From the NCBI GenBank assembly GCA_000827205.1, contig KN832555.1:3005011-3069010 (forward strand): DNA of 64,000 nt. Direction: 5' to 3'. This document shows positions 1 to 64,000 of the stretch, one piece after another. Made by a program: the position numbers and the translations under genes. Origin of the DNA: Plicaturopsis crispa FD-325 SS-3 (Eukaryota; Basidiomycota; Agaricomycetes; Amylocorticiales; Amylocorticiaceae). The number at the start of each line of letters is the position of its first letter. Within the stretch, counting starts at the first letter, position 1. Below the pieces are notes generated by a model. That model was not told where the DNA came from. It worked only from the letters and a program-made list of their open reading frames with translations, and ran no database searches.

Positions 1-187
1 ACTGTATTCAGTGTCTCAATGCTCCCTAGTGTCCATCCCACACTGACCATTCGCTGGAATATGCTCGCACTTCCATTTGGTCGGCATCCCCAACAGTCGC
101 GAAGTTGATGATCTCCGTGTTAGCAAGGGCCTGCTGCCATGCCCATGCCGACAGCAGGAACAGCACGCGGAGTAGGAACGCAGACAT
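1..187 (-). CDS. Secreted/ER protein, N-terminal exon (partial; Pga1-like?)
   Basis: A minus-strand ATG at 187 opens a coding exon of 47 codons. It starts with a clear signal peptide (MSAFLLRVLFLLSAWAWQQA, cleavage likely near ALA-N), followed by NTEIINFATVGDADQ. A GTCAGT donor follows at 47, so the rest of the gene lies in an intron and beyond the window edge. An NTEIxNF start just after the signal peptide resembles my recollection of basidiomycete Pga1/PIG-X-type ER subunits of GPI mannosyltransferase II. With only one exon visible this naming is weak. The exon is supported by the signal peptide, in-frame coding and consensus donor; the function is inference. Confidence 0.5.
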
Positions 188-649
188 GGTCCACGGTAAG
201 TCTAGAAATCAGATTGCATCAGAACAGGTGCACCGAAAGTGACTGCGCTAAGGACGGTTGTATATACCTCACGTCTTGCGATTTCGAAAGAACGAAAGCC
301 AGCGTTTCACTTCGAGGGAACAAAGGCAGCTTGACAGAAGACCGGTCGGTCAATTTCATGCTTCGTAAGTTGTTGATTGAGTTGCCGTGAACTTTATCGC
401 TAGATTCAACGCGATTCAACGCCGAAATTCACGATGGAAGACAGGCACCTCGAATATGAGTCAGGCATGAGAACGGTTTTTATTATCACAACCAGCTATG
501 AGAAAAAACATCGCAAAAGGGATCGAGACTGTGCTGTATATATACTTGCTGCATCGTGACCGTGGAAGGAAAAAAAGCGAGGCCGGGCGGGTGGAAGGCG
601 GTCCCCCAAGAATGATAGTGTAGAAGCTGTCGGACGCATAGGAATAAGA

Positions 650-1880
650 TTATGGGTAGACGGCATGCTGTTCAGTCGGCTGCATTTGCAGTGGCGGGCC
701 TGCTGGGAACGGGCGGTGCTGCGCCAATGGTGACTCGGGCTCGTAGGGCCCGGCGTGGTAAAAGCGCGCCTCCCCATTCTGGGGACCATCTGCCGACGGT
801 GGGAGCTCCGTCCGAAGGCTCGACACAGCCATATTGGTTGCGAACCCCATCGGTGAAGTAGGTCCGGATTGATACGTCGGGAACGTTGAGTACGGCATGT
901 TGAGAGGATCGGAGGGGCGCGGAGGGGCGCCACGAAAGACATGAAGATGTTCCTCGTGCACAGCAGGTGAGGTTGGACTCAGCCGCTGAGACGAGCTTCG
1001 ATGGTCTGGGTCATCTGAGGGATTGGCGAAGTCTTTATGAACCTTCTGGTGTTGCAGCAAATTGTCGTGGCGGTTGAAGAACTTGTCGCAGTTCGGGTAT
1101 GAACATTTGAATGCTGTCACAGAACGTCAGCGGAAACATTGAAGACGAAGCTATTGTTTACTTACGTTTTTCATGAGTGTGAATGGAACGGACGTGACGT
1201 TTCAAATGCTCTCCGCGATTGAAACATTTCCCGCAATCCTCGACTTTGCAGACGTACACCCGCCCAGCTTTCTGCCCAGCTTCTTTTGCTTTCTCTTGTT
1301 CCTTCTCCCTCTCCTTCTCCGCCGTGGTCTTGGTCGGCACCCTGCGTCCCCTGCTTTTCTTCGTCAGATTTGGAACTGGGACGGGCTGCGCAGTGCGCGT
1401 TCTGGGCCCTCGCCGTTCCAAGACGGTCGTTGATGGCGAGGATGCGAGAAATGTGTACTGCCCGGGGAGCTGTGGATGTCTGTTGTCCGACAAATAAGCA
1501 GCTTCGGGATCGTACGGCATGCCGGGGTCGAGGTGTTGAGATTTGTAAGGCGGCTCCATTGAGTCGCCAGTCTCGACTTGATCCAACGTACGCTTCGAAG
1601 ACGATGCGAGCGTATGATCTTGCACAGGTTCGGGACCGCCACCAGGACTGTGAGCGGATCCTGAGGTCTGAGAGCGTGTTTTGCGCCTGGGGGATGGCAG
1701 GTCTGCTGCTGTCTGGTTTCTTAAAGACGGATCCAGAATGAGGTCGGGCTTTGGGAAATATAAATACGGCGACGCGGAGCACAGAGATAAAAGGAAGCGT
1801 ACATCAATCGGTGGGTTGTGGTCGTGGAATGGCTGCGCTTCCACTGCGTTTCCATTCTGCATTGGCTGTTCCATTTGCAT
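650..1880 (-). CDS. C2H2 zinc-finger transcription factor, Msn2/Seb1-like (paralogue 1)
   Basis: Two exons (1166-1880 and 650-1113) give 392 residues. The C-terminal third holds two adjacent C2H2 fingers: CKVEDCGKCFNRGEHLKRH (from about residue 211), then CSYPNCDKFFNRHDNLLQH, joined by a THEKPF linker. This tandem-finger form is that of Msn2/Msn4/Seb1 stress factors, which bind CCCCT stress-response elements in the nucleus. Ahead of the fingers lie a basic Lys/Glu-rich stretch and VPVPNLTKKSRGRRVPT, which is shared with the gene at 7443. The intron interrupts the inter-finger linker in phase 1, at the same place as in that paralogue. The start is the first ATG in the open frame (MQMEQPMQ). 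A 90-base segment near 1700-1800 with GTACGC...AG borders could be a further intron, so the N-terminus is less certain than the fingers. Confidence 0.8.
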
Positions 1881-1981
1881 GGTTTTGTGCACAGGAACCA
1901 ATACAAGACGTCACTTGAGTGAATTCGGTAAAGCTTCAGCCTCTCGGTCTCGCGACTGGACACAAACGCACGCCCGCTCAC

Positions 1982-2466
1982 CTAGCAGAAATACCGTAAA
2001 GTCTTTACGATTTTCCTTCTGGATGGCTGGCAGGTCTTAAGACTGCAGGAAATGCAGAGATTGTAGCGGTCGAGAGGGGGAATAAAGGTAGTGGGGGTTG
2101 GAGTGTTGGAATCGCCCCTGTCTCCGTGCCCCCGGAGGCAAATCTTTTTCCTTTCCCACGGTGTACTGATCAACTCTCGGCAAGGAGCGGCATCCACGTG
2201 GTGGTCCTCGACTTTCACCTTCATGTTGCCACATTCCGGATCCATCTCTTGCAATTCCATTTCTTGCATTTTCCTTTTGACTTTGAGTTTGGCGATATGC
2301 TGATAGGCTTCGCGGGGGAAGGAGCACTCACCAGGTCGCAGGCTATGTTTTTCATTGCATTTTACTGGACGCGCAACTTACATATTTCTTCGTATTTCAG
2401 TGAAGATACCTCTTCCAGACCTAATTTGAGTACGACTGTCATGCAGCTCTTTACTAGCATCTGCAT
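1982..2466 (-). CDS. Possible small gene or 5' exons of the adjacent factor, unrecognised
   Basis: On the minus strand an ATG at 2466 (MQMLVKSCMTVVLKLGLEEV) opens a frame. With two very short candidate introns (GTAAGT...ATAG and GTGAGT...CAG, each under 45 bp) it runs into a charged stretch (HIAKLKVKRKMQEMELQEMD) and stops at 1982. The product would be a small, Lys/Glu-rich protein of no family I recognise. The introns are shorter than those of the neighbouring genes, so the joins are doubtful. The segment lies directly upstream of the C2H2 factor at 650-1880 and may instead be its 5' leader. Confidence 0.2.
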
Positions 2467-5400
2467 CCCGGGCTTAGCTCGGTCGGACTGAGCATGCTCA
2501 GTCGCTGTTCAGCAAACCGAACAAGTCACCTATCAATGGAAAGCCTCTGGAACCCGTTTTAGAGTGCGTGACGCGCCTTCTGCGCTCTAGGACCCGCTTT
2601 TGTCGATGTCACTTCGAGCCCGGTCCTATGTTCCGCTCACGATGTCTTCACGTCCTGTGTTGGCTGGCATTTTGTGAAAGTGCCGCAGCTAAGAGACCGT
2701 TGCCGTACATCCTCGCAACAAGCCAAGGTGCGGGCAAGACGCAACTAAAAGGGCTATGTGGGTCCTCATCCTTCATAAAAGTTGATATGCCTTCTGATAA
2801 TCGTGTTATCACGCAGTGCCGTGCACGGGGATTCTCTTCGCACGGCTCCAGTAGCCGTTAGGACGAATCCATCTGGCATTCTTACGAACGTGTCCAAACA
2901 AACTCATGACATCCCACCAGGTGTTCTACGGGCTGGCGATCAGTCCCTCCACGCTCTCTTCATCTTCATCCTAAATCCTTCTTGTTGTTGAAATGCACTC
3001 TGTTGGGCTTGGGCTCAACCATGTACTCGGAGATAGCACTCGCCTATCCGGCACCATATCGCAAACTCGTTCTTCGGTTCACGGTCTTCCTCCGAGCCCC
3101 GCGCGGCTACTATTAGTGCTTGTGGGTGACGACGGCTCCCATTATGGCCTCTTACTTGCGCATAACAGTACTTCACAAGTGGTGCGGTGTGGGGCAATCC
3201 CTTCGCAGCCCCTTGTCGTAGAATGCGTTTCTCTACCCCCTTTAGCAGTGTTTCAATCGCAGCAGTCTATCCGTGTGTATCCTCTATTCTCTGTGGTCGT
3301 ATATGATGCATGCCTCATCGCTGTCCCACTAGGAAGCCTCTCGGGAACATTGCATATCTTCGCCCCTCCTCCGCACTTGTCACCTGTCTTGGATAAACTA
3401 GACCAGCACATTGGCCACTATTGCAAGGTTTGCTTTGCAGCAGAAGCCCTCTTGAAGGAAGATCCCATGATTGCGGGGATCTTTATCGGTCTCACAAAGT
3501 TACCCGTTGTGCAGACCAGGGGGCCGTGAATCCCGCTTCAACGACGATGCTCTATCGTCGATGGGCTACTCGCGGAACAGTCCTGCGTTAAGAATGCAAT
3601 CTCTGACGTGGCGGGATACGTTCGGCAATGCGGCCCAGTACGTGACTATGCGTCTGTCCCAGTCTACCCTGCACTGAACCAAGGCCGATCCCATCTTCCT
3701 CGCGTACAGGGCAGTCGCAGACAATGCCACCCGGCTATACTGGATGGTATGTCGGACACTGCATTAGCTAAAATATAGTCCGTTCATTGTTATTGGGCAG
3801 TGCGCAGTGGTCTGACCCACTATCGCGGGAATACCACAGCATTTCAATTGTCACCACAGGTTCGATTTTCAACTGTAGGATGAATGGCGCACATACGGAA
3901 GGCCGCTATCGTCACACCTACTCACATGTACCAAACGTGCATTTTTCACCGTTCCCGTCCCTCTCTAAAGCAGCTGCAGTGCATGGTACACAGATATGCC
4001 ACCTAGGTGTTCTTCCGAACGACGTCGCAAAAATAACCCTCAGCTTCACCTTCTGCCCATCGCGAAGCCTGGTATACACTCGGCGACTCTGTCCTCGGAA
4101 CATTGCGCACACCGTGCGACATTACGCCCAGCTTCTTGTTCCTCCCTCGGCACTACCAATTGGTCCGTTTGCGGCGCGCAAATGATTTCGAATCCCTACC
4201 TGATGCCTAGCCAATTCCCTCAGCACAGCCTTACTCCCGCACAGCGCGTGCTCCCTTCGACTCTCCTGCGCTTTGATATGCTATACCTGGTGCCCTGAGC
4301 GCGTTTGTTACCCTGGATCAACCCTAGACTGCGAACACTTGTCATACATACCTTCGGGACCTTGGATACCGGAATCAACGATATTCCCAGGCCCTCGCGC
4401 TCTTTAGGATTCAAACTCATTTCGCAGGCGCGTTTGACAGAGAACTTGTTCTTTACAGCTTATGTATGTTCGATCTTTCCTATTGCACACAGCCGTTGCT
4501 ATATCTCCGAAAACGTTAGCGTCGCGGTGTTCATGCTCCGTTCGCTTTCCAATTGCAACTGACTCAGACTACAGATTTCCGGACTACGACGCAGCTGTAT
4601 CAAGCGTAGTAAGTGATCTACACACTCGGGTGCGCCTCTTGCGAACGATGACAGAAATGGCACTAATGAAAACTATAGAGGCGTAACTTTCATCGCTGAT
4701 CACGGCAAGACTGTAGTTCGCCACATTGCCTAGATTATGCGGTCAAATGGACGGAACATGGTCACTTCGCCATAGCATGTATCAGATGTTACACACCCTC
4801 TGAGTGCTAGGCCCGAAGCGCTCATGCATACCTTGTTTCGACCCGGAATCGTCGGAAGAGCGGGCTCGCGCTTCAGAGGGTTACCTGCCATCCTCACCGT
4901 CGCCAGCAAAGACTGCAACCACATTACGAGTACTGTCTGCTCCTCATGCGTCGCACCCCATTTTCTGATTGCCAGGGCTATCTTCCACAGGCCCACCAAT
5001 TTCTAGAATTTTTCAACCGCTATGTGCTATTCACGTTGCTCGTCGAGACACGTGCCTCCGCCGGCCAGCCTAACCAATCAAGGTGAGTGTAACTGCTCTT
5101 AGCCCGCCGCACACTCGTCTTTCCCAACACATTGAGTAGCAGTGCAGCCTTCTAGTTCCTGACAACATTGCCAAAGTGGCGCACCATCGCGCCCCGCTAT
5201 CGTTCCGTGACCTATCCTTGGACGGCGGACACGGCATACCCTACGCAACATCCGGATACGGAAATGAGCGGAAACACACCTATATAGGACCGTGCTGCGC
5301 AATCATCGGACCCAATGGTATGCCTACCTGTGGACTGGCTGACGTGTGCGGCCTAACGCGTCTGACGTCTAATTCCTCGACGGATCCGGTCAGGCATTTG

Positions 5401-7442
5401 TGGCGTATGCCGGATTTCAAGATACGAGTGGGTGTGTGTACGGCATGCGGATGTCTTCGTTCCGTTTGCGAATAATGAACGGGTGTCTCATTGAGTTCGG
5501 CTCCGGAGAGGTCCGGTCCTGCGGTGCTCATGGGTTCGGATATGTTTGCGGGTAGAGTGACGGTATGGACCACAATGGTCGGTCATTTACGTTGCGCTGT
5601 CCTTCATTGGGTTCTTGCTTCTGACTTTCGGGTCCAGTATGTTGCGGATATGAATGTCACTCCGGGTGATAAGCCGCTAGCGAGACATGTGATGTGGGGG
5701 CGGCGAGAGCTTGAGCGTGAGGCTGCCTGAAGACGAGCTCAGGTGGGCAGGCGGGAGGCGAACGTCTGGTCAATGTGGATGCTCTCGTATGTAAGTAAGG
5801 TGAAAACACAGTGAAAACAGAGCACGGAATCGATACATGCGATAAGCAGGCAACCTAGAGAAGCGGAAGGGGATGGCTAGCATATGGGAGTCCATAGATC
5901 GAAGCATTGATGACATGGCTGATGAATCTGAGTGAGAACGAGAAGTGCGCGCGATTTGGGCTATGCTGTGGGTTTACGGCTGCATATGGTCACTTGCGGG
6001 AGTCTCTTTGCGCCCAACGGGCACGGCGGAGGAGGATACCGATTATCTGACCGCTACGGGACGTATGCCTCTGATTATCGGATTGTGAAATGCAAATTTA
6101 CGGGAGGACGTGTGGGGGGAACTGTACCGTATTTAGTGTGAAATGGTCTGTGCTAGCCCTGGGTGGATGGAGCTGTTGATCGAAGTGCATGCGAGGGAAG
6201 CAGTTGTGGGTCCCTCCGGGTGACTTTGATAGTCGAACCCAGATACAACAACTCTGTTCATTGCTGGCCTCAAACAACGAAACAAACTCGAGCTGTACTT
6301 CAGAGGCGGATCCGAGGGCGCAAATCAGTCGAGGATGAGGTCGAGGGCGTAAAGATTCTTCACGGAGATGAAAAGGAAAGAAGTGGGAAATTTCATGGTA
6401 GCCGAAGCAAAAAGGGCCGGCTCATCTGTTGACACTGCCCGCACTGCGTTGCGGAAAGCCGGTCCATGAGAGCCTCGTGCCACGACGAGCGCGCAGTATC
6501 GGTAAGTAGTTGCCATCCTGCGAGACCTGGACGAATTGGCGAATCCATTGGAGTACATTGACTGCAGCAGACGCCCACAGGCCGAGCGCAGTGCGCTAGC
6601 CAAGACACTCTAAAATGGAAACTGTGAGCCCCAGGGACGACAGAAGATCAATATGGACACACACTTGGCTTGTTTAGGGCCCGGGCCAAGTTTATAAGTC
6701 TGAGTCAAGAAAACGGACGGAGGAGTCAGATCCACGCAGAGATTTCTGTGACCGTAGCCCCGTCGGCGGTGCACTGTGTTTGCTGTGCCATTGTCTGCGT
6801 GCGTCGGTTGTGCCACTCGCGGTGCGCAGCTTCTGGCCAACTTCTGGCCCTGTTTGTTCCATTGCAAGGCCCGCTTGACGACGACGACGACGAACGGTTC
6901 CATTTCTTCCCCATTATACTCTATCCGACAATCCATTTCTCCGGGGAATTACGACTTCTTCACGACCGTATACGACTATTATCGTTTTGGCACCTGTGCC
7001 TGTCCGTCGGGACGCCATACGAAGTTCACGCCATATATCCTGTAAACCTTTAAACCTTTGTCCGCAGGCCAACCTGTAGCAAACGTTCACTCGCCGCCTC
7101 TTTGTCGTCCGACGCATAGTACTTCCTACTGGCGCACACCGACCAGTCGCAGTAGCCCCAATACCGAGGGTCGCCACTGCACTGCGCCGCTGCCCGCCAA
7201 GCACGTCGATCGCTTCCGCCATGGCAAGTCCCCGGTTTCCTGTTCAGCGTTCAGGTGAATACAATCAGTTCAGACCCTCGAATTCCGACGCCGTGCAGCG
7301 CGCGTCCGCAGCTCACAGCAATCCTACCAATTTGCTTCCGCCTTTTTTTCCGTTTTTGTCTGCATAGCCCGAGTCATCTTAGATCATCTTTTGGCCGAGA
7401 CTTATCATTCTTCGTTTAGGCCCTGACCCATCGCGCCCTCAA
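2467..7442. other. About 5 kb without a confident gene between the two C2H2 factors
   Basis: Frames here are short (mostly under 130 codons) and do not chain with good splice sites into a known family. The longest, about 178 codons at 2993-3529 on the plus strand, shows no domain I recognise. The part from about 5.9 to 7.4 kb probably includes the promoter and 5' leader of the factor starting at 7443 (pyrimidine-rich, with several short upstream ATGs). The stretch 2.5-5.8 kb could be a decayed gene or element, but I see no terminal repeats or diagnostic motif to name it. Confidence 0.5.
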
Positions 7443-9237
7443 ATGCGCCCTCGACCAGACGCAGCAGTCCCGAGTCCTCCTGCTTTTCGCGTCCCACGGT
7501 TTACCGCCCACGACGCTGTGCACTTCTCTCAAGCCCAAAGTGCGCTCGCGCAGCATAATCAGCAATCGACTTCTTCGTCTCACCATCAAGCTTTTGACCA
7601 ACGCCAGCCTCTTACTCAGAACTTTCAGCGCGCTCGTCCCATTAGTCACCGTACGACGATGTCCGAGCCCGCTTTCCTGTCCTCACAAGCACCATTCATC
7701 CCCAGTCCTAGTAGCATGTCGCCATCATCGCCGGTTTCTCCCAACAGTCTCCCACGATCGCTTTACGCACCTCAGACTTCGCCTTACGCGGCGTCGCCAT
7801 TTTCGTCCGGCTCGAGCAGTTCATACCACGACAGCCCCCCTTCCGAGCCACCTCTTGAATCTTTGCATGGAGGCTACGAACGAGGCTACGCTATGGAGCA
7901 GCCGATGGAATTCGATTATGGTAACACATACGAGAGTCAGGGCGTCGATCAAACGGCGACTTATAACGCTCTCGGTATGTGGCAGCCAGAGCCGATGAAG
8001 CAGCATCATCAACCAATTAGGCATCATCCTCGCTCGCCACAGCGTCCCCAGCCTTCGTCGGTCTTCACTTCGTTCAAATCGATTCCTCCGTCTCAGTACG
8101 CCACGCTCCTCGACTCCAACAATGCCACTGCTCCGAATCCCAATGCTAGCGCCATCCCCCAGTCACGATATGCACGGAATACTGGGATAGAGCTCGAGAA
8201 TATGCAGCTCTCTTATCCTCGGACGCTGTCGCCGCATCGGCAGCACTTTGCGCAACAGCAGCCTGTCGTGAAGCAGGAGGAGGATTCTCCTCATACTTTC
8301 GCCGCGCCATCACCGTATTATCGTGGTGTCACATACGCGGACGCTTCCACATCTCTTCCCTCGAACGGCGCCAATGATTACGGATACGGGCCAACACAGC
8401 AAGGCCGAGATGTATCGTCGTTATACAACACAGCCCAGCAATCATTCGTCCGGCCCAATTATGTGCAAGAACAGTATGTTGATCCGGCGTCGGTATCCCC
8501 TGGGTCCGCCCCAGCACAGATCCATCCTTTGACGCATCGGGACGGCAGCAGTGCACAGAGGGATACCTCGATGGAGCACGACGGAGAGAGCGATGACGAC
8601 GCGGAGGGAGAGGTTGACCTGCCGGAGGATCGTACGCGCCAAGCGCATTATCGAGATGACAGCCGTGGGGGTAGCGAGTATGATCTGCGTCGGCGAACGA
8701 CAAGCGGCCCCACGCCTTCGGCACAGCGTCCAGTTCGCTCGTCTCCCCGCACAACGCGCTACAGCCCTTACTCCGAGAATACGCGCAATTCCTCGGTACC
8801 GCCCCCACGACGTGTCCGTCAGACGAATGTCCTCCCTGTGCCCGTGCCTGTCCCGAACCTGACGAAGAAGTCGCGCGGACGTCACGTTCCGACAGAGCTT
8901 GCGGACGCTGTCGATGGCGATGCAGGGTGGCGCGGTGCTCGGGCGTATACATGCGTCGTGGCGGGGTGCGGAAAGTGCTTTGCACGCGGAGAACATCTCA
9001 AGCGGCACGTTAGGAGTATCCATACGTATGAGAAGCGTAAGTCCTCCCGGTGTCCTCGGTCCTTCGTGTTTGACCGTTCGTTTTCTCTACACAGCACATA
9101 AATGCCCTTTCCCCGGTTGCGGGAAGGAGTTCAGCCGACACGATAATCTTGGTCAGCACATGCGAGTGCACAAGAACCACTCGGCGCCCAGAGACGGATT
9201 GGCTCTCCACTTCGACGAGAGAGCTGGAGGGGCATGA
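7443..9237 (+). CDS. C2H2 zinc-finger transcription factor, Msn2/Seb1-like (paralogue 2)
   Basis: Exons 7443-9036 and 9095-9237 give 578 residues. The two C-terminal C2H2 fingers are CVVAGCGKCFARGEHLKRH and CPFPGCGKEFSRHDNLGQH, linked by YEKPHK, the classic tandem DNA-binding pair of Msn2/Msn4/Seb1 stress regulators. The roughly 450 residues before them are low-complexity, rich in Ser, Pro, Gln and Tyr. They contain an acidic patch (GESDDDAEGEVDLPED) that could act as an activation region. VPVPVPNLTKKSRGRHVPT precedes the fingers as in the paralogue at 650-1880. The 58-bp intron sits in the inter-finger linker, phase 1, the same position as in the paralogue. The start is the first in-frame ATG (MRPRPDAAVPSPP); an internal Met (MSEPAFLSSQ) is an alternative. 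Confidence 0.87.
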
Positions 9238-10810
9238 ACGCTACCGCCCCCAAGGATCCACAGGCGTGAACGACCAACGGCACAGCACAAATGGCACATG
9301 TTCTATGACACCTTCGTTATATGCGCCTTTTCTTATGCAACGGACTACCAAAAGCCCGCCGATTATCTTTATGTTTGTCCCTCTTCGCTTGTCTCCCGTC
9401 CAATGCCTTGATGTTGTTATTGCCACTTTATCGCCACTCCTGTTGTACTCATATGTGCCTCTACGTCTTCCCACCCCAGTGATCAAACACACCCGTTATC
9501 TCCCCCCTTCTTCTCTTTTATGGCTGTCATGTTATATTTGGTGGCTTTGTTATTCCGCCATCTTCCGTGCTGTGCGCGCGCCCACATCGATCCACGCCTT
9601 CGCTTTTCCTTTGGTCAACAATCGCGCCGGCTGGTTCTGCTCTGCTCCTCGCAACCCCACCGCACACCGCCACATGCTCATGCTGTATCGGCATCGTGTA
9701 ACATGCACATGCACATGATACTCCTCGCTCCCGTCTCTTTCTCGCTGTCCCCATCGCCGTCTATCATTCTGCTTCCGAAGGACACAGGACTTAGATCTAT
9801 TTTGACTCCTCGCGCTGTCTTGGCCGTCACCCCGATCCTTTCATCCCCTTCTAGTCCCCACCTCCTCCGTATTCCACAGTCTCTACACGCATCCTTACGC
9901 TACGAAATACGTTATATGGTATTATAACAGACGGGGATTACAGTTACCTCCCTAGTACATACGTCGACATCGTGTATCTTTACCTCCCAACTCCTTCTGT
10001 CTGTACGTATATGTAGCTACATACTTGTTTCTCAAATCACTTGTTTTTTTCCGCAGTTTTGCATGGACATTATGGATAATTCATGTCAATATTGATGTCT
10101 TGTCAACTTGCACGAGACTGAAAGTTGCGCGCCTCAAAACTCGGAAGGGCTACTCAACGCCGCCACGTGCGACTGTCCCATCAATTGAGAGCCTCGAGGC
10201 TACGAGACGTTTAGGCTCGACTTGCAATTGGACTTCTACTCAGCTGGATTCTACTGTACAGACAATAATTTCTCCCAATTCCACGTCGTCATTCAGGTTA
10301 ATCTCTGGCATTCCTTCATTAATCTGCGCGCTTTCGCGACGCGCCAAAAATGGTGTCGGACAAGATTTCTGGGTACATTTGATAGTATGATACATATCGA
10401 GGAGGACTGTCACTGGCCAATGATCAATGACGCTCTCGTTCGTGCTATCCGTGTAGAACAAATAGTATTCTATGTCATGTTTCGGATGAATGCGCGGAAA
10501 CCAGAGAAAAATTTGGGCGCACGATAAGCATTCGTCTTTGACACTACGCTCTGATCCCAGCCTACGAGTATATATATTGGGATGAAAATACTTAGCTCTG
10601 AAATATCGGATCTCCAGCTTTTCTAGTCCACGCTCCGGAGACGCATTTGAGACTGAAGAAGTACAGGCTGTACAGCGACCGCCACCTGTCACAGAAATGT
10701 GACACCGCGTGACCCGACGCGCTTGTCCGAGTTCGTTCGTCTTGTCTCCCAACTTCCAAGTTCACTTGAATCATTTCTACTCGGTACGACGCGCACACAC
10801 ACACGCCACC
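9238..10810. other. Intergenic, 3' flank of the C2H2 factor and CDC31 promoter
   Basis: About 1.57 kb with no convincing gene. The first half is pyrimidine-rich, as expected for a long 3' untranslated region. The last 150 bases contain a CA-rich run just before the CDC31 ATG (CACACACACGCCACC). Confidence 0.5.
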
Positions 10811-11424
10811 ATGTACTCCTCCTCAGCTGCCCAAAAAGCAAAGCGACGCATGCACTCTCGCCCCGAGCTTTCGAACGAGCAGAAACAAGAAATCCAAGAA
10901 GCATTCGAACTGTTCGACACGGACAAGGACGGCTTCGTCGATTACCACGAGTTGAAGGTCGCCATGCGCGCGCTCGGGTTCGATATGAAGAAAGCAGAAG
11001 TGCTCAAAATACTGCGGGATAATGACGAGAAGGGCAAGGGGCTCATGCACTACGACAGTTTCATAAAAATCAGTTGAGTCTTCCTGCACTTTAGGTCCGG
11101 TGCAGGCGACGTTGACCTTGTCTATCGCGCAGTGAGCGAGCTTATACTAGCACGGGACCCTATGGACGAGATACGTCGCGCTTTCCAGCTGTTTGACGAC
11201 GACAACACTGGCAAGATCAGCCTGCGAAATTTGCGTAGGGTGGCGAAGGAAATTGGTGACAAGCTAGAAGACGACGAGCTGTGAGTTTACTTTTACTGAA
11301 CCCTGTCGCAGTCTTGACAACCCACGCTATCTTCAGGCAAGCCATGATTGATGAATTTGACCTTGATCAAGACGGCGAGATTAACGAACAAGAATTCTTC
11401 GCTATCATGACGGATGACGCCTAG
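10811..11424 (+). CDS. CDC31: Centrin (Cdc31), EF-hand calcium-binding protein
   Basis: Three exons (10811-11072, 11133-11280, 11337-11424) give 165 residues, the usual centrin length. Four EF-hand units are visible. Loop 1 is [12 protein letters not shown], loop 3 [12 protein letters not shown] and loop 4 [12 protein letters not shown]. Loop 2 ([14 protein letters not shown]) is degenerate, as often in centrins. The signatures [20 protein letters not shown] and [19 protein letters not shown] are diagnostic. Centrin acts at the spindle pole body, in Sac3/TREX-2 mRNA export and in nucleotide excision repair. A basic N-terminal tail ([17 protein letters not shown]) precedes the first EF-hand. 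Both introns have GT/AG borders with matching phase. Confidence 0.95.
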
Positions 11425-12136
11425 ATTTTCCGTACGATTTTTCCTGTCGCCCTCGCTCATCGTCTTCATCTGCATCGTCATTTGTCCTACTGCATCTCCG
11501 TGAGCTTTCCTTGAAATTGTCACAAAAATGCGTCATTGATCGCGTTTTCAGTATCTGTATAGCTACCTTCCCCATATACTTGTAACATTACCCCGCATAT
11601 GCGTTGGATTGCTATGTAGGCATACCGACCCCGTGCTTGACGCGTGAAACGCACTCACTTCAAACGCGGTCAGGGATGTCTTTCGGAGGTTACATCGCCT
11701 TTCGCGCCACACACACACAATGCGGGCAAATCTGACTAAATAGGAGCACTTTAATCGTAACATGAATGATACAAGCAGGATACGCGCTTTTGCCACGCAT
11801 ACCACGGTGCAGACAGGTAGAATCATTTGCGGCGCGCAAGATCACCACGAGGCTCCATTTCTTCCTTACTTATCCTTTATCCTTTGCAAATCCCTTGTAT
11901 TCTCCCTGTTATCAAGATTCCTTCTCGCGTGCACGCCTGGACGTCGTGGCCGGACGTGGTGCCAGTGATCTAGTATAAAGGCGGATATTTTGTGCTTACC
12001 TCTTTGTCTTGCGACGCCCACCTTCTCCCTCCAGCAGTTACAAATCGCGTGCATTGTCTGTATTCTCACTCTGTAAGCATTGGATGTCCATCCTTCTCTT
12101 GTTTGACGCGTGTATTGACGGTGAACAGAGCACACG
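11425..12136. other. Intergenic between CDC31 and the C2H2 protein
   Basis: About 710 bases; I see no coding signal. It serves as the 3' flank of CDC31 and the promoter of the gene at 12137. Confidence 0.5.
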
Positions 12137-13069
12137 ATGCCGTACTGTGACCGCTGCGATAGATCCTTCCCGCACTGGCGTGCCCTTGAGCAGCACGAAC
12201 AGAACTCGGCTTCGCACAACCTCTGCGACGACTGCGAACTCGATTTCCCGTCCTGGCTCGGGCTGAAGGAACACTGGGTGCAGAGTCGTCGCCACCACTA
12301 TTGTCAGCGCTGTGACGAGCACTTCGACGACAAGGAAGAATTGATAGAGCACTACCATGATAGTCATGCGTACTGCGGACCGTGCCGCAAGATATTCGTC
12401 AACGACGTCGGTCTGCATGAGCATAATCGCCAGTCGCACCATTATTGCGTTCAGTGCAAGCGGGTGTTTCAGAGCGCGGGCAACCTCAACTCCGTACGTT
12501 CCTCCTTTGTGCTTCGTCTCCCTCTACCCCCACGCTTACTGACGCTGCCGCTTGTTCCCCAGCACCTCAACTCGTCCACCCACCGCCCACGCGACATCGT
12601 GTGCCCCTTCGCCGGGTGCTCCCTCGGGTTCGTCTCGCGCTCCGCCCTCATCCTCCATCTCGAGTCCGGCACCTGCCGCTCCGGCGTCACGCGCAAGAAG
12701 ATCGACCGCTTCGTGCGCGAATACGACCAGTCGAACATCATCACCGACCCCGCGCGCCTCCTCACCGGCGCGCAGTCGCTCGATACGACGTACATCGCGA
12801 CATCCGCGTCGTGGAACGGCGACGCCTACGAGTGCTATTTGTGCCATTCGGCGTTCCGGTCGCTGAAGGTGCTTAACCAGCACCTGGCGAGCCCGAGGCA
12901 TCAGGATAAGGTGTATGTGTGCCCGCTTAGCTCGTGCCGGCAGCATTTCGCGACGCTGAGTGGGCTGTGCCAGCACATCGAGAGTGAGAGGTGCGGGGTC
13001 TCGAAGTTTAAGTCGGTGCAGAACGCCATGGATGGGATTATGGGTCGCGTCGGACGGTTGACTCTTTGA
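12137..13069 (+). CDS. Multi-C2H2 zinc-finger protein, function unknown
   Basis: Two exons (12137-12493, 12563-13069) encode 287 residues. The N-terminal half is a closely spaced series of C2H2-type units: YCDRCDRSFPHWRALEQH, LCDDCELDFPSWLGLKEH, YCQRCDEHFDDKEELIEH, YCGPCRKIFVNDVGLHEH and YCVQCKRVFQSAGNLNS-H, the last interrupted by the intron. The C-terminal half has a finger-like unit CPFAGCSLGFVSRSALILH followed by ESGTC and an ITDPARLL segment, then CYLCHSAFRSLKVLNQH and a final CPLSSCRQHFATLSGLCQH. This layout recurs in many basidiomycete proteins of unknown role. Short linkers and non-TGEKP spacing make RNA or protein binding as plausible as DNA binding. The intron (GTACGT...CCCAG, phase 0) removes 69 bases. 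Confidence 0.85.
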   Translation: MPYCDRCDRSFPHWRALEQHEQNSASHNLCDDCELDFPSWLGLKEHWVQSRRHHYCQRCDEHFDDKEELIEHYHDSHAYCGPCRKIFVNDVGLHEHNRQSHHYCVQCKRVFQSAGNLNSVRSSFVLRLPLPPRLLTLPLVPQHLNSSTHRPRDIVCPFAGCSLGFVSRSALILHLESGTCRSGVTRKKIDRFVREYDQSNIITDPARLLTGAQSLDTTYIATSASWNGDAYECYLCHSAFRSLKVLNQHLASPRHQDKVYVCPLSSCRQHFATLSGLCQHIESERCGVSKFKSVQNAMDGIMGRVGRLTL

Positions 13070-13531
13070 ATGCCTGCATGAAGGTGACTAGCTTCGTTAT
13101 TGTTGTGCGTTAGCAGTATTTGATCGGCCACGCCAATAGTCAGTATCTTTCATGCCCCATTGTTACTGGTTATCTTCGTCGCCGCATATATTTCAAGGCG
13201 TTTTTGTCGCACAGATAGTCCTAGAATACACCCACCTAATAGTTACTCGGAGTCGTCTCTTCACCTACCTTGTTAAGTACCATCATATGCGACACCACAT
13301 CCTCATTCACCTACATTCTGTACACTCGTCATTCCAGTCCATCGATATCCATGATTTTTCCCTCCTTTGTCCGCTCCTTGCACCGGCCGTCCTCCCACAT
13401 TTGACATTACAGTTCATTTTGCCTGCAACCCTGTAACGACAGCAGAACGGCGAGAATCGGTATTTTACAGCGGATATCATACATACAGTTCGATCCAGTC
13501 CTTCTACAAGAGTACAATCATGCGAGCGTGT
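13070..13531. other. Convergent intergenic region
   Basis: About 460 bases between the stop of the C2H2 protein (plus) and the stop of SWI5 (minus). I see only 3' flanks. Confidence 0.5.
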
Positions 13532-14008
13532 CTAATCGTCGCCCGAGAGCTCCAGATCCAGATGGATTTGCTTCACGGTAGAGCCCTTCAGGGTGGCCAA
13601 CTAAAGGCAGGGTTGGCTTGACTGCATGACATAGGAGAGAAAGTAAACTTACCCGTCCGATAAGTATCTGAAGAACCAGCATGAGCGACGCGCAGTATAA
13701 TAGATAGTAAGTGAACATACCTGCGTAGCATCCTTCGCCTCGTTGTATCTGTGCAGCAACTTGATATGCGTGGAAGCAATTTTTTCCGCGTCTTGACCTT
13801 CACTGTGCATAAAATCAAAGTTATAAGACTGTTTGACGCGTTGTTTAGCCAAAACTCATACCCCAAAGTCTTCTGGAGCTCGGCTACCTCTGCTTCGAGG
13901 GCGGCAACGCGTGCCTCTTGTTTCTAGCAGTTGAATACAGGGATTCAGCGTATCACTCAGAGGATAGAATAAAGAGTCGCGTACTTTTGCCGATGTTGCT
14001 GCGTGCAT
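13532..14008 (-). CDS. SWI5: Swi5, DNA recombination mediator subunit
   Basis: Five exons on the minus strand (13985-14008, 13862-13923, 13721-13802, 13653-13667, 13532-13600) give 83 residues, close to the about 85 of fission-yeast Swi5. The N-terminal half is a predicted coiled coil (KQEARVAALEAEVAELQKTL). The C-terminal Swi5 core reads HIKLLHRYNEAKDATQ-ILIGRLA, then GSTVKQIHLDLELSGDD. With Sfr1, Swi5 stimulates Rad51/Dmc1 strand exchange in the nucleus. Every splice site is GT/AG and every phase matches. The fourth exon is only 15 nt (ILIGR), so automated prediction is likely to miss or truncate this gene. The small size and precise match to the family core make me confident despite the fragmentation. 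Confidence 0.87.
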
Positions 14009-14383
14009 GATGGTCGTGGTGGCTGGTTAGAAAGATGTGGCTGGCGCAATAATGGAACGCGACGCGTCGTGTAACGGTCTCGTGATCGCTTTCGTGCTGA
14101 ATACTACAGTAACTTTCCGCTTTCAAGTTGAAGGAAGTCCTAGTAGTATACGTAGTACTAGTACTGTCAATGTGACATACTGCTGCACAGCAGAAAAATA
14201 TCTCGCTTTGAGCTTGGCCCACTATTTTAAATGAGGAAATCATGTCTAAATCATCTAAATGATGATCGCAGTGCTCGGTCATAACCAAAAAAAAACATAA
14301 ATCCTTCAAGTCACGGCCTAGCCAACGCATACAAGGTGCATCAGCGTTGAGCGACAGACAGCACGACAAGTACGGGACGCAAG
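14009..14383. other. Intergenic, SWI5 promoter and OAC1-like 3' flank
   Basis: About 375 bases. A short AT-rich run with an A9 tract lies near 14288. No gene seen. Confidence 0.4.
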
Positions 14384-15841
14384 CTATGGTTCATCATCCT
14401 GTGCCCGCCCATCCCGAATGCTCTTGTAGAGATTGATGATGAGGTCGTTTGCAGTTAACGTGATGATGGTGTGCGGTGCAATACGCATGAAGTGCGCTGT
14501 TGACCCTGCAAGAACATGTTGGGTCAGAATCGCCATATATGCATCGCAAGCGAGAAAACTAACCCTTATACCACCCCATGAAACCCTCTGTCTTCAACGT
14601 CTTCCACAGACAGTCAAACGGATTCTTGTATAGCGTGCCTTGTAGCCGGCCGTTCTCTAACCGGACCGTCGGCTGGTTGTACACCCGTGTAAGAGCCTAG
14701 TTTTCCGCAATTGATCAGTTATATTGACCGCATGACTAGGGAGGGAACAAAATTTACCGTGTCAGCCGGCTGCATGACTACGCACTGTACACTCAATCAG
14801 AAACGTGACAAGAAATATTAGATGAGGCCGGCTACGCACAACACACGCCCCAGAAACGGAACTGCTCGCGAGGAACGTCCATATACTGTCTGCGGGCAAG
14901 AGACCGCGCGAGATGATCTGGTTTTTGGTCCAGTTGTAACTGGGTAGCTGCACTGATGATCCCATGGACGTTCGGAGGATAGCTGCGTCCATGCCGCGCA
15001 CGAGTCCACGGAATTTCTCGGCTTTGAAGATAGTGCGGAGGGCGTCAAAGGCATTCTTGTAGTAATGCTGAGCACCGACGGGGAGGGCTGGGGAATACGC
15101 TTGCATCCGCGCTTTAATGAGGAAGAGCGGGTTGCCAAGGCAGGCTGGAGGAGAATCACAATGAGATGGCATATCCAATCAACTTGGGAGTGGTGCTGAA
15201 ATCACCGCCAATAGTTCCGCTGGCAGCACCGGAGAAGATTGAAGTAATTGGGACTTGTGCATCAGGAGATACGCCTACGAAGCGGTTGACTCCGCGTCTG
15301 ATAGGTTCATAGAAACCTAGCAGCCGTCGAGGGTTAGTGCAAATGGCGAAGCTGGATAGAGGTGGACCTGCGTACCGAGACGAGACCCGTTCAACAGGAT
15401 CTGCAGCCAACGCGTGTCAATACTGGACGCCCTGCAACAATAGTAGAGCCGTCATCTCACTTGATAAGCATACTACGTCGCTGCTCAGTCAATAGGCACA
15501 TGATTTCCACAAGTCATAGACTCACAGCAGGTCCCAGTCCACGTTGGACACCCTTCAACCCTTCATGTTTCCATGTTTTGGCGAGCACATCGACTGCATG
15601 CTTGTATACTTTCGGACCACCACCTTTCGTGAGCTCGCCCTGGAGCTGCAGTCGTGTCTTCGCGACTTCGAAAGGGTTCGAGACAGTGACCTGGGGAAGA
15701 CAGATGCGTCATCTTAAGTGCGGTGATCCGAAAGAGAGTGCTGGCTGAGTATACCGCTATACAGGCGGCGATGCCGCCGCATACGAATCCCTCGCCCGTC
15801 GAGAGCGGTCGGCCCTTCCCCTTGGCTGGCGCAGAACTCAT
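14384..15841 (-). CDS. OAC1: Mitochondrial carrier, Oac1-type (SLC25A34/35-like)
   Basis: Nine exons on the minus strand (15755-15841, 15526-15690, 15461-15472, 15376-15400, 15206-15316, 14840-15144, 14758-14784, 14564-14696, 14384-14505) give 328 residues, typical for the SLC25 family. Three repeats each carry a carrier signature-like motif: SNPFEVAKTRLQLQGEL in the first, LGNPLFLIKARMQAYSP in the second and MQPADTALTRVYNQP in the third. The LGNP...KARMQAYSP signature in repeat 2 is characteristic of Oac1, which moves oxaloacetate, sulfate, thiosulfate and malonate across the inner mitochondrial membrane. The third exon is a 12-nt microexon (YAYQ). Frame is kept across all joins. It shares a 292-bp divergent promoter with the MDM1-type gene. 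Confidence 0.87.
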
Positions 15842-16133
15842 TATACGATAGTTGGGCGGGTCAAGGAGAGGTTGGGACCAGGGACGGCGATGATTTTCGG
15901 GAGTAAATCCCGAAAGTTGTCGGCGTTCAGCTAAACCAACACAACAGGGGTTATTCACCTTTTCCGTCTTACCCCATCCTCGTGCATTTGCCCAGCGTCT
16001 CACTTTCAACGGTCGCCAACAATTTCCTGGCTTGTCGCCGTACTTTTCTAGCGTCTGCCTTGTCAAATACAGCCTGCGGATAGCGCTGGCTGTCAAGATT
16101 GCCAATGGTAGCCGTGAAGTGGCGCAGGAGGAC
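15842..16133. promoter_or_regulatory. Divergent promoter, OAC1-like / MDM1-like
   Basis: The 292 bases between the two opposed start codons must hold both promoters. I could not pick out a specific element with confidence. Confidence 0.5.
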
Positions 16134-19100
16134 ATGCACACCCCAAGTCTGAGCGCACGGACCGTAGTGTTCATAGCACTTTTGGCTGTGTTCGTTCCTG
16201 TCACCATACGCATCGTGTCCTCGCCTATTACTCTGCTGCTGATCTCTCCGCTCCTACTGCTATCACTTCTCGTCGCGTTCGTTGTCGCCAATGTTGCCAT
16301 TGGCCTGGTGCTGGATCTCAACCGACCGCGTTTCCTTCAGCCAGCACCGAATGCCGCACGTCCTCTGGGTTTCTCGACGCCAGCAGCTTGGCAGGCCGTA
16401 TTGACGCGTTCGCAATGGTCCCAAGGGTCCCCGCAGACGCTCGCACCCCTTCACCCCGACTTTCCGGTAGTCTCAGCCGCGTTGAACGACATTCTCATAT
16501 TGATCGTACGTGACTTTGTGCTGACATGGTACAAAGACATCTCCACCTCGCCCTCCTTCCCGATGGCTGTCTCGAATGTGCTTCACGACTCCCTCGAGCG
16601 ACTTGCCAATCGTGCATCTGGCATCGACCTCTCCGCCCTCGTCGTCAAACGCATACTCCCGAAGGTAACGGCCCATATTGAGCAGTTCCGGCAGTCTGAA
16701 GTCGCCCTTCGAGGTGCACGACTCGAACGCAAACTCACTCAGTCGGAGGAGCTTGACCTGCTTCTTGCAAATCGATACGCCAGCAAGGGCGGTGGGAAGC
16801 TGCATCCTGCTGTCGACAACCTGTCGTCGATGTTTACGAAGCAGAGTGAGGAGATGCATCTGCGTCAGCTGGTGGATCGTGCACTGCCATATGTCCTCCC
16901 GGAAACTGAGGGAAAGAGCAAGGCTTTGAAGGTTGTGGTTAAAGAGATTGTCGCATGTGCCGTGCTATATCCTGTGATGGAGATGGTAGCCGACCCTGAC
17001 TTTTGGAACAGAGCTATAGACCAGGTGGTAAGCACCTTCTTGTTTTGAGGACCATAACCGTCAGATGGTTGAAATTGCACAGGCAGGAGCTGCAATACAC
17101 CAACAGAGACTCATCACGAAAGTCCGAAATGTCCTGGAAGCACAGTCGCCGCGTTCAAATCGCTTATCCACCGTAGGGGCACCTTCTCGGGGCCCACGAA
17201 CGGAGACGATAACTATCCACACGGATATCAAGCAATTCGAATCGTTCCTGCGCAGTATAAGCCGGTGCTCGTCGCTGTTGGATGCTAGACGGCTCAAGAA
17301 CGATGTCGTTGGAGAAATCAGGAGGACTCGTACACTTCTCGGTCCGTCCTTTTGTACCATTTATGTCCGATTTTAGCTGAAATAAAGGCAGCAAATCACG
17401 AGAATGAGGATTGGATAGATGGCCAGAAGACAGAGGACGTTGTCGCGTTCCTTGATAGGTTGTACACTGCTAAGCGCAAGGTCGAAAAACGAATCGTCGT
17501 GCTTGGTGGTGAAGAAGATCTTGTAAGCAAAGGTGCTATTTACACGCATTGCATTGGCTTATGTAGCACTAGAATTCGGCCTACCCGGAGACCTCTGCTA
17601 AACCAAGGATCACTCTTCGCGACGTCCTCGGCAATCCTAGCTCTCTTTCGTATTTCATGGAGTTCATGGACAGACGACACCGTTCCCTTCTGGTTCAATT
17701 CTGGCTCACGGTGGAGAGTTTCAAGAATCCGCTAGAATCCATCGATTCGGGCTCTGACGAGGACGAGCCCATACATGATCCATCCTCGAAGACTGCACGT
17801 GAAGATATAAGCATGATCAATGACTTGTATTTCTCGGCTCCGTCGCCGCATCCCGCTCTGGCATCGATCTCCAAGAAATACGTAGACGCTGTTCGCGAAT
17901 TTGCGGCCGGCGAGCTTCCGCCCTCGCCTGCGACGGAGCGACGTGTGCGCCGCAGCGTGATGCTCGCACAGAGTCAGGTCGAGCAGGACATGGAACAAGA
18001 CTTCGACGACTTCGAGAGGTCCGAACTTTGGTTCCGTGTTATTGGTGACCCTGATTTTGGGGCCCATCGCAAGGGGAACGTAGACGCCGCTAGGCCAGAC
18101 CAACGATCTCCGCTGAACCAAGCTACTCCACTTCCTCGGTCGTCGACGCCGTCGCTGAAGCAAGGTCGAAGTGCCCCTCCTCTCAAGCTCCAACGTTCAG
18201 AATCATCACCTTTGTTGGGCGTCCAGAATCGGCCCGCAAGTACGCGCTCAGACCATTCCTCAGCGACTCCGCCAACACCCGGGGCTCGCCCCTCACCTTC
18301 GAACATAGAGCTCCTTATGTCCCCTGTAGAAGACAGCGAGACTCGAGCTCCGCTATTCGACGATCCCCTCGATGGACCGGAAGCCGCTGAACGTGACCGT
18401 ATGGAAGCAATACAGGCTGCGCTAACGGATATTATTGCGGGCGACGATGAGCAAGACAAGCCCCGAGGTCAGGCAGCCCGTTCTAGTGACAGGAATCAGG
18501 ACCGCGCGTTCCGTCTGGGGAACATTCCCGAGAGCAAACGGCGCAGGGCCGTATTCGAAGAGGATGAGGCTGATGACGAGCAGGATGACGATGAAGGCGA
18601 CGATGAAGATCGGCCCGATGACTCTGCTGAGGGCGCGCAGGGCTCTTTCCAGCTTGCTGCTCCGGGCGACTTGCAGCTCTCGTATGAGATCCAACGCCTT
18701 GGCGATAAAGTTTCCAACCTTCAAGCGCAAGACCTAATGTTAGACTCGCTCATCAAGAAAGCCGAACTTACTGGGGATACGCAGGAGCTCAAGCTCCTGT
18801 CCAGATCCAAGTCGTCTATGGGCCGGGAGATTCGGGAGCTGCAGTTTCAGAAAGCCCAATACGAGCAGCAGGAATCTGCCAATCGCCTGCTTTCGGATCG
18901 TACTCGGGTTAAGATGGCGACATCAACTGTAGGGGATGAAGAAGGGAAGTCGGTTGTACGTTACCTTGTGGAGGTACAGCAGCTCGGTCCCGACGGCAGT
19001 TTTGCATCTGGCTGGGTCGTGGCTAGACGGTACAACGAGTTTCTCAATATGCACAACAAGCTGCGAGAAAGGTATGGCATGGTTAGACACCTTGATTTTC

Positions 19101-20243
19101 CGGGTAAAAGACTCGTCACGGCATTGTCTGGGAGTTTTGTCGATAGTCGGCGCGTAGCCCTAGAGAAGTACATGCAGGTGCGATGCTGTGATTATCTCTC
19201 AGTTGGCCACATTCTAACGATGCACCATCTAGAGCCTAATATCCATACCCGTCGTTTGTGAGAGCGAGGAGTTGCGCAATTTCCTGTCTCGGGAGTCACC
19301 GTTCATGGCATCGGAGCATCCTGCCTCCAAAGGTGCCTCATCCGCATTCTCGGGGAAAGACCTTGTCCGTACGGTTTACCGCTCCGTTGCGGAGAGCATT
19401 GACGACATGTTCTTTGGCCCCTCTATGCTCGACGTAATGATCCAACGTCTCACACGCCAAGCTGCGGAATTCGCAGGCATCGTTGGGTCTGGCGTGACCG
19501 ATGAAGACCTAGTGGCACAGGCATTGAAGATGTCTGGTCAGACAGGTTCTGAGGCGACCTTTATGCGGCTTCCAGGCGATTTGAAACCTTTGGATGGAGA
19601 GACGAGTTCGTCGACGTTCTCCGCGCCCATTTGTGATCTTGTTCTGGCTATCTTCGAGCTGAACAAGAAGAACAATTGGCTCCGGCGACAGGCCATCGTT
19701 ATCATCCTGCAGCAGGTGCTCGGAGGCACCATCGAAAGGTGAGTTCTCTCTACTTCGGCCTTGATTCTATGTACTCAGCATTCCGAATATCAGGAAAATT
19801 CGCGAGAATATCCGATTTCTGTTAGACGAGACGCGTATTATGTCCTTCATCACGATTTTCCGTGACGGCCTTTGGCCAGGGGGCCAACTGAAAACTGGAA
19901 GCCCTCCGAGGAGTAACGAAGACAGGGCGCGGACCCGTGACGAAGCTAACCGCAAGCTTTCGGCCCTCATACCTGGTCAGTGTGTCATTCCAGCGGTGTA
20001 TCGCAATGCGCTTATGGCAGTATAGACCTTGCGGCGAATATGATAGGGAGGTCCAATGCTCGACGGGGTGCTCGAAGAATATTTGCAGTTTTGCAGAATC
20101 GACGCCTTAATCAGCATATCGCATATACGGTCGTTGACGAGGTTCGTAGGCAAGGCAATGACACTCTTTCCGAAGTAAACATGCTCATATTATATGTACT
20201 TGCATAGGTCATGACGGCTCTCTTTCCGGAGGCTTCCCAGTAA
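16134..20243 (+). CDS. MDM1: Mdm1/SNX13-type sorting nexin (PXA-RGS-PX-Nexin_C)
   Basis: Eight exons (16134-17027, 17065-17341, 17377-17522, 17573-19177, 19233-19738, 19794-19975, 20026-20141, 20208-20243) give 1,253 residues with consistent phases. The order is: two N-terminal membrane segments (residues about 8-60); a PXA domain (about 105-370); an RGS-like domain starting near ITLRDVLGNPSSLSYFMEFM; a long acidic, Ser-rich linker; a coiled coil; a PX domain with VARRYNEFLNMHNKLRERYG and FPGKR; and a C-terminal Nexin_C domain ending VDEVMTALFPEASQ. Yeast Mdm1 and animal SNX13/14/25 tether ER to vacuole/lysosome and lipid droplets; the PX domain binds phosphoinositides. The start is the first ATG ahead of the membrane segments (MHTPSLSARTVVF). 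The PX/Nexin_C exon border uses a CTAG|AGC acceptor. Confidence 0.9.
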
Positions 20244-20479
20244 TGCCCGCTGCGACGGAACGTGTATGCGATGCGGTATCGTAGGCTTGTGGGGTCGGCA
20301 CTTAACTTATTCGCAATTTTGACAGTGATTATCTCATTGCGATGATGCTCAGTGTAAAACTAATCAACGAATCTTACGGTGACCAGCTTGCTCTTTTTAA
20401 TTGAGAGAGTGTTTTCGTTCAACTGATATCCACAGTGTGTTCAAACGTTCACCACTAGTTCGTTTTGGAATAACATCCA

Positions 20480-22339
20480 TCATAGAGGGTTACTTTCCTC
20501 CATAGGTACATCACCGTTCAGGTCAGAAGCCCCTGCAGCACCGCGTTCGCTGCCAGCAGGACTTGGATGTCGATGTGCTGATGATACCAACGCGTCTTTA
20601 CCAGCATGTCCTTGTTCCTGCTCAGCCTGCTTGGGTGCAGTACTTCCCTCCTCTGCCGACGGCTCCTCTACTTTCACCCTTTTGGCTTTTCTTTGCCGGT
20701 GCGCCATGATGCTAGATGCAGCAGGGTCGTCGTAGACCTTGATAGCATGGAGAAGGAAGCCGCCCGTCCCGCTCGTGGTCATCATTGGATGAGTGCGCCC
20801 AGGGAGGACCTGGTATCTCCGAAGCCACGCCTCTGTCACAGTGGGTCCGAGGAATTGTGGCACCGAGCGTAGTTGCGACTGAAGATCTGTCAAAGTCTAT
20901 GCATGCGTCAGTAGACCGATGGTGGCCAGCTGCGCAATCCCGGTACCTGTAAATGCGGGCTGTGCACGGCTATCGATGCAGACCCGCCCAAGTACGGAAA
21001 TAATTGATCTATTATCGAGTACGGCTCGTACTCGCTTGCAACCAGAAGTCTAGAAGATTTGACACCGTTAATAAATTGAGTGCAGAATTCATCGATGAAT
21101 CGGGCATTACGCGTCAAATTCGCCGCCAAACAACTCATCGCGTATGTTGTTGAGCGAGTCGAAGGCTGCCTTGCGCTTGTTTAGACGGGCGCGTTGACGT
21201 TCAGAGCGAATTTCTGTGGGGAGATCGGATATGTCAAGGACTGATAGTAATTGTAAGTCTCCGGTTTGCGGTGAGAGGGGGAGGCAACAAACGGGGTGTG
21301 TACTCCTCCTTCACGGTCGCCCAATTTAAAGACGAGTGGATGGCGGTAGCCGATAGTGGGAAGTTCATATGGGTCATCACGGGGTACGCCGGTGGGGAGT
21401 CGATATCGCACACTGATATTACTCTTCCTTCCCCTAAAAAGCCGTATTATTCGGTAGAGGAAGTCAGTTCAATCCCATTGCACGAAAATCATACCTAGAG
21501 AAGGAGCGACGCACCGCCCATTCGTTCTAAAACACCCGCCAGGACTAGTCCGCTGGCGTCATCGACGACAAGGTATCGTCCCCCTGGTCTGACATTTGCT
21601 ATGCTTAGCATTTGGGCTAGTGTGTCCGTGCGGATATCACGAATACGACTTTGATCCTTTGCAAACCAATATTCGCAGACATTGAATACCGTGGGCTCCA
21701 ACGTCGTAAAGGATTTCGAGTATTTCGCTTCCTTGCGTTTCTTGTACTTTTCTTTGCTGTATTCCGTCTTCAAGGAATAGTTGGCGTGCTGCTCTATCTG
21801 CATTTTGATCATGTCCTTCATTCCACGAACCGTCAGTTTCGGTACTTGGAAATACACTTCAGCCACATACCGAAGCATGGACACCAGATTCCTTAAGCGC
21901 CTCGATTTCTTCAAGTGTCAAGGGCTGCACAAATTGGCCATCGTTGATGAGTTCGTTGGTCGCATCGGTATCCTCTGCAAAGTCAGAACGTGAGCACTTT
22001 CCTGACGAGTAGTGATACGAAAGGCCTACCAACTTCTTGCAACGACCGCGGGGGGACGACCTGCAGAGTCTTGCCGACGATCTCAAAAGTCAATCCATAG
22101 GGTTTACCTATGAGCTCGTTTGCGTTGAACGAGCCTAGTCTTCCGAGTGTGATGACCCTGTTTTGCTCACGACGTTCAGCATAAACACATTCGCGAGTGA
22201 ATAGTAACGCGCACGAATTTTGTTCCGTTTTCACAGAGCGCGTGTCCCCGTTGGGAATTTTGAGGAGCACAGTATGGCCTGCCTGTATCGTTGGCTCCCT
22301 GGTCAAAACAGCGCTTGAAGAGCCTTCTCCAGTGTCCAT
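20480..22339 (-). CDS. TRM6: tRNA (adenine-58-N1) methyltransferase non-catalytic subunit Trm6/Gcd10
   Basis: A multi-exon minus-strand gene. Exons I could join: 22215-22339, 22030-22157, 21871-21974, 21515-21815, 21433 downwards to about 21270, a short exon covering the IRSERQRARLNKRKAAFDSL segment, one covering LLVASEYEPYSIIDQLFPYL, and the last to 20480. Diagnostic stretches are LGRLGSFNANELIGKPYGLT, MIKMQIEQHANYSLKTEYSK, VCEYWFAKDQSRIRD, NVRPGGRYLVVDDASGLVL, CDIDSPPAYPV and WATVKEEYTP. Trm6 pairs with catalytic Trm61 to make m1A58 in tRNA, including initiator tRNA. The C-terminal tail is acidic and low complexity. The exon borders between 21180 and 21270 are the least certain. The 5' end lies only about 105 bp from the transposon insertion. 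Confidence 0.9.
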
Positions 22340-22434
22340 ATTGAATTTCGTGCTCGAGTATAGCGCTCAAGTCGAGGACTCGCCTGTATAATTTTATCGC
22401 GAACGAACGCCGATTGATCGAAGATTTCCTCCTC

Positions 22435-22444
22435 CCGATTCCGC
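22435..22444 (+). repeat. Left copy of the 10-bp target-site duplication
   Basis: CCGATTCCGC occurs here and again at 30799-30808, just outside the repeat clusters that bound the transposon. A 9-10 bp duplication is the length expected for MULE-type insertions. Confidence 0.65.
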
Positions 22445-22449
22445 GGCGG

Positions 22450-22575
22450 TTAACAAATTAACTTGGCAAATTGACTTATCCCTTACAAAATCAACTTAGC
22501 TTAGCTTTTCGCAGCATAAGTTGATTTGTCCAGTTAACTTGACGCTAGCTTTAAGCTAACAATTCAGCTTGAGGC
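22450..22575. repeat. Left subterminal repeat cluster of the transposon
   Basis: Repeated variants of TTAACTTG, TTGACTTATC, CAACTTAGCTTAGCTTTT and AGTTAACTTGACGCTAGCTT are packed into about 125 bases. The AACTT/TTAGCTT theme recurs at 29325-29505 and, inverted, at 30665-30798. Such subterminal arrays commonly bind the transposase. Confidence 0.6.
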
Positions 22576-23668
22576 CTACTGGGCCATGTCCGTGTTATCT
22601 GTGGTGCGTATTCCCTCCGAAACGGCCAAGGCAAACATATTTCCACGAGGCGCAGCTGCAAATTCCCCGGCAAGAACATGAACGGATGTTCGAACCTGCA
22701 AAGACCGTATATCCATTACTAACTTATGCTGACTTACGGTAGCTTACAGTCATTGCAGTGAGCGTAGACACTCTCCAGGGCGACGAAATGCATTAAATAT
22801 TGCCCGTGAATGCTTGAGCAAGTTTCCGCTAGGCAGTGGGCGCTTATGGGCGCCACATTTTTGACTGGCCCTTAAGCGGCGTCGCATGTTCATCGACCCA
22901 GCGAACAACGTTGTTCCTCACGGTGCTGCGTCTCAGCCTTACGCACTCGAAAATGCTTAATGATTGTCCATGCTGTCCGTCGCAGCCTGCAGTGAAAGTG
23001 CCGTGCCACCTATGACTAGCAGTAAGGGCTTGAGCTGCGAGCAACTACTAATGATCGTTGTCGAGCCATGCAGACTTCGACAATCCGCTGAGCGGCGCTG
23101 GTACGTTGCCCAATTTTTTCTTACGAGTTCTATAGCCTAATGATTCGTGTGTACTGGTTCAGGACACTGCACATTGCGTACCCGGTCATTACTGTAATGG
23201 CACGGGAACACGCCGCAGGAGCAACCTGAGTTGAAGACTTAGCGCATTCCGGGCGTTGCCTAAGCGCGAGATCAGGAATTTCGATTCGCGAGTTCGTCTG
23301 CCTGCTAACCAGCAGGAAAGCAATCATTTCCTTGCAAAGCCCCAAGGCGGCAGGCGCACCCGAAGATCTGAGCAAGCCTTGCTGTACAGTGCGTGTATGA
23401 CTTGTACAAGTAGCTGCTAGAGCTGACAGCTATCGGCAGACCCATAGCGCAGTACAAAACACGTCGAGTCGAGGATGCATACACCGGTATGACCCATCAT
23501 CGAGGCGCATCGGTGTTGTCAAGTCCTGAATCTGAACGATCGGTGTCTACAAAAGGTAACATAAATTTGGTTCCGTCTTACATGATGTGCACGCTGACGC
23601 TTTTCTTTCGATGCCCTCGCCCCCTTCTCCGACGTTTTCACTGCTCTGATTTGTACTGCCAGCTCAAG

Positions 23669-26600
23669 ATGTTTCGGAAGATCCTCAATTGGTTTAGGCC
23701 TGGGCAAGCATCCGACCCTCCCTACCGCGATCAGGTTCCACGACAAAACGGAGAAGGTATGTAGAGACACGTTGAGGCCTTTCTCGTGTGAGGCTCACAC
23801 CGTGCCGACAGACCCTCGTACTGCCTACGGACTCAATCATCCGTACTACGCGGCACCATATCCTGGTCCTCCACCGTCGGCCCCTCCCTATCCGTATTTC
23901 GACCCACGCGACCCGTTACAACTAGGTCAATATCCGCCCCATCGTAGGCAGCAAAATCTGCCGTCAAATGGTAGTCAATACCCTGCAGTGCCCAGCTTAC
24001 ATGCGGATGTAGCGGCGAATTTCCCAAACGGCTGTAAGTGAGCTACCCAAGTGTCCTGGCTCGTATCTGATTGCTTTTTGCACATATTAGACGCGATACC
24101 ACGTCACATGCAGGCCCAAAATGGTTTCTATCCCCCGCATACTTTCTCCCCGTATTATCAGCCCTCTTATCCGACCGCCGCCTCTCCATACATGAATATG
24201 TTCGGACAGCCCATGTATCATCCCCCAAACCATGCGCTGCCTCCGCCAACAGAGCTTACTGGTTCGAACGTGCGTATTTCTGGTGACCCCGCATCCTCCG
24301 ACCCTCCGCCGCTAGGCCACACTGAGCGAGGGGGAGACAATGGGCTGGGGACTCCGATGGTCGACCCCGAGGATCCATCATCTAACGATGGTCAGTTTAT
24401 TTGTGCAATCTTATTCTATGAATCTAACTCCGTGCGTTTGACTCAGACTGGCCGGTCGGCTATCATAGGCGCGAGCAGCCTAAGGGCAACGAGACACCGC
24501 TCTGGAAGCACACGAAGTGGGTGTGGCGATCACAAGGGCACGTCACGCACAATGACGCACCCGCGGAACGTCGCGTTTGCTTGGGTGTCATGAGGTGTAA
24601 TACCTGCGGTCGTCTCTCACGGCCGAAGACAGAGGCTGGCGCACGACAAATCCAGTTATCTGAGGGGTGCAGAGCTCCAGGCTGTGTTGAGTCGCAAGAC
24701 AGTCCCCTGCTACATGAAACCTGCGACGCAAAGTCTTTCCATTTCACCGTGCGCAGGCAGGGGAGGGCGTACCTCGTCTGGGAGCATTTCGGCATGCACG
24801 ATCATGATCGCCCACCCGGTGGTGGCCTCTCAAGGACGCAGGAGCTTGCGGTCGATGCACAGGTCCTTCGTCATCAGAATGCGAGTGCTCACCAGCTTCG
24901 CACTGGTGATAGCGGACCCGGCTCAGTGCCCTTGGCCGCAATCGCGCCTCCTCTTGCGAATCCCCGCACTGCTCGATACCAGATCAGCAAAAGTCAGTCG
25001 CGGGTTGGCATCCAGCCCTCCTCTGGCAAAGGCGGTCTATCCGTTCTCCATGAGCTCGGCGCGGTCAACGAGAAATTGGGGTCGACCTTTCTCATTGATT
25101 CCGGCCTCCTCGGTCCAACATACATCACCCTTCAGACCTCTTTCATGGACACCTGCATACGCGAGGCCGTCGAGGCATGGATTGAGGACCGAGAAGATAG
25201 CCCTGTCTCCTCCCGTCACGGATTCGTTACCGATGGAGACCATACATTCTTCCGTAGCGGAAATCTTCTTACGACGTGCTCGTTTAATACCACTATGCAA
25301 GCCTGGGTCCCTGTCCTTTACTCATGGATCGATGGCCTCGATACCGCACATCACCAGCCACATTTCAAGGCCCTTTTCAACTCTGTAGTGAAGCATGCTG
25401 GAAAGCGCTTCAAGAAGGAGTATCTTACGCATGTGAGTTCTGACAGTGTTGTCCGCATCGTGAGAAGTACACTTAATGTCGCCTAGATTATGGATTTTTC
25501 TGTTGCGCAACGTAATGCACACGCGGAGGAATACGCCAGCGTCATGCTTTCGCGTCTTCCATCTGTCCATGATCTATCCAATGAAGCCATCGCTGTCGAA
25601 CGCCGTCGATATATCGAGGAAGCTCGTGCAGCCGAGATTGGATGCGAGACTCATTTTTATCGCTCCTCGACACGCTTGAAGAAGAACGGCCTACTTGTCC
25701 CCCCAGCGCTCATTAACACCTTCGACGACTACATCCGGCAGCTGATGTCAGTAGACACGGATGATGCTCAGTTTGCCGCCGTCGTCCGAGACTTCAACGT
25801 TGATTTCCCCCGGTGCCACGGATGGCTGAAGTGGTGGCTACGTCCCACCATCGCATCCATGATATTTGCTTCGAAGCGTGTTATGGAGTCTGAGCTTATG
25901 AAGAAATACCCAACCAGCTCCAATCCTGTTGAACACCAGCACTCACTTCTTCATCATGCGACACAAATCGACAATGATCTCATTCCGGGGATAAAAGGCC
26001 TTTATCTGCATATTCGCGAACTCGAAGAACAGTACAATGCCATCCGTGGTAAGTTTAGCCAACCTTCCCTTATCTCCGTGAAGTGAAATCGGAACTCATG
26101 TCGTCTTTCTACTAGCTGGACACTTCAACCCGGAGGAGCCGCGCAAAAAGTCTCGTCCGGCTAGGCCACACTGGGACGCTAACGATGGGCGAGCTCCGGA
26201 TACGTACGAGGCACTGGCAACGACTTCAGCAATGCATCATGATGCTGCCGCTGACCCTTCGCATACTCGGGCTGTAGTCATTCCGGAGCGTCTACTGGTC
26301 TCGTATCGGTGGGATGTCAACTCTTGCTTCTTTGACTCCAGTCTTCAGCTTTGGTTTCATGCCTATTATTTGTGGTCACCGGAGACCCGGGAAACCATCG
26401 TTGCGGCACTGGGTAGTAAACCCGTCATCAGCTCGATCTTCTATCACTTCCTTCGCCGGTTACAGTGGATTACTAAGCCATCCCTAGATGACCTGGTGGG
26501 TCGGCGGGAGCTTGATCTCATGCAACGCCTTGTACGCCATGCTATCTTTGGAAAATGGAAGCTTTATCCTAATCCAAAGAGCTATGGCTGCGCAAAACGG

Positions 26601-29236
26601 TGGTTACGCCATGCTGTCCAGGTATGATACTATGATGCATCTATCAACCAGTTATATGTGCTAACAGACACGCAGGAATTGGACGAAGATACTCAAAGGC
26701 ATTTCAGTGTCCAGCACACCTCTGTTATGATGTGTCCAAAAGGTCATATATTGCTGCTGCCTGCGTCAAGTCCGGTACTCTTTTTACGCATAACCAAACG
26801 TGACGTGGACACACTCCGACATGTTTACGGTACCACGGGTGGCAAGATCACCACAGAACAATACTTCCAACATTTTGTACCCCAAATTGACGTTAGCGAA
26901 GACAGTGGTCGTACGATTCCCGTACACACCCTCTACTCCAAGGACCTGGTACCTTGTGGCCACCGCCATTGCCAGGATACTGTGTCCATCTCAGACATCC
27001 AGACATCTTGGCCGCAGCTCCTTCATATCATCCCCGAACCCCTCGTCCATCATGTATCCAGCACCGATTTTGCGGCAAGTAATCCGCTACACTACGAGCG
27101 GACATTTTGCATCTCCAATGATGCGGAAAATCACGAGCAAGTCCAGTACGAGCTTGTCGGGCGCGTCCTATATCTGGAGAAGCCCTCCCACTTTGTCACG
27201 CAGATGCTGTTGGGCAATCGGACGGTCCGATACGATGATATGGATGATCTTCTAGTGGATTCCGGCCCTTCCTCTATCCTAGAGAAGCCAAACAGGCACA
27301 CATCATTTCTCCTATACCACCGTATCTCAAAAGTGCAGGTGAGCCACATAGTTCCCTTGAGACCTATTCAAGTCATTGACCCATTTGATCATAGACCTCA
27401 ACACAAACTATCGAGACCATAACGAGCAACTACAATAAAGCCCCACCATAAATTCGACAACGCTCCGTAACCGTATCCTCCGACCATTCTTCCGAGCTGC
27501 ATCTACCTTCATCGGGTGAGCAGTGGGGTACACCACCTGACCTTTCGCCGGCACCTAGTATTCCTGATACAGACTTTGGAGTATTCGATCTACTAGATCA
27601 GCCAGACCCAGCCCGTGGCCTGATTTTGAGCGGTCAAGGTGATCATCCAAGTCGCAGTCCCTCTCCTTGGGATATCAAGTGTGCAGGGTGCGGTTTTGTT
27701 GGTGACGGACATACCATTGATGATGCTGCAGAATCCACACTGCAGTGTGACGCTTGCCACACGTGGCTGCATATAAAATGCATGACAGACCTGTTTGACT
27801 TGCCTGCGAACTACGCCGATGAAGATTACCCCTGGATATGCCCCCGGTGCTCCGGAAAGCCATTATGGAATGATACCTAGTGAGCAACTGTGACACGACC
27901 GTATATCTACAAGTTAGATGCCTATCTGACCATTTGGATTGATTCACAAATTAGCATTGGCCAGCATATACTGCTAGTCACACGATCTGATAGCAGGCTA
28001 TATCCTGTCAAGATCGTAAAGAGACGTGGAAATATGGTAGACCTCGAATGGCATCCGGGCAATGTCTACGCTCGCGGTGAAAACCCGCGTGGAAACTTGC
28101 AGCGGACTACCCAGTTGTGTGTCCGCTTACACGCAGGTGCTGCACGGCCTACTGGCAATGGGCGGAATCAAAATAACGTATGTCCCACTTTACAAAGTTG
28201 ATCTCCGAGATCGGCGGCTGAAATCTGCCAGAACATTATGCGGGAAATTCTGTGGCCAGTACGCCTAAGCGAAGATTCCGCTGAGCGGCACGGATACGTG
28301 AATGAGCCAATCACGCTTGCACTCGAGTCCGCTGCATCAGCTGTCCTTGATGCGCTACTTGGACTGCAGCCCGCCGGAGGTAAACACCTGGTCATGGTGA
28401 TGTTCGGACAGTGGATGGGAGAGTTACCGCCTGACGACCCGGACCCGGAGCCAGACAGTACCGATGCAGGACCAAAGGCCATGGAGGTGCCGCGTCCAGA
28501 ATTCGTGCCCAAGAAGTTGAGAGGCATGGCACGCATGCATCGTGCAAGCGACTTCCACACCAAACACCGTGTTCCCATCTTGCCCGGTGACCGGTCTCTC
28601 TGCTTCAATATCTTATATTGCATAAGGGTTCACCTCGGCATGTCACTGGACTCTTTAGATGACCTCCTCATCCCTGCCGAAACGATGTTGCATCTCGTGA
28701 TTCTTCGCACCTATCTCAATCGGACACCCTCCGATGATGACCAGATAGCCACTCTCTTCAAGAAAGGCCACTTTCGACGCATTCTTACCATCCACGAGCA
28801 GGCACTGATTGCATGTCATGCGTACGATGAGCACGACACTACGGACCCGTCAATTGTCCCACAATTCAGTGGTCCGGGGGCCTGTGCAACGAGGCCAAAG
28901 CATACGAAGGAACTTGACATTTCGAGTGCCTTTCCTCTAATTACAATCGAGCCGCCGCACATCTGGGAGGCAAGCGACTCTACCGGACTCTCCGGTGGCC
29001 GTCCGTATGCGGAACTCTCCCGGAAGAACTCGCTGGCTGGTCCCCCCGCCGGACCACGACCGAAACCAAAGATGAAGAGACGCCGTCGTCCCAGTCCTGT
29101 CGAGAACAACGAGGTCAATCCCGCGCCAGTGAGTGTGATAGATGAACAGGCGCAGCCTGCAGCAGATGACGCCAACCCTGCCGTGCGGAGAAGCAAACGC
29201 CTCAGATCCAATGCAGCGGGCGCAAGTTTGAAGTGA
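23669..29236 (+). CDS. MULE-type transposase: WRKY/GCM1 zinc finger, DDE core, ubiquitin-hydrolase-like, PHD and Tudor-like segments
   Basis: Ten exons join in phase: 23669-23756, 23812-24033, 24091-24390, 24447-25432, 25487-26048, 26116-26621, 26676-27338, 27395-27879, 27955-28177, 28232-29236 (about 1,680 codons). Order of parts: Pro/Tyr-rich N-terminus; Cys/His cluster with CNTCGRLSRPKT and EHFGMHDHDRPP (WRKY/GCM1-like, about residues 225-312); MULE core with TDGDHTFFRSGNLL (D about 466), MDFSVAQR (D about 535) and SNPVEHQHSLLHHA (E about 681); a Cys box WDVNSCFFDSSLQLWF (C about 790) and HTSFLLYHR, resembling ubiquitin C-terminal hydrolases; a PHD finger (about 1205-1258, CAGCGF, CDACHTWLHIKC, CPRC); a Tudor/BAH-like segment; and an acidic then basic tail. 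One in-frame TAA (27449-27451) remains in exon 8 unless a longer intron (27339 to about 27499) skips it. Confidence 0.78.
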
Positions 29237-29324
29237 TGCGGGTTGACCCTACGGTTTTCGACTTGGATTCCTGGGTTATCGAGCACTAGGTTGATAATGT
29301 AGTACTGTTAGCCTCATCGGTGTA

Positions 29325-29505
29325 CACGTTAACTTATAAGCTAGCTTACTACGAGTCGGCAAGTTAACTTATATACGCAACTTGTCGTAACTTATCTGTC
29401 TAATCTACGTGTTAACTTATGCACTTGACGGTCACTTAACTTATTCACTTAGCTTTTGTAGGACTGAACTGCATGCTAACTTATCAAATTAGCTTATGAT
29501 ATTAA
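29325..29505. repeat. Internal/right subterminal repeat cluster
   Basis: At least six copies of TTAACTTAT-like units (for example GTTAACTTATAAGCTAGCTTA and CACTTAACTTATTCACTTAGC variants) follow closely after the transposase stop. They match the theme of the left cluster in the same orientation. Confidence 0.6.
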
Positions 29506-29601
29506 AGCTGTTCCCGAACGTGAGCCTACAGCACTACAAGTATATTTTAGATGACTTTACCGTGCCGTGCATGTGTCTGCTCCACACGTCCGTGTAGTAG
29601 A

Positions 29602-30060
29602 GACTGCACTGAGGTGGAAACTGTCTGACAACGGCAAGGGCAAGGCCAGAGCAGAACCCGGCGAGCCCAGCCCCGTACGCTCCGAGAAAGAAATTGCCGA
29701 CGCACTGCACACCATCGAGACCATCCGACATCGACACCGCCTTCACCTCCCTCCACTCCGACTTCACCTTCCCCGCGCGCCTCGCCCTCCGCGCCCGTCA
29801 CGGACACGAAGCTCGCGTACACCGCTGCGAACGCGCCGGTGCGCTACTACGAGCATGCGCTGAGCCAGCTGCTGTCGAAGCTCGATGCGGTGGAGAGCGC
29901 GGGAAGCGAGGACGTGCGCGCGTGAAGGAAGGTGGTGGTGGCGCGCGTGGAGCGGGCACTGGAGGAGGTGGAGAGGGAGGTTAGTGGGAGGATGGGCGCA
30001 TGGAAGGCAAGGAATGGGGTGCAGGCGGAGAAGGAGGTGGAGGCACCTGTGGCGGAGCAG
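29602..30060 (+). pseudogene. Broken BAG-domain co-chaperone gene fragment
   Basis: Conceptual pieces in shifting plus-strand frames read SEKEIADALHTIETI, SDIDTAFTSLHSDFTFP, TDTKLAYTAANAPVRYYEHA, LSQLLSKLDAVESAGSEDVR and RKVVVARVERALEEVEREV. The last three match the fungal BAG domain, the C-terminal helical bundle of Hsp70 nucleotide-exchange co-chaperones. The N-terminal part of the host gene is absent. Two frameshifts (near 29720 and 29785) and a TGA at 29923-29925, where an Arg codon CGA is expected, break the frame. Codon usage is strongly GC-rich, unlike the AACTTAT clusters on either side. It lies inside the transposon borders, so it is best read as host sequence picked up by the element. 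Confidence 0.7.
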
Positions 30061-30664
30061 GGCAAAGATCACTGCAGTAAACCGTTAGTGAACAGCCAAG
30101 GCAAGGGGAGGAACTCAGGACGAACAGGACCACCGCGGGAGACGAGAATTCAGCCTCGATGCGGACAAAGTCGGACGCGCTTTGTACGACCTGCTCACCA
30201 TGAATCGTGTAGGCGAAGCTACGGTCCTCGACATGGGACGGGGTTGTCGCGCGCGTCACCGTTGAGCGCCCACGCATGTGCACGGTCTTGCATTCGGACT
30301 GGCATTCGGTGCGTAGCAGCGTTGTTAGTATTGGCACCACATGCAGCTCGAGGAGGACGGGCAACTTACGCGCATGGAAGCGGAACGACTGAGCACCGCG
30401 AGCTTGCATCAACATATGTGCCTGGAAAAGACCCAACGGGGTTGAGCACTGCAGATATGGATGCACTCGCTAATGTCGGTGTAGCCTGAGAGGACGACAT
30501 GAACATCGACGGTCAGCGTTTGACAGAGCGATCGACGGTGCGGACTCAGCGGTAACATACTTTTGTCATCTTCTGCGCGGTCAACTTACTGCAGGTCCAT
30601 CACCGACATATCGCACCTTTGGGCCCTGAGTAAGACTCTTGCCAGGATATTACAGCGCTCGAGG
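30061..30664. other. Unassigned cargo between the BAG fragment and the right end
   Basis: Both strands have open frames of about 160-185 codons, but I recognise no domain in them. A second captured fragment is possible. Confidence 0.35.
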
Positions 30665-30798
30665 GAGTATACAGTGAAAGCCAAGTTACATTGTTCAAGC
30701 GTGAGATAAGTCAAGTGAAAGCTAGCATAAGCTATCGTGCCAAAATTCATGCTGGAATAAGTCAATAAGTTAGCCCGATAAGTAACTTTATACACAAT
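30665..30798. repeat. Right terminal repeat cluster, inverted relative to the left
   Basis: On the minus strand this reads AAGTTACTTATCGGGCTAAC, TTGACTTATTCC, ATAGCTTATGCTAGCTTTC and CACTTGACTTATC. These resemble the left cluster (TTGACTTATCCC) in opposite orientation, as expected for the two ends of one element. Confidence 0.55.
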
Positions 30799-30808
30799 CC
30801 GATTCCGC
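30799..30808 (+). repeat. Right copy of the 10-bp target-site duplication
   Basis: CCGATTCCGC, identical to 22435-22444. Removing one copy and the element restores a continuous TRM6-UCS promoter of about 310 bp. Confidence 0.65.
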
Positions 30809-31013
30809 TCGCGTGCTCCGCTGCTGCCTCTTGCTTTGGACCACCTCAATTCCTTATTTTCTCTTCATCTGCGCACACGGAACGCGCGACTGTAGGCACT
30901 CTATCGCTCTACGGAGTATCTTTGAGTGGGCGAATCTTGGTGTAGTGGTCAGTCAAGCATCGTTCTGCCAATCCACTAATTCTCGATCTTTTTTGCATAG
31001 CTATATCGCAGCC

Positions 31014-33101
31014 ATGTCTGCAGAGCCGACAGAGGGGAAGTCATTAGATACGCTCCTTCAGAAATCCAACCAGAAATCATCGAGCTCCCTACTACCCGAC
31101 GAGCTTGCGTACTTGGTCTCCGCTTTCCTACCAACCCAAGATTCCACATCCCGCTCAAAAGCCTACCTAGTCCTCGCTGCATTCTGCCAAGGGGTGCGCA
31201 GCTCATCGAAACCACCCAAGGCAGATGAGCCGGATCCAGCTACAGACAAACTTGCCCGTGCATTCAAACCCTCCGTCACGTCACGACTATCGTCAGACGC
31301 GGAAGATGATGTCCTGGCCAGCACATCTTTCCTTGTCGCTCTGTTTCAAGTCGACTGGCAGTCCGCATCAGCTATCCTTGCAGAGGATGGTATCTTGGAG
31401 TCCATCATGGATAGCGTTGACTTGCTTCCAATACCTCCGTTGCTTGGCCTGGAGGTGGCGCATCTATTGGGCCAGGCCAGCGGTCATAAATCGGCGCGCG
31501 CACATATATCGTCTCAGCATGTGGAGTGGCTAGAGGCGCAAGCTCGCCAAACGAAAGATCGCGCATTACGCGCAGCGGCGGCCGTCGCGATCATAAAGCT
31601 CTCTAGGGGTACTGCTATAGATGCCACCGACGATTCGACAGCTTCGGGAGCGCAAAGTGGCGTTGCAAATGAGGACGAACTCGTAAAGTTGATGAAAGGG
31701 TTGATTGTGGACGATGAAAACAAGTCTTCGCTGACGGACGCTATCGAAGGATTGGCATATCTCAGTGTCGATCCCGCAATAAAAGAGGCGCTATCCAAGG
31801 ATGCGAGCTTCTTTACCAAACTTTTCGCGTTGATACCACGGCGGCAGAGGACCCCCAAAGAAACACTCGAAATCGACTCAACGCTCATGTACGGTGTGCT
31901 CGTCATTGTGACAAACCTCTGCGTACACCGCCCACGCCTCAGCGACGAGCAGGCACAAATCGCGAAGCTGAAACGCATGGCCGCCGCGGGCAAGAAGCCC
32001 TCAGAGGACCCTGGCAAGACGGGCGGAGATGATCCGCTGGACGATGACGAGCACGTCCGGGCGCGGGTTCGCCGTTTGATCACATACGGTGTCCTCGACG
32101 TCTTGCCCTCAATTGTGGTACTCACCGATAGCCGGGGTAACCGTGTTAACGCGTCGCGGACGTATCTCAGTCTCGTCGAGGAGAATGAGAATCGCGGGAA
32201 AGTGTTGCAGAGCGGGGGCGCTAAGACGTTGGCGTTCCTCATTCGCAAGGCGCTGCCTCCCACGACAGACTCTTCTGGTGAAGCACTCGAGCCGCCTGAT
32301 CTAGAAGCGATCCAAGCCCTGGCGAAGCTGGCCATTACCGCCTCACCTATTGCTGTTTTTGGGCCGAACGCGGGTGCAGCCCATGACACCATTCGACCAT
32401 TCTCCTTACTCCTTCTGCATCCTGCCTCGACACTTCTCCAGCGCTTTGAGGCTCTGATGGCACTGACCAACCTGTCGTCTGCAAGCCCCGAAACAGCCCA
32501 ACGTATAGCGAAAACGGATGGGATCCTGAACAAAGTTGAGCTCTTGCTTCTAGAAGATCATGCCCTAGTCCGGCGGGCCGCTATGGAGCTCATCTGCAAT
32601 CTCATCGCGGGCAGCGATGATGTCTTCGAACGATACGGGGGAGCCGGCGCAAGCAAATCGAAGCAGCAGGTACTACTTGCGCTGTCGGACGTTGACGATC
32701 TTCCCACACGACTTGCGGCATCTGGGGCGCTGGCAACACTGACCACTGCACCGAGTGCATGTACGGCATTGTTCAGCCTTCACCTCGAGCGCCACCGCGT
32801 GCTGCCCATTCTCGCGCAGCTGATCGATCCCTCACTTGCGGCAGCACTGGACGGCGACGAAGAGGACGAGCGAAGTGACCTTCAGGGAGACCCCGGATTA
32901 GTTCACCGTGGCGTCATATGCACACGCAACTTTCTGCTTAGCATCACAGATGTTAAAGCGAAAAAGGACATGGCGAAGGAGGCGGGAGATGTGGGGCTGA
33001 CTGCGGCGCTTGCAGGTCTAGTAAAAGGGGGTGTTGGCGAGCCAGTCCTTTCGCCGACTGTGCAAGCAGTGAAGTGGCTGGTGGATGTTGGGAAGGATTG
33101 A
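31014..33101 (+). CDS. she4: UCS-domain myosin chaperone (UNC-45/She4/Cro1)
   Basis: An intronless reading frame from the ATG at 31014 (MSAEPTEGKSLDTLLQKSNQ) encodes 695 residues. It is mostly armadillo-like helical repeats. The UCS region is in the C-terminal half, with ALMALTNLSSASPETAQRI, RRAAMELICNLIAGSDDVFE and SGALATLTTAPSACTALFS, all typical of She4/Cro1/UNC-45. There is no N-terminal TPR domain, as in other fungal members; the length is close to Podospora Cro1. UCS proteins fold and stabilise myosin motor domains in the cytoplasm. The next gene, 386 bp downstream on the same strand, is myosin I. The lack of introns is unusual beside its intron-rich neighbours. The promoter was split by the transposon, leaving about 205 bp before the ATG. 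Confidence 0.9.
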   Translation: MSAEPTEGKSLDTLLQKSNQKSSSSLLPDELAYLVSAFLPTQDSTSRSKAYLVLAAFCQGVRSSSKPPKADEPDPATDKLARAFKPSVTSRLSSDAEDDVLASTSFLVALFQVDWQSASAILAEDGILESIMDSVDLLPIPPLLGLEVAHLLGQASGHKSARAHISSQHVEWLEAQARQTKDRALRAAAAVAIIKLSRGTAIDATDDSTASGAQSGVANEDELVKLMKGLIVDDENKSSLTDAIEGLAYLSVDPAIKEALSKDASFFTKLFALIPRRQRTPKETLEIDSTLMYGVLVIVTNLCVHRPRLSDEQAQIAKLKRMAAAGKKPSEDPGKTGGDDPLDDDEHVRARVRRLITYGVLDVLPSIVVLTDSRGNRVNASRTYLSLVEENENRGKVLQSGGAKTLAFLIRKALPPTTDSSGEALEPPDLEAIQALAKLAITASPIAVFGPNAGAAHDTIRPFSLLLLHPASTLLQRFEALMALTNLSSASPETAQRIAKTDGILNKVELLLLEDHALVRRAAMELICNLIAGSDDVFERYGGAGASKSKQQVLLALSDVDDLPTRLAASGALATLTTAPSACTALFSLHLERHRVLPILAQLIDPSLAAALDGDEEDERSDLQGDPGLVHRGVICTRNFLLSITDVKAKKDMAKEAGDVGLTAALAGLVKGGVGEPVLSPTVQAVKWLVDVGKD

Positions 33102-33487
33102 ATGAGGTCGATGTTAACGTTTGTATGTGCGTAACCTCATGCGACTAGCCTTCAGAACTCACTTGTATAGTACGACCGTCGCGCAATCATTGGTATGCTT
33201 CATCAAATAGCTGTACAATAAGTTGCGCTCGACTCCTCACCGCTGTACCGGCCCCCTTATACGATCCTCGCAGCTATCATTTTCTACCAATCAAATCAAT
33301 AAATTGACAGGCGGCGACGAGAGCTGCGGGACGCGACGCGACGTTGTGACGGAGATTGAGACCCACGTGGCCTATTATAATTACCGGACTGCTGTGGCTC
33401 ATCGCATCTACTGCTTAAACCTCGATATATACCCTCTCTACTGTCTTTCATCTCTGGTGCTGGATAGACGACTGGCATACAACTAGC

Positions 33488-36400
33488 ATGGTATGTCGAG
33501 AAGTAATCAACTGTACACGTTATACTTAAATCAACATATAGGCACCCTCCAAGAAGGCCGGCAAGAAGGCGGCGGCGGCGCCCAAGAAAACAGGCGGGAC
33601 GTCCAAGGTCGCAAAGGTGCGGCAGGAACCTCCAACTTCAACGCGATACTCTTTGATGAACCAGCAAATGCTCGCAGGCGGATTGGAAGGAGGGCTTCAA
33701 GAAGAAACAAGTCGGCGTATCCGACATGACCCTTCTCACCACTATCAGCAACGAGAGCATCAACGAGAATCTACAGAAACGGTGGACGAATGGCGAAATC
33801 TACACTTACATTGGAGCCGTATTAATATCAGTTAACCCCTTCAAAGGTGAGCTTCACCGCCGTACACGCGCAGACTCGATACTACTGCCTCGCGACGCGC
33901 AACAGATCTCGGCATCTACACCGAGGAAACACTGGCGCGATACCGTGGAAAGAACAGGCTCGAGGTTCCGCCGCACGTCTTCAGTATCGCTGAAACGTCG
34001 TATTACAACATGAACGCCTACCACGAGAACCAGTGCGTGATCATCTCCGGGGAGTCGGGCGCGGGCAAGACGGAGGCGGCCAAACGCATCATGCAGTATA
34101 TCGCAGCCGTGTCAGGTGGACAAGACAGTAGCATCCAGGAGATCAAGGACATGGTTTTGGCCACAAATCCCCTCCTGGAAAGTTTCGGTTGTGCGAAGAC
34201 CCTGCGGAACAACAATTCGAGTCGACATGTAAGCCTTCCGTCGATCACGGGCATACGCCGATGCTGAATGCACACAGGGAAAATACCTCGAAATCATGTT
34301 CAACACCCAGGGTGAGCCCGTCGGTGCCCAGATCACGAATTATCTCTTGGAGAAGGGTCGGGTCGTGGGCCAGATCGAGAACGAGCGCAACTTTCACATA
34401 TTCTACCAATTCACCAAGGGAGCATCCGACGAACAGCGAGGTGGGCACTGTGATTCTTTCATTGAAACTGTGTTATTCACGCGTGTCCTCAGAAATGTTC
34501 GGCCTCCAAGGCCCAGAAGCATACGCGTATACGAACCTCAGTAATTGCCTCGAGGTGCAGGGAATTAATGACGTCGATGACTTTGGCGAGACCATAGTGC
34601 GTGCATCAGCACCCTCTGTAGGTATCACTCTGATTGTGAAGCCACTTTCAGCAAGCGATGCAAGTCATAGGTCTCAGTGCGGATGAACAAGGCGAAATCT
34701 TCCGCATGCTTGCTATCATTCTCTGGCTTGGGAACGTTCAGTTCTCCGAGCTAGATGACGGCAACTCGCAAGTCGTGGACACCGGTGTTACTGACTTTGT
34801 AGCATATCTCATGGACGTAGACGGCGCCCTCGTACAGAAGGTCCTAACGTCGAAGGTGATGGAGACTCAGCGAGGTGGTCGACGTGGATCGGTCTACGAT
34901 GTCCCCCTCAACCCAGCACAAGCGACATCAGGAAGGGATGCTTTATCCAAGGCGATATATAACAATCTCTTCGAGTGGATCGTTTCGAGGATCAATGTGT
35001 CGATGAAGCCAAGAAGTGCGTCCGCCCATGTCATCGGAATCTTGGTGAGCTTCATATCGGTGTGGCGTGGTGCTAGTTATTCACGAACCCGCCGGGTAAC
35101 AGGACATTTTTGGTTTCGAAATTTTCGAAGTGAGTGTCGCTTTGCCGGACTATGTACAGTACATATCTGATGCGGCCATTCTATGAAGGACAACTCCTTC
35201 GAGCAGCTCTGCATCAACTATGTCAACGAGAAGCTTCAGCAGATCTTCATTGAGCTGACTCTCAAGACGGAGCAAGAAGAATATGTGCGGGAACAAATAC
35301 AATGGAACCCCATCAAATACTTCAACAACAAGATCGTCTGCGACCTCATCGAGGAGAAGAGACCCCCTGGTATCTTCGCCGCCCTAAACGACGCTTGTGC
35401 CACGGCCCATGCGGACCCTACCGCCGCCGACAACAGCTTCATCCAACGGACTTCGCAGCTTGCACAGAACCCGCATTTCGAGTCCCGTGGCTCGCAGTTC
35501 CTCGTCCGGCACTATGCAGGCGACGTGATGTATAACGTCGCTGGTATGACGGACAAGAACAAGGACTCGCTTGTGAAGGATCTACTGGATCTCGTTGCCG
35601 GGAGCAGCAATCAGTTCCTGCAGTCGCTGTTCCCCGACCGACCAGACCCCAACAGCAAGAAACGGCCTCCGACAGGCGGTGATCGTATCAAGGTAGATAT
35701 CGTCGCTTCCTATAATGTACAGTAGGCTGAGATTATTTTTTAGCAATCGGCAGGAGCCCTTGTCGACAACCTCATGAAAGCGCAGCCGTCGTATATCCGT
35801 ACCATCAAACCTAACCAGAACCGAAGTTCAACGGAATACGACTCCAAGGCTATTCTCCATCAAATCAAGTACCTCGGTCTCCAGGAAAATATTCGCGTGC
35901 GGCGAGCTGGATTTGCCTACAGGAATACCTTTGAGAAAATGGTCGAACGGTTCTACTTACTTTCCCCGGCGACCTCATATGCTGGAGAATACACCTGGCA
36001 GGGAGACCCGAAATCGGGCTGTCAGCAGATCCTCAAAGACACTGGTATCGCGAAAGATGAATGGCAAATGGGCGTCACCAAGGCCTTCATCAAGAACCCG
36101 GAGACGGTAAGGTGCCCAGGTCCCCAATTGCGTGTCTACCTCTGACAGCGCCTTTCTAGCTTTTCGCACTCGAAACTATGCGAGATCGTTATTGGCACAA
36201 CATGGCGGGTCGCATTCAACGTGCCTTCCGCAATTACCTCCGATACAAAACGGAGTGCGCCCGTCGCATACAGCGGTTCTGGAAGAACAACAAGGAGGGA
36301 ATCGCGTATGCGCAAGTCCGGGATTACGGACACGAGATTCTTGCTGGGCGGAAGGAACGGCGGCGTTTCAGCTTGCTCAGTTACAGGCGTTTCATGGGCG

Positions 36401-38206
36401 ACTACTTGGACATCAACGGCAAGAGCGCACTTGGGGAGGAGCTGGCAACCGTGTGTGGTATTGGATGTAAGTCGCATCGGAGCTGTCTGTATATCTACCT
36501 GACCATCCTTGCAGCCGATCCTGTAACCTTCAGTTCGCGAATCCAGTTGCTCGTGGCGAAACTCGGACGCTCTAGCAAACCTAGTCCTCGCTTCATAGTC
36601 GTGGTAAGCACCATTCATCCACTTACGCCCAACGCTCCTGCTCACTCGTGGTCGAAGACTGCCAAAGCAGTGCATATCGTCGTTGTGACGAAGGAGGGCA
36701 CCACGCTCGATCGAAAAATACCTCTTGTAACTATCAAAGGCATATCTATGTCAAATCTTCGCGATGATTGGATGGTAAGAGAATCATATAAGTCCCTCCT
36801 ATCCCAGTCTCGCTGACCGTGCTCGAAGATATTGAATTGTAATCCTTGCGAAGAAGGAGATCCAATTCTGCATTGCTACTTTAAGACAGAGCTAGCTGCA
36901 AATCTCATGCGTCTTACACAGGCTAGCATTAATCTGACGATCGGACCCGTGTAAGTCGACATACATAGCTTTACGCAATGCATCACTGACGATGTGGCAT
37001 AGGCTCGATTACTTGAAGAAGAAGGACAAGAAGGCGCAGATCAAGTTTATCAAGGACGAGACTGTCACCAAAGACGACACGTACAAGAGCCATACTGTGC
37101 ATGTGGCGAGCGGCGAGCCACCTGGTAGCTTGTCTCGCCCTCCAGCGAAGAGGAAGCCCGGTGTCGTACGCCCAATCACTTCCGGTAAACTTCTGAAGAA
37201 AGGTGGGCCGTCGGAGGTATGTCTAATTCTTTGGTTCGCGTTGTGCTCACCCTAACATTTTCGAGTAGAAACCGAAGGCGGCGTCTCGGCCAAAACCAGC
37301 CACTCAGCCTTTACCAGGTCATTCGGCTCCTGCGGCGGCTGCCCGACCCCCTGCCTCCACCCCTGCAGCGCGGTCGGTTCCTGCTGCGAAACCGAATCGT
37401 AACTCTGTTCTGCCACCTCCACCACCCCCGCCCCCACCTCCAGCTCCGGCCGCTCCTGCAGAGCCTGATGTCCCCTTGTACAAGGCAAAATTCGCTTTCG
37501 AGGGCCAGGAAGGCGAAATGACCCTGAAAAAGGATGACATCGTTGAGCTAGTCGAGCAAGACGATAATGGTTGGTGGCTAGTCAAGATGGACGGCCGAGA
37601 AGGATGGGCACCCAACAACTATCTCGAATTGGTGCCTCCAAAGCCGAAGGCCCCTGCTGCTCCGCCGCCACCTCCCAATCGTCGTCTCCCCCCTTCAGCA
37701 CCCGCAGCCCCTGCGGCTACTAAGCCAACGCCGGCGACAGTGCCGAAGCCCACCGTCAAAGCGATGGCTGCCGATGCCTCTGCGAAACCCGTTTCCGTGT
37801 TCCCCGGGATGGCACCATCCAATGGATCTGCGACCCCGTGGAAGAAGCCTGCAGCAACCCAAGATAGTCCAGCCAGCTCACGACCAAGCAGTTCGGTGGG
37901 TGGAGGGAGACCCCCTCCTCCTGTCGCCACAAAGCCGAAGCCTGCGCCTCCGCCAGTCGGTGCTAAACCTGGAGCCCCGAAGCCTCCCGGAAAACCTCCT
38001 GTCCCTAGTGCTCCAAGGCCTGGGGCTGCTGCAGCGCGACCCGCAGCTCCGAAACCTCTCGGGGGCGGCGGGGGTGGGGGCGGCCCTGGTCTTGACCTAG
38101 CAGCTGCGGTAAGTACCTTGTGCATAATGATAGTGTTCCACTGTTCTGACGTCCATGACACTCACAGCTCGCCAAACGTGCACAGAAGATCGCCGAGAAC
38201 GAGTGA
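33488..38206 (+). CDS. MYO1: Class I myosin (Myo1/Myo3/Myo5 type)
   Basis: Seventeen exons in phase give 1,283 residues. The first exon contributes only the ATG (33488-33490); the second begins at 33542 with [12 protein letters not shown]. Motor domain: P-loop [13 protein letters not shown], switch I NNSSRHGKYLEI, switch [11 protein letters not shown], and the actin-activation TEDS site as Ser in [11 protein letters not shown], where p21-activated kinases act in fungi. Next come two IQ-like motifs ([22 protein letters not shown]), a TH1 lipid-binding tail, a proline-rich TH2 region, an SH3 domain ([30 protein letters not shown]), and a Pro/Ala/Gly-rich C-terminus. An acidic Arp2/3-binding end is not obvious; the last exon ends [10 protein letters not shown]. 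One exon (35103-35129) is 27 nt and encodes exactly the switch II segment. The protein drives actin-patch endocytosis at the cortex. Confidence 0.95.
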
Positions 38207-38458
38207 AAGGTCGGACTAATGGCACTGTATTAAAATAAATAGAATTATGTAGATGCAGTGGTAAGGAATGTAAGGCATGGTGGATGGACCATAGGGAGTG
38301 TGCATGAGGCGGAATGCGAATGATGTTGATGCAAAGGTGAAGGTATTGATGAAGAGTTTCCAGTTTCCAGAGGGTGTCTATTACAGGCCGAGCATGATTT
38401 CGTGAAGCGAATGGATAATGTAAGTACTTAGCATACAGTGTCAGTCCCTAATCGTTGA

Positions 38459-40375
38459 TCATGACGGCGTTATGGTGATTGGTGGAGGCACAGACGACGC
38501 CGAGTCCCGCCTGACCGACGCAGCGTCTGGTTCGTCGTCGGAGTCTTCGTCGCTTCCTGACACCCGCACAAAATTGGGATGCAAGTCTGCAATCCCCAGA
38601 CCGACAGTGTCATCGTTATCGGGTAGCTGGCTAGGGTCAATGTCCTCCAGAGTGACATCGCCGCCTGAATCCCTTCGCCAGTTGCGCACCTCGTCTGCAT
38701 GGAGGACCTTGGTGCCGCCTTTGGCAGTGCCAAGGAAATCCTCGGGTTTCGATTCGAGGGCTCGCTGCCCGCCAGTTATGAGGCCGTCAAGCAGAAGCTT
38801 GACGCGCTTGTACATCGCGTCCTCTGTCCCTTCCTGTGCATCGGATCCATCTTGTTCCTCGTCCTCGTCATCCTCGTCGTCGTCTTCAGCGGTGTCGTCG
38901 TGGTCAAGCGACGATTTGACGGCGCGATAGGCACGAGGGGGAAGTATTAAACGAGACTCTCGAAGTTTGCGCCGGAGGTCACGAATCTCCTTCGCTTGTC
39001 GATGTTTCGTGCTCTCGAGCGACTGATTGATTGCAAGAAGCGAGCGGTTGGTGATTTCTAGATCCGCAATCTGAGGGTGTTACTGTCAGTGGTTGGCGAC
39101 GCAAAAGTCAGTCGTGCCGAGTACCTTTCGGTTAGACTTGGCCGCGGCTTTGACCTTCCGCTCCTCTCCTACATCATCATCATTGGAGTTTCCATCCCCG
39201 TCCGCGCTGTCATCGTCGTCACTATCTGCAGCCAGTGCAGCGATGTGGTTGACACTATTCTTCAAGCTCGTCGATCGGCGGTGACGTAAACCCTGCAGAC
39301 CGTTATTCATGTGAACGGAGGCAAGTGTATGCATACTTCGACTATCTGCGGAGCTCTCAGTGTGAGCCGACGCAGACGAACGCGAAATAGAGGAGCGTGA
39401 GGAGAATGAGACGGCTGATGTTGGCGGAGATACGGGTGGAAGCGGTATAGTAGCAGGATCAACTCGTGTAGCAGATGCTGGGCGGCCATACTGGATAGCC
39501 TGGTCATCGTGTGCGGAGGCGAATGGTTGATAGTGGTGGTGATTGTTCGGAGATGGCGTCGGACGCGTCGTCGCGAAGCGGTAGGGGTTCGCAGCTGATA
39601 CTGCGGTCGTTATCGGGTAAAATGTCTGCGCCTGCCCCGGGTTGGCCTGGGTATCAGGAGAGCTAGGTGCAGAGTTGAGAGTGAAAGTATGTCCAGATAT
39701 GGACGGGGCGCGGGAGCGCGGTTGAGCAGATCGAGGACCGGGGTGTGGGGAGGACTCTGGTGTATTCCTCGCTAAACCAGAAACTTTGGATTTAATCCGT
39801 ATTGGTTGGGCAGAGAGATGCGAAGAGGATGTAGTCGACCCGTTCCAGTCTTCAGCGCCGAGAGTAGTCTGCTCTGACGGAATGGCGCTGCTCGAGGCGG
39901 AATAGCCATGCAGTGATGCGACCGACGCCTGTCGTTGCAACGAGAAACTTCCTGGGCGCGGTCTACCTGGACTCATCTTGGACGCGTCCGTGGCCACTGT
40001 AGTCAGTGATCTCTGTCGCGAGTCTGGCGTCGATAACGCCGGAGAGCTAGGCGGTCGGACTGTAACGCGTGCTTTCACGCTAACTGTTGGGGGAGAATTT
40101 GCGCCATTACCGGTACGAGTGGTTGGCGACTTGTATGGTGAAGGGGCCCGGGATATCGTGCTAGCACTACTGGGAGCTGTCCTGCTGGAGCTGCTTGTCG
40201 TTGACAGTGTGCTCGACACCTTGCGCACCGTCGCGCTACTGTTCACCTTCGCCCGTGGCCTCACAACATTCCCATTGCTCAGAGGAGGCGAAAGAGATGT
40301 TCCAGGAGCTGGCGAATGCGGCTTAAATGGCGACGTGGGTCTTGACCTGGGTGCGTTACGGGAGGACGGTCGCAT
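38459..40375 (-). CDS. Ser/Pro-rich protein with a coiled coil, function unknown
   Basis: Two exons (39125-40375 and 38459-39070) encode 620 residues from the ATG MRPSSRNAPRSRPTSPFKPH. The first 380 residues are disordered, rich in Ser, Thr and Pro with many SP/TP sites. A cluster of acidic residues (DSDDDDSADGDGNSNDDDVG) follows. The second exon starts with a leucine-bearing coiled coil (IADLEITNRSLLAINQSLES), then RDLRRKLRESRLILPPRAYR, another acidic run, and a tail ending PPPITITPS. I recognise no named family. It may be a scaffold regulated by phosphorylation, but that is inference. The start could lie upstream in the same open frame, where no ATG is present before a TTG. It is convergent with MYO1, 252 bp apart. 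Confidence 0.75.
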
Positions 40376-40769
40376 AGAGGTGTCAATGTTGTGATAGTCG
40401 ACTTTGGCAGTGACCTTGGCTGAACTGAGCTGTCTGCGTTTCGCGTGAGATATTTCTGGCTCACTTTTCGCTTCAATGGACCCTCCATGGCATCTGAAAG
40501 AACGCGGACTAGTAGAACAGGAAAAAGAGGAGGAAATGGCAGGAAACGGAGAAGCGGACGCAGACTTTAGCAGCTCAGGATCGGCTTCACGGATCTGTGA
40601 TTTGCCCCTGACCGTCGGCAGCAAAACATATTGGAAACAGTCGATGCAGCTCAAACGTTTGGACTCTCAGAAACAGATACATTTGTTGTAAAACATGGAG
40701 GGGGAGGTGTACATCGTAGTACAAAGGTACAGCTCGTGTAGTGTTCTGCGAAAAAAAATGAGCAGGAAT

Positions 40770-41646
40770 TTATCTCAGGCCTTTCTTGGCCAGGACGTCC
40801 TCAACCACTTTCTCCACCAACACCCGCATGCCCTCCCCTCCGCCCCCACCCAGCGCAGCGACCACACTTTTCTCCACGTACTTCCCTACCATGTCTACCT
40901 CGATGTTCACTTTTGCGCCGATCGGTTTGCGGGGTAATGTGATCTTCTCCTGCGTATGTTGGATGAGCATAACGCCAAATGTGCGTTGTGCGTCGTCGAC
41001 CGAGGTTAATGTCAGCGATGCGCCGTCGATCGTCACGTAGCCTTTTGGGATAAGATAGGGTAAGAGCGAAGGCCGAGTCGATGTAGGTTCCGGTAACTGG
41101 AAGAGCAGGCGAACAGAGTCACCGTCGACGCTCCGGTCCACGATAACAGCTGTTGAATCTACGTGTGCCTTTGTGGAATTCAGTGTCGAATACAGGCGGT
41201 TATACTGCGCTGCACGTACCTGGACAAAGTGCCCTCCAAACCTGACATGTGCACCCATCGCGCGTTCGAGATTTAGCTGATCGCCCTCCTGACGCTCTCC
41301 TAAATAGTCCGTAGCGACTTCAGCTCGTGCAATCTAGCTGCGTGCGTATAATATTTGGACATACCCAGATCAGTCCTCTCCAAGGTCTCGTTGGCTAACC
41401 ACACCTTGAACCACCCTCCGTCTTTCTCGACGTCAAATTCTGTCACGGTAAGGCACGCGCCATTCACCGCAATAGAGTCGCCGACATGACAGTCGCCTAG
41501 GATCGGTGCGGACTGGGAGATGACGAGCGTGCAGCCTCCCGCGTCACGGATGATAAACTGGACAGTGCCCAGGTGCTCAATCTGTTGTAAAACGGTCAGC
41601 AAGCGTATATATAATGCGTACAAAGGCGTACTAGACCTGTAAACAT
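40770..41646 (-). CDS. RIB5: Riboflavin synthase, alpha chain
   Basis: Four exons on the minus strand (41632-41646, 41365-41581, 41220-41299, 40770-41168) give 236 residues. The enzyme dismutates two 6,7-dimethyl-8-ribityllumazines to riboflavin plus the pyrimidinedione, in the cytosol. The two pseudo-repeats of the family are clear: N-terminal MFTGLIEHLGTV with GDSIAVNGACLTVTEFD and WLANETLERTDLG, then GGHFVQAHVDSTAVI with PKGYVTIDGASLTLTSVDD. The first exon is only 15 nt (MFTGL), so an automated model could begin too late. All phases agree. The gene lies head to head with a D-amino-acid oxidase gene, with 190 bp between start codons. Confidence 0.92.
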
Positions 41647-41836
41647 TTCTGTGTTCAAGGTGTAAACAGAACGGTGCCGGTGACTCGTTCAGCAAGTTGA
41701 AGAGGAAAGATCGTATAGCCCCTGTCTTTTGTTCCTTGCTACTTCTTCAATAGCGCAATTCCGCTTCGAGATCCATGGCGGCGTACTTGGAAAATAGGGC
41801 AGATAGCCAAGCGATAGCCCTTTACTCTGAATTACC
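41647..41836. promoter_or_regulatory. Divergent promoter, RIB5 / D-amino-acid oxidase
   Basis: Only 190 bases separate the two start codons, so both genes must be driven from this stretch. No specific operator is assigned. Confidence 0.55.
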
Positions 41837-43306
41837 ATGTCGGAATCTCCCCGAAAGATCGTGATTGTTGGTGCTGGCGTCATTGGGCTAACCATTGCCC
41901 ACCTGCTCACCGCAGAGACGTCGAAGACGTCGGGCTGGGAGGTCTCAATCGTGGCGCGCGATATGCCTGGCGATGTCGATTCTACTGGTTGGGCTAGTCC
42001 ATGGGCGGTTCGTTCTCACCTATATTCGCAAGTACGCGATTCTCAATGCGTAGGTGTGGTAGGGCGCGAATTGGTCACCTATTGGTGGCTTCGACAAGCG
42101 CGTACAAGATTGGGAGAAGGTGACCTTGTGAGCCGTCCATAATACGTTCGACTTGATATAGGGCTATGCTCAGTTCTGTTCTTCGCATCGCCCAGCAATA
42201 AGCTATGGGACATGATCCCTAGTGGTTTGGTCATGGTGCGTCAAACTCGTTCATATTACCAATGTGCATTTGGAAGATGATTTACTGTTGCAGAGTTTGC
42301 CATCTCGTGTTTATTCTGACGAGGAAGTGGCCGTTCCCACCGTCTGGTACGAGCATCTCGTCCGAGACGTGCGTGTTCTACCTCCTGCGCGAGCCATCCT
42401 CACCAATGTCCTGCAGTTTGCAGTCATACCTGCGGATGAAGTCCCGTCGAAATACAAGACCGGCCTTTCCTACAAGACGCTCTCCGTCAACCCGAATATT
42501 TACATGCCATGGCTCAAATCCGAGCTTGACTCTCGTGGGGTCCAGTTCACTCGCAGGACTCTTGCCAGCTTGGACCAGGCTGCAGAGCTAGCCGGTGCCG
42601 AGGGCATTATCATCAATGCGACGAGTCTAGGTCAGTCAGCTAAAGCCTCATCTCGAGGTACCCAAATGACCCCAATGACAGGCGCCCGCTCACTAATCGG
42701 CGTCGAGGATACGGCCGTGTATCCCATCCGGGGACAGACGATCCATGTCTACGCGCCCACCGTCAAAGAATTTCTTTCGGACACATCGCCGGCGGGCGCG
42801 GAACATATCACTTATATCATCCCCCGTCCAGGTCCAGATGACACTGTTCTTTTGGGCGGCACCTACCAGTCGGGGAGCTGGGATACGTCTTTCGACGGAC
42901 CTACAGCCGCTGGGATATTTGAGCGATGCGCGGCTTTGGCGCCGTCCCTCAAAGAGGACCCGCGGACAAGGATCCTGGCACACGGTGTTGGCCTGAGGCC
43001 GGGAAGAAAGGGCGGCCCGCGTGTTGAGGTAGAGTGGGTTGAGCTGCCTTTGAAGGGTGCTCTCGTCCCCACGCCAGGTGAGACTCTGACAATGGCACAT
43101 GGCAAACGATTGGTTATCCATGCCTGTAAGCATATTCCACTTTCACCGCACGTCATTTTCTAAGAGCCTGTGTATAGATGGATTCGGGTGAGTACTATCA
43201 AGGGTAAAGGGAATATTCCTGACATTGCATTTGCAGAGGAGCTGGCTATCAGAACTCGTGGGGCGCTGCCGAGGAGGTGCAACGATTGCTGGAGGCACAT
43301 ATCTAA
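41837..43306 (+). CDS. D-amino-acid oxidase (FAD flavoenzyme)
   Basis: Seven exons (41837-42007, 42063-42127, 42196-42235, 42294-42630, 42682-43125, 43178-43187, 43237-43306) give 378 residues. The start is MSESPRKIVIVGAGVIGLTI, the Rossmann dinucleotide motif that binds FAD. DAAO signatures follow: TGWASPWAGANWSP, LPSRVYSDEE, NATSLGARSL, YIIPRPGPDDTVLLGGTYQ, HGVGLRPGRKGGPRVE (substrate-carboxylate arginine region) and HAYGFGGAGYQNSWGAAEEV at the C-terminus. It oxidatively deaminates D-amino acids to keto acids, ammonia and peroxide. The sixth exon is 10 nt long. The protein ends RLLEAHI, without a canonical SKL-type peroxisome signal, which most fungal DAAOs have. The close relative D-aspartate oxidase cannot be excluded from sequence alone. 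Confidence 0.88.
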
Positions 43307-43623
43307 GAAGCAGACGTGAACAGCGGCAACGGGTACTTAGCCCAACTTGTATTTCTTCCATAGTGACTAGTGACTGGTTGACATGTCGTGAGTAGCATCA
43401 TGCTTGTATGTACTTTACATTGTATACACGCGGTGATGTAGAAACGACGAACATGTGAGACTAAGGAACCTGAACTTCGCAAGTTAACCGCCGGTGTCCG
43501 CGTACGCAGATGCATGAAATGCGTTTCGAAAGCAATCTATAAAAACTTCTTACAACATAGCATCCATTAACTTGTACATGGTAACAACACCTCCGACAGA
43601 TTACCCAGCCGCACGTCGTCCTA

Positions 43624-45290
43624 TCAGTCGAGCTCTTCGCTCCAACCACCTGGGATATGTTCATCGTCCCTGCCACTCTCCCCGCTCCTCGAGTTCGACT
43701 GGCCACCCCCAGGAGGCGCGGGAGCACTAGTCCCACTGCCACCAGCGCTGGAGGCCCCGCCCATACCGAACAGCGCGCCCAAGAGACCGCCGGCGTTCGG
43801 AGGCGCGGGTCCACTACCCGGCGGACGCGGAGCGCCAGAACCAGCGCCCCCTGATGCGCCAGAGGATCCGGGTCCATGGTGCTCAGGCTGGGGGATGAGG
43901 GCATGACTGCCGGAGGGGGAGGTGAGGACACGAAAATGATACCAAAAACATGAATAATCACCGGCAGACTGGACATGTACCGCTGGACTTCAGCCACGGG
44001 ATGATGCACCCTTCGTGGAATGGGTGTTTGCACGGAAGAGTGACGACAACTTGCTCGTCGGGATCTTCCGAATCGAGCTTGAATTGCTCCTTGCATACCG
44101 CGCAGTCACGTTCTAGGAGGGGTGCTGCATGCAATCGTATTTAGCCCGTGCTATATAGAATTAACAGAGCGAGTAGACACATACATCCGCTTTCGAGGAC
44201 TTCCCGAGGAAGATTTGACATTATTTCTTCTGTTGCTGGTACTGGTCGAGTGGTATTGGAGTTTTCCATCAATTGTGTTATAATTTGGTCCAGCGCTACA
44301 ACGCTGATATGAAGGTGATCCTATTCTTTGTATTCATCATGACACACGCACCTTCCTGGCCAAAGACATAGTCACCCCACCTGCCACCGCCTGGACCTTC
44401 TGCATCGCCGCTCGTAGGCAGTCCAAACATGCCAGCAAATGGGTCGCCCGTGGCCCCAAACGGCCTGTTCCCCATTAACGCAAGCAGGTACTGCATCATC
44501 ATGGGTCCCGTTATTTCGTTGTCTCCTCTCCCATGCGGCCCTCTTCGAAGAAAACTAAGGCGAGGGCAAGAACGATGATCAGGAAACCGCCCACGCCGAG
44601 GAGAAACAGCCCTCACTCGGACATAGTCATGGGCACCTCGTCCTGGTTTGTTGACGAGGTCGACTCCCCGCTTCCACTCCCTTGCCTTGGTCCGCGTCCC
44701 AGCGTGTTCGGCCCGCGAAGTACCCATGTTCGTCTAGAAGCTGTGTTCGGCCCTGCTACATCAATCCTGATTCCGCGACCGGCCTACATATTCTGCGTCA
44801 AAATTTAGAGAAACGGAAATGCCGAAGACGCCACTTACCGCGGGCACTGCGCCTCCCGCACTTGGTGAGCGGGAGCGTCCTTCTGAGGGTGTACGACCCT
44901 GTCCCATTAACGCATGCAAGTTCAGCAAGAAATTGTCCATCCCGGGAGGGTAGTTGTCGGTGTCAAAATCCCCGTCATGTGCATGCTGGTGGTACTCTCG
45001 TGGATCATCGGACGGATTCTCGAGCTGTGGCGGCTTCAGCTTCAGCGTTCATCGGAAGAACGCTGCTCGCAAACCTTCTCGACGAACGTGCCATTGCATG
45101 ATGCGCAGTGTGGGTCAGGGACCTAAGAGGTATTTAGTTGATTTGGAAAGCAGCCCTTCAACGCGAGCTCACCATGAGGGGTCTCATTTCGGCGTGGCAC
45201 TGATTGTCGGAGATGATGTCAATTGGTATAAACTGGAGAATGAAATGCAATGACCTCGTGACAGTACCACATAGGCTCTCTGGACGACAT
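43624..45290 (-). CDS. RING-H2 E3 ubiquitin ligase, RNF126/RNF115-like
   Basis: Multi-exon minus-strand gene from the ATG at 45290 (MSSREPMWYCHE). An N-terminal zinc ribbon is split over exons: WYCHE-CHAEMRPLM-VPDPHCASCNGTFVEK. A linker follows with NYPPGMDNFLLNLHALMGQG and ITGPMMMQYLLALMGNRPFG, then RWGDYVFGQE-ALDQIITQLMEN. The RING-H2 is DCAVCKEQFKLD...LPCKHPFHEGCIIPWLKSS...CPVCRHALIPQ (about 43985-44110), with all C3H2C3 ligands present. This zinc-ribbon plus RING layout is that of RNF126/RNF115, which ubiquitinate mislocalised or trafficking proteins. The C-terminal tail is Gly/Ser/Pro-rich and ends GGWSEELD. An intron (GTGATT...GGCAG) falls inside the last CPVCR codon. Borders of the second and third exons are approximate. 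Confidence 0.85.
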
Positions 45291-46187
45291 TGTCGATGAA
45301 TGCGCAGAATTCGACGGCGATGGTGGTGGTAGAGAGTCAAGGAGCTCGGTGCTGTTTGTTCTGGCAAGTTCTGTGGTTTTGTCATGACGCGCTGAGCCTG
45401 AGGCTGGGGATTGCGCTGCAATTCCTGGTTTGGTAACCCCTTCCGATCACTGCCGTTTCCTTCTTGCCTTCATCTCGTCTTGCTATCGCACTACAAGTCG
45501 TCGATATATGTAGCTTTGCTGTGACCGGAATGGCATGGAATCGCACAGGTGGAAGGAGTGAACACAGCGCTCGGTGTTTCAGCGACACAGCGCGTATACA
45601 GCGTCGATACAGCATGTGAGTACTTCATCTTCGACGTCGTTCCTAGGATGATCTCTTGGTTCCCTATTATACGAGTACTTCCTCTGGAGGTATGAGATCA
45701 TACACCGGGTTTTCCTGATCTTTACCTTACGTTCGCATGCTGTTCAAGAGACTCGGCGCTGACGATGTGCTGGATGACAGGCATGATCGACTCATCAGTG
45801 ATCCTCGTGTTTCGCTGTCCTTGAGGTTGCCTTGACGGAGAATATCTTCGAGCGGTCAGCTGGACGGTGGTTTGCTCGTTAGCAGTGTAAACATTGTTGA
45901 AATTCTGTAGACCCCGCGTGCCTAACTGTAGCCAACGGAAATGTGAATTTGAAATACTATATGTACACACTCTACATCGTACCGAAATATGGTTGGCAAA
46001 TTCCTAAGTCCTTTCGCTGAACGACGTACTCGACGATCACTCCGGTGGCCCTGATCAGCTTGCAGATTGTCCTCGATGTCTGTACCACTCCCGCGATGTG
46101 TCCTGCAGGTGTCCGCGAACAAAACGGCCGGGACGAACGTAAACGCATCTTCTCTTCAACCTCACCTCGTAGCAGAGCCTCGGTTTC
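45291..46187. other. Intergenic between the E3 ligase and the ABC transporter
   Basis: About 900 bases holding both divergent promoters. An extra short 5' exon of the ABC gene is possible near 45.9-46.1 kb, but no join is convincing. Confidence 0.4.
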
Positions 46188-49100
46188 ATGCACCTCGCGC
46201 TGGGCACCCTCATTCCCGCCAGTATCATCCTACTCACCGCGTTTTACGATGTGGTCTCTGTGCTGAGCTTTCCCCCCGCGTTCCGGAACGCTCTACGCGC
46301 TCTGGCGTCTCCGTTTCACAATTTCTTGACTTTGGACGACGTCGAAGGCCCTGTTGCTCGCCCATGCAAGACGCCGCCGTGGAAAATCCGTACTCTCGTC
46401 GCTTTAGCGTGCATTGAGTCCGTGGGCTGGCTTTCGTATTTCGCGTATGCGCTCGCGGTGGCAGAAACCGCATCCGTCGTGCAAGGAGCAGTCGCGTTTT
46501 TCGCATGGGTGCGTCGTGGCTAGCTCGTGCTGTGACCTCGACTGACGTGTGCCTAGGTCTATGCCGCCTCTCGTATTGTGCTCAAGCCGCCATCGACGCC
46601 GCCGTATCTCCTGATCCTTTTCTCCGTGGCCCATGTCCTCGCAGGTGCCGTCGATCTAGTGCACCATACCGTGGAAGCGGGCGCACAGGGCGGCCCGCTC
46701 GCGCTCGATATCGCGTGGATCCTCTTCTCGGCTGCCTTCATATGGCTCGCGGGCACACTGCCCCTGCAGGTCGTCCAGCCTGCCGAAAACGTAGCGCGCG
46801 AAAAACAAGTCCCGTCGAGCCGCCTGTCGATGCCCGAGGACAACGTCGATCTCTGGTCCTGGTCGACGTTCTCCTTCGTGCAGCCCATATTCGATCTCGC
46901 GTCGACGCGCCGGCTGGACGGCGATGATATCTGGACGCTGTCACCGTATTTCCGGCACAAGAATCTGTTCAGAAAATACCTGGAGTACCGAGCAACGCAT
47001 CCCGCTCATGGCCTGCTCCGGTTCTTGCTGGTATCGAACTCGCTTGATCTTATTCTTGACATTGTTCTTGAGCTGTGGAGCGCGGTAGTCGGTGCGCGTA
47101 TATGGTTTTTATGCTCAACGCAGGTAATTGACCGCGTCAAACGTAGGTTTTGTCCCCCCGTACGCGCTTCAGCAGATCCTTAGCGCGCTCGCGACACCGA
47201 CACCGTCATCGCGAGCGACGGCCTATTACTGGGCACTGGTAACGTTTATAGCCCATCTCTCCTTTGCGCAGAAGGATCTCTTGCAGTGCTGGCATACCCG
47301 GCGCTGCTACGAACGCACGCGCGGCCAGCTATTTTGCGCACTCCACTGGAAGGCGCTCAAAAGACAAGACGTCAGCGGGAAGGTCACGCAGGACGACGGC
47401 GATGGCGAAAAGGCGAAGGGCAGCGCCGACCTGGGGGTCATTTTGAATTTGATGCAGTCAGTTCATCGTGCGGGCGCGCTTTGCGCAGAGCTGTTAATAA
47501 CGTCTCGTATGCCAGGGGAGATACGTATGCGGTGTCGCAGCGGTTCTGGGAGTTTTCCGCTATCTTTGCATCGCCTGTTCGTCTCGTCATCGCACTCGTG
47601 TTTCTGTACAAGTGAGTTTTTCGAATGCATCTGTGGAATCATCTCATTAGTGTCTGTGTGTCTCAGTGTCCTTGGGTGGAGTGCGCTTACGGGCGTCGTC
47701 GTCGTGCTGGTAGCGTATGCACTCAACTACCCGCTCGCAAAATACAACATATACGTACGTGAATTGAGTCCCGTCCATAGAAATGCCACCTTACATAGTA
47801 CGCAAGATCACCCGCCGTTCTTGGAAGGCAAAGGATGCAAGGATGAACGTGGTCAATGAACTGCTCCAAAATATCCGTTTCCTAAAATTCTACGGCTGGG
47901 GTGAGACCGAAGACATCTATGTAGCATAACCTCTCTGACCACCGTTGCAGAGAACCACTGGGCGCGAAAGTCGCGCGAATCACGAGAGACGGAGCTGGGC
48001 TGGCGCATCAAGGAAAACGTCGTCGACACCGTGATCACGTTCATCTGGACATGGATCCCCTCGGCCATCGCCCTCACCTCGTTCCTCTGCTATACGCTCG
48101 TCGCGGGGGAGCGTCTCACGGTTGCGAAAGCGTTCACGTCCATCGCCTTGTTCTCGCAGCTCCAGGGCCCGATGATGGTCCTCCCGGGGCAGTTCTTTGC
48201 GATGTTACACGGTGAGTCCACACACCTCCAATTCTCTGGTGAGCATTTCTAAAATAGTGCCTGTCAAGCCTATGTGTCTATGCAGCGTATCAACGATTTC
48301 CTCGCGGAAGACGAAGTCCCGGCGTGGGCGTCTTCGCTCAAAAATGCCGAAGGACTGGTAGATGCGGCAGACAAAATTGGGTTTCGTGAAGCTACGTTCG
48401 AGTGGCACGGTATGCCTAAAATGGCGCCTGCACCTGCTCGGTTTGAACTGGGCCCCCTGGATATCGAGTTCCCCAAGGGTGAACTTACACTCGTAAGCGG
48501 TAACACAGGCTCGGGCAAGACCGCATTGCTCGCTGCTCTGCTGGGAGGTAAGTATGCTGATCTCTTTATGCATCATTGGCGGCTGATTTCTGCGAGACAG
48601 AGATGCACTGTAGGTCGGGTGCCGTGTTCCTCGACAAGATGGATCATCAAGTTGCCTATTGCGCGCAAAATCCTTGTCTGTGATATTCAAACCTTCGAGT
48701 GCTGCGTCTCCGTTGACTTACCGTTCTGACCCCAGGGCTTGAGCATGCAACCATCCGCGACAACATCATATTTGGGTCGAAGCGCGGGTACGACGAAGAA
48801 CGATACAACTCTGTCGTAGAAGCGTGTGCACTCAGCCATGACCTCGAGGTCTTTGATGCTGGGGATTTGACGGGTAGAATTGTTCCATGCAAACGACTAA
48901 CAGTAGCTAATGATTACCCCAGAAATCGGAGAGAAAGGGATTACATTGTCAGGTACGTAGAATGTTTTCGCTGCTGTCCGTGCACTCAGAACTATGTAGG
49001 CGGACAGCGTGCCCGAATCGCTCTTGCACGCGCTGTGTATTCGGAAGCCAAGGTTATCCTGCTCGACGATCCGTGCGTAAACCGTCAGGAGTAAAGTGGA

Positions 49101-51758
49101 ACGTTTCATTGACGTTCTGTATAGATTGGCTGCCGTGGACATGCACACAGCACAACACATCGTGTCGCACTGTCTTACTGGAAGCCTCGCCCGCGACCGA
49201 ACCATTATTCTGGTGACCCATCACATATCCCTCTGTCTCCCCATATCTTCTTACCTCGTAGAGCTCTCCCGCGGGAAAGTTTTACGAAAGGGTACAATCC
49301 GCGAGTTCGAAGATCTGGGCCAACTGCAGAAGATCGTCGAGGCTGAAGATGACGTTCAGCCAGATCCAGACCCAATCCCGGTGGGCACAGCGGATCTGAA
49401 TGAAGTTGATTTCGAGCAGAAAGTGCAGAAACCAGCAAAGAAGACCAGTGGAAAGCTCATTGAAGCCGAGGCTCGCGCCGAGGGTCGAGTATCGTATCGC
49501 ACGTATTGGACATATATTCGAGCGGCTGGGATAGTCTCTTGGGTTATGACCCTCCTTTTGATGCTGCTCATTCGCTTCATCAACATAGGCAATCAGGTAA
49601 GTCGACTGACAACCTTGTGCATACCAAACGGCTCATCTAGTCGATGTCTAGGTGTTCCTAGCGAAATGGGGCGAAGCTTACCATGAGAAAGGATACCTGC
49701 CGACTTCATTCGTTTTTCTCAACATACGGCATCCGTGGGGACTGCCATCTCCGGACGACAATGTCCGACCCTGGCTTATGGTATATCTATATATCTCCTT
49801 GGCTGGAGCATTCTCAGTGCTAGCCTATATCTCGATAGGCTACTATGCTAGCCTTCAAGCGTCGAGGTCGCTTTTCATATCCCTACTCAACAGGCTAACT
49901 CGCGCGCCAGCTCGTTTCTTTGACGTCACTCCCATTGGCCGAATCCTCAATCGTTTCACTACAGACATCAACACCGTCGATGGTGCTCTACAAAATTCGG
50001 CGCGCGATGCTTTGTCTGGTGCACTCAACTTTCTCGCGTCGTTCATCGTGATAATCAGCGTGGTGCCTACATTCACGCCGTTCGCCCTCTTCATCGCATG
50101 GCTGTACATCCGACTCGCGCCGCCATATATCCGGGCTTCGCGCGATCTTCGACGGTTAGAGTCCGTGTCGCTCTCACCCGCTTTTGCTGGGTTTGATGAG
50201 CTCTTGCGCGGGCTCGCACATGTGCGGGCGTTTGCAATGGAGGGACGATATCAAGATAGTTTTTACAAAAAGGTCGACACCTTCCAAACGTTCGACCATG
50301 TCTATGTGCGTTTGAACACTGCTCTATTCTGGTAGCAGTTGATGGACCTCGTATGCAGTGGCTCGTTAGTGGATGGCTGCAGTGGCGTTACGATTGTAAG
50401 CATGATCATAAACTTGATTCACAAAAATTTCTTAGACGCCGCATGCAGGTCTTGGATCCGTTGTCGTATTCCTTACCACGCTGTTCGCCTTGTGGAAGGG
50501 TGTAACGGACGGCTGGGCTGCCCTTGTCATTGTACAGGCTGGAACCTTTGCCGAGGCTTCCAGGCAGCTCGTGAGGTTCGTTTACGGCTTTCAGTCTGAT
50601 AGTGTGTTTCCTGACTGCGCGATGTTAGAGTTGCTGCACAGCTGGAGCTAGACTTTAACTCTGTGGAGCGTATTGTCGAGTACCTCGACGTGCCACAAGA
50701 GGCACCGCCAGTCATTGAAAAGAACAGGCCGCCCGCTTATTGGCCTTCAACCAGAGGCGGGCTCGTGTTCGAGGACCTTGTTGTCCGCTACGCACCCGAC
50801 CTGCCTGTCATATTGCAGCACTTATCGTTCACAATCAAACCGTCAGAGAAGATTGCAGTTGTGAGTCTTGATTAATCTACGGGCGTTTTTTCCGCAAAAC
50901 TCAATGTCGTTTTCGATAGGTCGGGCGAACGGGATCTGGTCGGTGCATTGACTATGCCGAGCAATGTGTAATAATCTAACATCTCTCTCTCGCTAGGAAA
51001 ATCCACGTTGGCATTATCGTTGCTGAGAATGGTCGAACCGAGCGAGGGGAGGATCATTATGGACGGCATCGACATATCCACGATCGGACTAGAAGATCTC
51101 CGCACACGTATAGTGAGTCCTACTCTACGAACATGCAATAACTTATTCTCTAATTTCGCCGGTAGACCATCGTCAGCCAAGACGTGTCTCTGTTCTCCGG
51201 CACTATCCGCAGCAACCTCGATCCTTTCGAGGAGCACACCGACCGAGAATGCTGGGACGTCCTGGACCGATGCCATCTAACATCGTCGCTCGGTCAAAGT
51301 GCTGACAGACAAGCTGTCTCACTCGATATGCCGATGAGCCAAGGCGGCTCGCTAAGCGCGGGCGAGAGACAGCTCGTCGCTTTGGCCCGTGCCGTACTGC
51401 GTAGAACGAATATCGTGATAATGGACGAGGCGACGTCTCAGATCGACTCGCGGCTTGATGATCAGGTAAGTCTAATGCCTGAGCCTCGGTACAGTGCGAC
51501 TCATCGCCGACGACGCAGATTCAAAAAACCATTCGGGAGGAGCTCTCGGACGCACTTGTCATCACGATAGCACATAGGCTGAAGACGATCGTGGACTACG
51601 ACCGTGTGCTCGTGCTGGATGCGGGGCGTATTCTGGAGTTCGGAGAGCCGAGGGAGCTGCTCAAAAAGTCGGGGAGTAGCTTCCGGGAGATGTGTAGGCG
51701 AAGCGCTGACTGGCCTCTTCTCGAGGCCGCAATAGAGGGGAAGTCGTTCTCTCACTAA
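46188..51758 (+). CDS. ABC transporter, ABCC (MRP-like) full transporter
   Basis: Intron-rich gene; the first two exons are 46188-46508 and 46557 to about 47072. Several N-terminal membrane segments ([19 protein letters not shown] onwards) are followed by the ABCC lasso-like region [20 protein letters not shown]. Two transmembrane domains alternate with two ATPase domains. NBD1: Walker [16 protein letters not shown], signature [17 protein letters not shown], Walker B VILLDDPLAAVD, H-loop VTHH. NBD2: Walker [16 protein letters not shown]-loop region [14 protein letters not shown], variant signature [14 protein letters not shown], Walker [16 protein letters not shown]-loop IAHRL. NBD1 has Asp where the catalytic Glu is expected, the usual ABCC asymmetry. 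Such pumps export glutathione conjugates or drugs across the plasma or vacuolar membrane; the substrate here is unknown. The start at 46188 lies close to the first membrane helix, and a slightly longer N-terminus is possible. Confidence 0.87.
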
Positions 51759-51985
51759 CTATCTTCGATGCTTTGCAACGCTTTATTTAATATTATTCGC
51801 GCACACCATTTGCAAAAAGAGTGAAATTGCTATTCATATAGCGCAGTCTATGCAAACTAGGGAGCGAGCAGAAAAGGTAGCCTGGATTGCACATGAGTTC
51901 AGTTATTCAATGAACCAGCATCCAAACCCGAGTGTATGATACAGAGTATTCACGAGAGCCTGCGTATGGTCTTGGTCTATGATCT

Positions 51986-53339
51986 TTAGTCGGAACGGCG
52001 GTCCAGCAGAAGACCAGGGTGTGCGATGTTGAGAGTGATGATCGCCAAAATGATCATGGCACCATCGAGGACATCTGCAATGAATCAATATCAGCCGCGC
52101 ACACATAACCTCCCGAGGCCGAAGACATACTGAAGTAAACCTGGGTGTGGATAATCCTCCCGTTCCACCCGTCGGCTAGCTCGATCGTCCGGTAGATAGA
52201 GCTACAGAATTGTTAGGCGAGATCCTCTGGGTTGAGCGCAGACAACATACCGAACGTAGAAGCAGCACAGGCTGAACAGCAAGGAGGCAATGAGGATTCT
52301 CATCCGCGGTCCCGCGCGCGGGGCTGCGAGCCTTTGTTTGACGCCCATCTCAATCGACTCATCCGCGGATGCCGTTGCCACTTGCCGGAGGGGCACGTCG
52401 CGGAAGTACCGAACAAGATACTCCATCACCAAAAGGCCATATATCGTTATGGATACTTCATGAAAGAGTTAAGACACCACAAAAATAGCAGGAGACGGAT
52501 CTGGGACGCACTGAGCTGGAAAATGATGCCACCCAGCATGAGATCGCGACCCTTTACATAGCAAGATGAGTTTGGTCGGACGCCGTAGGCTACAGAAAGA
52601 AAGACTGACTTTGATAGGGTTTTTGCCTGTATCGACAGCGTGTGCTGCGGTCGCGCCACCGAGGGCTTGCACGATCAAAGCGATGACATCCTTTGGCAAC
52701 ATAAACGTAAGCACTAGAGGAGTAGATCTAAGCAGCAACATACAGCGCTGCAGAACACTATCATGTCTATAAAAATTCGGGGGAGTAGCGTCAACGAGCG
52801 TTGCTAGGATAGGAGAGGAACAGAACGAACAAATCTTGGCAGAGAACCGGCTGTACTGCGAGCCCAATACGCCGATAACGCGACCAAATATAACGAAGTT
52901 TGCGGCAATAAGCGGGGTGGGGGCTACGATAGTGGTCACGATTCTGCAAGAGCATATATCAGCAAGGTGTAGAAAGCAAGAAAACAATGAGGACCTACTG
53001 GATGAGGAACGGGGTCGTTGTGAGCGGGCTGAAGCTGGACCATAGCCGCCCACACCATCCGATGATCTCTATCACTCCTGCAAGCACAGCAGTACACATG
53101 AGCCACCACATGCGATACCGTATCGCCTGCCCAAAGTGGGCCGCTGGGAAGCAGGCGGTGAGTACATGGGAAATGCAGTGGAGTGAATGCATACCGGTGG
53201 ACAGACTGAAAAGGACCACGTATGCTATGCATACGGCCTTGATGGGCACATAGCCGTACGGAGACTCTGCCAAGCAGTTAATAAAATGCTCGCCAATTGG
53301 AAACAGCGACATACCATTGACAGAACTCGGGGCTGGCAT
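51986..53339 (-). CDS. RTA1-family seven-helix membrane protein (lipid-translocating exporter-like)
   Basis: Multi-exon minus-strand gene from the ATG at 53339 (MPAPSSVNGMSLFPIGEHFI). Successive hydrophobic segments carry RTA1-family signatures: YGYVPIKAVCIAYVVLFSLS; WWLMCTAVLAGVIEIIGWCG; the IVAPTPLIAANFVIFGRVIG loop; a DVIALIVQALGG helix; the LMLGGIIFQLSASQIRLLLF helix; and a last exon NVLDGAMIILAIITLNIAHP with a stop at 51986. Family members such as yeast Rsb1, Rta1 and Pug1 sit in the plasma membrane and affect sphingoid-base release, 7-aminocholesterol resistance or protoporphyrin uptake. Which activity applies here is unknown. It faces away from the mucin-like gene at 53904. Confidence 0.85.
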
Positions 53340-53903
53340 TGGAGTCGGTGTGCGAGATGTATTGAAGGGGGAAAGGAGATATGTTACTGCGATTTCACCT
53401 CCCGCAAAGGAGGCTGTTTATACTGAACTGCGTACGGCCTCATTAAGTGATCGCTATGCGAAAATGAAGTGAATTGGAGGGGCAGCCTGGGGCAAGCAGC
53501 ATCGTAACCTCGGTAAGTCCTCGTATGCCGTTCTAGTACGAATCGTGCTTACGCAAAAACTCAATCTTGCAACTTTGTTCACCGGCGGAAGCACCGGATA
53601 AAATGATGTGGCGTGCCTGAAACGCTTAGCATGAGTATCTGAGTCTCTTGCAACTTGGTGCTGAACACAGGCTGAACATACGCACGATGCTTCACATTTT
53701 CATGAGAGCTTCACCGTCGCAGTTTGATTTTGAACGGGCAGCCGCGGTCGAACTGGATGATAATATTTTAATAAATAATTAACGTCGATGATTTTGGAAA
53801 CACGTGACCCGAGCCGCGTCGACGCCAAATGTTTCTTGAACGCACCGTCGACCCCGCCCGCCGTCCACAATCCTCGACCTGCACGCCGGTCGACACGACA
53901 AAC
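53340..53903. promoter_or_regulatory. Divergent intergenic region, RTA1-like / mucin-like gene
   Basis: About 560 bases between opposed starts. An AT-rich stretch (ATAATATTTTAATAAATAAT) lies near 53760-53780, roughly 125 bases upstream of the plus-strand ATG, and may include a TATA-like element. Confidence 0.4.
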
Positions 53904-54842
53904 ATGAGACTCAGACATTTCCCCTTCCTCCTTTCCCTCCTACTCATCGTCCACGCAATCCCCGTCGCAAGATACGGCGAGAGCAACTCGGTGCAGGGCA
54001 CGCCGGGTCAAAATCGCGACCTTGGCAGCCTTCTGGGAGGGGGAGGCGATGAGCCCGACTCCGAACCCGACCCCGACCCCCCGCAGGCACAGGTTGTCCC
54101 CAAGACTACGCAGGCTGCACACCCGACTAGCACTGCAGATGCAATCAGCGGGCTGCTGACGGAGGAGGGGTCGAACCTCAAGACGACGAAAGGAACGCCA
54201 ACGAGCACGACGTCGAAGGGGACCGCCACCACAACCTCGCTCACGGATGCGTCGGCGTCGCCCACGCCGTCCTCTGCGCCCATGACGACGACGAGCACCG
54301 CGGCGAGCAGCGGCACCATGGCGGTCCCGACGGACGCAAAGCCAGCCCCAACCGGCATCAACGGCGAGTCGATCGAGTGGAAGGTCATCGGTGTCACGGT
54401 CATCGCGGTCAGCGTTATCGGCCTGATCATCCTCATCACGACATTCTTCGACCAGTGGTGGCGGTTCGTCAAGGAGGTCATCTTCGGGCGGAAGCACAAC
54501 GACGGCGTGGAGGACCTGCTGCCGGACTGGGAGAAGCGCAGCTGGGAGTTCAAGCTCGCGGGCGAGGACAGCCGGTACCCCACCATCGAGTCGCTGCCCT
54601 CTGAGTCGCGCGCAATGCAGGACAAGCAGCAGATCGTCGAGGAGGACACGCGGCACCCGTTCCCCGCGCGGCCCAGTCCCGCGCACCTCCCGAAGGTGTT
54701 CTCGCCGCAGGCGGAGGAGGAGAGCGTGTTCCCGCCTACACACAACTTCTATCAGACCAACCATCAGCCCGGCGCTGAGAACATGCATGCCCCCGTGCAG
54801 CTACCGTCGGCCAACATCTTCGGCGATAATGCACATACGTGA
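53904..54842 (+). CDS. Single-pass membrane protein with Ser/Thr-rich ectodomain, function unknown
   Basis: An intronless frame from the ATG MRLRHFPFLLSLLLIVHAIP gives 312 residues. A signal peptide (about residues 1-20) is followed by a roughly 150-residue ectodomain, first acidic and Pro-rich (DEPDSEPDPDPP), then a dense Ser/Thr stretch suited to O-mannosylation. One transmembrane helix (VIGVTVIAVSVIGLIILITT, about residues 185-207) leads into a 105-residue cytosolic tail with FFDQWWRFVKEVIFGRK and LLPDWEKRSWEFKL. The layout recalls fungal cell-wall stress sensors (Wsc/Mid2), but no WSC or cysteine-rich domain is present. An upstream in-frame ATG at 53829 would add 25 residues ahead of the signal peptide and is less likely. 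Confidence 0.75.
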   Translation: MRLRHFPFLLSLLLIVHAIPVARYGESNSVQGTPGQNRDLGSLLGGGGDEPDSEPDPDPPQAQVVPKTTQAAHPTSTADAISGLLTEEGSNLKTTKGTPTSTTSKGTATTTSLTDASASPTPSSAPMTTTSTAASSGTMAVPTDAKPAPTGINGESIEWKVIGVTVIAVSVIGLIILITTFFDQWWRFVKEVIFGRKHNDGVEDLLPDWEKRSWEFKLAGEDSRYPTIESLPSESRAMQDKQQIVEEDTRHPFPARPSPAHLPKVFSPQAEEESVFPPTHNFYQTNHQPGAENMHAPVQLPSANIFGDNAHT

Positions 54843-54995
54843 CCGCGGCGCCCCCACTCTCATTCATCATATACCCTCATAGCATCCGAGTCGTCTCGTA
54901 CGAGCACCGGCTCTCAACGTACCATATATCAAAGTCTTCCCAATATCTCGAGCATGTATCATTTTCCGCGGAGTACCGAATTAACGATGTTTCTA

Positions 54996-55306
54996 TTAGG
55001 CCTTTTCAGCAGGCGATGCTTCAGGTTGGTATCGTGGTGGCGACATGTTCTTTTCGAGGTATTGTGACGCGAGGAGACCGCCTGCGGCGAACACGCAGAG
55101 GCCTATGGAGATTGCGAATCTCGTTTTATGGGGCAGCACTGTGGCATAGCTCAGCATGCTGGCCATTGAGCAAATTAAGAGTGGTAGGATACGCTACCTG
55201 CATACGACTCCCAGATCGTTCGTTCAGCGACTGGCTTGTCTCGTATCGACCGTGGCAGCGGCTGCTGAGATGGCTTCTTGAACACCCGCGCGTTATTTTT
55301 CGCCAT
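54996..55306 (-). CDS. Small single-helix membrane protein (87 aa), function unknown
   Basis: Two exons (55206-55306 and 54996-55158) give 87 residues: MAKNNARVFKKPSQQPLPRS, then a basic segment up to ERTIWES, then MLSYATVLPHKTRFAISIGL leading into a hydrophobic helix (FAISIGLCVFAAGGLLASQY) and a short polar tail. The intron uses a GTATGC donor and CAG acceptor with matching phase. The basic N-terminus and single helix suggest a small ER or mitochondrial inner-membrane protein such as an assembly factor, but I cannot name a family. It would be easy to overlook because of its size. Confidence 0.6.
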
Positions 55307-55823
55307 CGTGGATACAACGTAGTCGTCGACAGCTAGGAATTCCAATGCACTGAGCACTGAGCTAAGTCGCAGCGACCGGCTGTTGTAACTTGTGCAAAGC
55401 GGTGCAAATGAGGATGAAGCCAGGATGAAGCAAGACGGAGTCGCCACTCGGACTCGGAGGACCGTCGGTCTTGCAGCTTCACGCGGCACGTGGCAGGAGT
55501 CGCGCCAACGCGACGCGGATTGTCGTTTTCTGCTGGAGTCCTGTTTGTACTTAACTAATCTTAAAGTTATAGAACGGCAGTCAAAACTGCGAATATGCCC
55601 GTTACACTTGCTACAGTACAAAAAATACAACGTATAAATATATGGTGGTGGAAGACATAGGACCAGCAATATCGAAAAAGAGGAGAAGAAGGAGTCCGCG
55701 ATAATAAGATGTGAGTATGCGGCATGGCGGGCCAGTGCGGCGGCGACTCTAAACAACTTTATAAGTCTCCATCACGTCGAACAGTGTTCTCAAAATACGC
55801 ACCAGCAATCAAAAAGACCATAA
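55307..55823. other. Intergenic between two minus-strand genes
   Basis: About 515 bases holding the promoter of the 87-aa protein and the 3' flank of the gene upstream of it. No gene seen. Confidence 0.4.
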
Positions 55824-56663
55824 TCATCCCCACAGAGTCATCTTCCACAATTCGACAGCGCCGCATTCATCACGTCGGGGGACGAATATGACCCCAAGTC
55901 GCGTAGCTGTCTCGAACCCGCCCTCCGCGCACGGCGTCGTCGTCAGCCCTGCCATCTTGAACGCAGACATCACTTGTCCGTATGTGCCCTTCAGCAGTGC
56001 TGCCCCCTGCTCCTTCTTTGAGCGGCTGGGATCTGGGAGCTCGGAGGTGGTGATGTCCATGCCTGTCTCGAGCATGGCGTTCTCGATGATGCTCCGCAAG
56101 CGGCAAACCGTGCGACTAGACGCCCCACGGGGCGTAGAGACGATACCTCTACTGGTAGAGTGCACACCCAAGCTGCTAGTAGATGCGGACGCGGCGGATT
56201 TCGGAGGGGGGATGGGTGCAGAAGCAGAGGCATCAAGAGATAGTTCGGAGGGGGTGGAGAATTGGAGGAAGAGTCCTCGGCCTTCACTGGGAACTGGGGC
56301 TTGTTCCACAGCTACACGCGGAGCTGGTGATGGCTCTGCAACAACAGTGCTATCCGACCAGGAGCTCGACGCGTACGAGTCGCTGTCCGAGATAAGCGAC
56401 GAGCGCGACGACCCCACCGCAGTCCACGAAGACAACGACGTCGTGGACTCTGCATGCGCCGGGACGTACCGACGCGCTTCGGAGTGACGATCCATCGGCA
56501 CTGTGTGCGAGCGCGGGCGTGTCGGGCGGGATGGTGGATGGGCGATGGGCTTCGGGCTCCAGGATCGAAACGAGCGGATGGAGACGTTGGCGAATTCGAC
56601 GATGTATGGGATGCCCCACGCGTTCCACCGGATGTCCTTCGCCGTATTTATATGCCCTCCCAT
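55824..56663 (-). CDS. Ser-rich protein with conserved C-terminal segment, function unknown
   Basis: A single open frame gives 279 residues from the ATG MGGHINTAKDIRWNAWGIPY. A shorter start (MDRHSEARRYVPAHAE, near 56495) is possible and would leave only the Ser-rich part. The middle is disordered (Ser, Ala, Pro). The last about 95 residues look folded: TVCRLRSIIENAMLETGMDI, KEQGAALLKGTYGQVMSAFK, and a C-terminus GVIFVPRRDECGAVELWKMT. I do not recognise the family. Confidence 0.55.
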   Translation of the reverse strand: MGGHINTAKDIRWNAWGIPYIVEFANVSIRSFRSWSPKPIAHPPSRPTRPRSHTVPMDRHSEARRYVPAHAESTTSLSSWTAVGSSRSSLISDSDSYASSSWSDSTVVAEPSPAPRVAVEQAPVPSEGRGLFLQFSTPSELSLDASASAPIPPPKSAASASTSSLGVHSTSRGIVSTPRGASSRTVCRLRSIIENAMLETGMDITTSELPDPSRSKKEQGAALLKGTYGQVMSAFKMAGLTTTPCAEGGFETATRLGVIFVPRRDECGAVELWKMTLWG

Positions 56664-57780
56664 GACAATGAGCCCGAGGTAAAACGCGGCGCGAAAAAGA
56701 GGGTGGGTTCGACAGGATTGATGCACCGACGGAGAAGAAAGGCGCTAGAGGGAGGGCGATGACGGCAGATGGATGATTCAGAGACCATATATGGTACACG
56801 AGAGATGGTCCTGTAGGCCAGGGCACTGCAAGAATTGAGGCGGGAGAGCCTCGTGGTAAACACGACATTGAGTACATGTCTAAACAGATGTTCAACGCAT
56901 GCAATCGTCGATAAGCCGTAGTTGCGTAAAATGCCGAGCGATAGCCATCAGGCAATCTGAAGCTGAGATACGATACACCTGCCCATAAAACCTTCGCCTT
57001 GCTCTGCTTAGGTGAGAGCAGGGAGGGGACCACGAAACCGACATAACGCAGGATGAGACGCCCACACCACCTAGATTTGTGACGGGTATCATATAGGTGC
57101 AACTCGCCAGGTTGTGTAATGAATTCAGCGCACCTGCCACTGAAAAGAACTACATTTCCGCGCAAGGAGCATGCGAAAACCTAGATCTTGGAACGTGTCA
57201 ATATTAATTTCCACAAGTATGAAAAATGAGTCCAGGGGGCAGCATTGCGCACTAGTGCGTGGTGATCTTGTCCGTGTCGCTCTCTCGTGCAGAACACGAC
57301 AAGGTCAAGAACCGGGTCACGCGAAATCGCAGACATACGGGAATGAGAGCTTAGGCCTAGGGCCTCAAATAAGAGCCACTGCACGTTGCGTGGTAGGTAC
57401 TCTAGCTAGACTGTTGCTGAGTCTAAGCCGTTGAAAGAAATGAGATGATAGTACAATGATACGAAAGAGTCGCACTGTTTACACGTGTTCGACACCCATT
57501 TGCGTCGATGTGGCGGAGAAGTTTCTGGTGCGGCCGTGCGTTGTCCTGCAATCTGAGCCACTGAGCGTCGCGGTCACAAAAAATGAAGCCGTGAAACGTA
57601 GGGCATCCGGTGGCAAGCGTCTGGAATGAGCACCCATCTGCATAGGCGTGATCCCGTATCACCAATGAGCGACACGCGGTCCAAATTAACGCACCTCCCT
57701 CTGACTGACAGAGCCATTCCACAACATGAATATGCAGTTCATAACCACGTCGCGATTGACGGTTAGGTGAATCAGATAAT
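56664..57780. other. About 1.1 kb without a recognised gene
   Basis: Only short unrelated frames on both strands. It lies upstream of the minus-strand Ser-rich gene and next to the ARMT1 remnant. Confidence 0.4.
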
Positions 57781-57786
57781 TTGCAC

Positions 57787-58335
57787 AAGTGGAACATCCA
57801 TGTTCAGTGTACACTGACAGGCGAATGTTTTACACATCTACAGATTGTATGGTTTCAACACTGCGGAGCCACATATATCAATGTCATCCCGCGAGGTAGT
57901 ACATACCGCCAAGTAATTGCGCACCTTGTAATAGACGGAGTTTACGCGAAGCGCACTTTCTCGCCCGGGAGTTCCTCGCCGAGGAGCACAACGCCCTAGC
58001 AGACTCGCCCAATCAGGGGGAGGTGGAAAGCTGCGCATATATTTCCTTGTGATCTTCTAGCCCTTCTCATCGTTGTCCAGTTTCTCTGCAAGGGCATTGC
58101 CGTCGTTCCCGAGCAGGATTACAGCGTCCTCTTGATCATCCGCAAGCTGCACACCTTCGGCGCGGCGGCCGCGCTAACCATGGGTCTGATGGTGACTTCG
58201 ATGCGGAGGTTGCACGAAGTTGCAGAGATTGAGGTCGCGCGTCTAAAGGGTAACGGGTCATAGCGCGAGAAGCCAGGGAAAAGATGTAGCCTGGCGCCTC
58301 GATGTGTAGGCGCACCACATGAAGCATGAGCATGA
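57787..58335 (-). pseudogene. Partial, decayed copy of the 3' end of ARMT1
   Basis: This stretch aligns by eye with 60735-61305, the 3' flank and last coding part of the intact ARMT1 gene. On the minus strand it keeps the C-terminal exon as VVLLGEELPGEKVRFA plus stop (intact gene: VVLLSEGRPGEKVRFA), then an AG acceptor and KLHTFGAA-like code corresponding to PKVCSLRTIK. Similarity fades near 58335, and the catalytic part of the gene is absent. Even the 3' flank is shared (TTACACATCTACAG in both), so this is a DNA-level duplication rather than a retrocopy. The copy has diverged substantially, so it is not recent. Confidence 0.7.
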
Positions 58336-59060
58336 GCAGAAGGCGCAAGTGTGCCCCCGTAAATCTCTTGCAGAGGGTCGCCGGTCTCGTCGACAAAGCT
58401 GAGCGTTGATGAGCGCGGGAAGCAGGCCGAGACGACGCGACTTCGACTCAACCATTTCGCACATACGCGTCGGACACATACATATAGGAACGACTATCTT
58501 CCTATTCGTGTGGCTACCTACAGTACGGAAGACTACGTTAGACAAGAATATCCGAGCCCGTGAGGTTGAAAGAATTGTCTCTCGTCTGCTAAAGGAGACC
58601 AACATACGCCGAATTCGGTGAGTCTCTATCAATACTCTGCTCTCCGTATTGTCATCGCTAGAAAGTCCTGCATCTGTTTCTTTTTGTCCCAAAAGTTAGG
58701 CAAGTAGGTGTACACCTGAACGCATCCGATATGCACGCTGACATTCGCTCGGCAGTACACCATCTTCTGACTTGATACACTTGGGCTGCCATTCACCGTC
58801 CCTCGGGGACGATCTCGTTTCACGCTTCGCCCAGGGCTGCATACGTTACTCTATAATTCACCTCGGTCTATGCGAAGCTCCTCACTGGGGCCGGCCAATC
58901 GGTGAGCATGATCCTTATTGTCTGCTTATTGTCGCGTCTGATAAAAACGCACGGTCAGGAGTATGGTCTACGTCAAATAAATACTCTGACTTGGTCCCGG
59001 CTCGGTGGGGAGCCCAAAATTGAAGCCCCCACCGTAACGATTTTCCCTCCTTTGTCTGCG
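58336..59060. other. Intergenic upstream of the DUF6699 gene
   Basis: About 725 bases; no gene recognised. The last 150 bases are pyrimidine-rich before the ATG at 59061. Confidence 0.4.
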
Positions 59061-60405
59061 ATGTCCATACCACCTCTCACAGATCGCTCTCGCACTGATC
59101 CCGCAAGCCGCTCGACCCTTCGCCCGTCTCCCGGGGTTTCGTCTGCGTCGTCATCTCAACTGCATAGCGAGTTGAATCGCTTCGAGCGTTTACGCATATC
59201 GTATGCTGTTCCCCCTGCACATCGAGGGAATTCATCCTCCTCGGCACATAATCTGTCCACTTTGCATACGTCTGGACATCGAATACTACGACCGCCTCCA
59301 TCTAATGTACACGGGCGGGGTGGCCATGCCAATCACCACCAGACAGCCCAGCTCACCCATGATGCGTTAGCGAGGGCCAGTCGTAGTCCGCCGCTTCCGC
59401 TTAGTGGCTACGCGACGCATGTGATACCAGGCGTAGGATGGGCTGCTGTGCCGGATAAAATGCCGTACATCGTTGTAGGGCCTCACTCAACGACGATCTA
59501 CCATCGTGCCCCTCTCCCGAGACCTAGAGGCGTCGTCGGAGAAGATTCCCAAGAGTTCGAAACCATACAGATTCACAAATGGTCGGCTGGCAGATCTTGT
59601 GCGTCTAAAGAGGTTTTGAATCGCGATCTGTATATCTAACAATGCGTACAACAGACGCCCCCGTACTAACTACACCCCTCGCTCAGGCTATACTAGCCGA
59701 GCCGTCGATCAACCCGTTATTCCTTCCTTCAGCCAACGACGACCGGACGCATATCAAATGGAATCTGCTTTACCCTGACTCTTACGCCCGCCCATCTAAT
59801 TCCCTCTCTCCGAAAGCGTGGGCGGATAGGCTGAACGAGCCCGCAACCTTCCCGAGGTTATCAAATATACATGTCATTTCGCCGTGTTTTCCGTGGATGA
59901 TCGAGATACGGTCGGATGCTCAAGATGTTGCTCTCACTTGTCACGACGTGATTGAGCAGCTGCATCGATTTCTGTATCAGTTCCTCTCCAACACCGACAT
60001 GGACACTGCGCTTCCGACGCACCAGGATGCCATGTGGGAGTCCTTCGACGCCAGCCGTAATCCTCCCGACGAACTACCTGGTCGCCTGTTGATCGGCCCA
60101 ATATTCAACGGGTTGCGCCACGTAGAATGGCTATGCGGGACTACCGAATTCCTAGGTCTTGACGCAAACTCTGAGTATATACGGGAGCGAGTGGGTGTCG
60201 TTATCCCCGGGATGTTTGTGCTATCCTGTGCCAAGCCACCTACGGTCAAAGAGTCGGATCAACCTGCACAAGTCGCAGAGTCCAACTTAGAGCTTGGTGA
60301 GCTGCTTGTTTTCTTTGCCGTTAGCCGTCTTGCTCATTCCTGTGTCCTTTTTTAGTCGTGATGGCTAAGTCTCCTCGCCCACCGACACCAGAGATAGCAT
60401 CCTGA
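59061..60405 (+). CDS. DUF6699-domain protein
   Basis: Three exons (59061-59598, 59655-60296, 60356-60405) give 409 residues. The N-terminal 150 residues are disordered and rich in Ser, Pro and His. Then VIPGVGWAAVPDKMPYIVVG leads, across the first intron, into a DUF6699-like module: INPLFLPSANDDRTHIKWNL, RLNEPATFPRLSNIHVISPC, FPWMIEIRSDAQDVALTCHD and VIEQLHRFLYQFLS. DUF6699 proteins are numerous in Agaricomycetes and have no established function. Without the first intron (GTGCGT...AACAG) the region would look like two separate frames, with a stop at 59637-59639 and an ATG at 59642. The splice joins them in phase. The last exon is short and ends PRPPTPEIAS. Confidence 0.75.
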
Positions 60406-60920
60406 TTCGTCTGGGCCGCAATGTCCTCAGGCAATTGAAAGTCTGCGGATTTTATAAGCCTGGTGCCCCTCAAGCAGCCGATTAATACTGTGCGTGTATA
60501 CGACTGTAACTCCTTGGTATCAATCCTCACTTCCTCACGATCATCACTTGTCATGCTTGTTACTCTCTCCTTGCTCTCTGTGCACTTTAAGTATGGGTCC
60601 TGGGACCCTCGTAAAGATATCGCCGCCACATATCGGTAAGATAGGCCTCAAGAAGTGCCCGAACTATCTCTTTGAAAACATGAGTGCTCCTCCCTCAAAG
60701 GGAAGTGAAAGGATTTGGTTGAATTGATCGATTTGTACAAGGTGAGAATACATGTTTTGATCCACACTGATGGAAATGCAAATGCCAGGCATGTCTTACA
60801 CATCTACAGTCGCAATACTACAAGCCACCCACTGTTTATATCAGCCCATGATGCACAACAACACACAGCATACATCAACTCACTATCCAGTAAAAGGAAT
60901 GACCGCATTCTTCTAAGTTC
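60406..60920. other. Convergent intergenic region
   Basis: About 515 bases between the DUF6699 stop and the ARMT1 stop. The part from about 60735 on is the segment duplicated at 57787. Confidence 0.45.
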
Positions 60921-62720
60921 TCATGCAAAACGAACTTTCTCGCCCGGGCGTCCCTCGCTGAGGAGCACAACAGCCTGACACGCGCGCCCAGTCAGCCATC
61001 TGCAGATATAGACGCAGACTCAAACTACGCACATATTTTCCGCTAATCTTCCAGCCCTTCTCCTCGTTGTCCAGTTTCTCCGCAAGTGCATCACCGTCGT
61101 CCCCAAGTCCGACGACCACATCGCTCTTGATCGTCCGCAAACTGCATACCTTCGGCGCACCGGCAGCGTTAGCCATGGGCCCGATAGCGATCTCGAAAGG
61201 CGTCGACGCGGGGGCCGCGCAGTCGTAAGTGAGCTTGCGGTGGTTGAGGTCGCCCTTGAAGAATACGAGGTCGGAGCGCGAGAGGTGGAGGAAGAGATCG
61301 GGCGCCTCGTTGTGGAGGTCCCAGAAGGTGTATCCCGTGCACCAGAAGGGGTGCTGCTCGTACACCCACTTGCCTTCTTTCTCGTATTGCTGTATCGCAT
61401 TTTCAGCACAGCGCGACGGACATAACACGCGGTCTGACGTACCTTCCAGCGAGCCCCGAGGTGCCGAAGAGACTGTATCTCCGCTTCGGAAGCGTTGGGG
61501 AACAGCTGCCCGTACACCATCGTATTGAGCAGCCACTCCCAGTCCTTCTTCGTCACATCCGACACAAACCACGCGAAGCGCTTTCCGTGAAATCGCACTT
61601 GGCTCGCAAGGCCGCTCTGGATGAGGAAGTCCGCGTAGACGCAGTCGCAGTAGAGCTCGAATCCAGCGTTATCCAGCACAAAGTCGATGCGACCGCCGGT
61701 CTTCTCGCGGAGGTTCTTGACAGTGTCCCAGAGTTGCGGGAGGTGGTTTCCGAGAATGTTCTTCTCGGTGGCTGCGAGGTGGTCTCCGCCCGTGGACTGG
61801 AGGGACTTGATCTGTTCCTCCGACATGTCGATGAGAAGGGAGAGATCAGTCGAGTTACCCCAGAGGCACACTGTACATAGGTTCAATCACGTTGGCTCGG
61901 CGATGTTAGATACATACGACGCGGAACTTACCTTGCGTGAGCTCGAGGAACATCAATCGCTCAGCCTCTAGATTATCGAAGGGTTTGCCGCTGGCCAACT
62001 TGTTGTACGGTTCAGCGAAACGCATGGACAGCTCGAAGACAGCATCCGACGAGCGCGAGAACGTATCGCACTGTGTTATGATCAATGGATGAAGAGACCG
62101 GAGTCGGACGTGACCCTCACCTTCTGCCTGTAAAAGACATCGTAGTCGAGCCAGTACTTGCTCACGCTAAAGCATTCGTGCAGACGGCGGTACTTGTATG
62201 CCTCTGCAAACAGCCAAGGGGCGTTCATGAAGTCCTTGCCTAACGTGGAGCCGTTAGTCGCTGCAGAAAACTCAGCGTTTTGTTGCTAACCTTGAAAGTA
62301 TTTCGCGATCTCTTTATTCCAAAGAGCGACGTCTGCCTCATTGTCGTCGATAATGGGGCGGAGCTTCCCGTTGCCCGTGAGATCGTGCATAAGGTCGTGC
62401 ATACGGTCAATACATGCGACCAGGTCGACAACTTTGTCTTCGGACGACTGCTCGTTGAGCGTGCGCGTCGTGTCTTCGATGGCCTTTCCAAGAATCGTCG
62501 GAAGACGGTGGCCCATAGTCGCGTAAGCGAAGGAGTACTCATGGTATCCGCGGTACCTGCAATGCTCAGTGAGGTGAGGTTTCGACGGAGGGAGTGAACA
62601 AAGACGATTACGCAGGCCAGGGCGGATTGTTGGGGTCAATCTAAGATTCCGACTACGCGTCAGAAATACGGCGCAGACGTGACAGCGGGTGTACATACCC
62701 TGGACGGCGTGCGAGGCCAT
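60921..62720 (-). CDS. ARMT1: ARMT1-like damage-control phosphatase (DUF89)
   Basis: Multi-exon minus-strand gene, starting MASHAVQ at 62720. Recognisable segments in order: YRGYHEYSFAYATMGHRLP; DRMHDLMHDLTGNGKLRPII; WLFAEAYKYRRLHECFSVS; LASGKPFDNLEAERLMFLEL; VCLWGNSTDLSLLIDMSEEQ; IDFVLDNAGFELYCDCVYAD with the metal-binding D-N-A-G-F-E core; VRFHGKRFAWFVSDVTKKDW; and FLHLSRSDLVFFKGDLNHRK. The last intron (GTGCGT...GTCAG) joins SGKY to AVVLLSEGRPGEKVRFA. Subfamily III DUF89 enzymes (human ARMT1, yeast YMR027W) are Mn/Ni-dependent phosphatases acting on sugar phosphates such as fructose-1-phosphate; the proposed carboxyl-methyltransferase activity is disputed. The junction after the first exon is not cleanly in phase, so the extreme N-terminus is uncertain. 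Confidence 0.87.
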
Positions 62721-63566
62721 GGCGCCTTGATATCTTTCTTGCTCGGCAAATGGCCAAGGTGCAGAGTCACGCGCGACGGCGCGCCCGAGGCGCCCGAGGC
62801 ACCCGAGACACCCGCACGGTTTTCGACAAGGTTTGCCATTTGTGTGTGTTGGACGATCTACTGTTGAATTTGGTCGCTGTTCGTAGGGCGAAAACGTGCG
62901 TCAATGAGACGACTGTAGCGACACAACTAGAGGAACTCACGGCGCGTTTGAAGGGCTGAGAAACGGCAAAAAAAGCAGATGGATTCGTGTATACAAGTCG
63001 AATTGCAGGGCGGGTCGTCGTGGTACGAAGGAGAGAGGCAATCGCGATGGGTTGGTGCCGGGCGCGCAAGTTTCTGAGGAGCCAGCGCCAAATACGTCAT
63101 GGCCCACGATCGATCTTATACCTTTTCTGAATATTCCTCGATAATATACCGAGCCAATAACAGTTTAGCACGGCGCTCCACATCGCTGCCCACTGGCAGT
63201 ACTTATCCAGCAAACGTTCTGCCAGACGGAAGGATGTCGAAAGCTCGGAAATACCTGGAATCGTGTCTGCAGCGCGGTCGAGAAATTTGGTTGGCAAAGA
63301 GTAGCCTAAAACCACCGCTACGCCATAAATTAAGGCTTCCATCCGTATAAGGAAACTCGTATCCTTGAGGCTACATTTCGACGGTCGCTCGACGCTTAGT
63401 TAGACCAGGTTAGGCCCTTCAACTGCTGGTTCAGCAACAGAACTTCGGGGATTTACGCTTTGACTACGGTTCGGTCTAGGCTTGATATAACTCCGATTCG
63501 TTGGGTTCAACCGCGGTCCCAAGAGCTGTGCTGATAATGGAGGGCATCTTCAAACAAGGGTCCATC
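62721..63566. other. Intergenic between ARMT1 and tRNA-Val
   Basis: About 845 bases with the ARMT1 promoter. A minus-strand frame of 81 codons at 63097-63342 has a hydrophobic start (MEALIYGVAVVLGYSL) but no family match; I do not call it a gene. Confidence 0.4.
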
Positions 63567-63669
63567 GGCTGGGTGGCGTAGTTGGTTATCGCATCTGTCT
63601 AACATTCAACGGTTTGAAGCCCGAGAACTTGCGCACAGAAGGCCCCAGGTTCGAGCCCTGGTCTAGTCA
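63567..63669 (+). tRNA. tRNA-Val (anticodon AAC) with a 29-nt intron
   Basis: The acceptor stem GGCTGGG pairs with TCTAGTC, including three G-U pairs. The D arm is GCG-TAGTTGGTTAT-CGC. The anticodon stem TCTGT/ACAGA encloses loop CTAACAC once the intron 63605-63633 is removed. The T arm is CCAGG-TTCGAGC-CCTGG, with discriminator A. The anticodon at 34-36 is AAC (Val). The intron lies between positions 37 and 38, the canonical eukaryotic site. Confidence 0.92.
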
Positions 63670-64000
63670 ATATCTTTTGTTACTCGAGCTGTGAGAGTTG
63701 ATTGAAACTGGGTTCCCTGTAATTGTTTTTGCGCGCACGTCCTCCACCCCAGATAGAGATCCGTACATACCCACAAGGATACTGTATTATCTTGCTTGTC
63801 TTAGTCTCCGAGACGATTAGACAACAGTCGAACTGGAGTCTGGAGGACAATGAGGAGCAGCCACATGCCCAAAATGGTGATTCACGGTCATGTGGTTAAC
63901 TGCACTGTCGTTCGAATTATTGCATTTCTCTTTACTTTCATTTCAACCTTTTACTTGACCTTGTTTCCGCTGCGTTTCCCCCTTCTACCGGCACCGCCAT
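63670..64000. other. Downstream of tRNA-Val to the window edge
   Basis: About 330 bases. A T run (ATCTTTTGTT) just after the tRNA is a weak RNA polymerase III terminator candidate. A pyrimidine-rich stretch at the very end may be the start of another promoter. Confidence 0.35.

Follow-up and report, generated by a model that had tools for sequence, protein, structure and literature searches.

An 8.4-kb DNA transposon of Plicaturopsis crispa with a putative Mutator-like transposase gene and a predicted PHD finger

The element and its boundaries

We analysed a 64,000-nt stretch of P. crispa genomic DNA (hereafter the window), in which an initial annotation had described a multi-domain transposase gene. 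That gene lies within a bounded transposon of 8,355 bp that the annotation did not see. The main features are as follows.

22436..22444, + strand: left copy of the 9-bp target-site duplication, CGATTCCGC
22445..30799, + strand: whole transposable element; its termini recur at three further loci, each flanked by a 9-bp duplication of its own
22445..22600: left subterminal region, rich in ACTTA (3 sites over 156 bp, 19 per kb), GC content 0.40
23669..29236, + strand: putative transposase gene, ten exons joined in phase, 1,645 aa
29237..29510: ACTTA-rich repeat block directly 3' of the gene, with 8 sites over 274 bp (29 per kb)
29606..30051, + strand: fragment captured from a host BAG-domain gene and since decayed; 86% identity to the parent at C2:3466888-3467345
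30641..30799: right subterminal region, rich in ACTTA (4 sites over 159 bp, 25 per kb), GC content 0.40
30800..30808, + strand: right copy of the 9-bp target-site duplication, CGATTCCGC

The element starts with GGCGGTTAACAA and ends with TATACACAATC. Three short, non-autonomous relatives with the same ends occur in the genome, each between its own perfect 9-bp duplication, so that the duplication is perfect in four of four two-ended copies (the left end at C4:181194, for which no right end was found, is left out of the four). Shared ends and duplications place the proposal of a mobile element on firmer ground than the first reading of the gene could. The locus is an 8.36-kb insertion with defined borders, and its identity as a complete 8.4-kb DNA transposon of the fungus is well supported.

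Only one full-length copy was found in the genome. At its ends it resembles the short relatives to ∼74-84%: the left end (22444-22570) has 79-84% identity with other copies over the aligned part, and the right subterminal region 74-76% with three other copies. With a single copy and diverged ends, recent activity is conjectural, as is any movement of the short copies by the present protein.

ACTTA sites occur at 19-29 per kb in both subterminal regions and the post-gene block vs. 0.5-2.8 per kb elsewhere in the element, densities that rest on small counts (3, 4 and 8 sites); the gene itself has 0.5 per kb and window positions 31000-64000 have 1.0 per kb. No clean or long terminal inverted repeat (TIR) was found at the element ends. 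When the two 60-nt ends were compared, the best match covered 13 nt in subterminal, unaligned positions (out of register) and was equalled in 3 of 1,000 shuffles. Since its ends are rich in ACTTA and lack a clean inverted repeat, the element behaves like a non-TIR Mutator-like element (MULE). MULEs without TIRs are on record (PMC6446971), as are MULEs with 8-10 bp duplications (accessible part of PMC5225508).

Captured host gene piece and insertion sites

The element has picked up a piece of a host gene. The parent ORF has a BAG domain at 1e-8, over the cut-off, whereas indels and a stop mark the captured copy as decayed. A host gene fragment within the element marks a Pack-MULE, and the 86% BAG piece is such a fragment; Pack-MULEs likewise capture pieces of host genes.

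Three of the four insertion sites (a raw count on four sites) lie between divergent start codons. The window site is ∼105 bp from a TRM6-like start and 205 bp from an UNC45-like start, the C2:1395k site ∼130 bp from the start of a pyrophosphatase-like gene and 142 bp from that of a PX-domain gene, and the C2:852k site 84 and 559 bp from the starts of two genes without a name, which were read by eye. No clear divergent promoter was seen at the fourth site (C21). Three of four sites between divergent gene starts would fit PHD-guided promoter targeting.

Gene model

The exons of the gene, all on the + strand, are listed below.

Exons 1-5, + strand: 23669-23756, 23812-24033, 24091-24390, 24447-25432, 25487-26048
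Exons 6-10, + strand: 26116-26621, 26676-27338, 27497-27879, 27955-28177, 28232-29236

The ten exons are in phase as initially proposed, and the joined reading stays open across 1,645 residues. D466, D535, E681 and C790 were all found at the residue numbers first given for them. Codon usage was scored after training on four long ORFs that lie in the window but not in the element. The chosen frame outscored the other two + strand frames in 10/10 exons and came first of all six frames in 6/10, with small scores (−0.12 to 0.12 bits per codon). Of the nine introns, all but intron 7 measure 54-75 nt.

The region C-terminal to the PHD finger gave little to name.

27955..29236, + strand: C-terminal part, exons 9-10 with intron 9 included; not assignable to a family, with a tail that reads as basic

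A PDB search with this piece returned an unrelated protein at best (E 0.12). The Tudor-like segment of the initial annotation was rejected, as no Tudor profile was listed by Pfam for the whole protein (E up to 5) or for exon 9 pieces (E up to 10). An NCBIfam search of two pieces of the protein gave no match.

The candidate ubiquitin-hydrolase region

A ubiquitin-hydrolase-like domain had been proposed around C790.

26307..27323, + strand: candidate C19-like region, intron 6 included, from motif reading and Cys-box columns
26325-26327: C790
27189-27191: H1060
Residues ∼1074-1076: YDD
Residues 1097-1104: TSFLLYHR

That the region is no protease, its Cys box being a chance likeness within an unrelated domain, seems to us an evenly balanced proposition. 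Pfam scans of the whole protein, listed up to E 5, and of its pieces, listed up to E 10, contained no UCH/USP, OTU or Ulp1 profile; the HMMER filters drop most matches above E ∼0.1 from such lists. The UCH profile PF00443 had 30 exon-level matches elsewhere in the same genome and none in the window, and a PDB search of the C790 piece found only an unrelated protein (best E 0.24). With an HMM built from ten USP Cys boxes of the same genome (L040 left out for an insertion, L043 as intron-cut, L048 as having no Cys, together with places without a locus), the C790 box scored −1.8 bits, equalled or bettered by 136 of 3,000 shuffles; an earlier HMM of four Cys boxes gave it −2.6 bits and had its best place at 479-490 (0.1 bits). 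A His-box HMM from eight own-genome boxes (without L040, L047 and others lacking a clear box) had no match in the protein, and the C790 region did not fit a strict His-order pattern.

Against a chance likeness, the C790 box agrees with 8 of 10 Cys-box columns, a count reached by 46 of 20,000 shuffles; we chose these columns with the box already in view. Motif reading also gives a USP-like order of C, H, DD and aromatic strand. HTSFLLYHR was rejected as the USP His box: by motif reading against the USP signature, it would be the last strand of the USP fold, and the nearest His-box candidate is SHF at H1060. A structure model of this part, made with no homologues to align, had a mean pLDDT of 33.9 and was unusable for a papain-like fold. 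The proposed deubiquitinase thus kept its Cys-box column count, which beats chance, and found no backing from the two HMM scores, the His box or the UCH profile; ubiquitin-hydrolase identity of the region is an unproven candidate.

The PHD finger and intron 7

27339..27496, + strand: intron 7, 158 nt, ..GAG end, the weakest join of the model
27680..27850, + strand: PHD finger, C4HC3, residues 1171-1227, PF00628 over cut-off

A PHD finger in the predicted protein is well supported, and it is the sole domain over a curated cut-off (PF00628, E 1.3e-5 and 25.6 bits vs. a cut-off of 24 on the whole protein; E 7.3e-7 on a 134-aa piece). All eight zinc ligands can be assigned (C1171/C1174, C1193/C1196, H1201/C1204, C1224/C1227). 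They read as an ordinary C4HC3 set, so the PHD finger of the initial annotation was upheld and its C8 type rejected. The best solved relative is Bye1 (E 2.9e-5; common stretch CDxCxTWxHIKCMTD), and the suggested histone-tail reader is in this way supported as a domain. The PHD of Bye1 is described as binding H3K4me3 in the accessible text of PMC4100922; by analogy, the present finger may read the same mark.

The PHD finger belongs to the one open reading provided that intron 7 is 158 nt long. With the donor unchanged, an alternative intron 7 of 56 nt (27339-27394, ..TAG end) brings a TAA into frame at 27449-27451, so that the protein stops at 1,127 aa, ahead of the PHD. The joined reading needs the longer intron. 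For donors at 27151-27450 and an exon 8 start by 27660, we counted 46 frame-open GT-AG introns, the shortest of 125 nt.

It is possible, though unlikely, that the 56-nt intron is the one used, the main product being a 1,127-aa protein with the DDE core and C790, and the PHD being reached by a rarer 158-nt splice or dead. The 56-nt length agrees with the other eight introns, and its ..TAG end compares well with the ..GAG of the 158-nt form. On the other side, the PHD finger scores over the Pfam cut-off with its zinc ligands kept, and the joined frame stays open through the 1,611 nt of exons 8-10. A separate gene starting with the PHD is unlikely there, since exon 8 lacks a Met upstream of it.

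The candidate zinc finger, the putative DDE core and superfamily assignment

24590..24808, + strand: GCM1-type zinc finger, residues 252-324, Pfam GCM E 0.015, under cut-off
25232..25933, + strand: DDE core by reading, D466, D535, C585-x2-H588, E681, intron 4 included

The WRKY/GCM1-type finger first proposed found a marginal match in a 169-aa piece (GCM profile PF03615, E 0.015, 15.7 bits vs. a cut-off of 25), and GCM was absent from the whole-protein Pfam list (E up to 5). The WRKY-GCM1 zinc finger is reportedly the subject of a paper on MULEs. As to the MULE DDE core, motif reading places D, D and E in order with a CxxH between the second D and E (four motifs in order), and no profile match accompanied them. 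Neither the whole-protein Pfam list (E up to 5) nor the lists of its pieces (E up to 10) contained the MULE profile PF10551, so we file the element as MULE-like and not as a proven member. In the same genome, PF10551 matched two other loci, one of them over the cut-off, and did not match the present one; local alignments with MULE loci L001 and L002 were matched by 197/500 and 99/500 shuffles. A PDB search of the DDE piece gave an unrelated protein at best (E 0.27), and a single-sequence structure model with no homologues to align had a mean pLDDT of 39.3, unusable for an RNase H fold. The DDE assignment is likely, resting on the motif order and on the target duplications: MULEs duplicate 8-11 bp, usually 9, and 9 bp was found in all four two-ended copies.

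We regard a KDZ-type or other superfamily transposon as very unlikely. A KDZ element is present in the genome, and the missing MULE profile match would allow such an origin. We rejected KDZ since its profile PF18758 was not listed for the present protein, while the KDZ on C21 scores 8.1e-60 with the same library; the latter is also bounded by the inverted ends CACTGTGGGAA, with a 4-bp junction repeat vs. 9 bp here.

Searches of the same genome with residues 204-1381 found no second copy of the gene, and protein searches found no paralogue, only a weak PHD match on C7 (3.6e-4). Scans of viral contigs with the DDE part and the C790 part found nothing related to either. A host-adopted gene merely sitting in an old insertion, which would agree with the single gene copy and with a gene still open beside a decayed BAG piece, is highly improbable against ends, 9-bp duplication and subterminal repeats that are all intact around it.

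Proposed mechanism

We consider it probable that the element is a cut-and-paste DNA transposon of low copy number, probably autonomous, whose mode of action resembles that of non-TIR Mutator-like elements. The N-terminal GCM-type finger would bind the ACTTA repeats at the element ends, and the D466/D535/E681 triad with its CxxH would cut and join at a 9-bp stagger. The PHD finger may dock the complex on H3K4me3 chromatin, and we propose that insertions land in promoters because of this docking. The C790 region could be a divergent papain-like (C19-like) domain, which might deubiquitinate the transposase or histones close by, or it could be a structural remnant.

Several observations were counted against this explanation: the missing MULE profile, MULE alignments at shuffle level, the low pLDDT of the DDE model, the marginal GCM match, the atypical intron 7, the lack of a long TIR, the single full-length copy with its diverged ends and the C21 site without a clear divergent promoter.

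A stronger version, in which one transposase polypeptide combines PHD steering to H3K4me3-marked divergent promoters, an active C790 protease stripping ubiquitin and an intron 7 switch, is quite unlikely in our estimation. The ubiquitin targets named in it are, e.g., H2B or the transposase itself at the insertion site, and the switch would choose between the full-length protein and a 1,127-aa form that lacks the reader.

Relation to known systems

RAG2 has a PHD finger that reads H3K4me3 in a transposon-derived recombinase; it differs from the present protein in that its PHD sits on a separate subunit of a Transib-type recombinase. Bye1 is alike in the PHD but is a yeast transcription factor without a transposase. 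Rehavkus is likewise MULE-related, with a 9-bp duplication and a PHD finger in the transposase, but as far as described in the accessible part of PMC6446971 it has TIRs plus a minisatellite, occurs in arthropods and annelids and is listed with no protease.

VANDAL elements have 9-bp duplications like the present element (PMC6446971, Table 1). Kaonashi/KIU in VANDAL-type plant elements is likewise a non-TIR MULE with an added cysteine-protease domain, a captured Ulp1, and an anti-silencing role has been reported for KIU carriers (accessible text of PMC13317346). There the Ulp1 is a separate gene for a SUMO-type protease, whereas the present element would have a C19-like candidate and the PHD in one polypeptide. 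The cnidarian MuDR-6_HM is also a MULE without TIR and carries a deubiquitinase-type (Ovarian Tumour) gene; it differs in the OTU family, the animal host and, within the same Table 1 (PMC6446971), in having no PHD listed. Helitrons encode deubiquitinase domains (VTD or OTU) too, but are rolling-circle elements with other protease families (PMC9741609, in the part available).

Transposons with chromatin or ubiquitin tools are known piecewise in the accessible literature (SET, Ulp1, OTU, VTD, TET, PHD). A MULE-like transposase, a PHD finger and a C19-like candidate in one protein were not found together in the accessible parts of that literature, including PMC12730594 and PMC10799480. If the fusion holds, it opens a direct test of whether a mark reader selects the insertion site. 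Public databases may contain similar proteins of agaricomycetes. The exact ends, the duplications and the native short elements are now defined and can be used for a transposition assay.

Element Ends and Insertion Sites

The initial annotation had proposed a mobile element here, and its ends and flanking repeats show a real, bounded transposon. The family's ends were located elsewhere in the host genome (33.2 Mb in 49 contigs, numbered with the prefix C; the window is C2:3005011-3069010) by DNA searches with the two flanks as queries. The host is probably a basidiomycete, judging by its short introns, its KDZ element and its genes. Four copies start with GGCGGTTAACAA and finish with TATACACAATC, each surrounded by a perfect 9-bp repeat, and a left end was found at a fifth place.

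22445-30799, window copy, 9-bp repeat CGATTCCGC
C2:1395427-1396309, short copy of 883 bp, 9-bp repeat CTTTCTATC
C2:851949-852860, short copy of 912 bp, 9-bp repeat CGAATTTAG
C21:128452-145792, copy split by a KDZ transposon (L018/L019), 9-bp repeat GTCAGATAG
C4:181194, minus strand, left end of the family (L021)

A right end was looked for at C4:181194 and not found. The window copy is 79-84% alike to the other copies at the left end and 74-76% at the right. Its ends do not form an inverted repeat; comparison of the outer 60 nt of each gave at best a 13-nt match, which is subterminal and out of register (3 of 1,000 shuffles were as good). ACTTA sites occur 3 times in the left end (19 per kb), 4 times in the right end (25 per kb) and 8 times in the block directly 3' of the gene (29 per kb), against 0.5 per kb in the gene and 1.0 per kb in window 31000-64000. 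These repeats may be binding sites. A genome search with residues 204-1381, in which the best candidates were scored, found no second gene copy.

Insertion contexts were read from rebuilt empty sites. The window element is flanked by the start codons of a TRM6-like gene (Gcd10p, 6.2e-10), ∼105 bp away, and an UNC45-like gene (UNC45-central, 6.5e-31), 205 bp away. The C2:1395k insertion has a pyrophosphatase gene (3.6e-12) at ∼130 bp and a PX-domain gene (6.4e-14) at 142 bp. At C2:852k the neighbours are two genes read by eye, at distances of 84 and 559 bp; one of them was scanned and gave no Pfam hit. By raw count, the neighbours diverge at these three of the four insertions; the fourth, C21, showed no clear arrangement of this kind. 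The window insertion (repeats at 22436-22444 and 30800-30808) occupies the short gap between the divergent TRM6-like and UNC45-like genes.

Gene Model and Intron 7

The ten exons described initially do join in phase to an open 1,645-aa frame, and the residue numbers quoted were correct; the observation as a whole is sound except for some naming and one intron. The chosen frame had the best codon score of the three plus-strand frames in 10/10 exons and exceeded all five other frames in 6/10, with small values (-0.12 to 0.12 bits per codon) from a training set of four ORFs only.

Eight introns are 54-75 nt long, whereas intron 7 needs 158 nt. A 56-nt alternative (27339-27394, ending in TAG) leads to TAA at 27449-27451, and this shorter 1,127-aa product is quite possible. 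Within the range tried, 46 GT-AG combinations keep the frame open, the shortest at 125 nt. Since no Met precedes the PHD finger within exon 8, a separate PHD gene that starts within it is unlikely. Fusion of the PHD finger to the transposase is the likely arrangement.

Protein Domains

The PHD finger named initially scored above the Pfam cut-off. Its closest solved chain is Bye1 (2.9e-5), with CDxCxTWxHIKCMTD common to both. The GCM finger match (0.015) fell below cut-off, and the proposed Tudor segment was unsupported. The DDE motifs (D466, D535, C585-x2-H588, E681) were assigned by reading only; the DDE part gave no MULE profile match, and its alignments to the genome's two MULE loci were at shuffle level (197/500 and 99/500 shuffles).

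The region around C790 is a possible deubiquitinase. Its box RWDVNSCFFDSSLQ agrees with 8 of 10 columns from the genome's own USPs, a level reached by 46 of 20,000 shuffles, the ten columns having been picked after the box had been seen. Against this stand the profiles and the strict His order: the ten-Cys-box HMM gave -1.8 bits at C790 (136/3,000 shuffles equal or better), the four-box HMM gave -2.6 and preferred another place in the protein, the His-box HMM had no match, and the strict His-order pattern did not fit. Structure models for the proposed papain-like and RNase-H folds, built without homologues, were unusable (mean pLDDT 33.9 for the C790 part and 39.3 for the DDE part).

Proposed Mechanism

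The window element is best read as a cut-and-paste, MULE-like transposon. The GCM-type finger would bind the ACTTA ends, the DDE part would cut with a 9-bp stagger, and the PHD finger would dock on H3K4me3 at active promoters; the Bye1 PHD finger binds H3K4me3 (PMC4100922). The transposase protein would include the candidate C790 domain, with putative activity. Other transposons are on record as carrying deubiquitinase or Ulp1 domains (PMC9741609, PMC13317346 and PMC6446971 Table 1), which makes a deubiquitinase role for C790 a reasonable proposal by analogy.

Captured Sequence and Other Transposon Loci

Inside the window element, 29606-30051 is a captured gene piece with 86% identity to C2:3466888-3467345. 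The parent stretch belongs to a host reading frame, open over 466 aa, whose BAG domain scores over cut-off (1e-8); the captured copy has decayed by indels and a stop, and its BAG match (0.019) is under cut-off.

A KDZ transposon of ∼16.4 kb (128799-145218; KDZ profile match 8.1e-60) sits inside the C21 short copy. The inverted ends of this KDZ transposon read CACTGTGGGAA, and its junctions carry the 4-bp repeat TCCT. Pfam MULE matches were seen at two other loci, over cut-off in L001 (C13) and just below it in L002 (C5), and a WRKY-like finger could be read upstream in L002.
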